Origin: Membranipora membranacea
Lineage: Eukaryota > Bryozoa > Gymnolaemata > Cheilostomatida > Membraniporidae
Assembly: GCA_914767715.1 (NCBI GenBank)
Contig: OU612071.1
Location: forward strand, 20,396,948 to 20,460,947
Length of the DNA: 64,000 nt
Direction of reading: 5' to 3'
Part shown: positions 1 to 64,000 of the stretch, piece after piece
Layout of the letters: the number at the start of each line of letters is the position of its first letter
Numbering within the stretch: the first letter of the stretch is position 1
Translations under genes and position numbers: made by a program
The notes under the pieces: model-generated
Seen by the model: only the letters and a program-made list of their open reading frames with translations
Databases searched by the model: none
What the model was told of the DNA's origin: nothing

Positions 1-267
1 TATGCAATTACAATGTAATCATGTTATCAAGTTGTGACACCAATAAGTGAATTTGTGAGAATCTACTGTGGCGCCTTGTAATAAACATGTATTTCATGAA
101 AGTCTTCTCTAATCTGTTGATGAAGTTTTGAGATGGTACGGATGAAGTATTTTCGTGTGTATGGAATTGAAGTAAGCTACATGTTTCAGAATGCTTTAAC
201 TAAGAAACGGAACTGTTTTTTTTTTCTTTTGAAACAAACACAGTCATATAATAGAGATGACTCTCAC

Positions 268-1905
268 CTGCACATAGTCACTTGTTCTCCGGTGGGTCAT
301 CAGCACATACAAGAGTGGTGGTAACTGTTTGTCGCATTCCCCTTGCTTCACAAAACCATGAATACTAAATAGCTGGACAAATGGCTCCTTTGCTGCTTTG
401 AACGTTCCATCCATATACCAGGTCTTCACCTTCCCTAGATTCTCAAGCTGGTCATCAGAAGCCAAAATGAACATTCGCTCACCCTCATGAATAAAATCTG
501 CTCGTAGGAAGCACTCTGTTATTACCCCAACATTCATCTGCAAATAAAGAGTTGTAAATTAAGTTCAAATATCACAATTTTTGTGGAGAAGGCCCACCTT
601 GACATATTAAATAAAAATTCATCAGATCCAAGCACTTAGTCTAAAATTTTGTTGGCATATCATTAGCAGTAAAAGATATATTTGTTGTTGCAAAACTCAC
701 GCCACAGTAAGAAACACATGGACAATGACAAGACAACTACAAAATGTAAGCCCAAAAGGCAAGGTTGAAGTACAACAGGGAGTACAAAGTATAAAACAAA
801 CATGATAGTTACACAAATAATCTTTCAATTACCTCAAACTGCTTGTCTTGAGGGTGTTGTGGCCTCTCTGCCTCCCTGGCCCAGTTCACTAGTCTGATTA
901 GATATTCACAGTTTCCTACTGCAAGGCCATCTAGTTCGGGTACATTTCGAAACTGGTCAACAATTAATGCTGCACTGCAAAAAAGATCCTCACGACCTTT
1001 TGACTTAATCTAAAAAATGAACAGAGAATGTCATGATTAGGCTGCAGTTTGATCAATGGTGATTTAATGTGTCTAGTGACAATGACATGGTATGTATTGG
1101 TTTATGGTAAATACCTACAACTAAGTTTGATTCCCCGAATGGTATTAAAGCAAACTGATTGTATCTGACTGTTGACGCCATTTCCTACCCTTCTCTGGAC
1201 ATTGGAACAACATCAAGTCTACAAATTCCATTGATTATAAAAGTCTTCTTTCTAAATAGTGAGATTCATATATTTACCTGACTAATTAGCTGAGTTTTCT
1301 CCTGTATATTTGCTGTTGCAGAGTGGTTACGCAGGCCAGTCGGTATGTGACACCCTCCCTTCTCTCTAGCCTTCTCTTTGCATCTCCTATCTGAGCATGT
1401 CCAGTAAGACGTACATGATCCATCCTTGAGCACAGATTTCTTGTTTAAATTATAGCTGTATCCCGTTGTACTGAACAACACATCTTTTCCTCTACCAGAA
1501 CCTCCTTCAACCAGCTGGAATCCATATTCCCTGAAATCAGATATAATAACAATAAATATGACAATTATCAAAAAAAATATGTAATGAAATTGTTGTAGAG
1601 CAATGATATCTTAGTGTTCCGAAAAAATATTCTTATGGTTTTCATGTATATCAGAAATGTAATGATGAATAAGAACGACCAGTTCACCGGTTGATTTTCT
1701 GCACTGCAAGTTGTGTTTTATCTATATAAATCGATTGCCAATTTTCATCTCTCTATCTTCTCTCTGCTGACCTTTCTGTTATATTGTTTTGTATTCAAAT
1801 GTAACATATTGTTGCTGTTGAAACTTACAGATTACTGTCGTCAGTGCCAATTTCTCCATCTGTCTCATCACCAGGTCCTGGTTTGATGTTGGTTATTGGG
1901 GTACC
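268..1905 (-). CDS. MULE transposase-like gene with FLYWCH zinc finger, 3' part beyond window
   Basis: Minus-strand gene read from four exons with consensus splice sites: about 1905-1829 (acidic, 5' limit unclear), 1530-1278, 1009-833 and 537-268. Phases agree throughout: the first exon leaves two bases, completed by the first base of the second, and the later junctions are phase 0. The second exon encodes a FLYWCH-type zinc finger: GYSYNLNKK, SYWTCSDRRC, a Cys-rich turn, then NHSAT. The last exon carries the start of a MULE (Mutator-like) transposase domain: FILASDDQLENL, then TWYMDGTFKAA with the expected first catalytic Asp in DGTF, then QLFSIHG and PLLYVLM. The last donor, at 267, sends the gene off the left edge. 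FLYWCH-MULE proteins are transposases or domesticated relatives. With no stop or frameshift seen, this copy may be functional. Which of the two it is cannot be decided here. Confidence 0.72.
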
Positions 1906-3250
1906 TGGCTCCACACAACTGTCTCACTCATGTCTCTCTCTACAACTGTTCTGTCTTGGCTCCTGTCTTTCTCTACTGTCTCTACTGCTTCTCTGCCTTG
2001 ATCGCTCTCGTGTCTCCACATTTTGGGATGACAGCAAAGAGCACTCCTTGATGACAGATAAGGCCTGAAACTTAGAGGGCAACCAGGGTTTTGTAGCAAT
2101 GCATAAAAAAATAGTAAAGAATGTACTATGCTGCATCAGCTTTGTGCATGACGCCGTGCAACCTCAAAGTAGTTGCTGACTCTTAGCTGAGTTACACTTC
2201 AGTTTAGGGAAGGTTCAAAGACATTGCTGTATTAATGATGGAGCAAATGCTAAATATAACAGGAACAGGAAACTACTCTGTGAGGTTCTATATTAGTTGA
2301 GTTTGAGCAGCATTATAGCACCTGATGGATGAAATGTTTTAAAAGAATTCTCATAATCATTCCATTTAGATTTGGTCTTTTTCCCCTTTTTCTCTTAAGA
2401 TGGTTGTAATCTGATGTGTGATCATAAGAGCTATCGAAATGTGTTATCAATTAATGTACATGAAGGAAGGTTTACCATAGTTACATTCTCTCATTTATGT
2501 TATTAATGTTAATGGAAAAACTGGGTAACTGTCTAGCAAACATGCACATTTAATTAAGCTTCGACAATCACTTACCCAGCGCTTGTTCTTCTCGTACTGT
2601 CAAAACAGCTATCACATGTAAATTTGATATCTTTTTTTCTCCTACAGCATGTCTATACTCTGCCTGGGTAATGTTTGTATGTATCCGTCAAGTCCACTGT
2701 TCGCAGTGATCACACTGGATCCCCTGCCTTCGGTTACTGATTTCAACATTACAAGTTCCACACAGAGATAATTTATCTTGACGTATTGCTGCTTTTCTTA
2801 GTGGTCTCTGCATGTTCACGGTTCACATCGTGTTCAACTGACCTGTATCGAAAGTTTTTATACCTACATATCCTCTCAAAATACAAAGCTGGAGGATTTA
2901 CAAGACAATAATGCTCAAAACAACTCTTTCATGTATTGAATAATTTCATAATTCACGTAACCTAGATGATATTACCCAGTTTTTCACATATGATTAACTG
3001 CTCATAGCCAGTCTTCTGTACTGTTTCAATTTATCCGTTTTTTCTAATGGAAAATAAATGAGATACCAGATTGAGGCTCCAATCTGGTAGTGCATCGCCC
3101 AATCCAGCACGTGGACCTGGGTTACATTTGGATCTCTGGTACTTATGAGCACTCCTAGGAGGCACATGTTATCTCCAGTCTCAATAAGTGGTAGGAACAC
3201 AATATATAAATCAGTAATATAATCAAATTTATTTTCGACATACTGACCAA
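1906..3250. other. Intergenic or 5' region of the MULE-like gene, no firm gene
   Basis: A minus-strand Ser/Arg-rich low-complexity reading frame (about 2068-1930) lies just upstream of the first supported exon and could belong to its 5' end, but no clean acceptor or frame joins it. The rest is AT-rich with nothing recognisable. Confidence 0.3.
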
Positions 3251-3264
3251 GGGGTTGTGGTCAC

Positions 3265-3327
3265 CTGGTAGAAAAGTCATTCTACCAAATGACTTTTCGA
3301 CGAAATAGTTTTCTACCAAATGACCAG
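3265..3327. repeat. Short foldback repeat
   Basis: The unit CTACCAAATGAC occurs twice, and the segment pairs with itself (CTGGTAGAAAA against TTTTCTACCA; AAAAGTCATT against AATGACTTTT). It is likely the core of a degraded MITE. Confidence 0.45.
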
Positions 3328-3852
3328 TTACCATCAAGGTCAGCTAAGTAGGAAAATCCAGAAAATTAAACAAATCCAAGTTGGTGGGAAATTTGTAACT
3401 TGAATGATAGCCTGCCTTACCCATACACTTTACTATACTGATCCTTACATCATACATAGGTAAATATGAAAAAGAGAACTAGCCTCACTTTGGACAGCTT
3501 CTTTACAACTAAAATGTAAGTACCAAACTACAGTCTGCCTGCCTTGCTTTTTTTTATTTAGATAGATAGATATACAGTCTGAGTCACAACCCACAACCAC
3601 CCTCTATCTAGTCTGGTGTTGGGGATCAGGACTTATGGGGACAAGTATACTCAACACCATCCAGATGCCCATGACTGGTCTCTAGAATTCACCTGTTAAT
3701 GTATAATTAAAAGGAAGTTAGTATTGATCTATCCTTCATGTGTCATACATGCTGTGCAGGATTTGAGTCAGTGTTGCTAACATCCTTCTGAAGTGCACCG
3801 TTTAATATTATATTTCATAGGAGTAAATCATCAAATTCAAATTCCACTGGTA

Positions 3853-4005
3853 TATGTAAAGCCTTGTACCCACCAATGTGCTTTTTTAATCTCAGGAATT
3901 TCTAAGATTTTGCACTGGCAATCATTAAAGAATTTGTGGGTACCACAAAATGCAGCACAACATATTTCACACAATTTAGGTACCCATCAAAACGCACAAC
4001 TGTCG
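3853..4005. mobile_element. Degraded MITE-like element sharing ends with the 6.1-6.4 kb copy
   Basis: The left end carries GCCTTGTACCCACCAAT and the right end GGTACCCATCAAAACGCACAACTG. The same motifs, in inverted order, bound sequence at about 6150-6376. The element has no coding capacity. Confidence 0.4.
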
Positions 4006-4182
4006 CAGGAACATTTTTTACCAAATCAGGAAAACCTTTAGCAAACTTTAAGGTTTTCTTAGTAAGTTTTCTATCTCTCTCTCTGGTGTGTGAGAAACAA
4101 ATAGTGAATAAAACTTCCTTTTGTTGATAGCACTCACACAGTTCATTCATACATTTGTTCAGAATACAAGTACTATAATCAT

Positions 4183-5843
4183 TATGGCAGCTATCAACAA
4201 GAGACTACTACTCATTACACTTCTGAAGAGGAGGGTCAAGAGAAGAAGGATGGAGGCTGAGAAACAGTGTAGGAGGTGGTGGGTGAGGCCAACACTACTT
4301 AATAGAAATCAACATGGCCAATTCCATACAATCTTGGAAAACATGAGAAACAATGACCGTGAGTAGTATTTCAGGTAAGAATTATATTTTGACACATTCA
4401 TTACACTATTCTACAATGGTATTGAATAACAACACTGTTTCTGTGGCCTTGGACTTTGCCTCCATATAAAAATGGAAACTGCTTAGCTTCTTCTACTGCA
4501 GTGTATATGTTTGTGCGGCGTATGCTACAAATATTTGTTGATAAGTAAGTTATAATAATAATAATAGGTCAAGAGTGCAGGGCTCGTCCACTAGTATGGT
4601 TGACATCTTGGTGAAGCAACATTATAGACCTAGAGATATTAGTGCTATCTAACACTAGCAATTGTCCCTTCAACCATGTACCTAGTCACTTTTTTCAAAG
4701 CCTTCTGCAGACCTTTCCCATTCTTAGTTGTGAACAAACCCGGTATTGTTGTAGATTTCTTCGAATGTCACCAGAGAGATTCGAGCACCTGGCACAGTTG
4801 ACACGGCCATATCTGACCAAGCGTTGCTTGAACAGAGAAGTAATCTGCCCAAAGCAACGCCTTGCTATAACCCTTCGCTACCTGGCGACAGGAAACATGC
4901 AGGCATCAGAGAGTTTCAACTTTGTGGTAAGTGTTGATGTGTACTCCAAAAATACATCCAGGAGGTATCATGATAAACTGTGTAAGACCTTTACATCCCA
5001 CATATTAGCAAAGGGATACAGTAGAAATATGAGTACACAGTAATTAAAACAAGTGTCCCTTTGCTGTTAAATTATCATGGCAGGTCAGAAGGCAGCGATA
5101 TGTTATTTTTACCATTCAGTTTGTATGAGAGACATTGCCTGCTCGCAGCTACGTGCAGACAGGCAGAGCTGTTAATATACTATGAATCAAAACTATGTGC
5201 TCATACAAGTATTTCTTTCCTGTCCTATTGCTTTCAGTGGCTTTTAATATGTTAATGTCAGGCATGATTAAAATATGAGCGAGCTTTTCCCTGTCCGACT
5301 GTACTTAGCTCCTACCATGTGTTTGGGGTTAGTGAAAAGCGCCCTAGTCAACACAAATAAGGCTTGAGATTAGGGCTACGCTTTCTTTGCTTTCAATGGC
5401 TTTTAATATGTTAATATATGGCATGATAAAAATATGATCAAACTTTTGCTCATATTTTTGATATTATAGCAATTTAAATCTTTTACTCAATGATTTATCT
5501 TGAAGCAGATCAGATTTTTATATACCCGTAAGATAGTGGGCTCTTTCTTGTTTCAGGTTGGGCGAACAAGTGTATCGAGGATTGTGCGTGAGGGCTGCAC
5601 TGCCATCTGGAATGCGTTGAATGAAACTTAACTCACTCATCCCAGGACTGAAGCGGAATGGAAGGCTATTGCTGATGAGTATTTTCTAGAATGGAACTTA
5701 CCACATGTTATAGGAGCATTGGATGGAAAGCATATCAACATCCAGTGCCCAAGTTCATGAGCTTCAGCCATGAGTCACTGTGTGTCAGACTTTGTGCCAA
5801 AGTTAGCAGATCATGCATTAGCAGGATCAATCAATCTTAGCTG
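4183..5843 (+). pseudogene. PIF/Harbinger transposase pseudogene, 5' exons
   Basis: Three exon-like blocks resemble Harbinger (DDE_Tnp_4) transposases. Block 4183-4361 encodes a basic N-terminus with RRWWVRP and a GQFHTILENMR segment, ending at a GTGAGT donor. Block 4751-4926 encodes RMSPERFEHL and RLAITLRYLATG and ends at GTAAGT. Block 5557-5843 follows a TTTCAG acceptor and encodes GRTSVSRIVREGCTAIW, then DEYFLEWNLPHVIGALDGKHI, which holds the first catalytic Asp. Inactivation is clear: the first and second blocks do not join in frame, and the third contains in-frame stops near 5629 and 5758. A later Harbinger exon occurs at 13738-13920. The 8 kb between them contains a hAT remnant and unrelated sequence, so this may be one copy split by insertions or two separate fragments. 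Confidence 0.78.
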
Positions 5844-6139
5844 ACAAGTGAGCAGTAGTCAATAAGAGCTAGTGAGACAAACCTGTTTTCCACCTCCTCT
5901 TTTGTTGAATCAAATTTTGCTCCAATTTCTGCTAGAGCATTAGCTTTAGTTGTCTTTCTATTCTTATAACTCTTTCGACTAGTGTCATATAGGCAGGGAT
6001 ACTCCCTTACTGTATCCATGAAGGCTATGTCATTGTTATTGCCAGGAAAATGTCTGTCACCTGTCAGCAAAAAAAAATGGAGAATGAAAGTTGTCCTTGA
6101 CATTGAATCTCTTGAACAGGAGGGAGAAATGTCAAAGAT

Positions 6140-6378
6140 AGACCTGTGAATTCACAGATCAGTGGTACCCACCAATCATAGGTCATCGTAGGAGCGCACA
6201 ACTCGCAATAAACTTCCACGAAAGTAGAATCAATTCTACTTTCGTGCGAAGGTTTTTGTAAACGCACGATCTCTGTGTATTTTGTACCCACCAATCACAG
6301 CAATGCACAAGTGGTCGTGCATGATCCCAGATGAGTTCCTGGGACAGTTATGCAGTTGATGGGTACCAGGCTTAAGTA
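6140..6378. mobile_element. MITE-like palindromic repeat
   Basis: GTACCCACCAATCA occurs at both about 6167 and about 6287. An inner inverted pair (ACGAAAGTAGAAT / ATTCTACTTTCGT) is centred near 6233, and the right end reads GATGGGTACCAGGCTTA. It is related to the copy near 3.9 kb and non-coding. Confidence 0.4.
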
Positions 6379-6965
6379 TGGTGCTGCTGCTGTTGTTTTC
6401 TTTTGCATGCACTGTTATATTAGCCAAGTTTATAGATTATAGCGCATTGCATGCAATATCACAGAAATAAAAAAAATCAGAAAGATGCATGCCACAATGT
6501 ACAAGTGTAAAACAGTCCAGTTAGAATAATACTTAATAATACATTCAATTGTTTCAGGTGAGGCATCTTCTGTTACCCCTACAACAGCTGATGATATCGG
6601 AACCCAGGGAGACGTAGACCAGATAGACGTAGACCAGAGTGACCGAGCGCAGGGAGAAGGAGCTGGTATATGTAAGTATGGTGCTGCTGGCTCGTGCTCT
6701 GTTTTTTCTGCACTATTGTATATTTGCTAAATTTCTAGATTATAGCTCGTTGCATACTGTAACACAGAAAAACAAACAAAAGCCAGAAAGATGCATACAA
6801 CAAAGTAAAAGTCTAAGACAATCCAGTTAGAATATTACCTATCATGCAATATGTTCACTTGTTTTAGGTGAGGAACCTTCTGAAGACCCTCCAACAGCCC
6901 ATGACACCCATAGAGACGGAGCCAGACAGACAGACCAGCAAGAAGGAGCTCTAGATAAGCACAAG
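6374..6965 (+). repeat. Tandem duplication of a 300-bp intron+exon unit
   Basis: Two diverged copies start at 6374 and 6674, both with AAGTATGGTGCTGCTG. Each contains an AT-rich intron-like part ending in a pyrimidine-AG acceptor, then GTGAGG and an exon-like segment (residues GEASSVTPTTADD in copy 1, GEEPSEDPPTAHD in copy 2) ending near AGAAGGAGCT. It lies just upstream of the hAT pseudogene and probably encoded variable acidic N-terminal exons of that gene. Confidence 0.6.
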
Positions 6966-7029
6966 CTCTTAAAGAACGTCTAACAGATGAGCAGAAGTAT
7001 GATATTCTGACGATCGGGAATTGTGACAA

Positions 7030-9725
7030 GTACAGCAAGGATCACGTGTTTCCTAGTACATAAAGATATGGGAGGAACAGATCGTTATTGAGAAGATGGC
7101 TGGAAAATCACAAGTGGTTATTGTACAGTGAAGCAGAAGAAGGAGGATACTGTAAAGTATGTGTTCTGTTCGAAGCGAAACGGCCTGGCCTAGGTCAGTT
7201 AGTAACCAGCAAGCTCATAGAGCTCGAGAGAGGTAACAAATGCCTGGATGATCACAGCAAGAAAGGATACCACGCCAATGCAATGTCAGCTGCCGATGAT
7301 TTTATCAGAAACTACCAGGATCGAACCAAAATGATAGACTCTTCGCTGAACACTGCGAAAAAGAAGAGTGAGGTCGTCATAGAGAAGGGTGTTCAATCTA
7401 TTGTGAAGTGCGCTATTTTCCTTGCCGGCCAGGGCCTTCCGTTTAGAGGTCATCGAAATCAGGAATTTTCTACCCAAAACCTTTCCATGTATGACGGGGA
7501 CAATATAGTCTCATCATCAGCCAATTCTGGAAAGTTTCTGGAACTGATCAAACTTCTAAGCAGCAAGGATGGTGACCTCCGTACACATCTGGAGCCATCA
7601 GCCCGAAACCGCAAGTATGTGAGTAAAACCTCCCAAGAGAATATCTGATCAAGCTCTCACCCACCTCACTAGTTCAATCAAAAGTGCCTCATTTTACTCC
7701 CTGATGTTTGATGAGTGCACTGATGTTTCGACAGCGGAGCAGCTAGCAGTTGTAGCCCGCGATGTGACTGAGGAAAAGAAGGAAGTAGCAGTCGCTGAAA
7801 AATTTGTGGCTATAATAGAGTGTGACACTGGTACTACTGGAAGGGCCATAGCTGCTAAGATGGAGGAGCTCATTGCCAAGCTAGGTCTTGATGTTACAAA
7901 GCTGAAAGCAGTCACAACAGAAGGAGCTGGGAATATGACTGGACACCTTAGAGGTGCAGCAGCTCCACTGAGAGAAAACCATCCTGGGCCTATCCACATT
8001 CACTGTTATAGCCACGTTCTAAATCTTGCCATTATGCACGCTTGCCAGATTCAAACAGTCCAAAACATGATGGACACAGTACGTGTTATTCACTCCTTCA
8101 TCCAGTCCCCAAAGCGAACGGACCATCTTCATAGAGTGATCCCCTCCACACAAGAAACAGGACACAAAAGAAAAAAAGCTAAGGAATGTGTGCCGCACTA
8201 GGTGGGTCGAGAGATACGATACTTTGGAGACCATGTTTGCTATGTTACCTCATGTAATACAATGCTTCGAGGAGATTTCTTCAGGATCGGAGTGGAGCCA
8301 GGAGAGTAAGACGCAAGCTTCTGGATTACTCCACCGAATCTATAGCTTCAGCTTTGTTGTAGCACTGTCAGTTTGCTCAGGAATACTCAGTTTGACGAAG
8401 GGGCTCTGTATCCAGCTACGGACTAGAGGCTTTGACCTGTACCAGGCAACAAGGTAAATTTCAAATATCAGAACTGGCTGGATGAGAAGTCAATGTCAGT
8501 GCTCGACCAATGTTAGACCTAGTTCTTATCACCTTGCTATCGGTCATCAGGCCTGTGTTCTGATCGGATTCTATCATTCATAACTTTTACTCATGAGATG
8601 TGATTTGAGATAAATTTGTATTATATAAAATCAGATAAATAGGAATTAATGTTGATAGCGCTGCTCATCTGACAATGACTATATATTGGTAGGTCAATCA
8701 CTATTGTGTAAAAGGAGCTATCAGATTTGAGCAGAAGCGAAGCAGGTGACGATGCTACATCTAAACCTCCTATGCTGTATGCAGCTTCAGTCAGCCTTTG
8801 TGAGAAGATCAACATCGAACTATCCGTACCCGAACAGCTTCGAAACAAAGAAACAGAGCTAATGCGCCTAGTAGCTCACCTGAGGAGTATTACCGCAGGA
8901 ATCTAATTCTGCCATTTCTAGATGATATCATCTCTGAGATGAATGCTAGGTTGGTAACGATTTCATTGTCAATTACCATTTTTAATTTTACTAAAAATCA
9001 TTGGAGTCACAGAAGTTCAGCTGACTAAACTTCACTTTCTGCATCTCAACTACAAACTGAGTAACAAACCAGCTACACATTTGTTGTGATAACCAAAGTT
9101 CACTTTGCTTTCAGGTTCACCGCAGATTCATCAGATGTCTATAAGCTGGCGCTGTTAATCCCCGAGGCACTCAAGCAGATGGATAATGAAGAGTGGCAAT
9201 GACAGGATCTACAATAGGCTGCAAGTGGGTGTAGTGGGTGCAGACTTCATTTGAGGTGAGTAATACGCTACAATAGATCGACCAAGATGTCAAAAACTAC
9301 CGTCCTTACAAGGAGTTTTATTTGTATTGAATTATTGGAAGTTAAACTCCTTGTACAACATAAACACAAATTTCAAGATTTGCAGAGTTATGTGCTCTTT
9401 ATCCATGAGCATGCGACTCAGAGAGTAAAGGCTGTCAACAGTTCAAAGAAATGATTTTATCAGATTAATATATCCCAATAAAATTATCTTCATTTCCAAA
9501 GCTCAACTCAGTGTTTAGATCAGGTTTATGACTTTTCTAAGTGGGAGGACCTAACTTCTGAGGTGCCTGCGGATGCCCTCAAAGCTATAAAGAGCTGTGA
9601 TAGTAGCCTCTACCCGAACATCGCCACACTACTAAACCTCTTCCTAGTCACACCAACTACATCCTGTGAACCAGAGAGAGTGTTCAGCCAGCTCAAGAAT
9701 ATAAAAAAACAGCTATAAGGTCAAC
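7030..9725 (+). pseudogene. hAT-superfamily transposase pseudogene (ZMYM/TTF-type)
   Basis: A nearly full-length hAT transposase broken by frameshifts. 7088-7648 encodes a TTF-type zinc finger region (YCKVCVLFE, then DDHSKKGYH) and a helical linker. 7704-8201 holds the RNase H-like core: FDECTDVSTAEQLAV carries the first catalytic Asp, while the usual DGAxNM motif reads TEGAGNM, so the second acidic residue is Glu rather than Asp. HCYSHVLNLA follows. 8188-8457 continues in another frame with RTRWVERYDTLETM. Fragments at 8750-8950 (EYYRRNLILPFLDDI) and 9117-9200 precede the dimerisation block at 9520-9716 (LLNLFLVTPTTSCEPERVFSQLK), which ends at a stop. Frame changes near 7640 and 8195 and the stops after 8900 make it inactive. 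Some gaps look like former introns. Confidence 0.85.
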
Positions 9726-9924
9726 CATGAGCCGGGATAGACTATTTTTATATTATGGTTATCCTCTTTAGGCCATATGTGGATTTATTAATCTGAAATC
9801 TTGGTCGCATAGTAAGTGATTCTCTGTTGTTTATCTAATAAAAGTGTTATACTGAAACTATACCAAATTTGCTTCAGGCGGCCCCCTTGACCCCCGCCCT
9901 GGTAGAGGGACCCTCTAAAACTTT

Positions 9925-9940
9925 CCAGATCCGTCCCTGG
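9925..9940 (-). repeat. hAT-like terminal inverted repeat motif
   Basis: On the minus strand this reads CAGGGACGGATCTGG, the style of terminus seen in many hAT elements (CAGGGGCGGATC-like). It lies 200 bp past the hAT coding remnant, followed inward by a G/C-rich stretch. No matching left terminus was found upstream, so that end may be lost. Confidence 0.5.
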
Positions 9941-10129
9941 ACCCAACTTATAGTAAGCGGCATAGTTAATTATCATTCCTAGTGACGTTTCGTTGAACGT
10001 TCAATAAGCGAAACTTTGTAAAGACAGTCTCAACTCGTGTTAGTTATGAATTGGTTGTTTCTAGTTAAATTGTTCAACTTGGTGAGTTAAATGTCAAAAT
10101 TTTAGAATATGCCCCAGGCTGTTTAAATC

Positions 10130-10340
10130 TCTGCAAGGGCACATAGAGGAGCGGAGTAAGCCTCAGTTATCAGATATCACGCCACCAACACTTGCATCAA
10201 AAGGCACAGTGTACAGTAGTCTTGATAAGATCGAAAATATGATGGACCAAAAGAGAAGAGGCCTGCACACTAAACCTCACTTCATTACTGAAGCTGAGCT
10301 TCAGCTAGAAAAAAATAGAGCGACTAGAGGAAAAGGAAGA
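10130..10340 (+). other. Exon-like open segment, unknown
   Basis: An open frame reads LSDITPPTLASKGTV, SSLDKIENMMDQKRRG and then FITEAELQLEKNRATRGKGR before a GTAAGC donor. The peptide is hydrophilic and charged. The family is not recognised. It could be an exon of the gene represented by 12541-12957 or a transposon remnant. Confidence 0.35.
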
Positions 10341-11629
10341 GTAAGCAACACATCCAAGTCTCTGTGTAAATTTCAGGATTTCACACCCAGCAAACCTCTA
10401 TATTTATTATAGTTAGACAATCCGATGCAACATGTAATTTATTTATCCACAGGGCTCATAAAAAATTGTATAAATATTTATGTAAGGATTTAATTGCTAT
10501 CATCACGGCAAACACAAACTCTGAATGTCTCATGTTTGCAAATTCTTCTGTTCCAGGATAGCATATGTATGCATATGCACATGCACAGGCTGGCATGTAT
10601 AACCTTAGTATAGGTATCTTTTGCATTCATGTTTTGACTTACAACCAGTTCCTCTGCATCAGCAAACTTGGAAACTGTTGAAATTGAAGAGAAAAGGTAT
10701 CCTTTGACATTTTTCCCTGTCATATATGTGGAAATTACTGTGTAGAAAATCAGTCAACATGTGAAAGCCAAATATAAACTAGAAATACACCAGAGGTATG
10801 TCAATTTAAACTTTTAATTCTGATTCAAATTCTAATTTTTCGATGATATACATAATTTGAAGCTTATCATAGTATTACTACATTTTGAATGAATATTTTT
10901 AGAAAAACCTTTTTAATTTCGCATTAGAACATTTAATGGTAAAGTTTGTTTCTCAAGATAAGTGGATTAGTGTGACTGTGTTTTTTGAAACAATTTCAGG
11001 TTTCAGACTTTACAGACATTCAAGGGAGTATGAATTAATGAGTAAATAAGCCAATCATAGTTCAGTGAACTTTGACTAAAAATTCTAGTTAAAGTAAATA
11101 AGAGTTCTACAATTAACCTGCGTGGCTTAAAGTTCTTAGATAACTTTATAATGTTATTATTTCATTTGTATTGCCTCACTTTCACTATTACTAGACATGA
11201 ATAAACAAAATAAAATGTAGTTACAAAATGTGGTTAGTTACCGATTCATCGATAGCCTAAGGTAGGGCTGAAATTCTTCTCTGCCTTTCTTGTTGGCTTT
11301 GTTAAATTGGTTTACAGTGAAATCATTAGCGAATCAAGAAGAAGAAGTACCATACAGAGATACCAAGTAAATGGGGTCGGAGGAGGGCTTACACAGCTCG
11401 ATCCTCAGTAGCTATGTCTTTAATCCCTGTTAAACCAATCGATTGGCATTTCTAAATCAGACACTTGAGAAGATTCAAAATATGATTGCAGAAGAAGTTA
11501 CCTTTTACTCATTGCACTGTGCTGAATGAGCTTATTTCAAGCGCTGTGTTATGTCAAAGCTAGGGAAATGTGTAAAGGGATTGAGTCATTCTCCAGATAT
11601 TTTGGATGTGATCAGTGCCAATTACAAGG

Positions 11630-11838
11630 TGCCCATACACACAGATTTCTATAAATATACTTTTCTAAGGTTAGGAACTTCAGTCTTTGCACTGATAAAT
11701 CATCCACAGCCAAAATAAATCATGAACACCACACAAAGCACATATCCGTAAAAATCGAACAGGTAGATAAGATAAAAACAAACCCCATTAGTCGTATGCA
11801 CTATCTTGTTTTAGCACCATGCGGCCAGTCTTGAATAT
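11630..11838. repeat. Dispersed repeat family F, copy 1
   Basis: Clearly related to 35198-35415: both share ACACAGATTTCTA, CTTCAGTCT, GCCAAAATAAATCAT, a GATAAGATA/GATATGATAA stretch, a CCCCATT segment and a CCAGTCTTGAA/CCACTCTTGAA end. Non-coding. Confidence 0.6.
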
Positions 11839-12540
11839 GTGGATCGATACAAAATAAAACGGTTCGTGGCAACTAAATTTTTGTGCTGTTGCTGTCTTCA
11901 GTGACATATCTAGGCAAGCACAAAGAGAATTAGACCATTAAGCTCGGTCTCTGAAAGATTTACCACATTCAAAAGCTTCTGAGTTACACAGTTTTTTATT
12001 GGAAGCATGTGAAATTATTTTGAGATTCATTTGAGCGAAGAGCAGTATGATCACAATCTGTGCCTGTCGCAATAACACCTTTTTTAACTATTTACTTTTT
12101 TCGAATAATCATTTTGATAAATTTTGAGTAAAAACACAATGAGGGAGCTGTCTTCTGGGATCCAAAACTTGAACCCATCAAACATTTCTAGCTTGATGAG
12201 GATGGTGATGAAATATTTGAATTAGATAAAGCAGAATGGAAGGTAATATGATACAATTACTTATAAAATAAAGGAATTATTGTGTCTTAGTACAAGTCAG
12301 GAAATTCTGTCAATAGGGTTCGTTTTGTTGATTTATTAGGTTTTTGCCAATAATCTGATTTCTGAGACATAACTGAGTACCAAAGTTAAGCCCTTCTCAA
12401 TGTTAGCCTGATAAAATAGTTCTCAGTTTTTGTTTCAGGCTAAAAAGAACGTTATTATTCATGATCCGATTCTCTAATGAAGAGCCAACAAGTTTGTGTT
12501 ATTATAAATCTATTCTAAATCTATATTTGTGTGTGGCAAG

Positions 12541-12957
12541 TTGAATGCAGACGACATGCTAGGGAGATGCGAAGACGGTCCAAGTACAGAGAATCTATTA
12601 GTAGTGTGGCAGAAAACTACCAGAGACATACTGCACCCAGTTGCAGAGCGTCTGTATGCTTTGAAAATTCAAAAGGAGGTAGAAGGTAGGTACACACACA
12701 TCAAATTTTTTTCTCTACATACAGGTGATTTATTAGCTAAATATGAATTTTAGATATCCAGGCATTAGACAAGATATCCAAGACTCAACTCATATCATTA
12801 TCCAGAACACCAGCAATGCATGGATCACTGTGTTTGAAACTGAGTCTGGGACGCGACTACGGAACGCATCTAAAATCTAGACGTGGCATAAAATCAAGTG
12901 GTAAGATTGGATTTTCTACCGAGAATGCCCAAAAGCTATGTGCTGGATTAATGAAAG
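12541..12957 (+). other. Two phase-compatible exons of an unrecognised gene
   Basis: Exon 12541-12685 (LNADDMLGRCEDGPSTENLL, then DILHPVAERLYALK) ends at GTAGGT in phase 1. Exon 12754-12957 starts after ATTTTAG and continues in frame (DIQALDKISKTQLISLSRTP, LKLSLGRDYGTHLKSRRG), ending at a weak GTTAGG donor. The shared frame and absence of stops favour real coding origin, but the family is not recognised and no start or end is visible. A partial upstream piece (DEDGDEIFELDKAEWK, about 12196-12240) ends at GTAATA but has a stop just before it. Confidence 0.35.
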
Positions 12958-13737
12958 GTTAGGGCATTTTAAGAATGAATGCCCGGTGTAATATGGTGAC
13001 AGCCATTTGAAAACACCGGAAAAAGACAACGGGGAAAAGTTTTATAAGATCAACCACCAAGTGTGTCCACCAAAAGATTGCCTAGCTTGAGGGAAACATC
13101 AGGTGTCAGCTTTGTCTAGGCTTTATTTGATATCCGCTAGGCAATAATTTAATTTCAAGTGTTTTCGATTACTGGATCTCTGACATAAGTATTTTCGCAA
13201 GTATCCAATCTATGACTGTCCCTGTCTGACAAAATAAAAGCCGAGTGATCTTACATGGAGCTGGTTCTCTGTGGTATAACTATTAAGGAACTCACTCGAT
13301 GAACCTGATGGCCATGGCTGACTCTTGTTATCGTTTCATCTTTGTGGACAATGGACAGCTGTGAGGCGGATGGGGGTGTCTGGGAGTGGTCAAACTTCAA
13401 TCGTAGAATGCAGTGTGGTAGGGTTCAACTAAGATATAAGAAACTTCTTGCACATAATAGGCTACATTTCGAGTCCCATCAATATTTTGGGCTTATTCAC
13501 AAATGTAGATCCCTTTATTTCATGATGTCAACTCCATCCAACAATCAAATTTGGGTACATCCCCCGCTGCACACTTATAAAGCAAGGCAAACATTGCAGC
13601 TACATATATAGTATCCAGTAAATTATCTTATCTTTCTTTTTTACTATTCTATTTGACCTTGAAAATGGCAACAAGAGCGTTGTTATTTTTAAGCTCGACT
13701 TAGACTTCCTATTTTATTAGTAATGTTCTGCTTTCAG

Positions 13738-13920
13738 GAGAAGTGAGGTTACCATGTCCCGAACTGGTTGACGAGCATATGCTACCATATGTCATTGTCA
13801 GGGACGAGGCCTTCCCTCTCAAGCCAAACCTCATGCAGCCTTTCCCTGGTAGAGACAATAGGAAAAATGAGGAACGTAGAATATATAACTATAGACTGTC
13901 TTTGGGTCATTGAAAACGCT
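13738..13920 (+). pseudogene. PIF/Harbinger transposase exon remnant
   Basis: After a CTTTCAG acceptor the frame reads ELVDEHMLPYVIVRDEAFPL, KPNLMQPFPG and then RRIYNYRLS. These are the hallmark DEAFPL, PYPG and NYRLS motifs of Harbinger DDE_Tnp_4 transposases, with the second catalytic Asp in RDEAFPL. The usual RARRVIENAFG that follows is present only after a frame shift (VIENAFG at about 13904-13924), with a stop in the primary frame. Confidence 0.8.
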
Positions 13921-14327
13921 TTTGGTGAGTTCAACATTTGAAGTCGTAGCAACTTGCGTGCAGCACACTACATAATTGAGCAAGTTGTATGAAAGGCTAG
14001 TTTCACAATCACTTTTGTCATAATAGAAAATCAAAACTGGCCACATGACGAGGCTGGGGTATCATGATGTACTACAGTTTTAATTTCTAAATAGCCTATA
14101 GCTATGATGACAGTCGAAGTTGTGCTGAAGTGTGATTCAGCTGAGAAGTCACCTGCATTTATGTTTTCAAACTGACAGGACTGGTAAAGCCAACTTGTTC
14201 TGTTCAAATCAATATTTCATCTTTCTGTAAACCGAACTGAATGAAAATTAGGATACTACTATATAACAAAACTACTCGTGGATATGTACTGCTTGTGAAA
14301 GGTTATTGTAAACATCCTAGCCATAAA

Positions 14328-14385
14328 AAATGATAATATCATAGAGTCATTATCATAAAACTCCGTTTTATTGATTCAAGACTGA
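14328..14385 (+). repeat. Partial copy of dispersed repeat family D
   Basis: ATCATAGAGTCATTATCATAAAACTCCGTTTT followed by ATTCAAGAC matches the central part of the copies at 27025-27075 and 36620-36670. It sits immediately upstream of the LINE, so the LINE may have landed in this repeat. Confidence 0.5.
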
Positions 14386-14806
14386 CTGAGGTAGAAAGAC
14401 AGAAGTTTATTGTTAACCATCAGCTGTGCTTCTACTGCCTTGTGCCTAACCACAGTATAAGGAGTGCAAAACCAGACTGAAATGCAAAGCAACAGGATGT
14501 TGAGAAATACATGCAACTGTGCACCACAACAAACTAATGACCTTTAAAGACAACAAACCACAAGAAAACCCATGGAAAGAATCCCAGAAGGAACCTGAAA
14601 TACAACCCTCACCCAGCCCAAACAAGGCAGCTGAACCCAAACCAGCAATCAAAACAGACGCAACTGCCACTTGTCACAGCATCAGAAGTTTAGAAGATTT
14701 CCTAAGCATATTTATCATGCCTGTACACCTAAGCCTGTACACAGAAGGCTGAAAAAATCTGAGCTCCAGAAAAATTGACAATAAATCTGGGTAATTTTCA
14801 CCCAAA

Positions 14807-16387
14807 ATGAACAAAGGCAAGAAGAGAAAACTCATTTCCAGTAATGATCCTGATGAGGATGATGCTGAGGATAATATCTTCATCTATTCGCTCAACAAGT
14901 TGAAGGCATTACAAAAGAAAATCGACTCTACTACCACTGATGAGTCTATCACCATAAAAGGTAATCCGGGAAACATCCAAATTGTCGTTGACTGCAGCAC
15001 AGCTGTTTTTGAGCTTGTCAGATCTATATTTCAAACATCAATTCAGGAGCAATATCTTTATGTAACTAGGAAAATGAATAAAGATAAGGACAAAAACACA
15101 ACAGCCACCATATTCACCGTTAAAAACAAGAAGAAATCGGATAGACGCCTTTATACTGCAAACTTTTACCATACCACCTCTAGAATACTGGTGAATGCTA
15201 TCAAAGATGTGGATGTGTTTATAAGTCACTACTCTAAGCTGGTAGGTGAATTACAGCCAGAAACAATTGCCAATTTAAACGAGAAAGTCCGTTCCTCATG
15301 CTCAAATGCAATGGAATCGCTGAAAAGTAAACAAACCAATGCCAACAACAGCACAACTCAACAACAAAGCACACAAGGTGCTCTAGGGGGATCTACAGTC
15401 TCACTGCCAGAGTCTTCTCAGTGTTCCCTGTCTGAGACAATGGAGACTTCTGCTCCATTCGTCGACAGCGCTCCCAGTCATTCCAGGGACAGAGATTGTG
15501 GGGAGAGTCCCGGATGTTCGTCATGCAGAACTCTACATGGCGTGCTTTCTATTATGATGGAGAAGATGGACAGCATACAGGAGAAAATGGACAGCATGCA
15601 GGTTAAATTGGATAAAATTACTAGTGCTTTTTCTGAGAGCCCTAGTACAAAGGAATGTCCATCAAATTCCAAAAATACCGTACAACAAACATATCTTCCA
15701 ACTCAAACTCTTAACACCACACAACAATGGTCATCAGTTGCAAGCAGCAGTAGACAACTCCACAGAAATATTCCTTCATCAACAACACATCAAAACACAC
15801 CAACACCAAGTTCACCGGCAACTACATCCAACACACCAGATCACATGCCATCTATTACAAAAACAGCTCGTCCAAACAACTTCAACCCCAAGCACTGCAT
15901 CGTAATAAGTATCAACAAGTCATCAAAAACCTACCAAAACTATAATCAAGACAACATCAGACGTGAGATTAACCGTGAATTCGGCCCAACAATCATAGAA
16001 AACATAACGACCTACAATTTCAAGACAGAATCTCCAAAAATTATGCTGCACCTTCGCGATGAAAAGACAGTGACCAAGTTGATAAACACTTGGAATAAAT
16101 TACTATTTGAAAATTCGCAAGTAAGAAAGACAATCAATCCAGAATCAGCAAAAGTCAACACTGGTATGCTGAGAGGCATTCCTATCGATGCTGATGATGA
16201 ACTTGTAATAAAAGAGATATCACAGAATTTCCCCAACTCTTCAGCTATAAGGATTTACAAAGGGGAAAAGAAAATGCGCATCTTTAAAGTAAAGTTTGAC
16301 ACTCAGGACCAATACAACAAGGTCCTCAGTCAAGGTATGATTTTAGACTCACTTAAACTTAAATGCCATTTTGAAAAACTTCTATGA
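14807..16387 (+). CDS. LINE ORF1 protein, nucleic-acid-binding/coiled-coil
   Basis: A 526-residue reading frame with a basic start (MNKGKKRKLIS). A Ser/Thr/Gln-rich middle is followed by a short coiled coil with repeated MDSIQEKMDSMQ heptads at about residues 250-272, then a low-complexity Thr/Ser/Pro linker. The C-terminal globular domain (about 365-526) contains GMLRGIPIDADDELVIKEI and MRIFKVKFDTQDQYNKVL, the layout of the RRM-like/gag-like domain of Jockey and CR1 ORF1 proteins. No CCHC zinc knuckle is visible. Such proteins bind element RNA and form the RNP used in target-primed reverse transcription. The stop codon overlaps the ORF2 start (ATGA), which suggests coupled termination-reinitiation. 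The frame is intact. Confidence 0.8.
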   Translation: MNKGKKRKLISSNDPDEDDAEDNIFIYSLNKLKALQKKIDSTTTDESITIKGNPGNIQIVVDCSTAVFELVRSIFQTSIQEQYLYVTRKMNKDKDKNTTATIFTVKNKKKSDRRLYTANFYHTTSRILVNAIKDVDVFISHYSKLVGELQPETIANLNEKVRSSCSNAMESLKSKQTNANNSTTQQQSTQGALGGSTVSLPESSQCSLSETMETSAPFVDSAPSHSRDRDCGESPGCSSCRTLHGVLSIMMEKMDSIQEKMDSMQVKLDKITSAFSESPSTKECPSNSKNTVQQTYLPTQTLNTTQQWSSVASSSRQLHRNIPSSTTHQNTPTPSSPATTSNTPDHMPSITKTARPNNFNPKHCIVISINKSSKTYQNYNQDNIRREINREFGPTIIENITTYNFKTESPKIMLHLRDEKTVTKLINTWNKLLFENSQVRKTINPESAKVNTGMLRGIPIDADDELVIKEISQNFPNSSAIRIYKGEKKMRIFKVKFDTQDQYNKVLSQGMILDSLKLKCHFEKLL

Positions 16388-17054
16388 TGGCAATGAATTT
16401 TCATAGCGCATATCTTAATATCCGTGGATTGGCAAGCAAACTGGAAGAGGTTCGTTTAATTCTTAGTGATCACAAATTTAGTATACTGTGTTTGGCTGAA
16501 ACATTTTTGAATGAAAATGATGACAGCTGCCTATATGAGGTACCAGGATATACGATGATAAGAAGGGATAGGCTCTGTAACAATGGTGGGGGATTACTCT
16601 GCTATGTCCATGATTCACTGGTCATTGAACATCTGGAAAATTTAGATCTTTACATGGATGAGAGTATAACAGTCAAGGTCAGACCCAGAAGCCAAAAGAG
16701 TTTTTTGGTCACATACTTATATAGACCTCCCCAATCAAAAGCATCATGGAACACAGACTTTTCAGAGTTTGTCGAGCGTTGTTATGGTTTGAACGATGAA
16801 ATTATAATATTTGGTGATTTCAATATTGATTTGCTGAATCCAACTTCGAAAAACAGGTGGTTAGATAATGTTACCTCTCCACTACTGTTGAATCAACTTA
16901 TATCTGAACCCACTCGCATAAATAATTCATCAAGGACACTAATTGACCACATCTATTCAAGTAAAAGTGACAATATTGCTAAATCTGGTGTCATCAAATA
17001 TTCACTGAGTGATCATTTCATGATAGTAGCTTCAAGAGAGATTGATAGAAATGT
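16384..17054 (+). CDS. LINE ORF2, APE-type endonuclease part (interrupted)
   Basis: The N-terminal part of ORF2. AP-endonuclease-like motifs occur in order: AYLNIRGLASK with Asn12; LCLAETFLN with the metal-binding Glu39; GGGLLCYVHDSL; YLYRPPQS; FGDFNIDLL; LIDHIYSS; and YSLSDHFMIV with the catalytic Asp-His. This domain nicks target DNA for target-primed reverse transcription. The last native codons are REIDRN. From 17055 the DNA is that of the nested element, so the remaining codons up to a stop at 17148 are an artefact of the insertion. The start overlaps the ORF1 stop. Confidence 0.85.
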
Positions 17055-17083
17055 GTGTCAACACGACAAAAAGGCATATAAGT
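17052..17083 (+). repeat. Left terminal inverted repeat of nested element
   Basis: Outer TGTGTGTCAACAC, then after GAC the inner block A5GGCATATAAGT. The right end (about 21256-21286) has the same two blocks in inverse orientation, with one substitution in the outer block and without the GAC spacer. Confidence 0.8.
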
Positions 17084-17169
17084 CGCGTTTCTATTGTGTC
17101 TATAATGAGTCAATGAAGTTCAATATGATGATTCCTGACATGTGCTAGTGTTTTTGTTTTATAACTGAT

Positions 17170-17225
17170 TCTGACCAATCAAGACCTGCTCTTTTCAACT
17201 AGCTATTTATCTAACCAATCAGACA
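17170..17225 (+). promoter_or_regulatory. Two CCAAT-box motifs upstream of the nested gene
   Basis: GACCAATCAAG near 17175 and TAACCAATCAGAC near 17213 lie about 150-195 bp before the ATG at 17370, a plausible distance for CCAAT boxes. This is motif-level evidence only. Confidence 0.3.
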
Positions 17226-17369
17226 ACTAGAAATCACAATAATCTAGGGTCAAAGTTAACCCTCTCATGGTTGTCAAGCAAGTAAATCCTAGCCTCACTA
17301 ACTTCCTGTTGGACTTGATGTGGCATAAATGACGGGTGGGTTGCGCAATCGCCTTGCACAATGTTATGA

Positions 17370-20300
17370 ATGCTGAGTCATCATAACAAAGTTGTTGATG
17401 AATTAGAAATGGCTTCCAGAATGATTAACTCAGATGATTTAGCTGAGGTTTTGGCTGGATTTGATGAAGTAGATCAAGAATATTTTAACATGGAGAATAG
17501 AGAGCTAGACATAGCAGATAGAGATCATCAGGACATCAGTTTGAACATCACAGATGAACCAGATGAGGATCCTGAGTGTAATACAAGGGATATGAATGAA
17601 GACAGAGAAACTGGAGAGGTTGGGTTGATGGAAGCTGTCCATCTTTTACATGATAATTCAGATGGTGATGACCAACTACAGCCAGATAATGTTGAAACTG
17701 TTGAAGCTAACTTAGCCGAGATTGTGGGCTGTAAATGTGGCTGCGCTGACAGGATTGACTGCGCCGCTGTTAACATGGGTCGGGCCATAGCGTTAAGCCT
17801 TGATAAGCAATCGCTGGACCTCATGATCATGGGGAAAGTCAGCACTATTATACAGTGTGGTGATGAGACTGCAACATCCAGACGAAAGTCACAAGTTGAA
17901 AGGAAGTGTGTACGATGTAGATACAAGCACGAGAGTGAGTAAATACTTAAATATCCTACAAGTCACATTGTTGAATCTATCTACGGCACTTGTTGATGAG
18001 TGTGTTGTATGTCGACCTTCAAAACTGAAGACTATATAATACAAGCTAACATCTTTCTTCCAGATCTAGATATCTGCCGCAACATGTTCATGTACATGAA
18101 CGGTGTGAAGACGAGACGATTAGACACTATTATTGCAACATATGCGGCTAACAGCTTTTGTGCTCCACGGGAGTTCAAATACCAACTAGGACATGGCAGA
18201 AACAAGAAAGCCCTGACATTAGATGAATGTACAAAGGTCTACCACTACCTGACCACCACAGCCAAAGTACACGGACTAGACATTCCAGGACGCATGCCAG
18301 GTAGGGCTGGTACAATTTTTCTGTAGTTAAGTTTGTATCACTTTAGCGATATTTTTCAATTAGAATTCGTACAGGTATACTTTAATTTTGCAAGTGAACT
18401 ATTTTTAGGTGTGACTGACAACTTTCAGACCCGTCAGCTTGTAGTCCTGCCATGTAGCTTCACCAAAAAACAAATTCACGAGGGGTACACCCTAGCTGCA
18501 AATGCTGCTGGATGGAGACCAATATCACTAAGTGCATTTCAGGATGTTTGGCGACGCTTGATGCCCAACCTTATAGTCTCCAAGCCTAAAACTGACCTCT
18601 GCTGGACCTGCCAACAAAACAACATGCGCACACTAGAGTAAGTAAAATTTCAAATGTCCCTGTATGATAATGACATAAACATGTAGTTGCTTGATTAATT
18701 CAATTCTCTGATACAGGATGACTAACCTAGAAATCGAAAAGAAAGAAGAGTTAATAACTCGTCAACTTAATCACCTTAAAATCTCAACCAAAGCTCGGGA
18801 ATATATGAATCGCTGTGTTGAGAAATCAAAGCAATGCGTAGGTGACTTCATCCTCGGGGTCCATCAGCCACAAACAGGTCCAACAATGGCTCACTACGGA
18901 TTCGATTTTGCACAGCAGGTAAGTCTCTAACACATGTTCAGGAAGATTTTACCAATCACTCATTATAAAGTTGGCTTACAGCTGCTCTAGATGATGTATA
19001 AGAGTCTGTATCCATTATGTCATTGATAAAATTATATCTATCTACTTATTTTAGTGCTGATAAATTCAAGGTAAGAGCAGTGTGGTGTGGTGACTAACAT
19101 TCAATGTGCTTCTCCTCTTATTTTCCACCTAATAGATATGGTCTTCACCTGGTAGCTGACATAACACCATAATATGCTAGGCGGTAACTATCCTTTCCAC
19201 ACAAATTGTCACTTCCAATGTCATTGAACTGTTGATAGGTTTTATACCCTTCGGATCCTCTACAGCCTGGCCCAATCTATTTCAAAACTCCTCGGAAGTG
19301 TGGGTTGTTTGGAGTGTGTGCCATGGCCTTTCCGATGCAGGTCACATACATGATTGACGAAGCCGCTTCATCCGGAAAAGGTGCCAACCAAGTTATCTCG
19401 TACTTGCATCACTTTTTCGAGAATTATGGACTAGGTGAAAAGAATGTCATCCTACACGCTGACAACTGTTGGTAAGTGTAAGCTAGGATAGCGCAGTGGT
19501 AGTGATCAGTGTAATTTGAGGTTGAGTGGAGCCAAAACCATAACCGATGCTCAAAATCATAATCCCTTTTTTTCAGTGGACAGAACAAAAACAATACGAT
19601 GATGTTCTACCTAGCATGGAGGGTGGCGACTGGTAGACACCAGACAGTGGAAATGAACTTTCTCATAGCCGGACACACCAAATTTTCCCCTGATCTCCAT
19701 TTCGGGATGATAAAGAAGAAGTTCAGGAAAACACGTGTATCAAGCCTCCACACAATGAAGAAGGTGTGTATGAATGACTGGATTTTGTTGGTTGAGACTT
19801 ATAGCATCTATGGTGTTTATATGACGCTTTTACCACTTTATCTAGGTGGTCAGTGAATCTTCAAAGAGTAACATCTCTCAGCTGGTAATGGAATCTGATG
19901 GTACAGTTAATGTCCCAGTCTATGATTGGGTTGCATTCTTCAGCGGTTCCAAGGCTATAAAAGGTATAAAGAAGCAGCACAAACTCTTCTTCCCTTCTAT
20001 CACAGGTGAGACACAGACTTTAACTTCATCTATTTTTCCGTGCTACTATTGAACTTTGGCCTGAGCTTACCAAATTCTATGCGTTAATTACTTTTCACCG
20101 AATTATTAGGTATGGTTCAGATGCGAGAATCTATTGGTGCTCCACTGACGGAACATAGAGTGTATGGTGATATACCAGAAGGCTTCCCAGATGTAATTCC
20201 ACCCCCAGGCCTGGATGCTAAGAGACAGTGGTATCTGCATGATGAGATAAGAGAATTCTGTGATGCCAGGTTCATGGATGAAGTTTGTCCATTGCCTGCC

Positions 20301-20499
20301 GTCCCCAAACCAAGAGCTCCTACCCCATCACGAGGTAGGATAAGAATCTAAGACTATGTTATGTTTACGTCATAATGATCCCTACTGCTAATTGGTGGGA
20401 GGTACCAGGCATCAGAGGTAGTGATAACAGCATCAAACGCATGAAGGTGATTTCTCTGTTTCAGATGAACAGCCGCCGAAGAAAGGAAAGAGGAAATAG
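17370..20499 (+). CDS. DUF7869-like protein, candidate transposase, nine exons
   Basis: Exons: 17370-17934, 18064-18300, 18409-18637, 18717-18918, 19239-19471, 19577-19763, 19846-20005, 20110-20334, 20465-20499. All introns are GT-AG and every junction phase matches, giving 690 residues without stop or frameshift. The N-terminus is acidic, then a Cys cluster (GCKCGCADRIDC) and KCVRCRYKH suggest metal binding. The centre has VLPCSFTK, DLCWTCQQNN and HYGFDFAQQ. The conserved core is LHADNCCGQNKNN, MNFLIAGHTKFSPDLHFG and KKKFRKT. The tail is basic (PPKKGKRK). This HADNC-GQNKN signature matches the uncharacterised family usually labelled DUF7869. I infer an RNase H-like fold with acidic residues in GFDF, HADN and SPD as candidate catalytic positions. 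It is the only gene of a TIR-bounded element, so transposase is the leading guess. Family membership is from memory of motifs. Confidence 0.7.
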
Positions 20500-20544
20500 A
20501 GGAAAGAAGGCCGAGAAAACAAAATCTCGATATGCTTCACTTGG

Positions 20545-20790
20545 TATATATATATTATATATATATAATATATATATATAATAACAATAACATATTAAAT
20601 TTAATTCGTTACCTATTGGCGTAGCATTATATAAACTGAACAATTTGATCAATCGGTAGAAAAAACACTACTTAATACAGTGCTTAATTAAATATGTATT
20701 ATATTTATTATATTACAATATAATATAATAATTATATTATATTATACAACCTTAAAGTTATATTGTACTATACTTATATATATAATCATT
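20545..20790. repeat. TA microsatellite and AT-rich tract in nested element
   Basis: Runs of TATATA (about 20545-20581) and TATTATAATA-type repeats (about 20694-20790) follow the stop of the spliced gene. No coding potential. Confidence 0.7.
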
Positions 20791-21255
20791 TTGTGAACAT
20801 TATGTCATTAAAATTAATTGTGAAAGTACATCTTTCTGTCTCAGTTTATGTTTGTCGCGGATGAAATTTTCCTTAATTCTTCACGATTTACCATGACCTT
20901 TGACCCCAGAATAGCATTAATTCCATCGGTCTGATGGAAAAATCCTTTTCACTATCAAATTCTCCATGCCTTATTACCCCATATTTGTCACTTACAGGGA
21001 ATTATTCCATCATTTAATATCCGTATCCAAGGAGTTAAACAATGTAAACAATACATATATCATAATTTTAATGTTCGAATGATTCAAACCTTTGTTTCAG
21101 AGATTCACTTTTTCCCCCGAGTTGTTCTATGATGGCGGACTAATTCGCGTGTATCTTCGATTCTATTAAAGCTAGGAAGATACAGTAAATTGCATTACAC
21201 TCAGAAAGAGTTTCTCTTTCAAGTGACATCAAAAACTGGAAAAGTGAATTTCCAA

Positions 21256-21286
21256 CTTATATGCCTTTTTGTTGTGTTGATACACA
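21256..21286 (-). repeat. Right terminal inverted repeat of nested element
   Basis: Plus-strand ACTTATATGCC, a T-run, then GTGTTGATACACA is the inverse of the left end at 17052-17083. LINE sequence resumes directly after it. Confidence 0.8.
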
Positions 21287-21291
21287 AATGT

Positions 21292-23365
21292 TAAAATATC
21301 TAAACGAAGATGTAAGGTAACATTTTTGGATTATTCATTTGCAACACCTGAAAACATTTTTAACACATTCTCAAGGAAAAATTTTGGTTACGTACTGTAT
21401 GAAAGATCAATAGACTCAATGTTTGAGAAGTTCTATAGCCATTTGAATCATCTTATATCAAAACTCGTGTTTGAGAAGACTCGTTTTGTAAGAATGCATA
21501 ATCTTCCAAAATGGTTGGATGATGAGGTAAAAATGAACATCAAAATCAGAGATCAACTCAAACAAAACGGTGATTGGGAAGGATATAAAAAACAGCGAAA
21601 TTATGTCACTAATATGATCAGACAAAAGAAGAAAAGAGCTATTTCTAATACTATTAAAGAGTCTAAAGGTAATACAAAACCTGTTTGGGATGTATTAAAG
21701 AATAAAAAGAAGGAGACTTTCCCTGCGACAAATTTGAGTGCAGATCAATTTAACAGCCATTTCACATCCATTGCAAAATCAATCACAAAGAACCTTGTTG
21801 TAACAGATGAGATGACATTTCCCGTATCCAAACATAATTTGACAGACATACCACAATTCACCCCTTTCACATGTACAAGAATATTGTTCCACATTCCTGA
21901 TAGTAAAAGTACAGGACCTGACAGAATTACAGTGAATATGTTGAAGCTTGTTTGGCCTTATATTGTGGATATTGTCACCGATATGTTTAACAGGGTTTTA
22001 AGCAAAGGACAGTTCCCTTCAACATGGAAACTAGCTCGAGTTTCACCAATACATAAATCTGGGGATATAAATAACCCATCAAATTATAGGCCAATTTCAG
22101 TCTTGCCTGTTCTTTCAAAAATATTTGAGAAACACATAAATCACCATCTGCAAAAATATCTCACTAAGAACAAAATCATCCATGAGCTTCAATGTGGATT
22201 TAGAAAAGGCCATTCTTGTTCAGACAGTTTATTTAAAATTATTTCAGACTCTTTGGTGGAGAAAATTAATGGAAATGTTATGACATTACTTTTTCTGGAT
22301 TTTAAAAAGGCATTTGACTGTGTATCCCATGTTTTACTACACAACAAGTTGAAGGCTTGCGGCATCGGAGGAAATATGTTAAAACTTCTTGACACCTTTC
22401 TGACAGACAGAAGGCAGTTTGTTAAACTCAATAATATTGAATCTTGTAGATTGCCTATCACAATAGGGGTCCCTCAAGGTTCAATCCTAGCACCAACTTT
22501 GTTTCTCATCTTCATAAATGATTTATTAACTTCATCAAAATCAGACTCATCATCATATGCATATGCTGATGATACAGTGTTCCTGTCATCTAATAAAAAC
22601 CTTCAGCAACTAAAGGCAAAGGCATCTGAAGATTTAAGTGGCATTTTGGATTGGTGCAATCGTAACCGGATGGTTATAAATGTTCAGAAATCTCATTACA
22701 TGCTACTTAACATCTCAGATCCGCTTTATGACCTGGAACTGTACATAGGGCATGAAAAACTAAACAGACAGAGAACTACAAGGCTTCTGGGTTTTGTGTT
22801 GAATGACTCGCTTTCATGGCAGGATCATCTAGAGTATGTATATAAAAAGGTACAACGGAATGTTTACCTACTTCAAAATTTGAGATACTTCTTGGATATA
22901 GCAAGTGCCCGCACATTTTACTTCCAGTTTATCTATTGTCACCTTATATATGGTATCCATATCATTGGCAACTTGTCCTGCAATAATGCCCTCAATAGAT
23001 TATTTTTGTTGCAAAAACGGGCTTTACGCATTATCGCCAATGTGCATTACATCCCATATTATCTCATTTCAACCGAATCCATTACACAATCATTACAACT
23101 CCTACCTCTTCCTAAGCTTGTTTGTTATTTCACTTCACTTTTTGCGCATAAGATAAACAATTTTTTAACACCTCCATTTATATATAGAGGATTTAAAAAC
23201 ACTACCAAGTTCAATTTTCGTGATAAACATTTACTTTTATATCATACAGACAATCTAAGATACAAAGTTTCTGCTACATACAATTCTTTACCGTTACATT
23301 TGAGATCTAAAGAGAAGTTCAGTTCATTCAAAACTTTACTTTTCAACCATATATTATCGACTTGA
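21292..23365 (+). CDS. LINE ORF2, reverse transcriptase part (continuation)
   Basis: Continues ORF2 in frame after the nested element. An RT-linker region has KRAISNTIKESKG and WDVLKNKKKE. RT motifs follow: DSKSTGPDRITVNMLKL, then FPSTWKLARVSPIHKSGD and NYRPISVLPVLSKIFEK. QCGFRKGHSC, then TLLFLDFKKAFDCVSH carries the first catalytic Asp. GVPQGSILAPTLFLIFINDL follows, and AYADDTVFLSS has the catalytic Asp pair. The C-terminal region includes RTTRLLGFVLNDSLSWQDH and LLQKRALRIIANV, typical of CR1/Jockey-like elements, and ends with SSFKTLLFNHILST. No stop or frameshift is visible over 690 codons, so the element was probably young when interrupted. Confidence 0.88.
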
Positions 23366-23440
23366 CCAACATCATTGATGATATTACTTCCCTTCTGTTT
23401 CTCTTTTTTGTTATAAAAAAAAATTGTTTTCTGGCACTGA

Positions 23441-24557
23441 GTGCAAAACATTTCGGATGAGATGACTTTTGATGCCAATAAAAAGTATATATATATAAGC
23501 TACGGCAGGTCCGAGGAATTTCTGACTTATGCTCTCATCGACAGCATGTCCGACCGATCATATGTCAGCCGTCACCTGGTCGATAAGATAGGTGTATCAG
23601 AAAGCGACATAACACAAAGACCCACTGACCTTGTACACAATGGCACAACCAACCACTGTGGATTGTGAGCTGGTATCTGGATTAAAGATACGTGGTTATA
23701 ACCAAGGCCATACAGTTAAGCTTCCACTTATGACTGCCACTAAGAATGATATTCCCATCAACAGGAAGCACATACCCACTTAAGAAATGGCTGACAAATG
23801 GAAGCACCTTCGACTCGTATCTGATAAACTACCACCTCCCGTGGCTCTTGATGTCGGATTACTTCTTGGAGCCAAATGCAATCCAGCCCAGGTACCACTG
23901 GAAATTGTAGCCAACACACCCGATGAACCGTATGCCAGACGTACAGTTTTAGGATGGAGTATCACTGGAGGAAACAGCAATGCGACTTGTAGGACTGACA
24001 CTACTTACAGCCACCGTAAAATGACAAAGGAGGTACATGATTCTGAGACACCCCGCTCTTCAGTGATGTTTATCCCGCAACCTACACCAACACCACAACA
24101 GGTACTAGATATACTGGAGTCTGACTTCCAACCAACTAAAGAAGAGAAAGGAGTATCATTTGATGACAAGCTCTTTTTGACCATTCTCGATGAAGAAACC
24201 TTCCAATACGAAACTACTAAGCATATAATAATGCCACTACCTTTTAAACAAAGGCCAACCGGGTTTTGAAAAGCATCCAAAATGGCAGCAGAGTTCTGGA
24301 AGCGCGCGAAAGGTGAGAATATTCAGACGTTGCAGCAAAGACAGAAATGGGATGGGAAGAAACAGAACTTACAAGTGAATGATATTGTGCTGTGTAAGGA
24401 GGCAGACTCTCACCGGAGCCAGTGGCCACTTGGTAGGGTAATAGATACCATGCCAAGCACTGATGGATTGGTAAGGAAGGTAAGTGTAAGAATCGGCCAA
24501 GGTAAAGACACCTTTGAGAGACCTGTGCATAAAGTGTACAGAGCGGATGGTAAGTAA
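23441..24557 (+). pseudogene. Bel/Pao retrotransposon polyprotein remnant, internally deleted
   Basis: Three pieces of a Bel/Pao Pol protein lie in order. 23441-23668 is the retropepsin-like (A17) N-terminus: YALIDSMSDRSYVSRHL carries the active-site Asp in place of the usual DSGS. 23666-23995 continues as VSGLKIRGYNQGHTV and then KLPPPVALDVGLLLGAKCNP and PYARRTVLGWSITGG, the hallmark A17/DUF1758-type segment, with a TAA at 23780-23782. 24080-24269 leads into the RT (DDKLFLTILDEETF, IIMPLPFKQRP) and stops. At 24282-24557 the reading resumes with the C-terminal integrase-associated DUF5641 domain (KNLQVNDIVLCKEAD-like, WPLGRVID, KVSVRIGQGKDTFERPVHKV). RT, RNase H and integrase are missing, so the copy is defective. 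It directly follows the LINE 3' end. Confidence 0.82.
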
Positions 24558-24852
24558 GACAAACTCATACTAAAATACACCATTTATCGTAATTAAGAAT
24601 TATTACACTCATATATCTAACCACTGTAGGCCTACAGTGTACCCAACAACAAGAAAATCAAGGTATGTAATCTTGAACGAACAAAAAAAAACCAAATGAA
24701 TGCATGTCATTCAATATATATTTCATATCATTGTTAGAACATGACAAAATATGTTAGATAGGTAAGTGTTGTAGCCTTGGAGGATAAAACCAAAAATTTT
24801 AGCTCAATCAAATTATAGTTTGAAAGTTAATTTGCCTAACCTTCGGTGTCAA

Positions 24853-25160
24853 ATTAAAAGGGAGAGTGTAGAGAATTTCAACACACAAATTTTAACTTTA
24901 CCCAAAGTAATTACACAATTTTACTATTCAGAACCACAAGTTTGTGTAAATAATGAAACTTAGTATCAATAGCTCTTGAATAGTGGTCAGTGAATCAGAC
25001 ATAGATGTTTTGATAACTGTAGTATAGATAATCCTTTATTTTGAGTTGATAGGCTTCACATTATGATACACCACAAGCTGTTGCCCCAATTCAATTGTTA
25101 GTTTTAGAGAAGATGGCACACCGAACAGCTACATTTTCCTCTCAAACTTTTTCTATCACA
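24853..25160 (+). mobile_element. Polypurine tract and probable LTR of the Bel/Pao element
   Basis: AAAAGGGAGAG immediately precedes TGTAGAGAATTTCAACAC, the usual polypurine tract followed by a TG-initiated LTR, 300 bp after the DUF5641 stop. The right limit is uncertain. TGG occurs near 25172, followed closely by an ATG reading frame, which would suit an LTR/PBS boundary. Confidence 0.5.
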
Positions 25161-25182
25161 TACACATACACATCTGGTCAAA

Positions 25183-25640
25183 ATGTTGGACCAGTTTCGA
25201 GGCAATCTGGAGAAAAGGGAAACGAGGGTTGTTACAACTCGAGGATAAAGAACTAAAAGTAGATGACCGGTAAAGGAATAAAAAAGATAGTAGATGAGAA
25301 AAGGAGTGCTGAGATTTGGGCTGCTCAAGAGTGAGAGAGCAAAATCAGAGAGGCAATAGGCAAAAGCCAAGGACCATTATAGAAAGCAGGGAAATAAATG
25401 GCAGAGGAAACAAACCTCAGGCAAGATTTTACTAACATGGAATAACTACACATGCCAATAGAGAGGAATGGGCAGGTATCAGTGCAGCATGATTCTGAGC
25501 TGAAACCATACAGGAAGTCCCAGAATGCATCTTGTCAAGCTCCAGCTGCTCTAGAGCCGAGGAGAAGACCTGAAATGACTAGTTTGTCAATTAGCTCCAA
25601 GGCTTAACATCTTAGGAGTGGGCGACCCTCAAATAAACAA
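25183..25640 (+). pseudogene. Possible degraded gag of a second Bel/Pao unit
   Basis: ATG near 25183 opens MLDQFRGNLEKRETRVV. Shifted frames then give GIKKIVDEKRSAEIWAAQE and PIERNGQVSVQHDSELKPYR, charged and helical like retroelement gag but riddled with stops. If correct, the LTR at 24.87 kb is shared by two units. Weak evidence. Confidence 0.25.
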
Positions 25641-26570
25641 TCAAATTGGGTCTGACTTTGTGATTGGCTCCAAGACAGAAGCAATATAAAAAAGACATAT
25701 GTCTTTCAATAATAATCAATATTATTCTATTAACCATTATTCTTATATGGGGTTAAGAAAATACAACAAAGCAGGGTTGACATTCACTATTTGCTCCAAC
25801 CTATTATGCCCCTATAATCGGTGGCTTGAATATTCAGAAATCACACTTATGTCTGTCTTTATTGTAATAGAAGCTGTCTTCGGATGTTGGTTTTCTCATC
25901 TTGATTTCTTGGATGCTGGCAAATCATCAGAAGGAGAGACCTGCATCCCCATCATGTATGAAGTATGCGCGAAGAGCATAGGGATTTATGCCCCAGCGAT
26001 GAACCTGTCGGAGATCCCCGATGCCGTTATCACGACAGTGGTAACATTAAAAAAACTACCTAGTAGTGCGAACTCTACCATGAACATTTTAATTTGTTCG
26101 TAATTATTTTTTGACCTTAACAGCGGCAAGCTACAAACAAAGCCTTCTTGAACAGATAGGACCAAAATGAATTTATTGAGGAGGCGATGGAAAATATCTC
26201 TGTCAAATTTCACTCAATTACTGGTTTTGTGGAACTAAACCAAATAGGACGCCCTTAGTGGGTATGGGCAGACATCATTGTATCATGATTTATCAGAATA
26301 TACTAATTATGTGGTAACAATGCGGGATTTCCAGATGTGCTCAAATAAGTATAAACGAAAGAAACTATACTCTAGACAACACAGATGTGTATTTCTGTTA
26401 GCTGCCTTCCATGTAAATTTTGTAATACATTTTAACAACCTTTACAGCTAATAATAGCAAAAAAATCAAGGATAGAAACACACAAAAAACTTTCGCATCA
26501 TATCATTTTTCTGATCAATACACTGGCATAAAAAAAAGTGTTTTGGTAAACCATGAAAGCTGCGGAAAAG
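25641..26570. other. No gene supported
   Basis: A 134-codon open frame at 25699-26103 has no recognisable domain, codon pattern or splice context. The rest is AT-rich. Confidence 0.4.
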
Positions 26571-26574
26571 AAGA

Positions 26575-26865
26575 CTTCAAACCGGTGTTTGATGACCGAC
26601 CCTGTCCTCTACCTAGGTAGGATAACGTTTAGAGCAAGACAAAAAATTTTGAAAAGCTGCAAATAAAATATGCTCAGCTGTCAGGTTATAAATGACAGGA
26701 AACCTTGAAAATAAATCTTTGGGTCAGTCATGTGGGTAGAGGCCAGAGACCAGTCTTTGTTGATCATCAATGTAGATAGGTATGATGATATAATGAGAAA
26801 TCAGAAGGGGGTGATGCATGGATCAGTAGTCATTTGGTGTATGTATCGAAACAGCTAAGAATATT
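26575..26865. repeat. Dispersed repeat family C, copy 1
   Basis: Shares with 33065-33357 and 37850-38125 an ordered set of motifs: CTCAGCTGTCAG, GGGTCAGT, GAGACCA(G/A)TC, GTAGA(T/C)AGGTATGAT, ATAATGAGAAA(T/C)CAGAAGG and TGTGTATGTAT. Non-coding. Confidence 0.65.
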
Positions 26866-26871
26866 TATCTT

Positions 26872-28527
26872 AGGGGAAAGGTTGGAATATAATCACAATC
26901 CTTAGTCTGCGATATGATTGGGCCCAATATCTACATTTATGATACTGTGTTCACATTGCTGTTTATGGGAAGTTCTCTGCTGACTCAGAGAAATTTACAG
27001 CCTTGGGTTGTTAGGTGTTACATAAATAATATCATCATAGAGTTATCATTATAAAACTCTGTTTAAATAATTGAAGAGACACAACAGTTTGTATTTTTTT
27101 CATTTTTGTCAGCAAAGAGACAATTTGGCTTAGTGGTGCACGGCAATAAGTTCATCAAAATAGAGTTGAACTCCGTAAAAAGAGACTGGACAAATCAAAG
27201 ATTTGTTTGATGTCTAACCACAACACTGAAGGACAAAATTTGTGGCTCCACAACAACACAGCGAGCTCTAGATCCTATCCAGATACCACGGTCTATGGTA
27301 CCCACGAGGAACTACCAGAGACAGGTTATGGATTATTTCCTATGATCACTTCAAGTGCTTTCGAAAGTAAACGCATCGACACAAAGTATTCAGCTACGGG
27401 TGTACCAAAATGAATCCGTAGCGCAGTTACAGCTTCGCAGGTAAAGCTTCGAAGGTAAAGCTCTCGGACTTATTTTAATTGTATCGAAAAATTTTAGTAA
27501 TATAGATAATATATTGTTACTGTATTGACAAAACATACAGCAGTGGCCATCAATATGCGATTTTATTACTTAGCACTCATAGTTCACATGACCATGTTAC
27601 TTTTTATCCAATTAACTCGTTTTTGTTCACTATTTGGTTGACAAATATTACCGACAGCGGTATACATTTTATGTTTTTTATTCCCATTTTGGGCATGAAT
27701 CATCTTTAATCTTCTATGCCCTAGCTTTGATCAACAGTTTTTGCATGAGAGTTCCAACCGACAAGCAGAATTCTCTCTGATCTGAATAGAATCTTATATT
27801 TCTGCTGTAATTACACGACAATGTGATCGGAATAATGTTATCGATATTTTACTGGCATTTTACAGGGCCTTGGAGCCAAGTTTCTTTAACTTACTTCAGA
27901 AATAATGTAAGTACATTTTATTATAGCGTCATTATTGTTTTTACTTGAACTTAATCTTGGGATGTCGGAGTTACAGTTTTAGTACCAGTTCTTTATCGGT
28001 TGGTTAAATCGGCTCATAATGTGTAATAATTAGTAATACCATTATTATAATTATCCTTATTCCTTGCAGATATATATACAACGTATCAAGATAATATGTA
28101 GAAGTATCTGGCTACGTGCCATATCCGGCAGTAGTTTTAATGTAAGTTCAGATAATATTATTGCATTTAAGAACTGTAATTAAAATCTTTTTAAAAATGT
28201 TGAATTGTAAATTTTCAGATCATGGTTATAAATTGTAATAGATTTCTATTTAAATTTCTTGCTTTTATTTGTCTTCATTGTCATAATTTTAGCACGATAC
28301 AGTAATAAATGTCGAAGAGTTTACTACTGGTCAGTTGATTCCTACCGCCTGTTGGTACTATACCAATACAATTATTTTCATTTCAATTTTCGATATTTCT
28401 ATTATTTGAAATCAATTTCTTACTGCAGCTGAATTATCTGTTTTATAATGTTTTGTAACTATTATAATTTGGGAATCATTTGTACTAGGAATAAATATTA
28501 TAAAAATTATGTAAGCCCTCACTATAC
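26872..28527. repeat. Dispersed repeat family D, copy 1 (long, with internal insertion)
   Basis: 26872-27490 aligns by eye with 36447-37060 (TTAGGGGAAAGGTTGGAA, TGTTCACATTGCTGTTTATG, TCATAGAGTTATC, ACAACACTGAAGG, GATTATTTCCTA, GCACATCGACACAAAGTATT-like end). The terminal block 28360-28527 aligns with 37262-37423 and both stop sharply after TATGTAAGCCCTCACT. Between the blocks copy 1 has about 870 bp and copy 2 about 200 bp. No intact gene lies within; short frames inside are incidental. Confidence 0.65.
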
Positions 28528-28969
28528 ATATATAGGGCACTACTTTTTGGAGAGTCCTTAAGAGCGTATGATGTTTCTTTTGAGCTATCACTTTTTCACA
28601 GAATATATATCTCCATTTGTATGGAATAGGCGCCTATAGGGCTAGCTGTCAGAGGCTACAGATTAATAAATAAAAAAAACCCTAAACAAACAGTTGAAAT
28701 CATTCCCTTATTAAAGATTGTCTGAATCTGGCATAATCTAAACTAGCCCGAATCTGTACACTTGGGAGGATTGGTTGTCCGTATATTATTTGAGGGGATG
28801 GATATAAGGAGGATACCATAATATTATTACTGCAACTATTTTTTTATATTTAATAGTTGTCATTATTTTGCACTATAAATTATATAATACCAGATTTGAA
28901 GTTTTAACAGTTTTTTTCCAACAAATATTCGGATACAACATGTCTAATCTATGACAATCTCATCTGCCT

Positions 28970-29345
28970 CATCTCATAGAAAATGTACGGAACAACTTCA
29001 AGAACAACACTTTGTCTATGGGTGGTGTTGACATGGGCAGGGAACATTTGGTGCAGTCCTCTGAGTTTGACAAGTAAAATCGCTGAGGTTGGCACCTAAA
29101 GTCACAAAAATCCTACTTACATCACAGCATTCAAGTAAATGAGTGTAAGTTTAGCAATTCAGGTTATGAGTCACAGTGTTGCTGCCGGTATATCCTCAAG
29201 CGCATGTGAGTATATTCATTGTATCACTCTAAAATTTTATATGGTTATTACAGGGAAGTCAAAGGAACCAATTGTTCATGATCAAGTGAAGAAACCAACT
29301 GGATCCTCAAGCGCATGTGAGTATATTCTTACGGAACGCTGCGGT
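28970..29345 (+). other. Exon-like segments upstream of the DUF4806-like gene, with a duplicated donor region
   Basis: Segment 28980-29075 reads ENVRNNFKNNTLSMGGVDMG and then REHLVQSSEFDK before a stop. The 25-nt segment TCCTCAAGCGCATGTGAGTA plus TATTC occurs at 29191 and again at 29305, each time placing a GTGAGT donor after an exon-like stretch. The second follows a CAG acceptor and SKEPIVHDQVKKPTG. These may be 5' exons of the gene at 29978, but no single frame links them. Confidence 0.3.
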
Positions 29346-29977
29346 TGTAAAAAAATAAGACTTTTTCAATATCAATGATTCATATAATTAGATAAGAGAA
29401 GCTGTGTTATTAGACTCTATCCTCAGTGAAATGAAGGAATGTGTTTGAGGCCTAGCATGATTCAAGGCACATTTAAACAGACCAACAATTTTGGGGTTAA
29501 GAATAATGTAATATCCTATATATTACACAGACAGGGTGCAGTTTTTCAACAACACTATAAATATATGTTTATTTTACTTACTCTGTATTTCTCTATATTG
29601 AAGCAAACATTCAGAGGCTCATAGCAAATTCGGACAACTTTTCTCATGTGGAGACTGCGCCTCTGAGTCCAAGACATTAGTAGAGGTAAGTTGAGCTCGT
29701 GACAATCAGTGGCACAAAAGAGTGGCATCGTTTACTCACATTGATGACAGTTGTTGCTGTCGGAATATATTTGTAATTTTGATAAACCTTTATCAAATCT
29801 AGCATACCTGTTTATATTTTTATATCCCTGTAAATATTTCCTAATTGATTTTGAAATCCCAGCAATCTTTCTGTTCATTCTAATAGTGTTAAAAGGGAAC
29901 TCTTAACCCCACAACTCATTTAGACCTAGTGATATAAATAATTTCCTTGTTACTCATTTATTGTAGAAACAGAAATA

Positions 29978-31983
29978 ATGAACAGCCTGCAAAGGATAGA
30001 AGGTAAGGCAAAATTTGTAAGACTCGGGAGAAGTGGCTGCTTGGGCTATTTGTCCCCAATAAGATGTCAGTCAATGCGTATTTAGGTGTTTAGAGCTGCA
30101 CATACCTATATTGTAGGCCACTAACAGTAACCCTGGAAAGCTTTTATTATGGTTATCACTGTCATATCGTATCGTGATCATATCGTTTTTATTTCTCAGT
30201 AAAATGTTCACATAGTTTTGGGTCAGCATCAAAAATGTTCAGTATTTAATTTAGTAGAGTGAACTTTTTGGCTGATTTTCAGGTATGAGAAAGAGTCTAT
30301 AAATCAGGTTTATTTATTTTCTAGATTGGGTTAAAAGCATTGACCAGAGACTGCAGGCGATGGCAAACGGTGCATCAGAAACCAAGCAGGATCAGTTTAA
30401 CGACTATTTTCTAAACCCAATGGAAAGTGTGGGTGAATTTGATGGTTTTGAAGGGGAACTGGTTGGCGACAAAGCTAAACGTAACAGATTTGTAAGTACT
30501 TGAGGAATTGAAAAAAGAGATGCCGAATGATGCCATGAACTAAGGGGTAAATGGGGATAAATATGGCAAAAACTGATGGTAGTCAGTGATGGATACTGTC
30601 TCTACTCATAGGTTTGGCGAGTTGTTGTGAAATGTACGGAAATAATCTAAGCGAATTTTTCTAATACCAATTTGATCACCTATTAATAATTTGAGATGTT
30701 AACTAATTTTTGGCGCTGAGAAGCTTTACAAATACTTACAATGTCACTTGTTCCATCAGATATAGACGTGTCGGTAAGTCCCTAGCAGGCACTTAGTAAA
30801 GTATGATAATTATTTTGTCTGCATTTTTTAAGATAAGATACATCAAAACCATTGGCGGCAAATCGGCAGATGAATGTGTTCTCAGGTCCATGAAGAAGAT
30901 CGGATCAAACATGGTTTGGTCCGACTTTTCTCTTCATGTAACTGAGACAAAAAGAGCCTTTGGTGCAACACGAATATATCACGGAATAGGCAGTAAGTAA
31001 ATATGCATACACTTCGAGCTTCAGATTGTATAACTTGAAATATTGGAATGCAGTGCAAAGTCACATGCTTGTCAGTTGTAAACATTGAAACATGCATTTA
31101 TTGATTGGTTGTAAAATACAAAGTATTAGCCTTCATAAACTCAAGCAAGCTACTTGACTTGAGTGTTTTACAAGGATCAGTTGTACGTTATTTCTGAATA
31201 AAAAACTGAAATCCGTTCCATCAACCATGCATAAATAGCCATATATGCTTGTTCAGGGTCAGGTCCCCTAATCTATATAATATATTTCAGTTGTTGTTTA
31301 TAATGTTATGGCTTAGTTTTCATTGCGCAAAACATTCAAGTAATGAGCCGCTGTTAGATAATATTCCATCCAGGAGAAGTTTTCTGTCATGTGAATGAAA
31401 GTTGAGGGAAGTAAGACTTTGATTTAATTTATCATATTTATCAAATTGATATTCTATTGTGTTGTAGGAGCACTGATACAGCAGAGTTTTACCCAGAAGG
31501 AGATAGATCTGAAAATAGCTGACGTACTGACGTACCAAAAGGGTGGCAAAAAATACAAGGTAACTTGTTTGAAAGACTTGATATTTATGATAAGAGTTTC
31601 CTCAATTAAATATTCATAATCCTATACACGTTTGTGTGCAAATATTTTGGCAAGCATTAGTAATTTCAAAGGAGTGACTTTTGGATCACCAATTGTTTTT
31701 TTGACATTTGGCATTTTGGAATTAAATTTTACTGGGAGTTGTAGTGACACTGAAAAAGGGCAGACAACTCGGTATTCACATAATATACCTTTTCTCACAT
31801 TGTCCCTTACCACTTAAAAATATTTACTGAATTTTTTTTTAATTCTTTCATTATCTAACAATCTGAAGTGGAATTTATTGTGAATATAAATATAATATGT
31901 CCCTTTACTACTATCTGTTACAGCCTCCGTCTAACAGGGCTCGAAAAGAATCAACAAGGTGTTTGGAAGATTCCGATGGATAG
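29978..31983 (+). CDS. DUF4806-like domain protein, five exons (C-terminal part)
   Basis: Exons: 29978-30002 (from the first ATG; could extend 5'), 30325-30491, 30833-30992, 31468-31559, 31924-31983. All introns are GT-AG, phases are consistent and the reading ends at TAG, giving 167 residues from this ATG. Exon 2 reads DWVKSIDQRLQAMANG and ends GELVGDKAKRNRF. Exon 3 reads IKTIGGKSADECVLRSMKKI then WSDFSLHVTETKRAFGA. Exon 4 reads QQSFTQKEIDLKIADVLTYQ. This order (a GG turn, a helical block, a Trp strand, KxAF, then a TxxEIxxxIxxxL helix) resembles DUF4806, a domain found in many invertebrate proteins, some TE-associated. The molecular function is unknown. N-terminal exons may lie upstream (29.2-29.7 kb). 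It is flanked by dispersed repeats, so a mobile origin is possible. Confidence 0.6.
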
Positions 31984-32560
31984 TTCTCAAATTCCTCCCA
32001 GTTCCCGATATTAAACTCTTTAATCTTATTCCCTTATTTTCAAAAGTTTTTGCATCATTTTAATGGTAATTGAATGCCCCATGCACTGCATCAGATATTA
32101 AAACTTATTTTGACACCTTTTCTAGTGGTTATTAACTAATTAAATGCAGAATTATTACATGTTGATTTTCAAATTGATCTTTTAAGATGTTATGATCTTA
32201 TTGTGTTGCACACTACTTGTCTTTGATACAGAGTTCAAGAAATTATCATTTCGATTTAATTCTTGACAATTAAAGAATATGCATAGACAGCTCAAATTCA
32301 ATTTTGATAATAGACTATCATGCCCAGTATGAAATGATGGGAATCTCACATGAGGTTGCTGTTGTAGCCGTCGCCATAAGATTAGCATGACCTTTTATGC
32401 AAAGGTCACTATAAGTGCATTAAAATATGTTTTGTTGTAATACTATGGCCATATTGCCAAAACATTACTATGCCATATAAATTGGCTTCCTCTTACGGAC
32501 AAAACTGCACCACCATTCTGTAATGTTATTTCATAACAGTTTTATAACATCGAAATCTCT
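31984..32560. other. No gene seen
   Basis: AT-rich 3' flank of the DUF4806-like gene; nothing recognisable. Confidence 0.4.
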
Positions 32561-32569
32561 TGTCACCTG

Positions 32570-32765
32570 GCAATACTATAACGTTATCGAATAACGTTCT
32601 AACGTTGTTGGTAACAACATTTGATAGCTGTGAATCAATAAAATTTGAAATAACATGACCATAACGTTAAAACGTGTCCACAGTTTTCGCAATTAAAACA
32701 TCACACAAAAACGCTCTGGCGAGAAATCTTGAAGGTTATAGCAACGTTATCATCCTGGTATAGGA
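32570..32765. repeat. Cluster of AACGTT palindromes
   Basis: AACGTT appears five times in about 180 bp (in ATAACGTTATCG, GAATAACGTTC, CTAACGTTGTT, CATAACGTTAA and GCAACGTTATC). Surrounding DNA is poor in CpG. Probably a piece of a repeat. Confidence 0.4.
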
Positions 32766-33064
32766 ATGTTGGCCGTTTTCTGGGTGGTAACATAAGTGAA
32801 ACTACGTAAGAGTGAGGAATCCACCATCAACTACATATCCATTTTACAATGATTTGTTCGACTTTCTAAAAGTTAAATCAACAGCGGCAAGCACACAAGC
32901 GTTCTCAAACTAGTACAGGTCCTAGATCGGTATATGGAGGAGACAATGAAAAAGCTTTCTTCTATAAAAAAAAACGCAAATTCTATTTCCACTCAACTGG
33001 AGCAAACAAACTAAAACAAAATATGACAGCCCAAACTATCATATCATGAAAAAAAGTAAAACTT

Positions 33065-33357
33065 GAGTTTGATGATCAGGCATGTAGGATGGACCGGTCA
33101 ACAACCTGGGAAGTAGAACATACGGAGTAGATAAAAAAACCTCAAAAAGTTACAAATGAAGTAAGCTCAGCTGTCAGATCAAACATCCCAGTACTTTTTA
33201 TGACAGGAAGTACTGGTAAACAAGTCCCGGGGTCAGTTGTGCGAGTCCGGACCGGAGACCAATCTTTTTGATCGTCGATGTAGACAGGTATGATATAATG
33301 AGAAACCAGAAGGATATGAGACAAGATTCAGTAGCCATTTTGTGTATGTATGGTAAA
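33065..33357. repeat. Dispersed repeat family C, copy 2
   Basis: Same ordered motifs as copy 1 at 26575-26865 (CTCAGCTGTCAGATCAAACA, GGGTCAGTTGTGCGAGTC, GGTATGATATAATGAGAAAC). Confidence 0.65.
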
Positions 33358-33670
33358 AACTAAGACATGGACCCTGTAGTGTTTTCAGATATTATTATTA
33401 AAATTTCCCAAATTCAGTTCTGCTAACTTGTTTACTGTCACCTTGTTGCCAGTTTCAGTTTCGATCCATGTAAATGAGTGAATGAAATGATATATCTTTT
33501 TGGAGATGGTATAACAATGTATTATTCACTTCAAAGTTGATATGAAAACAAGGCTTCCATTATAAAGAAGACTATGTTGCTGGGAACTTTGCTGATAAAC
33601 CTATTAGACAGGTCACTAAATGAGACACTAGAATTGAGGCAACTGATTGTGGCTGACGCTACGCCGCTCA

Positions 33671-34042
33671 AGGCTGGTCCACATTGTCCGAGATGACATT
33701 GGGATGCCAGATTCTGATCGCAGTCGGTGCCAGACTCCTCTATGTCTTATGTTCACATTGCCAAACTAATACAGAAAATCAATTAGGTTTTTCCTCTGGG
33801 AAAGTGCTAGGATAATAATGATAATATGAGTATCTATATTATTGTCTAGGATCATCCCAGATAGTTCAGGTTGTATTCACATAGAACACAGATGTAAAAT
33901 GAGTCGGGGTCAGTATCTGGAAAGTCTGACAATTGCAAACTTTCCAGATCCTGACCCAGACACATTTTTATTGCTAGGATTATGTTATTTTCCTGTTCAC
34001 ATTGACTGGAATGGCTGTATGGGCCAATTTGGACCAGCCTAA
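33671..34042. mobile_element. Foldback MITE
   Basis: The left end CAAGGCTGGTCCACATTG is inverted at the right end (CAATTTGGACCAGCC). An inner hairpin pairs ATCTGGAAAGT with ACTTTCCAGAT near 33917-33952, and TTCACATTG occurs in both halves. Non-coding. Confidence 0.55.
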
Positions 34043-34049
34043 ATTGTGA

Positions 34050-34830
34050 AGTAGCAATGGTTTTATCATTGAATCACAGTCCTCAAACCAGGTTTTTAAT
34101 TCATAATTTACTTGTGTCTACAAATAGATATCACCTCAATAATTTCTTTCAACATTATCCCGATTATCCCAACATTGGCAGAGTGTTGGCCCAATATTGT
34201 TTGGTTGTTGGGCAGCCAATATTTTGCAGGGCAGCATATTTTAACCCAGATATTATTAATCAACCTGAGCTGATGTGTATTTCAGTGGTATTTACATAAA
34301 GCCAAAAATACCTGACAATGCATTAGATCAACCATCTGCTAGCCTGTCAAAGAAATGCAAAACGTCTTATAATGAGGCTGAATGACGCAGAAGGGCACAC
34401 CATCTTACACTAGATTCAACAATAAAAAAACACAATATAAAATGCTTGCAAGTTCCTGGAGCCTATAAGTGAAAGACTGCTGATAGCTGACACAGATGAG
34501 AGCTTTTATACTGGGCTACCATACTAAAAAAATGCTTCGAAGCTACCATGATATCCTTTCAATTGGCCAAAACAGGAAGGGGTAACTCCATACAAACTAA
34601 ACAAACAAACGGCCTCAAGGGGGTCAAATATCCGGCAACTTGATGACTACTCATCATGGTTTATATGACCCTGCAGAAAAAAATTGTGAAATTTTCAACG
34701 GCAACTGGCATTATAAAGAAAAGAAAAGGGTAATAATTAATAACAGGACAAACTCGGCAAAAAACCAACTGATGGATTATACCTTCACAGTCAAATAAAG
34801 AAAAATCAAAATTGCAGTGGTATAACCGCA
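34050..34830. other. No gene; possible further repeat sequence
   Basis: AT-rich. Around 34150-34250 there are inverted CCAACATTGGC/GTTGGCCCAATATTG motifs. No coding support. Confidence 0.3.
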
Positions 34831-34837
34831 CAGAAAT

Positions 34838-35035
34838 CTTGATGAATGACTTGATGACTACATTTCACTCCATGCCAATGTTTGCGGAGTCATGACAGGC
34901 AACTGATATGATAAAAACAAGCAAATTCGAAAAATAAAACCAGCTCTAGTGGAAAAAATCCCAAAACTACATTGACATAGGAAATTAGGGTGGACGGTGT
35001 CCTTCCAAGGATGGCTCCAGTACCCAAGTCAAACT
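34838..35035. repeat. Dispersed repeat family E, copy 1
   Basis: Shares AATCTTGATGAATGACTTGA, a TGATATGATAAAAA segment, a GCAAAT motif, and GGTGTCCTTCCAAGGATGGC (GGGTCCTTCGAGGATGGC in copy 2) with 39905-40130. Confidence 0.55.
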
Positions 35036-35197
35036 CTCTGATATTTTTAACAAACTTATTCAGATAGACTAAGTTGAAACATCTCGTTAGATTGGGACTA
35101 ATTCATCTTAATTTAACATTGTGAATCTTCATTATCATAATATTACTACATTCTGAGTAAATACAAAGAAAAATATTTAATCAACGCCTCAGTTACA

Positions 35198-35415
35198 AGG
35201 TGTTCACACAGATTTCTAAAAATCACTTTCCTCAGATAAGATACTTCAGTCTACAAACTGATAATTTATACAGTGCCAAAATAAATCATAGACATCACAT
35301 CACACATTGCTGACATACTTCATCAAAATTCATCATCTAGATATGATAAACGCCGTCCCCATTGATTATATGCGCAACGTTCTACTTGGTACCCTGCGTC
35401 CACTCTTGAACATCT
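35198..35415. repeat. Dispersed repeat family F, copy 2
   Basis: Counterpart of 11630-11838 with the same motif order. Upstream similarity (CATAATATTACTACATT) also extends to about 10870. Confidence 0.6.
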
Positions 35416-35419
35416 GAAC

Positions 35420-36440
35420 CTGTAATTCTTAGCCCATTGTTTGACTTATACATTTAAACATGTATTAACAAAAAAGATAATTTAAATTCATATTTTGAAC
35501 ACGCAATGATAAAGTTTTTGTCACAATTTATACTTCTATTTGTGCAATTCATGTTTTTATTACCCTTCTTGGTGCGATACATTACAACAGTGATGTCGAA
35601 AACAATACGTCTCAAAGTTTGAGAATTAAATATATGAAAATGAAGAAAGCTGCAACATTTGTGAAAGCACCTAGAACGGCTAGCTATAATAAGAGAAATA
35701 ATTTCCTGTGAATCCTCTGTTATTTTGTACTTGGTTTATCTAGCAATAGACATTATCATAACATGGTACAGGCAATAATATTACCTCACCTACCAAAATT
35801 TATGAAAAAAACAAGTATAAATTTTTTTGAATTGTTTTATAGACTCACACTACAAACCTGATTGACCAAGCTATGCAGATGCACAGAGATGATCCGAATA
35901 GAAAACTGCATTCACCAATGGCAGATCTATATGAGAGGCCGCAAAATAAGGAAGGAATGTTTGCTACACACACCTCTAGGTTTCTGAACTAGTACCCATT
36001 ATATCATGTCATCTCATGCAAACGCCATTTCAGAGGCTTACAATGGAGTATGACAAAAATATATTCATTCATGTCTGCTGTCAGTGGGCGGTTAGATTTT
36101 TTAAATTAACTTTAATACTTGATTTGAATAAATATGATCATCATTCTGCTTTCCAGGAGACAGGATCATCGACCTGATAAACAAACTTCTAAGTGGGCAG
36201 ATGGCAAAGTATGTGTCAAAATTAATTCATCAATCGCCGCCAACTGCCAAGTCGGACACAAAGGGGTATATGACATGGCTGAAATGTCGTCTTTTACATA
36301 AAATATCCGACCGGCGAGGTCTTTCCCTTCACAGATGACCGCATCATGTGGATAGTTTTCGTAATGTTGACAAATATTTTACATAAGATTCCATTACATT
36401 AACAAGCTGTAGCACTACGTCAACACCAGGCCTCTTTGTT
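35420..36440. other. No supported gene
   Basis: Contains short exon-like peptides (TNLIDQAMQMHRDDPNR at about 35858; DRIIDLINKLLSGQMAK at about 36160) next to AG acceptors, but these are too short to assign. Confidence 0.25.
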
Positions 36441-36446
36441 TGTCTT

Positions 36447-37423
36447 AGGGGAAAGGTTGGAACATAATGTCATATTAAGAATATATATATCCTTACTCTG
36501 TGAGATAATTAGGCCCAATATCTATATTTATAATACTGTGTTCACATTGCTGTTTATGGGAAGTCGTCTGCTGAGTCAGAGAAATTTAGTCTTGGTTGTT
36601 AGGTGTTATATAAATATTATTATCATAGAGTTATCGTTATAAAACTCTGTTTTCATAATTCAAGACATACAACAGATTTTGGATTTTTGTCATTTTTGTC
36701 TGCAATGAGACAATTTGGCTTGGTTGTACATAGCAGTAAATTTATCGCAATGGAGTTAAACAATGTAAATAACCAACTGGACACCTCTAAGATCTATTTA
36801 TTATCTAACTACAACACTGAAGGGCATCACATGAGGCACGACGGCAAAACAGTGATCTCCAGATCCTATCCAGATCATCCCACGGTACCGACGAGGAACT
36901 ACCAGAGACAGCTTATGGATTATTTCCTACGATTACTTCAAGTGCTTTCGAAAATAAGCACATCGACACAAAGTATTCAGCTACGAGGGTACTAAAATCT
37001 ATCTGTAGTGCAGTAACAGCTTCGCAGGTGAAGCTCTTGGACATATTTTAAACATATTGAAAAATTATAGTAATATATATATACTAGATTTGGTGGCCTT
37101 AGTGAATCGCGACCTCAAACCAAGTAATATGACAGTTGAGCAGGCTATGACGATGGCGCAAGATAGGGGAGAATGGCGAGCAGTGGTTGAGTGCAGTAGA
37201 TGAGCAGCTTCTGAGCACGCCATGAGTAGAACTCGACGAGCGTCACCAAAGTAAAGTAAGTAGATACTAGATTATTTTTCATTTTAATTTTTGGTATGTC
37301 TATTATTTAAAATCAATTTCCTACTGCATCTGAATTATTTGTTTATAATGTTTTGTAATTAATATAATTTGGGAAAAATTTGTGCTAGAAATAAATATTA
37401 AAAAAAATATGTAAGCCCTCACT
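36447..37423. repeat. Dispersed repeat family D, copy 2
   Basis: Two blocks, 36447-37060 and 37262-37423, match copy 1 at 26872-28527. The right edge again ends at GTAAGCCCTCACT. A LINE tail fragment sits between the blocks. Confidence 0.65.
37091..37200 (+). pseudogene. LINE ORF2 C-terminal fragment
   Basis: Encodes NRDLKPSNMTVEQAMTMAQD then RGEWRAVVECSR and a stop, matching the AxDRxxWRxxV ending shared by many LINE reverse transcriptase proteins. Only the last 35 or so codons are present, as expected for a severely 5'-truncated insertion. Confidence 0.6.
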
Positions 37424-37429
37424 CCTTTG

Positions 37430-37827
37430 AAACCTTGCCAGAATGTCAGCATGGCCAGCTGCCAACATGTGAAATAGCTGATGATGGTAGTAGACTTGTG
37501 CCTGATTACCTAAATCCAGGTGAGAAATGTGGATTGTCAAGCTTAGTTAGTGAACTAAGCCCATCTCGCTGTGTGTGGTATCTATCATAATACCATAATA
37601 TGTACAAGTAGAGCTTGATAAGATAATGGATGCTTGGCTCCAACTGGAATGATAACAAATCTATGTCTCAGAAATTCAGGGTGAGCTGATTGAAGATTTG
37701 AGAAACATCATTGCCGACATGGCGGAGGCAGTAAACAGCGCAGGCCCTCATAGCACAAGTGAGCTGGAGAGCTTTCACAGCTGCCTAAACCGCAATGCTC
37801 CAAAAATGGGAGGATTTTCATATTCTG
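37430..37827 (+). pseudogene. Exon remnants of a transposon-type gene
   Basis: Segment about 37430-37519 reads LPECQHGQLPTCEIADDGSR then LVPDYLNPG before GTGAGA. Segment 37680-37827 follows TTCAG and reads GELIEDLRNIIADMAEAVNS, then STSELESFHSCLNRNAPKMG and FSYSG before GTATGC. The STxxLExFHSxxNxxxPK pattern is typical of C-terminal parts of large TE-borne nuclease/transposase-like proteins of invertebrates. The two pieces do not join in a compatible phase, so the gene is broken or incomplete. Confidence 0.4.
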
Positions 37828-37849
37828 GTATGCTTAGCAGGTAACAATG

Positions 37850-38125
37850 GTGGAATTCCGGGAATGTCAAACCATGGCACCTCATTTGGTACTATCTGGG
37901 AGGTAAACCTTTCAGAGTGGAACAAAATCTCAAAAATCTAGTAGTATGCTCCGCTGTCAGATTAATAATCACAGTACTCGTTCTTAAAAGAAACCCTGAA
38001 AAAAATCTTTGGGTCAGTTGCGTGGGTTGAAATCGAAGACCAATCATTATAGACTGGTATGATAATATAAGAAATCAGAAAGGGGAGGAGGCAAGTACGA
38101 ATAGTTATTTGATGTATATGTGGAA
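37850..38125. repeat. Dispersed repeat family C, copy 3
   Basis: Carries GCTCCGCTGTCAGAT, TCTTTGGGTCAGTTGCGTGG, GAAGACCAATC and GACTGGTATGATAATATA, as in copies 1 and 2. Confidence 0.6.
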
Positions 38126-38204
38126 ACCACCATAACCTGGGCCTTCCAAAGGAGAAGGTACGCTGTCAATATGTGAGGAGCCATACCTAGGAGACTGAGT
38201 CAGG

Positions 38205-38935
38205 AATCACGCAGCGACTGCGGAAAAAATAGAAATTAGTTCTAAAATTAATGACCCACTAAATGCCGAAGACACGATTACTGAATCCGATACTGGAGGT
38301 GGTGAAAATGGGTCTGAAGAGAGGCTTAGTCGACAGCAAGACAGGGCTATGAAAAATGAGTCACGTCTATTAGCTATACAAATGTTTACTTCTATAGGTG
38401 AACATATCACTGCTCAAACTGGTAAAATTAATGATTTTTAGATGCTCTTTATGATTCAATAGATAAAGAATCACATAATATTTTGTTGTCATATAAAGAG
38501 GCCTATTTGACTGAAGTTGATGCTTGTGTGAATGATGTAAGCTCTATTTACAAAGAGTTACTAGAAATGAATTCATGAAAGCCTGACGGTACTCAGGAAA
38601 ACACTTTCCAGGAGTTTTTAGATGACATTGAGACTTTCAAGGCAATTCTGATAGCCAATCAAACGGAGGAAGAATCACTTCTCGAAGAACAAAGGAAACT
38701 GGACAAGACCAGCTGAGTGCTACAGGAAAAATTGGCACAACTCCAATCGAAGAATAAAACACTGAAGGAGAAAATGGTGAGAACGTCTCAGATGACAGTC
38801 ACACCTCTTCTTGCTACATCAGCATCACCAAGCAGCTTTGGCTCAAGTGTAAGTACGCATCAGAGTGAAACACCTTCAAACCCAGCCAAAGAATGGTTTT
38901 ATTCTTCATCTAGCAGTAGTGTCATATTTATATAA
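38205..38935 (+). pseudogene. Coiled-coil acidic protein pseudogene, possibly retroelement gag/ORF1
   Basis: A continuous coding trace interrupted by one frame shift near 38440 and stops near 38577 and 38715. Order: EIISSKIND-like start, then NAEDTITESDTGGGENGSEE, LLAIQMFTSIGEHITAQTGK, and after the shift DALYDSIDKESHNILLSYKE, FQEFLDDIETFKAILIANQT, LEEQRKLDKTS and VLQEKLAQLQSKNKTLKEKM, then a Ser/Thr-rich tail. The helical heptad pattern indicates a coiled coil. No domain is recognised. Gag or ORF1 of a retroelement is a guess based on composition and setting. Confidence 0.45.
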
Positions 38936-39523
38936 TTATGTAAAACAATATCAAAAATTGTTTAGACGTTGTGCTCGGATGACAATGTTTTATTCACTGA
39001 AATGTATACTCAGGATGTTTATCTTCTGAATGAGACACAAGCGCACAAGCTTCTTGAGATTTCACATCTGCGACGGTTGCCTTGGGCAGTCACCTCATCT
39101 CAACTATCCTGTGTTGGTAAGTCATAAATTGGCATTTATGTGATGAAACTTTCTGGACAGGTTCTCAAGTGGTACTTGGTTGCCACAAAAAGCTCTACCC
39201 GGAAATTTCAAGTTCATGTACCAACAGAATACAACCAGTCAAAGTGCAGTTCATACTCAGACAGATGATAATAGTGAGGTCGATTTTCCATCACTGCTAA
39301 ACAGTCAACTATTTTTTTATTTCATTTCGATGTTTTATGTCAGTTTTCTTCATTTGGTATATGACTGTACTAAACCTTACTTATCATACAAATTCTCATA
39401 CTCATTCTAATTTTAACTTTTATAACCCAAGTTCCTTAGTTATATAATTTTTCTTAGCCAGTATCATTTATTCCCCACAGAATCTATTTTAGCTTAAAAA
39501 CTAGTCAATTCAGTCTTTTTTGT

Positions 39524-39740
39524 AGCTGATCCAGCCACACCTGGTGACTTTAACCAGTCTGAAAACAAAAAAGTGTCATAGTGAAAATAACCGACTGAAA
39601 TAAGTGTTCTTGAAAAGCCGGTCCCAAAAGCCAGTCCCAAAATCCAGTCTCAAAGGTCACTTCCAAAAGTCAGTCTCCATTGTTACAAATATGTTGGTCA
39701 ATAATATATCATAGTACTTGGGTAACCCCTTAAAATCGAC
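39524..39740 (+). mobile_element. Probable LTR end with primer-binding-site-like sequence
   Basis: TGTAGCTGATCC near 39521 could open an LTR. The segment has short repeated AAAAGCCAGTCCC-like units (39607-39680) and ends before TGGTGGCAGCGGTGGGAT (39741-39758), a classic tRNA-primer-binding-site style for Gypsy and Bel elements. No second LTR is seen. Confidence 0.4.
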
Positions 39741-39794
39741 TGGTGGCAGCGGTGGGATCTGCTGAGGACACACACAGTCTAACAAAACAGGGTC

Positions 39795-39918
39795 CATGGC
39801 GAACCATGCTCCAGGTGGGGGAAGGCCTGGGAATGACCAGGCCATCAACAGACTTGTTACCCTTCTGGGTAAGACACTAATTAATAATCCCAATCGAAGG
39901 GACAGGCAAAAATCTTGA
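39795..39918 (+). pseudogene. Truncated gag start of an LTR retrotransposon
   Basis: ATG 37 nt after the primer-binding-like site opens MANHAPGGGRPGNDQAINRL then VTLLGKTLINNPNRRDRQKS and a stop. It is then cut by dispersed repeat E. Position and composition suit a gag N-terminus. Confidence 0.4.
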
Positions 39919-40130
39919 TGAATGACTTGAATCTTTATACATGGATAAGATAATGACATCTGATATGATAAAAAAAGAAAGAAGCAAATACAGCTGGCAG
40001 CAGACCCACTCGACAGCATATTCAGAAAAAAATAGAACTCACATGGAAAAAAAAGTGTTTCCAAGAATTAAACCCGGCAATGAAAATAGGATGAATGTTG
40101 AGAGGGTCCTTCGAGGATGGCTCCCTGGTA
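39905..40130. repeat. Dispersed repeat family E, copy 2
   Basis: Begins at AAAAATCTTGATGAATGACT inside the truncated gag frame and ends near GAGGATGGCTCCCTGG. See 34838-35035. Confidence 0.55.
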
Positions 40131-40199
40131 AATAAAAGAAGGGGTGCCTGTTCTGCTTGGGTATTTGGTCTCAAGTGGATTAAATATCTGACACAGATA

Positions 40200-41590
40200 T
40201 GAGCTGAGTGTCAAACTCACATCAACTTCAGTCGGTATGCATAGGTTTTATGTCTGATGCAGCTGTTTTCAGCTGCATCATTAGAGTTTGTTATAGATTT
40301 GTCAGGAATCAAGCTAACTGCAATGAAAGCATCATCCAACCAGTCTGCAATTTGTGTGCATCCCGCTTTACAAGAAGGTTCCTCTGGCTAGAGGGGGAGG
40401 AACACAAAATGCACACAAATAAAACATATTTGATTTAAGGTAGACCCTCGAGGAAGCAAGTATAAATATGAGGGCAAACATGCCTCTGAGCGCATGCTGG
40501 AAATTCTTCAAATTCTAATATTGACTGGCTTATAACAATTAACTCCCATTTAACTGATCAAAATTGGCGCAGACCAAACAACTCTATATAATATTTACTC
40601 CTCGAGGGTAGAGACAGAATGATGTATCACTGTACATAACTCACCGGCATCCCGTAGCTCCATCCCTCATCTGTTGACCTATCATACTCAGTTCTCCCTG
40701 TAAAACAATCATGATCACATTTTCAAAATTTGATAAATACGTACCAATAGCATGATTGAAGATGTTCAGATATACAGACAAAAAATGATCTCCAATCAGG
40801 AAGAGTTTTTCTAACCATAAGCCAATTCAGATTTTAATAACCGAACGGCAACTGTATAATTGAGGAAAGCAACATCCTTGTTCCATATAGGACTGTGAGT
40901 AGACACAGGTTAACTAAGCAAACTGCACTAATGGACACAGTCGACCCAAGGTGATGACCTAAGAGTTTGAGTGGTCAAACTAGCATTCTCGTAGCCTCAG
41001 AGGTACTTACTGTTTACTTACCATAAGCAATATGTAGAAACTATCCCATGATCATGATAAGCATCCAATGCGCAGTTTTGTTCATTGAGGAGTTTACAAA
41101 TCTATCTCTAGATGTCAGTGAGTAATATTAACACATCCCTCAGTCTGCAAAACAGTAATATGAATAAAAGTTATGGGAGCTGGTGCTTGAGTGGTATGCT
41201 GGCCTGTTAAACATGACACAACTGTGTTTATGGAGCCTGCAGTTTTATTATTGTTCACAACCTGTCTGAGGTCATGAAATGCGACAACTCATCAGTAGTG
41301 AAAAGTACTGCCAATATTTGGTAGTTGTCTTCTGTTTCTTCAAGGGACACAACTTCTTACATTTTGAGAGTGCAATATCGTGCTAATAAAAATGATTTCA
41401 CAGCTATTTCATCAGTCTGTTGACGAGCTTCACCTCGGAATTTTGTCAGTTGGTGATATATTCGTTGTTTGCACCACTACTAGCACTCCCTGCATGTGCA
41501 ATAACGGCAACAGAACAGGACAGAGAAAGAATAGAAACTAATGTACTCATCAAAATCAACATCTTTTCACAGGGTCAGTTCGTAATTTTT
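40200..41590. other. No gene supported
   Basis: AT-rich sequence without recognisable coding or repeat features beyond short incidental frames. Confidence 0.4.
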
Positions 41591-41593
41591 GTA

Positions 41594-41770
41594 GAGCGCA
41601 GCCGTGGCGCAATGGGTAAGGTAATCGAGAGGTCCAGTGTTCGAATCCCGGCGTGTCACGGCGGTGGCAGGAAGAGCATCCGACCTCAAATGCTCCTGTG
41701 CCCCATCAGGATCCAGTGCGTAGACCCGTACTGTTACAGAGACAAAAAAAAACCAAGCAACATCATGGTG
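41594..41770 (+). mobile_element. tRNA-derived SINE
   Basis: Has a Pol III A box (TGGCGCAATGGG, 41605) and B box (GTGTTCGAATCCC, 41657) in a 70-nt tRNA-like head, then a non-tRNA body ending in an A-rich tail near 41745. Not a functional tRNA: the arms do not pair well and there is no clear anticodon stem. Confidence 0.65.
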
Positions 41771-41825
41771 TCCCACACGGTATCACCGGGTATCGAGACT
41801 ATAAACGGTCGTGAGCGCTTGTGTA

Positions 41826-42184
41826 CCCTATAGGAGTTTAGTTTTCGCGGCATTTAGGATTCGCTTTTCGCGTTTTTGCCTAAATAGCAAAATTGTATGA
41901 TAGCAGAAATTACTTCCTAAGCAATAAACACCACTCAGTTTCATAAACAATGTACAATTATACAGGAATACACCTTTCCTACACATGCAAGGCAGTGTGG
42001 TGTAGTGGTCTAAGTGTCTATTTGCAATCAGATGGAGGTTTATGCCCTGGGTTCAAATCCCAGCTTGAACATTTTTTTTAAATTTTCGCTAGTAAGCCTA
42101 CTAGCGAAATTTAGTGTATCTTAAATTAAACTCACTCACCATAGTAGCGAAATTAAACTCTAGCTAAATTAAACTCCTATAGGG
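41826..42184. mobile_element. TA-flanked MITE with an embedded tRNA-like core
   Basis: Bounded by TA on both sides (41824-41825 and 42185-42186) and by terminal inverted repeats CCCTATAGGAGTTTA. TA duplications suggest mobilisation by a Tc1/mariner-type transposase. The centre contains a tRNA-like segment (41991-42072) with an A-box-like TGGTGTAGTGGT and B box GGGTTCAAATCCC. Confidence 0.65.
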
Positions 42185-42189
42185 TATGT

Positions 42190-42785
42190 AAAAATCAAGG
42201 CTTCCGCACTCAGCGTCCTATGGGCTGCAGATATGTTACTGAGACGTGACTAGATTGTGCACTCACCTCAATGTATTAATGTCTTTCTCAGATCATCTCA
42301 CTAGTTTGTGTCATACTCAGCAGTAAACTCTCTTACTGAACTATTGCGCCAAACATGTCTGTAAAAAACACAATCCATTGTTACAATAATCATTTCCGGG
42401 TAACTAATTAATATCATGAATGAGCCAAACACAAAACACTTAGCTGTTATATCTTTGACATGTCATGCTTGCTCACCCCTAGAATAACGTTGTTGAAAAA
42501 GTGCTGTCTAACAGCACACTGGAATTCCCAGTGTTGGTGCAATAAAACCTGTTATCATAGAACAAGCTACCTTTTGCCTGAGGTGCATAGGATACTTTAG
42601 ATAAAATCCTCAACGCTATTTTAGGATGTGCTGAATGGGACGCTTGTATTTCATATCTTTGGGAGAAAGCAGTACAGTGCGACTAGCTTTGCAACATCTA
42701 TCCTGGAAGAATTGAGCTACACACAACCCTGTGAGCTCTCAATTAATTTATAATCTCAAGCCTCAATATATTACTACTGCATTGC
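42190..42785. other. No gene seen
   Basis: AT-rich intergenic DNA. Confidence 0.4.
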
Positions 42786-42787
42786 CA

Positions 42788-42896
42788 CCAAATCAGAAAA
42801 TGATAAAGAAACTTACACGTTTTGGGCACAAGCTTAGCCTTAGTCACATCTTGTGCCCAAGGTGTGAACGTTTTTTTTATCATTTTCTGATTTGAG
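42788..42896. repeat. Inverted repeat (hairpin) element
   Basis: AAATCAGAAAATGATAAA at the left is inverted at the right (TTTATCATTTTCTGATTT), and TTGGGCACAAG pairs with CTTGTGCCCAA across a short loop. Probable small MITE. Confidence 0.6.
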
Positions 42897-43317
42897 GGCT
42901 TAGCCTTAGCTTGTGACAATGCGAGAGGGAAATGATGTGCGATATCTGAACTCTTTGGTATCAGCACATGAGAAAAACTTAGCCATCTGGCCAAGAATCA
43001 AGAACCTTAAGATTACGGCCAATAAGATTATAAATGGTGAGGAGAAAACTGAAGGCAACTCACAGTTCACTGCATCTGGTCAGAAACTGAAGAAGTAAAT
43101 GTTACACAACAACCCCAGGGGAGAAGGGTCTGTCACACCTGGATCTATACTCCGAATAGGCCTGCTGATATCTTCAAGAAAACAAAAAAGCGTTATCAAA
43201 TTAAAAAGGTCATTCAAACAGTTCCTAAAAACCTGCAGGACAGAGTGGTCTCTAGCCTACTACACCAGTATGACTCATCAGTCTCAGATGTTGAAAAATA
43301 AGACTTGATATAGTATA

Positions 43318-43505
43318 GTTGTTTTCACAGTTGAAACCTCCAAGATGTTTGACACTGAGTCACAGTGCCCTTTTTAAATTGAGCCCTCTGTGCCTTGTAA
43401 TTGAGGTATTTGAATAGTTTATGCTTTCACCATACAGTGGAGACAAGGTACTAACTAGAGGAGTGACATTTTAGTAAAATTTTATGATTTTAGACCTCCT
43501 GTCTT
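43318..43505. repeat. Dispersed repeat family G, copy 1
   Basis: Shares TTTTCACAGTTGAA, CCTCTGTGCCTTG, GAGGTATTTGA, TATGCTTTCACCATA, GAGGAGTGACATTTTAGT and AGACCTCCT/AGGCCTCCT with 61008-61225, the latter inside an intron of the cysteine-rich gene. Confidence 0.65.
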
Positions 43506-43509
43506 CGAA

Positions 43510-44380
43510 TCTTAAAATTGATTTTCGCTAAGTAATAAGGCCATTTCTTCACAATTTAACTTCATAATAAATATGTTCATCTTGGAGAGCAGCAAACAGG
43601 TATAGGAGTTCATAATAACTAAGCAGCTCATGTTTGTCACCACAAACTGACAGTCTGTGGTCAGTGCTAAGTGACTGCTCGCCATTAAACTTTATGTAAT
43701 TATTATATGATGATATACAGCACACCCCCCCCCCATGCTGAGTTACTCTGCTGCCTCTGCCTTTCATCAGTCAGTTAATTGAAAAACCATGTTATTAGTG
43801 TTAGCACTACCGGCCCAAGTACAGGTAATGGACACCTGAGAAAGACATTAACTACTGTGAAGCTCGGTGTTTTTCTTAGTAGACTTCTTTTATAAGCAGG
43901 CCATCAGCAACTGGTTTTCTAAAATTGCCAATATTCAATGTTGGAGAATGATAAACTTGAACAACAGCATTGGCATAACTTACCTGTCCTTACACCAGAG
44001 CTACTAAATAGTCATCACTCCCACTGTCACATGTTAGTTTGTGTGCTTCTGTGAGTCAAAAATCCCCAGCCTACAGTCACAGTTTTGGAGGAAACCTGGA
44101 CCTGTTCTTGGCTCTGCTGTCATGTCCCTCCGAGTGGTTTCTTGTCTACCTGTGTATAAGAAAATATACATTCCCAGTTATCAGTTATGGTTCATTCAGT
44201 TGTTTGAAAGCCACTATTCATTACTAAAGTTAAACAATGCTATGAATGAAAGCCAAACTGGGTTATGTAACATTCTGAGGCCTGACAATGCCTATACATG
44301 GGATTATAGAGCATCATTCATTGAAATCCAAATAAGCTATTCAATTCAGGTACACTGTTGTTTTTATGAATGAATGATCA
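43510..44380. other. No gene supported
   Basis: Overlapping short frames at 44039-44373 show no domain or splice context. There is a C-run (CCCCCCCCC) near 43730. Confidence 0.35.
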
Positions 44381-44387
44381 CTACAAC

Positions 44388-44485
44388 CACAGACATCAGG
44401 TCAATGACAGTTGATTTGATGAGTTGCAGCCTTGTGTGTGTGCAACTCATCAAATCAACCGTCAGTGACCTGCTGTCTGTGCTAC
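44388..44485. repeat. Inverted repeat (hairpin), arms about 40 nt
   Basis: GTTGATTTGATGAGTTGCA at the left pairs with TGCAACTCATCAAATCAAC at the right, and the arms extend outward through CAGACATCAGGTCAATGAC / GTCAGTGACCTGCTGTCTG with few mismatches. The loop is about 14 nt. Confidence 0.7.
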
Positions 44486-44809
44486 AACAATAAATATTTA
44501 TAATCTTTGACTATATCAGTCCCTCAATATATATAGTATCTTTGTCTTTATTTGACTTGAGATATTTAGTTAACCAAACCATTTACCTATGCTTATGACA
44601 AGGGAATCTGTTGGCTCAGCTATAGTGACAAAAATTCCAGTCAAGCCCTAAAAGAGTTGCTCAAGCGTACAAACCGATGGACAGATGTTATTCCCTGCTA
44701 ACACAGTTTAGTATAAAGGGCATATCTATTATATTAACAGGGATAATTTCCAATCTGCAGGTACCCCAATCCAAGCCCATACATAATTCTATTTATTGTC
44801 ATTTTCAAG

Positions 44810-45660
44810 ATGATCTCAAGGCTCTTGAAACCTGGGAAAAAAAGATTTGAGCGTGGAATCTAATGTGAGCACGTTAATCAACAGGAAGAGACAGAAAGGA
44901 GTGAACAACCCCTACACCCCGTCTCGACGTACAGATGCCTAAAACCAAGACGGTGAAATACTTGGGAGTAAAACTGGAGAGCAGCCTGCATTAGACCAAA
45001 AATACCAACTATATTGTTGAGAAAGCCTTGAGTAGGCTCGGTTACATCCGCAGAATCTTACCATCTACCCGCCCCTACTTACGCATCAAAGCTTACAAGC
45101 AGCCATGCGCAGTATGGGTTGCTGGTATCTCCTCCACACAAGTGAAACAACTTGAGGCTGTGCAAAGACGAGCAGCCAGGTCAGTCTGTAACAACAACAG
45201 ACCAGACTTCAAGTAGGCCACCAAACTGATAGGAACAAACTGGAAAAGAGGAGCGAGTTTTGCAGACTTGGCTTGTTCCGAGCCATGCACCGTGGAAAAG
45301 CCGCGACTGACATCAGCGACCACCTGACCAACTATGGGTTTGATCAAAATGACTTCTTCAGCTAAACCAAGGAGTAAAAGTCTTATACTCCTTGGCTAAA
45401 CTATGGAACACCCTCCTGGAAGGACCCGCAGTGATGGTGAGCGGTACTGACCTATGACGTACTGTTGACGAATTGGAATGATTAATGGAGAGAAGGTTTT
45501 GCCATTTCGCTGATACCTTCCACTTAGAAGTTGGCTATCTAATCAATGAACTAAACCTCCAGGTTTAGTTGATTGATCTATTAGCATAGCAAGTAAGTAG
45601 CACCAAGTCCAAAGCACTCTCTAATCTAGTAGCACCAACCAAAGCACTCTAATCTTAACC
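44810..45660 (+). pseudogene. LINE reverse transcriptase C-terminal fragment
   Basis: DDLKALETWEKK (thumb-proximal LxxDLxxLexW), then in another frame KTVKYLGVKLESSL and KALSRLGYIRRILPST, VWVAGISSTQVKQLEAVQRR and AARSVCN are the standard C-terminal order of LINE RTs. Several frame shifts and stops make it dead. A 28-bp unit (GTAGCACCAA..CCAAAGCACTCT) is repeated twice at 45596-45655, just after the coding trace. Confidence 0.7.
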
Positions 45661-46715
45661 CAGTCAGAATACAACTCTTCACTTCAAACCATGCATGAAA
45701 TTATAAGAATTATACTCATTACTCACATGTAGCTTGTCATCTCGAAGTGGCCAATTTGTCATCTCTTCAGTCAGTTTGTCACCTGCACTGCCTGGTCATC
45801 ACGGGATCTTGAGCCGAAAGGTATTAAATACTATGAGTGCTGTATAATAATTCCATGTGCAAGGTCAAAGTTTAAACACTTTCCTGCTCGTTGATCTGAT
45901 TGGCCAAGATCGCCTAGCAAAATTATGACAGAACCAACTGTAGACAACTCCAATCTCCAAAACTGTTCATATCACTAAGTCATACTTTTATTACTTGCTG
46001 GCATCAGGGAGGGTCTCCCTGCTGGCATCAGAACTCCCTGCTGCTGTCATAATATGTGTAATCCAGAAATGTACCTCATATTTTCACCGCATATCCTGTT
46101 CCATAAAATTGCCGACATCTGGATCAGCATTTGGAAATCATTCATTTTAATTACAGTAATTAATTCCATTTTATAGATGAAACTGAATTTTGCATGTTTA
46201 TTTCATCCCAAGGGAAATATGTTTAGGCATAGGCATATTAACCACATAAGCCTGAGAAGTATGTGCTCCAGCAGGCAATGCTTCCCTCGTCTAGGCGTTT
46301 GTTTTATCCATCAATGTGAGGGAAGATGGTTTTCATGCAACGTCTCTGAAAAGCTTCCCGCTTGTCAATATCGGTTTGAGTCAGTGATTGGTAGCATGCA
46401 GGACATGCGTGTTTAGTTATGTAGTCCTCGGCGATTTTTTCACAGTGTTAAAGCAATGCTATTGGTCTATATTTGTTTTAGACAGAGATTTGATTTTTTA
46501 TTCCAAGTGTCTTCGCTTTTTCTTGCTGATTCCAAGTGCCAGCAATTACACTGTATTTCGCGACTCATTTTTTCTTTTTATAATGCTGTCAGTGATAGTA
46601 ATAAAATCCATCCATCCATATTCATTATAATGCTTATATGTTCAGTTATTGTTCAAAATTTTCACTGTGATGGTAGTTTTCGGATTGCCATCAGCAGTTC
46701 CTGGTCCCAGCCGAC
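45661..46715. other. No gene supported
   Basis: Open frames around 46177-46731 have no recognisable domain. ATCCATCCATCCAT near 46607 is a short tandem run that may mark a degraded LINE end. Confidence 0.35.
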
Positions 46716-46825
46716 CACAGCCAGCCCTTAAAAGCGTTCGGGATGGCGATCGCGGCCGTAGGCGGTCGTTAACGACCGCCTATGGCCGCGATCGCCATCC
46801 CGAACGCTTTTAAGGGCTGGCTGTG
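46716..46825. repeat. 110-bp GC-rich near-perfect palindrome
   Basis: Two 55-nt arms with no loop, centred between 46770 and 46771 (GTT/AAC). 54 of 55 positions pair; the single exception is G opposite T near the centre. It contains GCGATCGC in both arms and is unusually rich in CpG for this AT-rich window. No coding role. Confidence 0.95.
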
Positions 46826-47734
46826 AGCCTGACTACTGGTGTAAATTACCTGTTGGGTCTGACAGGAGAGCAAACGCTCCTAATGGCCTATAGGGCTTAT
46901 GTGCAAATATTTGATGTAAGATTTGGGTATTCACGTCACTCTAATCAGCAGGATATTATTGATGTGATGAGGCTCAGAGATTGAGTTCCAGCTCATTTTG
47001 CAATAAGGTCGAATAACTCTTGGAGCCTTAAACCAACACCTTTCAATTCCACCCATATTTTTGTCTGTTAACGGGTCAAGGCTGAAGTTCATCGCGTCCT
47101 CATTATTTTATACTCATGACACCGGTGCTGGTGGTCCATGCACTGGTTTGATGTAACAAGAGAAACTTCTAACTAAGATTAAAAAAATTATACCGACTCA
47201 ACAGACACATATTATCCATATATATACTCTCTATATGCTTATATGATGTATGCCTCTGACACTTCATTAAAATAGCCAGCTGCGATCACCACCCCCTGAA
47301 CTCTCGTATTAAAATAAAATACAAACAGAAAATATCCTTGAGGAGCAAAGATAGATAAATACCAGCCATCCAACGTAGAACCACCAAGAGAGGAAGCACC
47401 TTTTTTTAATCTATTTACGATTTTTCAACTAATGCAGCTCAGACTCTTTTTATTTTGTTATACTTATGTGCCGTACTTTTGATGCTATCAACCAATTACA
47501 GAATGGATATTAAAAATTAGGCAATAAACAAACTTCAAACTTAAACATTTCCAACATTCAAGCTAGTGTTAGACTTTATATGAGAGACAACAACTCGACG
47601 AAACAACTGAAAACACCACTTAGTGAGCTGAATTTTGGTTAGTACCTTATTAATCATCCTAGAAGCCTCATTAAAAACTGCACAAACATGGTCTTAGGGG
47701 ATGCCAAATATTCTTTGCATTTTGCAGCCTCGAT
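46826..47734. other. No gene supported
   Basis: Ordinary AT-rich DNA with no recognised features. Confidence 0.4.
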
Positions 47735-48340
47735 ATGTTTTTATTTAAGTTGCGGCAAGTGCTACCTTACTTGCATTTAATAATAAATAACAACGCTCGA
47801 TGGTGCCTTCTACCAGGGAGTACCTCCCTGCTTCTACCCTGCTCTGTGGCTAACAAATTCTTCCGTAATGATACTAGACAAGAGGTAGCACAACTCCTTG
47901 TTGTTCACAATTCTGCCAGACGAATTATATAATTTCTAGAGAACTTAACCGATTAAATCTATTTTCAGATTTGGAGAAATTACAAAATAAAATATTATTA
48001 TTATATAACTTTCACTGGTTACCACAACGGTGCTGGAAATCATGCAATCTACCCTGCAACGGTTTGCAAGTGCCTGCCAGACCGTCCATAAACAATTTCA
48101 CTCTAATGTATGTTTGCCTCATTTGCCATTTATAAAAATGACTTGTTCTGTTGCCCTGTTTCCCTATTATATGCCCGGTCTGACTGATGTACAGCCCTCG
48201 GCCTTAGTTAGGATATATATATTATACTTTTTATATGCTAATCATGTTGTATATAAACTGATGCACACACTGTTGGAGGGAACTCCGGAGTGCGAGTGCG
48301 CTGGTTATTATAACCATTTTAACTTAAGTAAATAGACCAT
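47735..48340 (+). pseudogene. Degraded LINE C-terminal region
   Basis: VANKFFRNDTRQEVAQLLVV then HNSARRII, followed in other frames by DLEKLQNKI and WLPQRCW-like pieces. This follows the LQxxxARxI...LHWLP order of CR1/Jockey-type RT C-termini. Frames change repeatedly. Moderate evidence. Confidence 0.4.
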
Positions 48341-48539
48341 TTTTATTTCTAGATCAAATACTTTTTATTGGGTACATTCTTATGTGTTGGGACTATGTCT
48401 CTTATTATATAAATAATTAAAATGAAATCATTGCCGCAAATCAACTTGAGTTTTTAGTTTAGTTAGGAGTATCAATTTAATGAGAAACATGCAAGAAATC
48501 ACCATCACTCAATACTTGGTACGACCTGCGCTGGCCGTG

Positions 48540-48900
48540 CTACTTGATTAAATGTGGAACGGTCCCACCATCATTAAGGGTGCCTACCCACTACACTAGG
48601 TCCTATTAGACCGCCCTATTTAACAGGCCTCTTAAGCGCAGGCGGCTTGTGTGGGGTAGTACCCTATACCCTTGCCCGCCGTTGCCGGCTACTCTTTTTC
48701 GAAAAGGCAGAGGGGATCTTTATACTGCATGCAAGTACACAGTAGACCTCCTGTATTTATGGTCCTGATCCGAACATACCTGGCCAGGATGAATGGCTTG
48801 TCAGAGCCAAGTCAGAACTGACAGCCGGCACCGGGAATCGAACCTGGATCATAAAATCACAAGTCCTTACCCTTAACCATCAGACCACTCGTGTTTCCAT
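48540..48900 (-). mobile_element. tRNA-derived SINE, minus strand
   Basis: On the minus strand the head has an A box (TGGTCTGATGGT, at 48887-48876) and a perfect B box GGTTCGATTCCC (48844-48833). A long body follows with GGCCAGGTATGTTC and AAAGATCCCCTCTGCC, TTTTCGAAAAAGAGTAGCC, resembling conserved cores of broadly distributed animal SINEs. The 3' end is near 48540. Confidence 0.7.
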
Positions 48901-48909
48901 TTTTATCAG

Positions 48910-50800
48910 TTCTATCACCTGTTTTCAGGCTAAGAAGAATGTTAGAACACAACACATGTGCAGACAACTCTGCCTGCAAAAGCGTCCCACCAAAGTAAAT
49001 TTTTGACACAAAACTAACGTTTAAAATTTGAGGTCATAGACACTGCGAGGCCCAAATCGGCATTATCTAGTTAATTATCGGCACATACCTGTGTAATTAT
49101 TAAACTAATACCAATATCTGTAACATGTTATTCTAACACTCCAGTGGTCAATGAGAGCATAAACAATATTGCAAATTCGCGGTCTTATCTGGTTCACCCT
49201 GGCTGAGGTGTTAAATGTTTTAAGTGTAAAATACTATGTCACTATTTTAGGTCCCATTGGTTTCCAAGGCGCTGTGAGACTTTTTATAGATCTCTTTCCA
49301 GCCGTTGCCTTGCTGACAAAGTATTGCGATGTGATTTTTTGTGAGTCTTTTTTCAAATAATTCACATTTATGCAGTCCCATCAACCATCACCAGCAACTT
49401 ACTTCAATTATATAACTCTGTGTTTAGTTTAACAAGAGGTCACATCTACTATCTTTACCCCGAACAATGTAAAATTTGCCTTGAATCTCCGAAAAAAACG
49501 TTCATTTTAAAATGTGATATTATGCTGCCCAAGTACATGCCTACTTACAGGACACACATAACATAAATGTGCTTTTTAACAAGATCATCAGATCATAGGA
49601 GCCTCAAAGGTAGGAAGTTATATCAAAATCCACTATCTCACCGTTCACCTAAACAGTGCCTTTGTTTAGGATAAATGGTAGGGGAGGTGAATATCCTTGA
49701 GGGTGTGAAGTAACACCAGGTTGGGCATTGTAAGCTCCTTCTGAGTTCCCAGGCCCCAGTCTCCAAAGCGGTTTGATGATATACATATAGGAAGTCCCAA
49801 ATGAGCTGATTCTGACCTGGAGTATTCAATTATAGCATTTTCAGGCCACTCTTTTCAGCATTCTAGGTTATGGTCATCAGATTCTGAGAACATTGACAGT
49901 TTTTGATGTAATATTGATCTGTTCTAAAATCTATATCTCAAAAATTTGAACACCCCATTCCTAATGTTCTAATCTGATAGACGACCATCTTGATTCAGGA
50001 TCGGTTAGACTGGTAGACTTTAAGGCGATTAGTCTTCTTGACCCATCAGGTTGAATCTAGAACAATGCATCATACCATCCTATATCTTTTATGCTCTTAC
50101 CATGATCATGTTCTGTGTCCAATAACAGATCAATAAAACTATGAACAGATATCCGATGAGAGAAATTACCTAGTAATGCCGGACAAAAAAAGATCTGGAT
50201 TGATCGCTGTCGCAATAAAAGTAGAAAAACTCAAAAACTTTGTGTATATGGTTTGTCAAAGTACCCAAGACATTCACTAGAGTTTTGTAGAACCGACAGA
50301 ATCTTCTTTCAGATTTTCCATCATCGTATTCCTCTTTACTCACGGAGCTGGATAGTAGTAAGTGATCCAAGTGGTAAACGGCACCAACGAGTCAATCTAG
50401 AATTGAAAGCATTGCAACATTGAAAGATTTCTCCTGAATGTCCCACAATTGTATCAGTAGACTCCAAATAGAGTGATAAATTAATTGAGCGGTCACGAGT
50501 CGTCTTTTATTGTTGGCCGATCCCTGTCGAGACCTGCCACACCGATAAGTGTTACTGTCTGTTGGCTGTCCTGTGTTACAACGCTGCTTATTAGCACTTG
50601 TATAATTGAGTTGAAAAAGGGTGAAAATTGTCTGCCCACTCATTATCATGATTCTACAGTGAGCAACTTACATACTGACCAATATTTAAAGCTTATTCAG
50701 ATTATGCATCAAAACTCCTCACCACTACACCAAAGATAGTAGATAGATGGTTCGTCCTCAATCTCAACAGAACATCCTTATGAGAGTGAATACTCACCTC
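48910..50800. other. No gene supported upstream of the GPCR
   Basis: AT-rich intergenic DNA. It must hold the GPCR promoter, but no confident TATA or other element can be singled out. Confidence 0.35.
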
Positions 50801-50804
50801 ATGG

Positions 50805-51938
50805 ATGATGGATAACAATACAGCAGACCAAGCGCTACATATCTGTAAGCTTGATTCTATAGAGCGCTGTTACTCTGACATTGCGTGGAAATACATTATA
50901 ATATCAATCAACCTTATCTCAGTGGTGATTAATGCCTTTCATCTGTATGCAGTAGGTAAATTACCATCTTTGCGAGGTAAGACTTATCTTATTATTCTGC
51001 AGCAGATTTCTGTGGCTGACATCTACTCGACATTAATGATTCTGCACTTTATATGCCCTCTTCTACAACTATATGATGGAATGGATCTTCGTCTCGCAGC
51101 TGTCGTGGCTTCCATACAAGGTCACTGCGGACTGATAAGACTTAGTGTTTTGGCTGTTGCCAGTTTAGAGAGATATTTAAACATATGCTATCCATTTGAG
51201 GAGATAGGGAGTTTCAAATTGACCAGACATTGTATAGTTAAGATTATGCTAGCAATTGTTTGGGTTATCGCTTTCTTTGTTTCATTTGCAAAGAACTATA
51301 TTTTCAGGGATCATGTCTGCTTATGGGCAGTATATGGACCGACTATACTAGGAGCTCCCCAATCAGGTGCGATAGTCACAACCTATGTGATCTTTCTCAC
51401 TGTGTTTATAGTTAGCTTCAGTATCAAGATTCTAATGACATTACACAAGCTTCAAAACTCAGGAACAACATCACAAATTGAAAACCATATTACTAAAAAG
51501 GCAGCCCAATATATCATCATCATCAATATAGCTCATTATATTTGCTTGATTCCTGCATACGCGTCCGTTATTTTGATATCCTTTGGTGTCAACGTGACAG
51601 CTTTTAGATGGTTAGTTCACTTAGTTTATAGTATTTATGGAATTTTTAATGTTGTTATCTACGCATGGCTGATGGAACCCTACCGAGTATTACTTAAGAC
51701 TCTTCTAAATGATAACAGCATCACACGAGCATTATCAGAATACAGCCGTAAGAACACGACTTCAAAAGTTCAGAAAGATGACAGGAAATCTATATCAGCT
51801 TACTTCGGTGCAGACGAGGAGCACATCCTCAGAAAACCTTCATCATCATTTTATGAAAGGAGAATCAGCGTGTATGTAATTGATTATTGCAACTCACCCG
51901 CCAAAACAAACTTCCCTGAACAAGAATCTTCTTTTTAG
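50805..51938 (+). CDS. Class A (rhodopsin-like) G-protein-coupled receptor
   Basis: A single-exon, 377-residue seven-helix receptor. TM1 is about 29-51 with Asn43; TM2 about 62-82 with the conserved Asp72 in SVADIY. TM3 is about 105-127 with Cys108 at its start and ERY (122-124) in place of DRY. TM4 is about 143-163. Extracellular loop 2 has Cys172, a likely disulphide partner of Cys108. TM5 is about 189-212, TM6 about 232-260 (no CWxP motif) and TM7 about 267-289 with NVVIY (282-286), an NPxxY variant lacking the Pro. The C-tail is 85 residues, Ser-rich, with basic patches. The short, polar N-terminus has one sequon (NNT). The ligand cannot be predicted; missing CWxP and NPxxY residues suggest a divergent, lineage-specific receptor. 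Two adjacent ATGs start the frame. AATAAA at 52283 is a possible polyadenylation signal. Confidence 0.88.
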   Translation: MMDNNTADQALHICKLDSIERCYSDIAWKYIIISINLISVVINAFHLYAVGKLPSLRGKTYLIILQQISVADIYSTLMILHFICPLLQLYDGMDLRLAAVVASIQGHCGLIRLSVLAVASLERYLNICYPFEEIGSFKLTRHCIVKIMLAIVWVIAFFVSFAKNYIFRDHVCLWAVYGPTILGAPQSGAIVTTYVIFLTVFIVSFSIKILMTLHKLQNSGTTSQIENHITKKAAQYIIIINIAHYICLIPAYASVILISFGVNVTAFRWLVHLVYSIYGIFNVVIYAWLMEPYRVLLKTLLNDNSITRALSEYSRKNTTSKVQKDDRKSISAYFGADEEHILRKPSSSFYERRISVYVIDYCNSPAKTNFPEQESSF

Positions 51939-53280
51939 TTATACACTGACATAATTGATGTTATTTTGAAGATATTGAAATTCAATTTATCTCCATTTAA
52001 TGAGTTTTATGATTGTTGTTATGATTGGGACACATGCTTTTCAACTTGACATGCTCCTGTTCAACAAAGACCAAGGGTGGACAGCCGCCATACATACTCA
52101 TAGATTTTTAAGTATCTAAAATTTTAAGCACATGATTGGACAATTTATTTTACTCATTGTTTTGTGTATAACCATAGCTGATACTCAAACACTATAAATG
52201 TGATCAAACGCAGAAGTGACAGTTGTTATCTATATTTTTACTCCCAGTTGACCAGATGAGAAGCTATTACTTTTATCAGAATAATAAAATACCATCTTTT
52301 AGTGGCTCCTCATGTTTGTGCCATATTTACTGGTTTTGGAATAAAGTTGGTCTCCAAGTATTAATTTTGCTGTTAAAAGAAAACAACAATAAGGTAAGGT
52401 CACTATTATATGCAATGGGCTGTCCACTATGCTGTGACATCGATAGAGGGAATTCCCTCCGGTACGTGACAAGTTGCGTTGAAAAGCAAGTAACACTCTA
52501 GCATCTAAACCAATAACTTAAAAGCCCTCACATGAGCCAAGAGAGAAGCATGTTTATGTGTCTCCAGCCAGCTATAAAAGCCTCGGCGTGCAGAAATTAC
52601 TTTTCACATAAAGATCATCACACATCATCATAGAACTCTATCGCGGTTATCAATTTTTCCGATTTATCTCCACCTAACTCCAAATTATTTGTACACACTA
52701 ATTGAAAGAATTTCTGAAATATGATACTAGTAGCCTTGTAAAATGCTAGACAGATGTATTAGAGCATGAAGATTCCAAATCTTTATTAGGCTCTCAACTC
52801 ATTCCTTGTCTATCAACCTTTAATACTAGGATTCTTGCTCCTGCCTCCTTGACACAATCCAACCCCTTAGACAGATTCAACCATTTAGTCGTGCGCATAC
52901 CACTGCACAACACATAGGTCTTCAGCTAGAAACCATGAATCAAACGCTGTTTCAAAGCCTTGACAAGGACAACCCCCTCATGGACCCCCAAGCAGTATGA
53001 AGTAGTGTTGTATTGAGCCAGCAAAAATGAAAATGAGCCGAGCCACTGAAATTTCCCTAAATTCGGTTGAAAAGAGCGCAGTGAAATGGATTTACATTAC
53101 GACTTCATAAGTGGGATGTCCTACTCCTACACTGTCTGCAGATATCACAATTTAAAAGAATGATGGATGTTCATCCACTAATCACTAGTGCAATTAGCTA
53201 ATAGTACATGTTAAGTTTGATTCAGTTTGTAATATATCATCTAGACATAATGAACTATGTTGAGACCATATGGTCATACT
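51939..53280. other. GPCR 3' flank, no further gene
   Basis: AT-rich. A short open frame at 52223-52501 lacks features. Confidence 0.4.
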
Positions 53281-53284
53281 TATT

Positions 53285-53540
53285 ATGAGTTAATACACTA
53301 ATGATCACACAGATAATATGATGATCAAAATTCAGACGGGGTGGGAATCGAACCCGGGTCCTCATACCTATAGGCAACGTCACTACCATCACTACCATCG
53401 CGCCACTTGCACCAACTAGGTGAGCCTGTAGACAATATAGCTCAGTGTTAGCGGCGTTGCCTGCAAAGCCATATGGACCTGGAATCGAGACCGTTACCAG
53501 AACATTTTGATCATCAACATATTTATTAGTGTATCGTAAT
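53285..53540. mobile_element. Inverted pair of tRNA-derived SINE units
   Basis: Head-to-head tRNA-like units. The minus copy has B box (GGGTTCGATTCCC, 53355-53343) and A box (TGGCGCGATGGTAG, 53404-53391). The plus copy has TAGCTCAGTGTTAG (53438) and a weak B box near 53482. The outer tails are mirror images: TGATGATCAAAAT on the left and ATTTTGATCATCA on the right, with ACACTAAT beyond. Confidence 0.6.
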
Positions 53541-54250
53541 GAGTATGATGGTTGTGACGTACCATAGGGATTGCCGGCTGATTCTTACTGCCCATAAATT
53601 GCCGTCACCTTGGACGTTTGAGAGGCCATAACTTCCTCAATGTTTGGATTCTAAAGCTGGAATTCACTCACATGATAGAATAAAATATGGAGAATAAGAT
53701 GTGATACAAAAGAGCAGCCTCAAACTAAGTCTTTAACGTCAGCTATGGAAATATTTTCAAACGTGTGAAGAATTGAAATTGGAAAAATAAAATGATAGAA
53801 AATCTTAAGCATGATGCATTTATAGCCTTTGATGGTGTCCATTCTGGCAATGAAAATGTGTTGTTAAAATGGGGGAAATTTCGATTGGTGCTCCTTCCAG
53901 GTCTTTAAAAAAGTTTGCAATACCTAGGATTTGACAGAAATGATGTACATTAAAATACAGGTATTGAGCTACATTTTGAGTTGTGAATCATGGTGAGTAT
54001 CACATTTTGAAGAAGGGTTATGGAGCTAGCAAGACAGCATGATTCATATATTACACAATGGGCAAATAGATAGAAATAGTGTACCAATCTTGACAGCAAA
54101 TTTAACCCTCACAAACTTTGGCATCAATAAGTAAGAATTTAGACCAAAGTGACCTAATTCAGATGAGCTATACTTTTTAATTACCTGTTCAACCCAATAT
54201 TGATAACTCCGAAAAACTCAGATACCAGCGAGTCTTCAAGGGATTGATGT
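53541..54250. other. No gene seen
   Basis: Ordinary AT-rich DNA. Confidence 0.4.
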
Positions 54251-54630
54251 GATAAGCCAAATAGCATTATATTATTATTTATTTTACATAAAAATAGTTA
54301 ATATAGAATTATTAACATTATGTATACATATAATATTAATATAATTGATGATTGATTAATCAATCAATTATTATTGTTACATTATTAATATTAATGATTG
54401 ATTCATATTAATTTTTAATTATGATTTGATTGATATTATTAATAATATTATCAATATATTTAATCGATGTAAAATATTTAATTGATTAATAATAATATTA
54501 ATTTAATAATTGATACTTAATTACTAATTATGTTTTATCATTATTTTAAATTAATATAATAAATCAATAATAATATTAATTATTGTTAACTCATATTTAA
54601 ATCTATATCGACCAATTAATATTTATCTAA
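54250..54630. repeat. Extreme AT-rich tract
   Basis: About 380 bp of almost pure A/T with repeated TTAAT, ATTGATT and short palindromes such as TTGATTGATTAATCAATCAA. It may be a matrix-attachment-like or replication-slippage region; no coding content. Confidence 0.6.
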
Positions 54631-54680
54631 AACCATTCAATCATTCTTTTGTGTCACACTTTCTTGTTTCTTGTTTAATG

Positions 54681-54769
54681 AACATTTTCTCAGAAAGATG
54701 ATATAGATGCCAATTAAGTTTTTGTTTTAATACTTAATCGGCATCTATATCATTTCCAAGAAAATGTTT
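54681..54769. repeat. Inverted repeat (hairpin), arms about 38 nt
   Basis: GATATAGATGCC..ATTAAGT pairs with ACTTAAT..GGCATCTATATC, and AACATTTTCT with AGAAAATGTT at the outer ends, around a loop of about 12 nt rich in T. Confidence 0.75.
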
Positions 54770-54815
54770 CTCAAAATTGCCATTAAAAAGAGTGTTATGA
54801 AAAATGTAATCATAG

Positions 54816-54900
54816 TTGAGTTGAGTTGAGTTGAGTTGAGTTGAGTTGAGTTGAGTTGAGTTGAGTTGAGTTGAGTTGAGTTGAGTTGAGTTGAGTTGAG
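54816..54900. repeat. (TTGAG)17 pentanucleotide microsatellite
   Basis: Seventeen exact copies without interruption. It forms the 3' tail of the minus-strand LINE. Confidence 0.97.
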
Positions 54901-55989
54901 TTTATTTTCACATTCATAATTATCCTTTGAAGTGGGAAGCATCAATGATAGTACTTGAATGTTTACAGCATTAAAAAACTGAAATTTGTGTCCAGAGCAC
55001 TGAATTAGATTCTTCTCTTAGAATGGAAATAGTATCATAGCGTTATACGGTTAGGACACTAAAAACAGGGACCCATCTGACTGTTATCTTATTGGCTGTC
55101 CCTAGTAGCATGAATAATTAGCCTGAGAAATTGTCTTGTTTACAAAATTGCAAACAGTAATTATACCCCATACAGTGTCAATGATTAGGGCATTTCTAGA
55201 ATGCTACTAGGGACTGGCTATTTTTGCAAGCCTTTTGCTTTGCAAAAGAAAGCTAATGATGCTATTCCAGATATGGAATTCAATGGTCCAGAGTTATAGT
55301 AATTCATGTGAAATGTAAAAAAACTGCTATTCCTCTTCTCTGTCCTTGCTTTCCTAGGCCTAAAAACTGTATGGCATCTAGAGGATCTCCTGGAATTATT
55401 AAAAATGATTCTATCATGTAGCGGATGTGCACCTTAATAAAATGTGTGGTAGATTGACGTATGATAAAATCATTAAGTGGAGTCAAATCCAGCATATCCA
55501 GGCTATTGCCATATGGCGCATAAGGGAAAATAATTCTGGTGGCAGTGTCTTGAACATGCTCAAGCTTTGATTTGGTAGTGTCTGATAAAAATTGATAAAA
55601 ACTGGTGCACCATAGTTGGGAACTGATATAATGTTAGCACAGTAAAAATAACATAAGCCTACAAATTTCATCACTTGGGAGGGATGGATGTTGTTATTCT
55701 CAAATAATACTGGATTTCGGTGTTCGTGTAAATAGTTCAAATAAAAATTCATAAGAACAGTCTTGTCAGCATTTAAGAGCATATGATTGTTTGCTGACCA
55801 TTGAGCAGTCTGTTCAATGGCTGGTACAATTGATTGGCTATCAGGGTCGCTAACTCTTAAATAGAAAGTGCTATCATCTGCGTACTTGACAGTTTTGAAC
55901 TCAGGAACCAGGAGATCGTTAATGTTTATGAGCCATAATATGGGCCCGAGTTTTGTGCCCTGTGGAGCTCCAACACCATCATTGCTCAT
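54816..55989 (-). pseudogene. LINE reverse transcriptase fragment with 3' tail, minus strand
   Basis: Read on the minus strand from 55989: GVGAPQGTKLGPILWLININ, then VKYADDSTFYLRV with the catalytic Asp pair, and the thumb (QWSANNHMLLNADKTVLMNF). After frame changes, LTPLNDFIIRQSTTHFIKVH and a C-terminal GDPLDAIQFLG precede the stop. The 3' UTR runs to AATAAA directly followed by (CTCAA)17 at 54900-54816, a microsatellite 3' tail as in several CR1/L2-like LINEs. The 5' part of ORF2 is missing (5' truncation near 56.0 kb). Confidence 0.75.
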
Positions 55990-56104
55990 ATTAGATTATC
56001 CTCAGGTACTGTGCATATCACCTATATCACGGTCACTTACTAATTATAGCACTGTGTTATCCGTTGGAACCATACCCCCACGACAACTTACTGGAAGACT
56101 GTAA

Positions 56105-56980
56105 ATTAGAAAATAACCCATCGAGCTATCGCAGATTACAAAATCTACAAACTACAAAAATCTCGCAATGTTATTTATGTTATTGAAAATACAGAATATA
56201 TACATGTAAATATATTCTTAAGTCCCACAACTAGAAACATAAAGTCACGATGGTTATTATATTGTAATATTCATTGTTCAAAATCATTCTTATAGCTACT
56301 AAAGATGTTACTAAAAGTTACAAAGAATGTAAACAATGGTTTAACTGTCTGACTAACTCGATGTTGTATGAAGTGAGTGTGCTTGGGTTTAGTTAGTAGT
56401 ATTTACTATGAGTTGGTCAGCTGGCCTGATTGACAATCAGTAATTACTACGGAGAGAAGTCCGACCAATTCTCTTACCTTTACTGGTACACAACTAAAGA
56501 AAGTAAGTCAATCTCTGCTTTTCTGTACAGTATACATCCCCATTCGTTGAATATGTTATCTCAAGAAGCTGACTGTGAAATGGTGTTTTAATTAACATAG
56601 TCTGAGTCCATGTGTTGTAGACACCCGCAGTATTAAAAGTACCACTCAATGTTCAATGTCCCTTTGAATTAAATCTGACAGACAGTTTAATGCCGCCAGT
56701 TAGTTTGGATACTTGCCAATTAGACACGGATTGCCACTCGTTTCCGAGCCTACTTTGGGTTTTGGTTTGCTGATTTTGGACCAGTCACGCCCCACTAAGA
56801 TTAACTATATATGGAACACCCTTTTGAGCCGGAGAATTTTGCCATTTCTGGTCTAATAACCAATCAATTCCAGAGAATTAATTTTACAGGAAAAAAAGAG
56901 CATAAAGAAAAAGGCAGGAAGACAGAGAGCACCAGATGGCCTTCATATACGATGAGCTGAGTGTAGGTTTCCATCCAGGT
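56105..56980. other. No gene seen
   Basis: AT-rich intergenic DNA between the LINE fragment and the cysteine-rich gene. Confidence 0.4.
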
Positions 56981-56984
56981 GAGT

Positions 56985-57070
56985 CAGTCAGGCCACGACT
57001 ACACTTAGACCACGCCTACACTTAGGCTACGTCTACATTAGTTAGTAATTCAGGCCAAGACTACGTTAGT
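56985..57070. repeat. Short minisatellite, about 17-bp unit
   Basis: GGCCACGACTACACTTA, GACCACGCCTACACTTA, GGCTACGTCTACATTAG and a later GGCCAAGACTACGTTAG are diverged copies of one unit, just upstream of the cysteine-rich gene. Confidence 0.6.
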
Positions 57071-57280
57071 TTCATTTCCATGTTTTATTTAAATAGAATT
57101 TCGATTGATAGAAGTTGAACAAATTATTATAATTTTTCATACTTAGTTGGCATGTGAAATTCTTACGCAAACACAATATATTATATACAATGCATGGGTA
57201 TATAGGAGAAAGCTGCATATGGATTGTCGATGGTTCAATATTCAATATTGCAGGACAGGGAGAACTTAGCTGAGACAATC

Positions 57281-60200
57281 ATGGTAAGCATCCTTTTATT
57301 TCCGTTTGTCTTCAGTGCCATTGTCGATTATTCTCTTGCAGATTTTTGCTCACCATGTAGTGCTAATGACTGCCATGGAGCCTGTGTCTGTCCAGTTGAG
57401 AAGCCAGAGCCTGGGCTCCTATGTGATATGTGTGGTGGTACGGGCTGTCCTAAATGTGGTTGTATCCCCGCCCCTCAACAGTAAGTGTGTCTTCCTTCTT
57501 ATCTTAGGTAGTATACCAGAACTTTGGCCACATAAATTTTTATTGGAATGCTTTGACAATGTCTATATTGTAGAGAAAAATAAGGAGACAACTTGGTTTA
57601 AAACTGAATTTCGCTACTTCAGGCCTACAGATATTTTGATTAAGAATCATACGAAGATTACAGGAATGCATAACTATCTTCCCTAAATTGACGCACAGAA
57701 GGTTGGCAATCTCTACTAGGTCAGCTGCCAAGCTGTATCAAGTAACTCACACCACCCAGTAAATGAATAAATGAAACAAAAAAGATAATTATCTTTCCAA
57801 TGTGTCCCCATACATAAGGTGTGCGGTCCTGAGCTTTGATATATTTCTCATAGACTGCATGTCTATATATATAGCAACCCTGATTTGTTCATATTCAGCA
57901 ATCAAATAGACAACAGAAAAATATCTTGTTTAGTTGTACCGTTCCCTGACTTGCCATGGACTGCATAGTAGGTATCGGTAATACTTCAGCATTATATTTT
58001 CACTTCTTTGTTCTCTTAGGACTTTCCTGGCTCATCAGCGACTTTCATTTCCAAAGTGAGTACAGAAGACTACTAAAATAAACACTGTCACACTTTTTTG
58101 AGATACGATACAATGAATTTCAGGTTCCTCTTGTCCTTGTCTTGTTATTGATGGCCTAGCTTACGGCAACTTAGTCTGAGTACCGAATATTCAAGTTTCA
58201 GGGCACATGATTTTACAATTTCCGCCTTTATGAAATAGCTCGGCACTCAAGATTACTGCAAGTGAATTAGAGATCGGTGACATTGTGCTTGTCTTGTGAA
58301 TAATTGATCATTGGAATCTCAACCGATTTCAACCCTTATACCCTAAAAGTAGCTGTTGAAATTCTCTGAGTACTCTAGTAAGTATTCACAGGTTGAAAAA
58401 GTTTCCCGTTTTCTAATGCTTAAAATAGCTAAATCGAAGGTGGCTACGCCCTGCTCACCATATTGTATTTATATTACAGATCCGAATATCAACAGGCCAA
58501 AATTAAAGGGTTGCTCACAACAGACACCTCAAAACAATTAAAACTAACCTCTAGCTAACATTTCTACAGATGTATTTTTTTCCTTCAGATGTACATGCGA
58601 CATGTGCCCTAAGAAATGTTGGAAGTGTTGTCGTAAGAGAGTAGCCTGTGACTGCCTGCCCCCAGATACATGTAGGTACAGCGAGGAAGCTGATAAGGGA
58701 GGGGAGAAGCTACCCTTAGATGCCTGGGGTAAAAGAGAGTGGAACACAGCTAGAGAAGAGTGCCAGGTAGGGTGAGGATAAGGATGCATTGGTATTAACC
58801 CGTAAGAACTCACACTATAGCTTCATACCTTTTTAAAACTTAATAAATTATCACAGTAATTTGTACTTTTCCTGCAAATTAAACTGGATTATTCCTCTTC
58901 CAATTTCTTACTGATTCCAGGCGTGAGTCTGACTATTTATAGTATGATGAGCTGTCTTGAATGCAGTGTAACACATACTATAGTTCTATATCGATGGTTC
59001 TTGAGACATAGTTATCTAACATTCCATCATGATCCATGAATTCATTCAACACAGGCTCTACTGATTTGTGATTATACAGGAGGAGATGGAGACTGTTCTC
59101 TCCCCGTATGATGACTGTCCTGACCCTTGTGATAATGAGTGTCCTCCTTACCCACCGCCAAGGAAATTCCCTCAACCAAGCTGTGCTACGTGTATGTCAC
59201 CTAAAGCTGGCAATAGTAACAACGCTAACTCACTAGACGCTGACAACTGCAAGCCAAGTCGCAGAAAAAGAAGAGGTCTGTTTTCATTATTGAATCAGAG
59301 TTACCCGCTCAGTGACCAGGGTAGACTTGCACAGTGCACACATAGAACGCTGTCGTTACAGTAATGTACAGGCCTTGCTATATGAAGTACACCAATGGGT
59401 TTTCAATTTGCACTGTTTCTGAGCGCTACATGTGCTTGTGTCACTGTTGATTTGTGTCAGAGTCATCGTTGAATCTCCCAGCCAAATATCGAGATGTGTT
59501 GATATTACTCACAGCTCACTGTTTTCAAATCTCCAGGAAAGAGAAGCAAGTCTCGCAGGCGAAGAACTCGCTCACGTGGAGGAAAGGGAAGATCTGGTAG
59601 AAAGCGGATTAAATTTGGTAAAGACCCTGAATTTGGTCCAGTATGTGAAGGTTTGAGCTGTGGGCCATCAGAAGCATGCTATGAAGGACTTCCAGGTAAT
59701 CAAAGCATGATGTCTAGTAATCTTGTTTACAAATGTTACCCCCTATAAACAATAATACTAAACAATTGGTGTCACTTTGATTTGTGTAGTAACATTACTT
59801 TCTCATGAAAGTCTATTGAACACTGTTTGGCCTCGTCTCGTACGCAACAACACAACATGCCTGGAAAAAGATGACCTGCAAAACAGTTGACACTTAATAA
59901 AGTAATCTCATAGCTGTCTTCTCCTGCGATGTGGAATTGGAATAAATTTTAACAAAAAATTATACATATTTCCATATATATTCCCAAATACTGTGGTGTT
60001 ATGGTTGAAATATTTGGCAACTTACTGATGTGTAATTAAATTATTTTATCGTAATAAAACCTTAAGAGTGCAAAATGCTTTTATCTCCGTATGGAAATAA
60101 ATGTGAAACGTTGCCGAAATACAAGCATTGCATTCTAACAACGGGAAAGGTCCAGCCTTGGTTGGGTGGAACTATGTGATGTATGACACAACCCATAACC

Positions 60201-63200
60201 TTTTGTCAGCTATTATTAAGCAGTTGTGTGTAGTTGGTTCTCAGACAGCTGATGTGCTTGTTCGAGAAGATGCTGCACACAATGATTTAATATCACTACA
60301 GATGTGAATATTGTATATTGTCTTGTTGTACACTAAGGTATTCTCTCACTACAGGAGAGCTGTTCTGTACACGGGATGATATGACAGGTAAAGTTCTCAC
60401 AGATTATGAAGTCGGAGATGGAGAATACAAATATGACATGTGTGATCCAGAGAGGCAGATTTGCTCTGCGAAGTGAGTACAGAGATATGTGTAGATATCT
60501 AGAAAAGATTCGGTACTATACCAAATAATGGTAGGAGAGCCCTCTAATGTGTGAGCATTGGAGGTCTCAGGTTCGAATGCTGCTGCAGTCTACTGACTAC
60601 TGGGCTCAATCTGCGCCGCAGGTGTTCCGACCTGCCTGCAAACTGAGTGCAACTTGGCGCCGAATATTGCGGCCGCACCCTTAAGGTACCTGTATTTCTC
60701 AGTTATCGGAGAGAGACAAACTCGCGATTTTAACCCACATCGGGCACAAGCATAGCTCCAATATTTTGAAAAATTGCACGAGATGAGTGACCTAAACCTC
60801 TTTTATAGTATACAATATATTTAACATATATTGATTTTTGAGCACTTATGAATGAACCTGATATGTCTCAAGCCCCCATTCGCCTGGATAAACTCCGTTT
60901 ACACCAGACCACACACCAAGTTTTTTTAAGGAAACTGCCCAGCAATAATGCAATATATCGCATTTCAAAACATTTTAATATTGTATTGGTGATCATGTCT
61001 AATAGTTATTTTCACAGTTGAATCCTCCCAAATATCTGACGTTGAGTCGCAGTGACCTCTGAAAGTTCATTTTGGGGCAGAAAGTGCCCTTTATAAATTG
61101 ATCCCTCTGTGCCTTGTTTTTGAGGTATTTGATTAAGTTATGCTTTCACCATATAGAGGAGGCATGGCACTAACTGGAGGAGTGACATTTTAGTGAAACT
61201 TTATGTTTTTAGGCCTCCTTCCATCAATAGTCTTACCAGCTTACAGATACTAGTTTTCACAACTGGAACAGATAATAGCCCAAATTTTCAATGATTTAGG
61301 TCAAAATTTTCCAGCCAAAATACAGAAATTCAGAAAGATGTCAGTCAAATTTGTTGTCAGCATGATGAACAACAGGAGATTGTCTAGACTTTGATCAAAG
61401 CGATCATTGATTGTGGCTTTACATCTTGAGATATTTGGATTTTTGTAGCTAAACTAGATTTATTTGGTCCAAAACATGCACCCCTTTCCGACCAAAAAAC
61501 TGAAAATAGGTTAAACAACATGTTATACACACCAGTTTCCATTAAACTAGAGAGTATTTCGGAGGTTTTGATCGTGGCGCTTGATTATAAATTCAATGGT
61601 AGAGAAGTAATGAACATGAACATTATTCTCATTCGATGCTAAAAAGTCACCCAAAAATCGTGTTCCATTGTTGTACACAATGTGCTTTGCATAACGTAAT
61701 TTACTGCATCATTTTGCCCATTGCTGCCTATATGCTTTCAATGTATTTTAGTTAATGTACAATTAATCAAGTTAAAAACATTACGGTTTGAAAAAAATCG
61801 CGATATTAAACATAAGCCAGACTATTAGCATAGAATTTTTGAGATTGGGCAAGTAGTTCCTGAGAGACTGAATATCACATTAAATCTTTTCTACAGAGTG
61901 ACTCGTAGGTGTGGGCCGTGTACCCCTCCTCCCCCTCTCATCTCTAAAGAGCATGATGAAGGAGCCTGCTGTAAGTCAGACTGTGAGAAGCCGTGCCTCC
62001 CTCCCCAGCTGATGTCCCCGTGCAATCCCCGACCTGCTTGTGTCTGCAGAAGGGACTGTAAGAAGGAGTACTGTATGATCATGCATGGAAACTGTCTCCG
62101 CTGCAGTCCTAAACAGTATGTATCAGTCTTAAGTCTTGACTTTTACAGTGTCAGTGAAATTTGAAGTCTTTTTTGACTTTTCTTGTCTCTTAAGAGATTT
62201 TCGTCTCCCCCTATTTTCAACAACAAACTGGCTGTTTTCAATGTGTGGGTCGAATGAGTATCTGAAAGAGCTTCCCTATTGTTCGTGGTATTTTTGAGAA
62301 AACAATAGGATTTTGTGATTGCCCACTTTTTATTTATTTTATCGTTCTTTTGGTTTGCTGATAACCTACTACTAATAAAAAGGAAACTCTGTTAGCATGA
62401 AGCATGTGGTGTGTTATCCTAATGCGACTCCAAACCCTTCCAATAAATACCAACTAGCTTCAAATGTACTAAATTTTTAAACAGAGTTGAGAAGTAAGGC
62501 AGCGAACAATCTTAATCTTTTTTCCATTGCTTTAGTCTGCCGGATATGTCAGAATGTAAGCCATGTACTATACCTAAAGGCAGCATTAAAAAGAAACCAA
62601 AACCGAAGAAACACCCCTGTGACGACTCTGAGGAATGTGAGGATCCATGTGAGGCTTTGTTTGGTGAGTGAGTTATGTATACATTTTTTTCTTCATATCA
62701 TTGGAATAACTTGAGAATGTTTCACAAAGTCAGACATAGAAAAAAAAAGAGAAAAAAAAAATTTCAATCAAGATGTCGACAAAGATAATTAGAAAAATTA
62801 TATTCGAATGATTTCAATCTATTTAATCTAAAGTTTGATAAATGATTAATCTATATTTCTGGAAAAATTATTCGAATCAGCGCAGACATATTATGATAAC
62901 ATTGAACAATCAGTATAAAGACAGCACGATCTATAAAGCACATCCACTCATGGCTGGACACAGCACAAACCTTGCCACAAGATATGTACAAAGCTAAACA
63001 TGGTGGCTTAGTTAGCCATATATATTAACAGATACGGACAATTTTTTTAACTATGATTAAGATGTAGTGAACAATGATGCTATCATTTTGTTAAATAAAA
63101 TTGAATTTATTTAAATTTTGATTTCATTTTATAAATTCACTTGAAACAGTTAATTTAAAGTTCAATGGTTTAAATAAATTAAATTCTAAAATAATAATTT

Positions 63201-63516
63201 AATTAAAACTTTATTAATAGTTTGATTATGTGAATCAAATGAAGTAACTTGAAATCAATTAAATTAAATGAATATTAAATTAATTTTTCATAAAATTAAA
63301 TTAAAAAAAAAAACTAAAAAAAATTGTTAAAATGTTCATTTTAAAGATTAAACTACTAGCTTTATTTCTAAATGACAGAGAACAGTGTGTATCACACAGA
63401 CAGTATCAGTATCTAATCACACTTTCATCTTTGTTTTAGGCACTTGTGACCCCCCTCAACCGTGTGTGAAGGAGTGTACTACTGGTGAATGTGAGAATGC
63501 CTGTCTCATCATGTAA
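57281..63516 (+). CDS. Secreted cysteine-rich protein, nine exons, family unknown
   Basis: Exons: 57281-57480, 58020-58055 (36-nt microexon), 58589-58766, 59080-59275, 59537-59695, 60355-60472, 61897-62115, 62536-62663, 63440-63516. All introns have GT-AG ends and every phase fits, with or without the microexon, giving 436 or 424 residues. The start has a hydrophobic signal peptide (MVSILLFPFVFSAIVDYSLA, cleavage likely before DFC). The mature protein is packed with Cys: CDMCGGTGCPKCGC, CTCDMCPKKCWKCC, CPDPCDNECPPYPPP, CVCRRDCKKEYC and a CxxxCTTGECENAC end. A strongly basic middle (SRRKRRG, SRRRRTRSRGGK, SGRKRIKFG) contains furin-type cleavage sites. Extracellular matrix or secreted structural/defence roles are possible; no family is recognised. 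The fifth donor (GTCTGT, after 59275) is weak. An alternative is that ATG|GTAAGC is itself a donor and the signal peptide region an intron; the perfect signal sequence argues against it. Confidence 0.75.
60525..60720 (+). mobile_element. Probable tRNA-derived SINE in intron
   Basis: A-box-like TAATGGTAGGAG (60525) and B-box-like CAGGTTCGAATGC (60568) spaced as in a tRNA head, followed by a GC-richer body. It lies in an intron of the cysteine-rich gene. Confidence 0.45.
61008..61225. repeat. Dispersed repeat family G, copy 2
   Basis: Intronic counterpart of 43318-43505. It contains an extra segment of about 35 bp (GAAAGTTCATTTTGGGGCAG region) relative to copy 1. Confidence 0.65.
62735..63340. 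repeat. AT-rich intronic tract
   Basis: Long A-runs and TTAAATTAAATT-type repeats in the last intron of the cysteine-rich gene. Confidence 0.5.
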
Positions 63517-63770
63517 TCATGTCTGATACGGAGTCATACTTAGTGTGATTATAATACTCTTAACGAGTCTGTCTTATGAATGGTGGTATTTAATACCATG
63601 TGATTTGAAGACTGTGACAATGGATCAAACTTTGTTGAATTATTGTTTTCCAATGCATTTAGCCATCAGGAGAAAACAACTGGTTTGTCCATCTTGCATA
63701 GCTGCAAAGCTGTTGCGTTGCAATTTTTGTTTTTCCATGCTGTACTTTCAAAGTCGTAGGACGATGGTTG

Positions 63771-63776
63771 AATAAA
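63771..63776 (+). terminator. Polyadenylation signal of the cysteine-rich gene
   Basis: AATAAA about 255 nt after the stop codon, followed by an A-run and T/G-rich sequence. It is the best poly(A) candidate for this gene. Confidence 0.5.
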
Positions 63777-64000
63777 AAAACAGATAAAAATCTGTTGATT
63801 ATGATCACAATGTCTCTCTGAATTATTAGTCCGTTTTATTGCTGCTTATGAATAGCCTTCATATCAAACCTCTGAATTATGCAAAATTTGACTACGAGAA
63901 GGCGGTGCGAATCCTGGTCAGCACCAGGTGGTTTTGATACAGATACATTAGAGGTTAAAGTTTTAAGAACTGTATTGAGCATGTTTTTCTGGCTGTTGCT

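Follow-up and report, generated by a model that had tools for sequence, protein, structure and literature searches.

The interrupted LINE and the nine-exon gene

The window (the entire 64,000-nucleotide stretch of Membranipora membranacea DNA analysed here) contains a LINE open frame interrupted by an element with terminal inverted repeats (TIRs), and a DUF7869 gene is the only gene found within that element (Table 1). An earlier sequence-only reading had placed the insertion in a LINE ORF2 that becomes continuous when the insert and one flank are removed, and this is borne out, as subtraction of the insert and one AAAT leaves the host LINE as a single 917-codon open frame across the junction. 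It had also described a DUF7869-like gene of nine exons with matching phases and no stops; the exons are joined by GT-AG splicing in phase, giving 677 stop-free codons, and the sole Pfam match of the 677-residue protein is to DUF7869 (PF25273; residues 444–584, E 9.2e-16).

Table 1. Coordinates in the window of the interrupted LINE, the inserted element and its gene.
Feature	Coordinates	Strand	Remarks
LINE open frame, interrupted, 5' part	16375..17052	+	includes left AAAT; joined frame 917 codons
Left target duplication copy	17049..17052		AAAT, 4 bp
Whole element	17053..21285	+	4,233 bp
Left 31-bp TIR	17053..17083	+	AAAA block at positions 16-19 from end
Exon 1	17409..17934	+	start codon; Cys-rich N-terminal region begins
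Exon 2	18064..18300	+	
Exon 3	18409..18637	+	
Exon 4	18717..18918	+	holds D394
Exon 5	19239..19471	+	holds D473
Exon 6	19577..19763	+	holds D515
Exon 7	19846..20005	+	
Exon 8	20110..20334	+	
Exon 9	20465..20499	+	stop codon
Right 31-bp TIR	21255..21285	-	
Right target duplication copy	21286..21289		AAAT, 4 bp
LINE open frame, interrupted, 3' part	21290..23365	+	joined frame 917 codons

The host LINE (window 14795–17052 and 21290–23365) belongs to a very young and abundant family, and each of the 40 places scored, out of 110 candidates and counting the window itself, matches the 300 bp before the insertion at 99–100%. A 530-codon open frame lies directly upstream of the LINE ORF2.

Element ends, target duplication and copies in the host genome

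Inverted-repeat arms that include the flanks (17037–17083 and 21255–21301) match at 81% over 47 nt, and comparison with other genomic copies sets the element ends as given in Table 1, leaving TIRs of 31 bp. When the host genome (339 Mb in 18 contigs) was searched for these TIRs with up to three mismatches, 13 sites were found, of which twelve form six complete pairs and the remaining one is an unpaired right end (on contig C1) that retains ~700 bp of the 3' part of the element; a reversed-pattern control gave none. The inverted ends noted earlier, and further copies that share them, are present. The left 201 bp of the element occur at six genomic places at 99–100% and at five others at 70–72%, and the right 201 bp at seven places at 98–100%.

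All six pairs, which we refer to as family 1, have matching 4 bp flanks (AAAT in five, ATTT in one). The window copy is flanked on both sides by AAATGT, and the sequence-only reading took this to be a 6 bp duplication; the extra GT is unique to this copy, so the shared repeat is AAAT and the duplication is 4 bp. A 6 bp duplication is ruled out since it fails in the remaining family 1 copies. A 2 bp duplication with T...A tips is compatible with family 1, but we prefer 4 bp because the flanks of a distant family (family 3, described below) are AACT/AACT and TATA/TATA.

The six paired copies diverge by 1.0–1.6%, and judged by this divergence family 1 is recently active, as had been proposed. An uninterrupted coding sequence is retained in the window copy alone. 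One other (L011) is near full-length and carries a stop codon and frameshifts, and the remaining four (L009, L010, L012 and L013) have internal deletions of 1.8–2.1 kb, leaving copies of 2.1–2.5 kb. L009 and L010 share an identical 1,772 bp deletion and have different flanks, which indicates that the deleted element was mobilised in trans by a transposase made elsewhere. Internally deleted copies thus exist, and no short MITE-like copies are present among the 13 TIR sites. Four of the five other paired copies keep N-terminal exons and have lost the catalytic exons, and such copies might conceivably make repressors; the confinement of matches to residues 1–234 in all five family 2 loci (see below) can be cited for this idea, and the breakage of exon 1 in three of the four copies counts against it.

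A predicted RNase H fold and a conserved D-D-D triad

Residues D394, D473 and D515 are conserved in all 17 aligned sequences. AlphaFold models of one animal and one bacterial homolog (rather than of the spliced window protein itself) have a predicted RNase H fold like that of the Mos1 transposase and retroviral integrases, with the three aspartates positioned as in that fold. These data support D394/D473/D515 as a D-D-D catalytic triad, with catalysis a likely property of the family, and DUF7869 most likely covers part of the catalytic core of a transposase. The suggestion of an RNase H-like transposase with acidic catalytic residues is upheld to the extent that predicted homolog structures allow; of the structural comparison that was proposed alongside it, the AlphaFold models agree, whereas the best match from Foldseek by itself (4e-3) did not reach E 0.001. 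No match to the protein was found in the PDB by sequence.

Other DUF7869 families in the same genome

There are 33 exon-level matches to DUF7869 above the Pfam cut-off in the host genome (window included), spread over several repeat families, and none in any of 14 control genomes. The five loci of family 2 (L014–L018) have left ends 70–72% identical to that of the window element, and since they match only residues 1–234 of the transposase they are apparently non-autonomous; flanks match in two of these (ATAT/ATAT and ATTT/ATTT) and are mismatched in three. Family 3 is a distant DUF7869 family represented by two copies that are 97.5% identical (L085 2031–4918 and L086 1239–4083), with TIRs beginning CTGCCC and a 486-codon open frame that includes DNCGGQNKN. 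Both copies have 4 bp duplications (AACT/AACT and TATA/TATA), neither of which is of the form AWWT. A third DUF7869 repeat group (L071–L074, L076–L078 and L081) has different right ends, which are built from GGTTAAGAGGCAATTGG-like repeats and lack AAAA at position 16.

Bacterial relatives and a shared end layout

Metazoan homologs of the DUF7869 protein were found, and screening of bacterial and archaeal genomes identified relatives encoded at 13 loci, all bacterial by title. The protein of one of these (L028, Desulfocicer vacuolatum) is ~31% identical to the window protein and has the same triad. Nine of the 13 loci were searched for inverted repeats without using any motif, and long arms are present on both sides of the open reading frame in seven, close to it in L027, L028, L031, L032 and L033 and more distant in L034 and L035; this search found none in L029 and L036. 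The bacterial elements (e.g. L028 and L033) resemble the window element in having TIRs with AAAA at positions 16–19, and differ from it in being intronless, ~2.1 kb long and mostly G-rich at their tips. Flanks match in two of the seven loci (AAAT/AAAT and AATT/AATT), and the 4-mers differ in the other five; these mismatches may reflect the draft state of the assemblies, recombination among copies or a different joining rule.

We compared the first 31 bases of 15 hand-chosen ends, namely both ends of families 1, 2 and 3, one end of family 4 (L075), and one end from each of eight bacterial loci. AAAA begins at position 16 in 14 of the 15 and at position 15 in L034; because the two ends of one element are not independent, the 15 ends represent 12 elements, 11 of which have AAAA at 16. 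One of the bacterial ends (L039) was itself found using the AAAA motif, and the right ends of L029 and L030, also found in this way, are omitted from the comparison. The L071 family does not fit this layout, and at the corresponding site the L080/L084 end carries AAA rather than AAAA. An end layout common to bacterial and animal DUF7869 elements appears to be new.

Among the record names listed for bacterial DUF7869 homologs none is called a transposase. Within the class to which Desulfocicer belongs, 11 of 389 genomes contain a match, some of them weak. The longest contig is below 5 kb in 112 of the 120 listed L028 homologs (counted by eye), which fits collapsed repeats, although contigs of this size are in any case common. 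The Desulfocicer and HSG2 assemblies showed no further copy of the bacterial element, plasmids and phages gave no match to the bacterial protein, and viral contigs yielded no confirmed relatives and no match to a bacterial end sequence. In L028, an open frame adjoining the bacterial element (5214–5850) resembles an IS3-type transposase by eye and ends in the left TIR.

Classification and alternative explanations

The founding paper of the Sola superfamily is that of Bao et al. in 2009. In the excerpts of PMC10741241 consulted, Sola elements are described as having a DDD transposase, 4 bp duplications, a length of mostly 2–9 kb, and a distribution in bacteria and metazoans, and the part of PMC3627910 that concerns Sola2 gives the flanks as AWWT (ATAT, AAAT and ATTT). 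The window element, at 4,233 bp, is within this size range, the triad is present in all 17 aligned sequences and in the predicted fold of the homologs, and the 13 bacterial loci and metazoan homologs correspond to the host range. Duplications of 4 bp flank all six family 1 pairs and both family 3 copies, and two of the five family 2 copies; those of family 1 are all AWWT in the sense of the Sola2 excerpt. From the DDD triad, the 4 bp AWWT duplications, and the bacterial and animal occurrence, the element is most likely Sola2-type, by traits shared with published descriptions rather than by sequence comparison, and DUF7869, judged in the same way, most likely belongs to the core of the Sola2 transposase. 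The new transposon class that had been put forward is accordingly not favoured, as the triad, the duplications and the host range all fit Sola/Sola2 as excerpted. The published amoebozoan Sola2 cases, in the portion of the descriptions seen, have TIRs of 12–21 bp and carry Fanzor; the window element has 31 bp TIRs, and no second gene was found in it.

Other known groups fit less well. Dada elements are similarly intron-rich DDE transposons of animals, but according to the excerpt of PMC3706591 they make 6–7 bp duplications and insert in multicopy small-RNA genes, whereas the window element has a 4 bp duplication and lies within a LINE. Tc1/mariner elements, of which Mos1 is one, duplicate the 2 bp TA as described in part of PMC10045372, as against AAAT or ATTT here, and the PDB search returned no sequence match. 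An affiliation with Zator/ISAzo13 rather than Sola is suggested by profile matches in some of 55 homologs (Pfam DDE_Tnp_ISAZ013 in six, best E 0.0062, below the cut-off; NCBIfam ISAzo13 in one, E 0.032; NCBIfam ISNCY_2 in ten, best E 1.9e-4), in lists where the absence of a family does not amount to exclusion. In single-protein NCBIfam and Pfam scans (ten homologs each) the ISAzo13 match was located in P0048 and P0066 and the ISNCY_2 matches were not located; P0066 scores 16 bits against a family cut-off of 26.9, and the window protein has no match. These matches are weak and partial, and the same portion of PMC10045372 gives Zator/ISAzo13 duplications as 3 bp, in contrast to the 4 bp of the window element and family 3, making this affiliation very unlikely.

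A different possibility is that these are true DDD transposons of a superfamily of their own, which share the AWWT 4 bp duplication with Sola2 by convergence. The comparison with Sola by published traits and not by sequence leaves room for this, we found no mention of DUF7869 in the literature, and the TIR layout is common to bacteria and animals; however, duplication length and sequence, the DDD triad and host range would all have to coincide with those excerpted for Sola/Sola2, and we regard it as rather improbable. It is likewise doubtful that DUF7869 elements form an unrecognised pan-domain superfamily, in which the insertion sequences of bacteria and the intron-rich elements of animals have kept both the DDD enzyme and the end layout (a 4 bp target, 15 variable bases, and AAAA at positions 16–19). 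That the DUF7869 gene is a passenger on an element moved by another transposase seems highly improbable, given that it is the only gene found, that the predicted fold of its homologs is a transposase fold, and that it is again the sole gene between TIRs in bacteria and in another family of the host genome. The low copy number (six pairs) could recall segmental duplication of a host gene, yet in each of the five other paired copies homology breaks off at the TIRs or no more than a few bases away, and flanks differ, each copy having its own matching 4 bp repeat; we give this almost no credence. The TIRs, matching duplications, further copies and clean junctions instead agree with the DNA transposon originally envisaged. 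We thus consider it probable that the window element is a DNA transposon, active recently and probably autonomous, that it encodes a DDD transposase of RNase H fold, and that it is most likely Sola2-type.

Proposed movement and implications

For such a Sola2-type element, the Cys-rich N-terminal region would bind the 31 bp TIRs, with the AAAA block at positions 16–19 as its likely contact. The D394/D473/D515 triad would then excise the element and join its strands to an AWWT target at positions 4 bp apart, and gap repair following this staggered joining would leave the 4 bp duplication, a route that is presumably cut-and-paste rather than replicative. Copies with both ends but without catalytic exons would have moved in trans.

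The identification of DUF7869 as, most likely, part of a Sola2-type transposase appears to be new, the superfamily itself being already known. In the literature we found nothing on DUF6570 together with a transposon, nor, judged by titles, on GQNKN in a DUF7869 protein. A likely function is thereby assigned to a Pfam domain that had none and that occurs in hundreds of proteins (495 and 551 matches), and since the DUF7869 proteins in the rows listed are mostly nameless, hypothetical or uncharacterised, many genes presumed to belong to hosts are probably transposons. The analysis also points to an end layout common to bacterial and animal elements, and it supplies an intact-frame copy together with deletion derivatives that match it, through which the mechanism of a transposon group that has received little study can be tested. 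One bacterial DUF7869 protein (P0138, from Candidatus Magnetoglobus) is named 'chaperonin' in public records and is probably misannotated.
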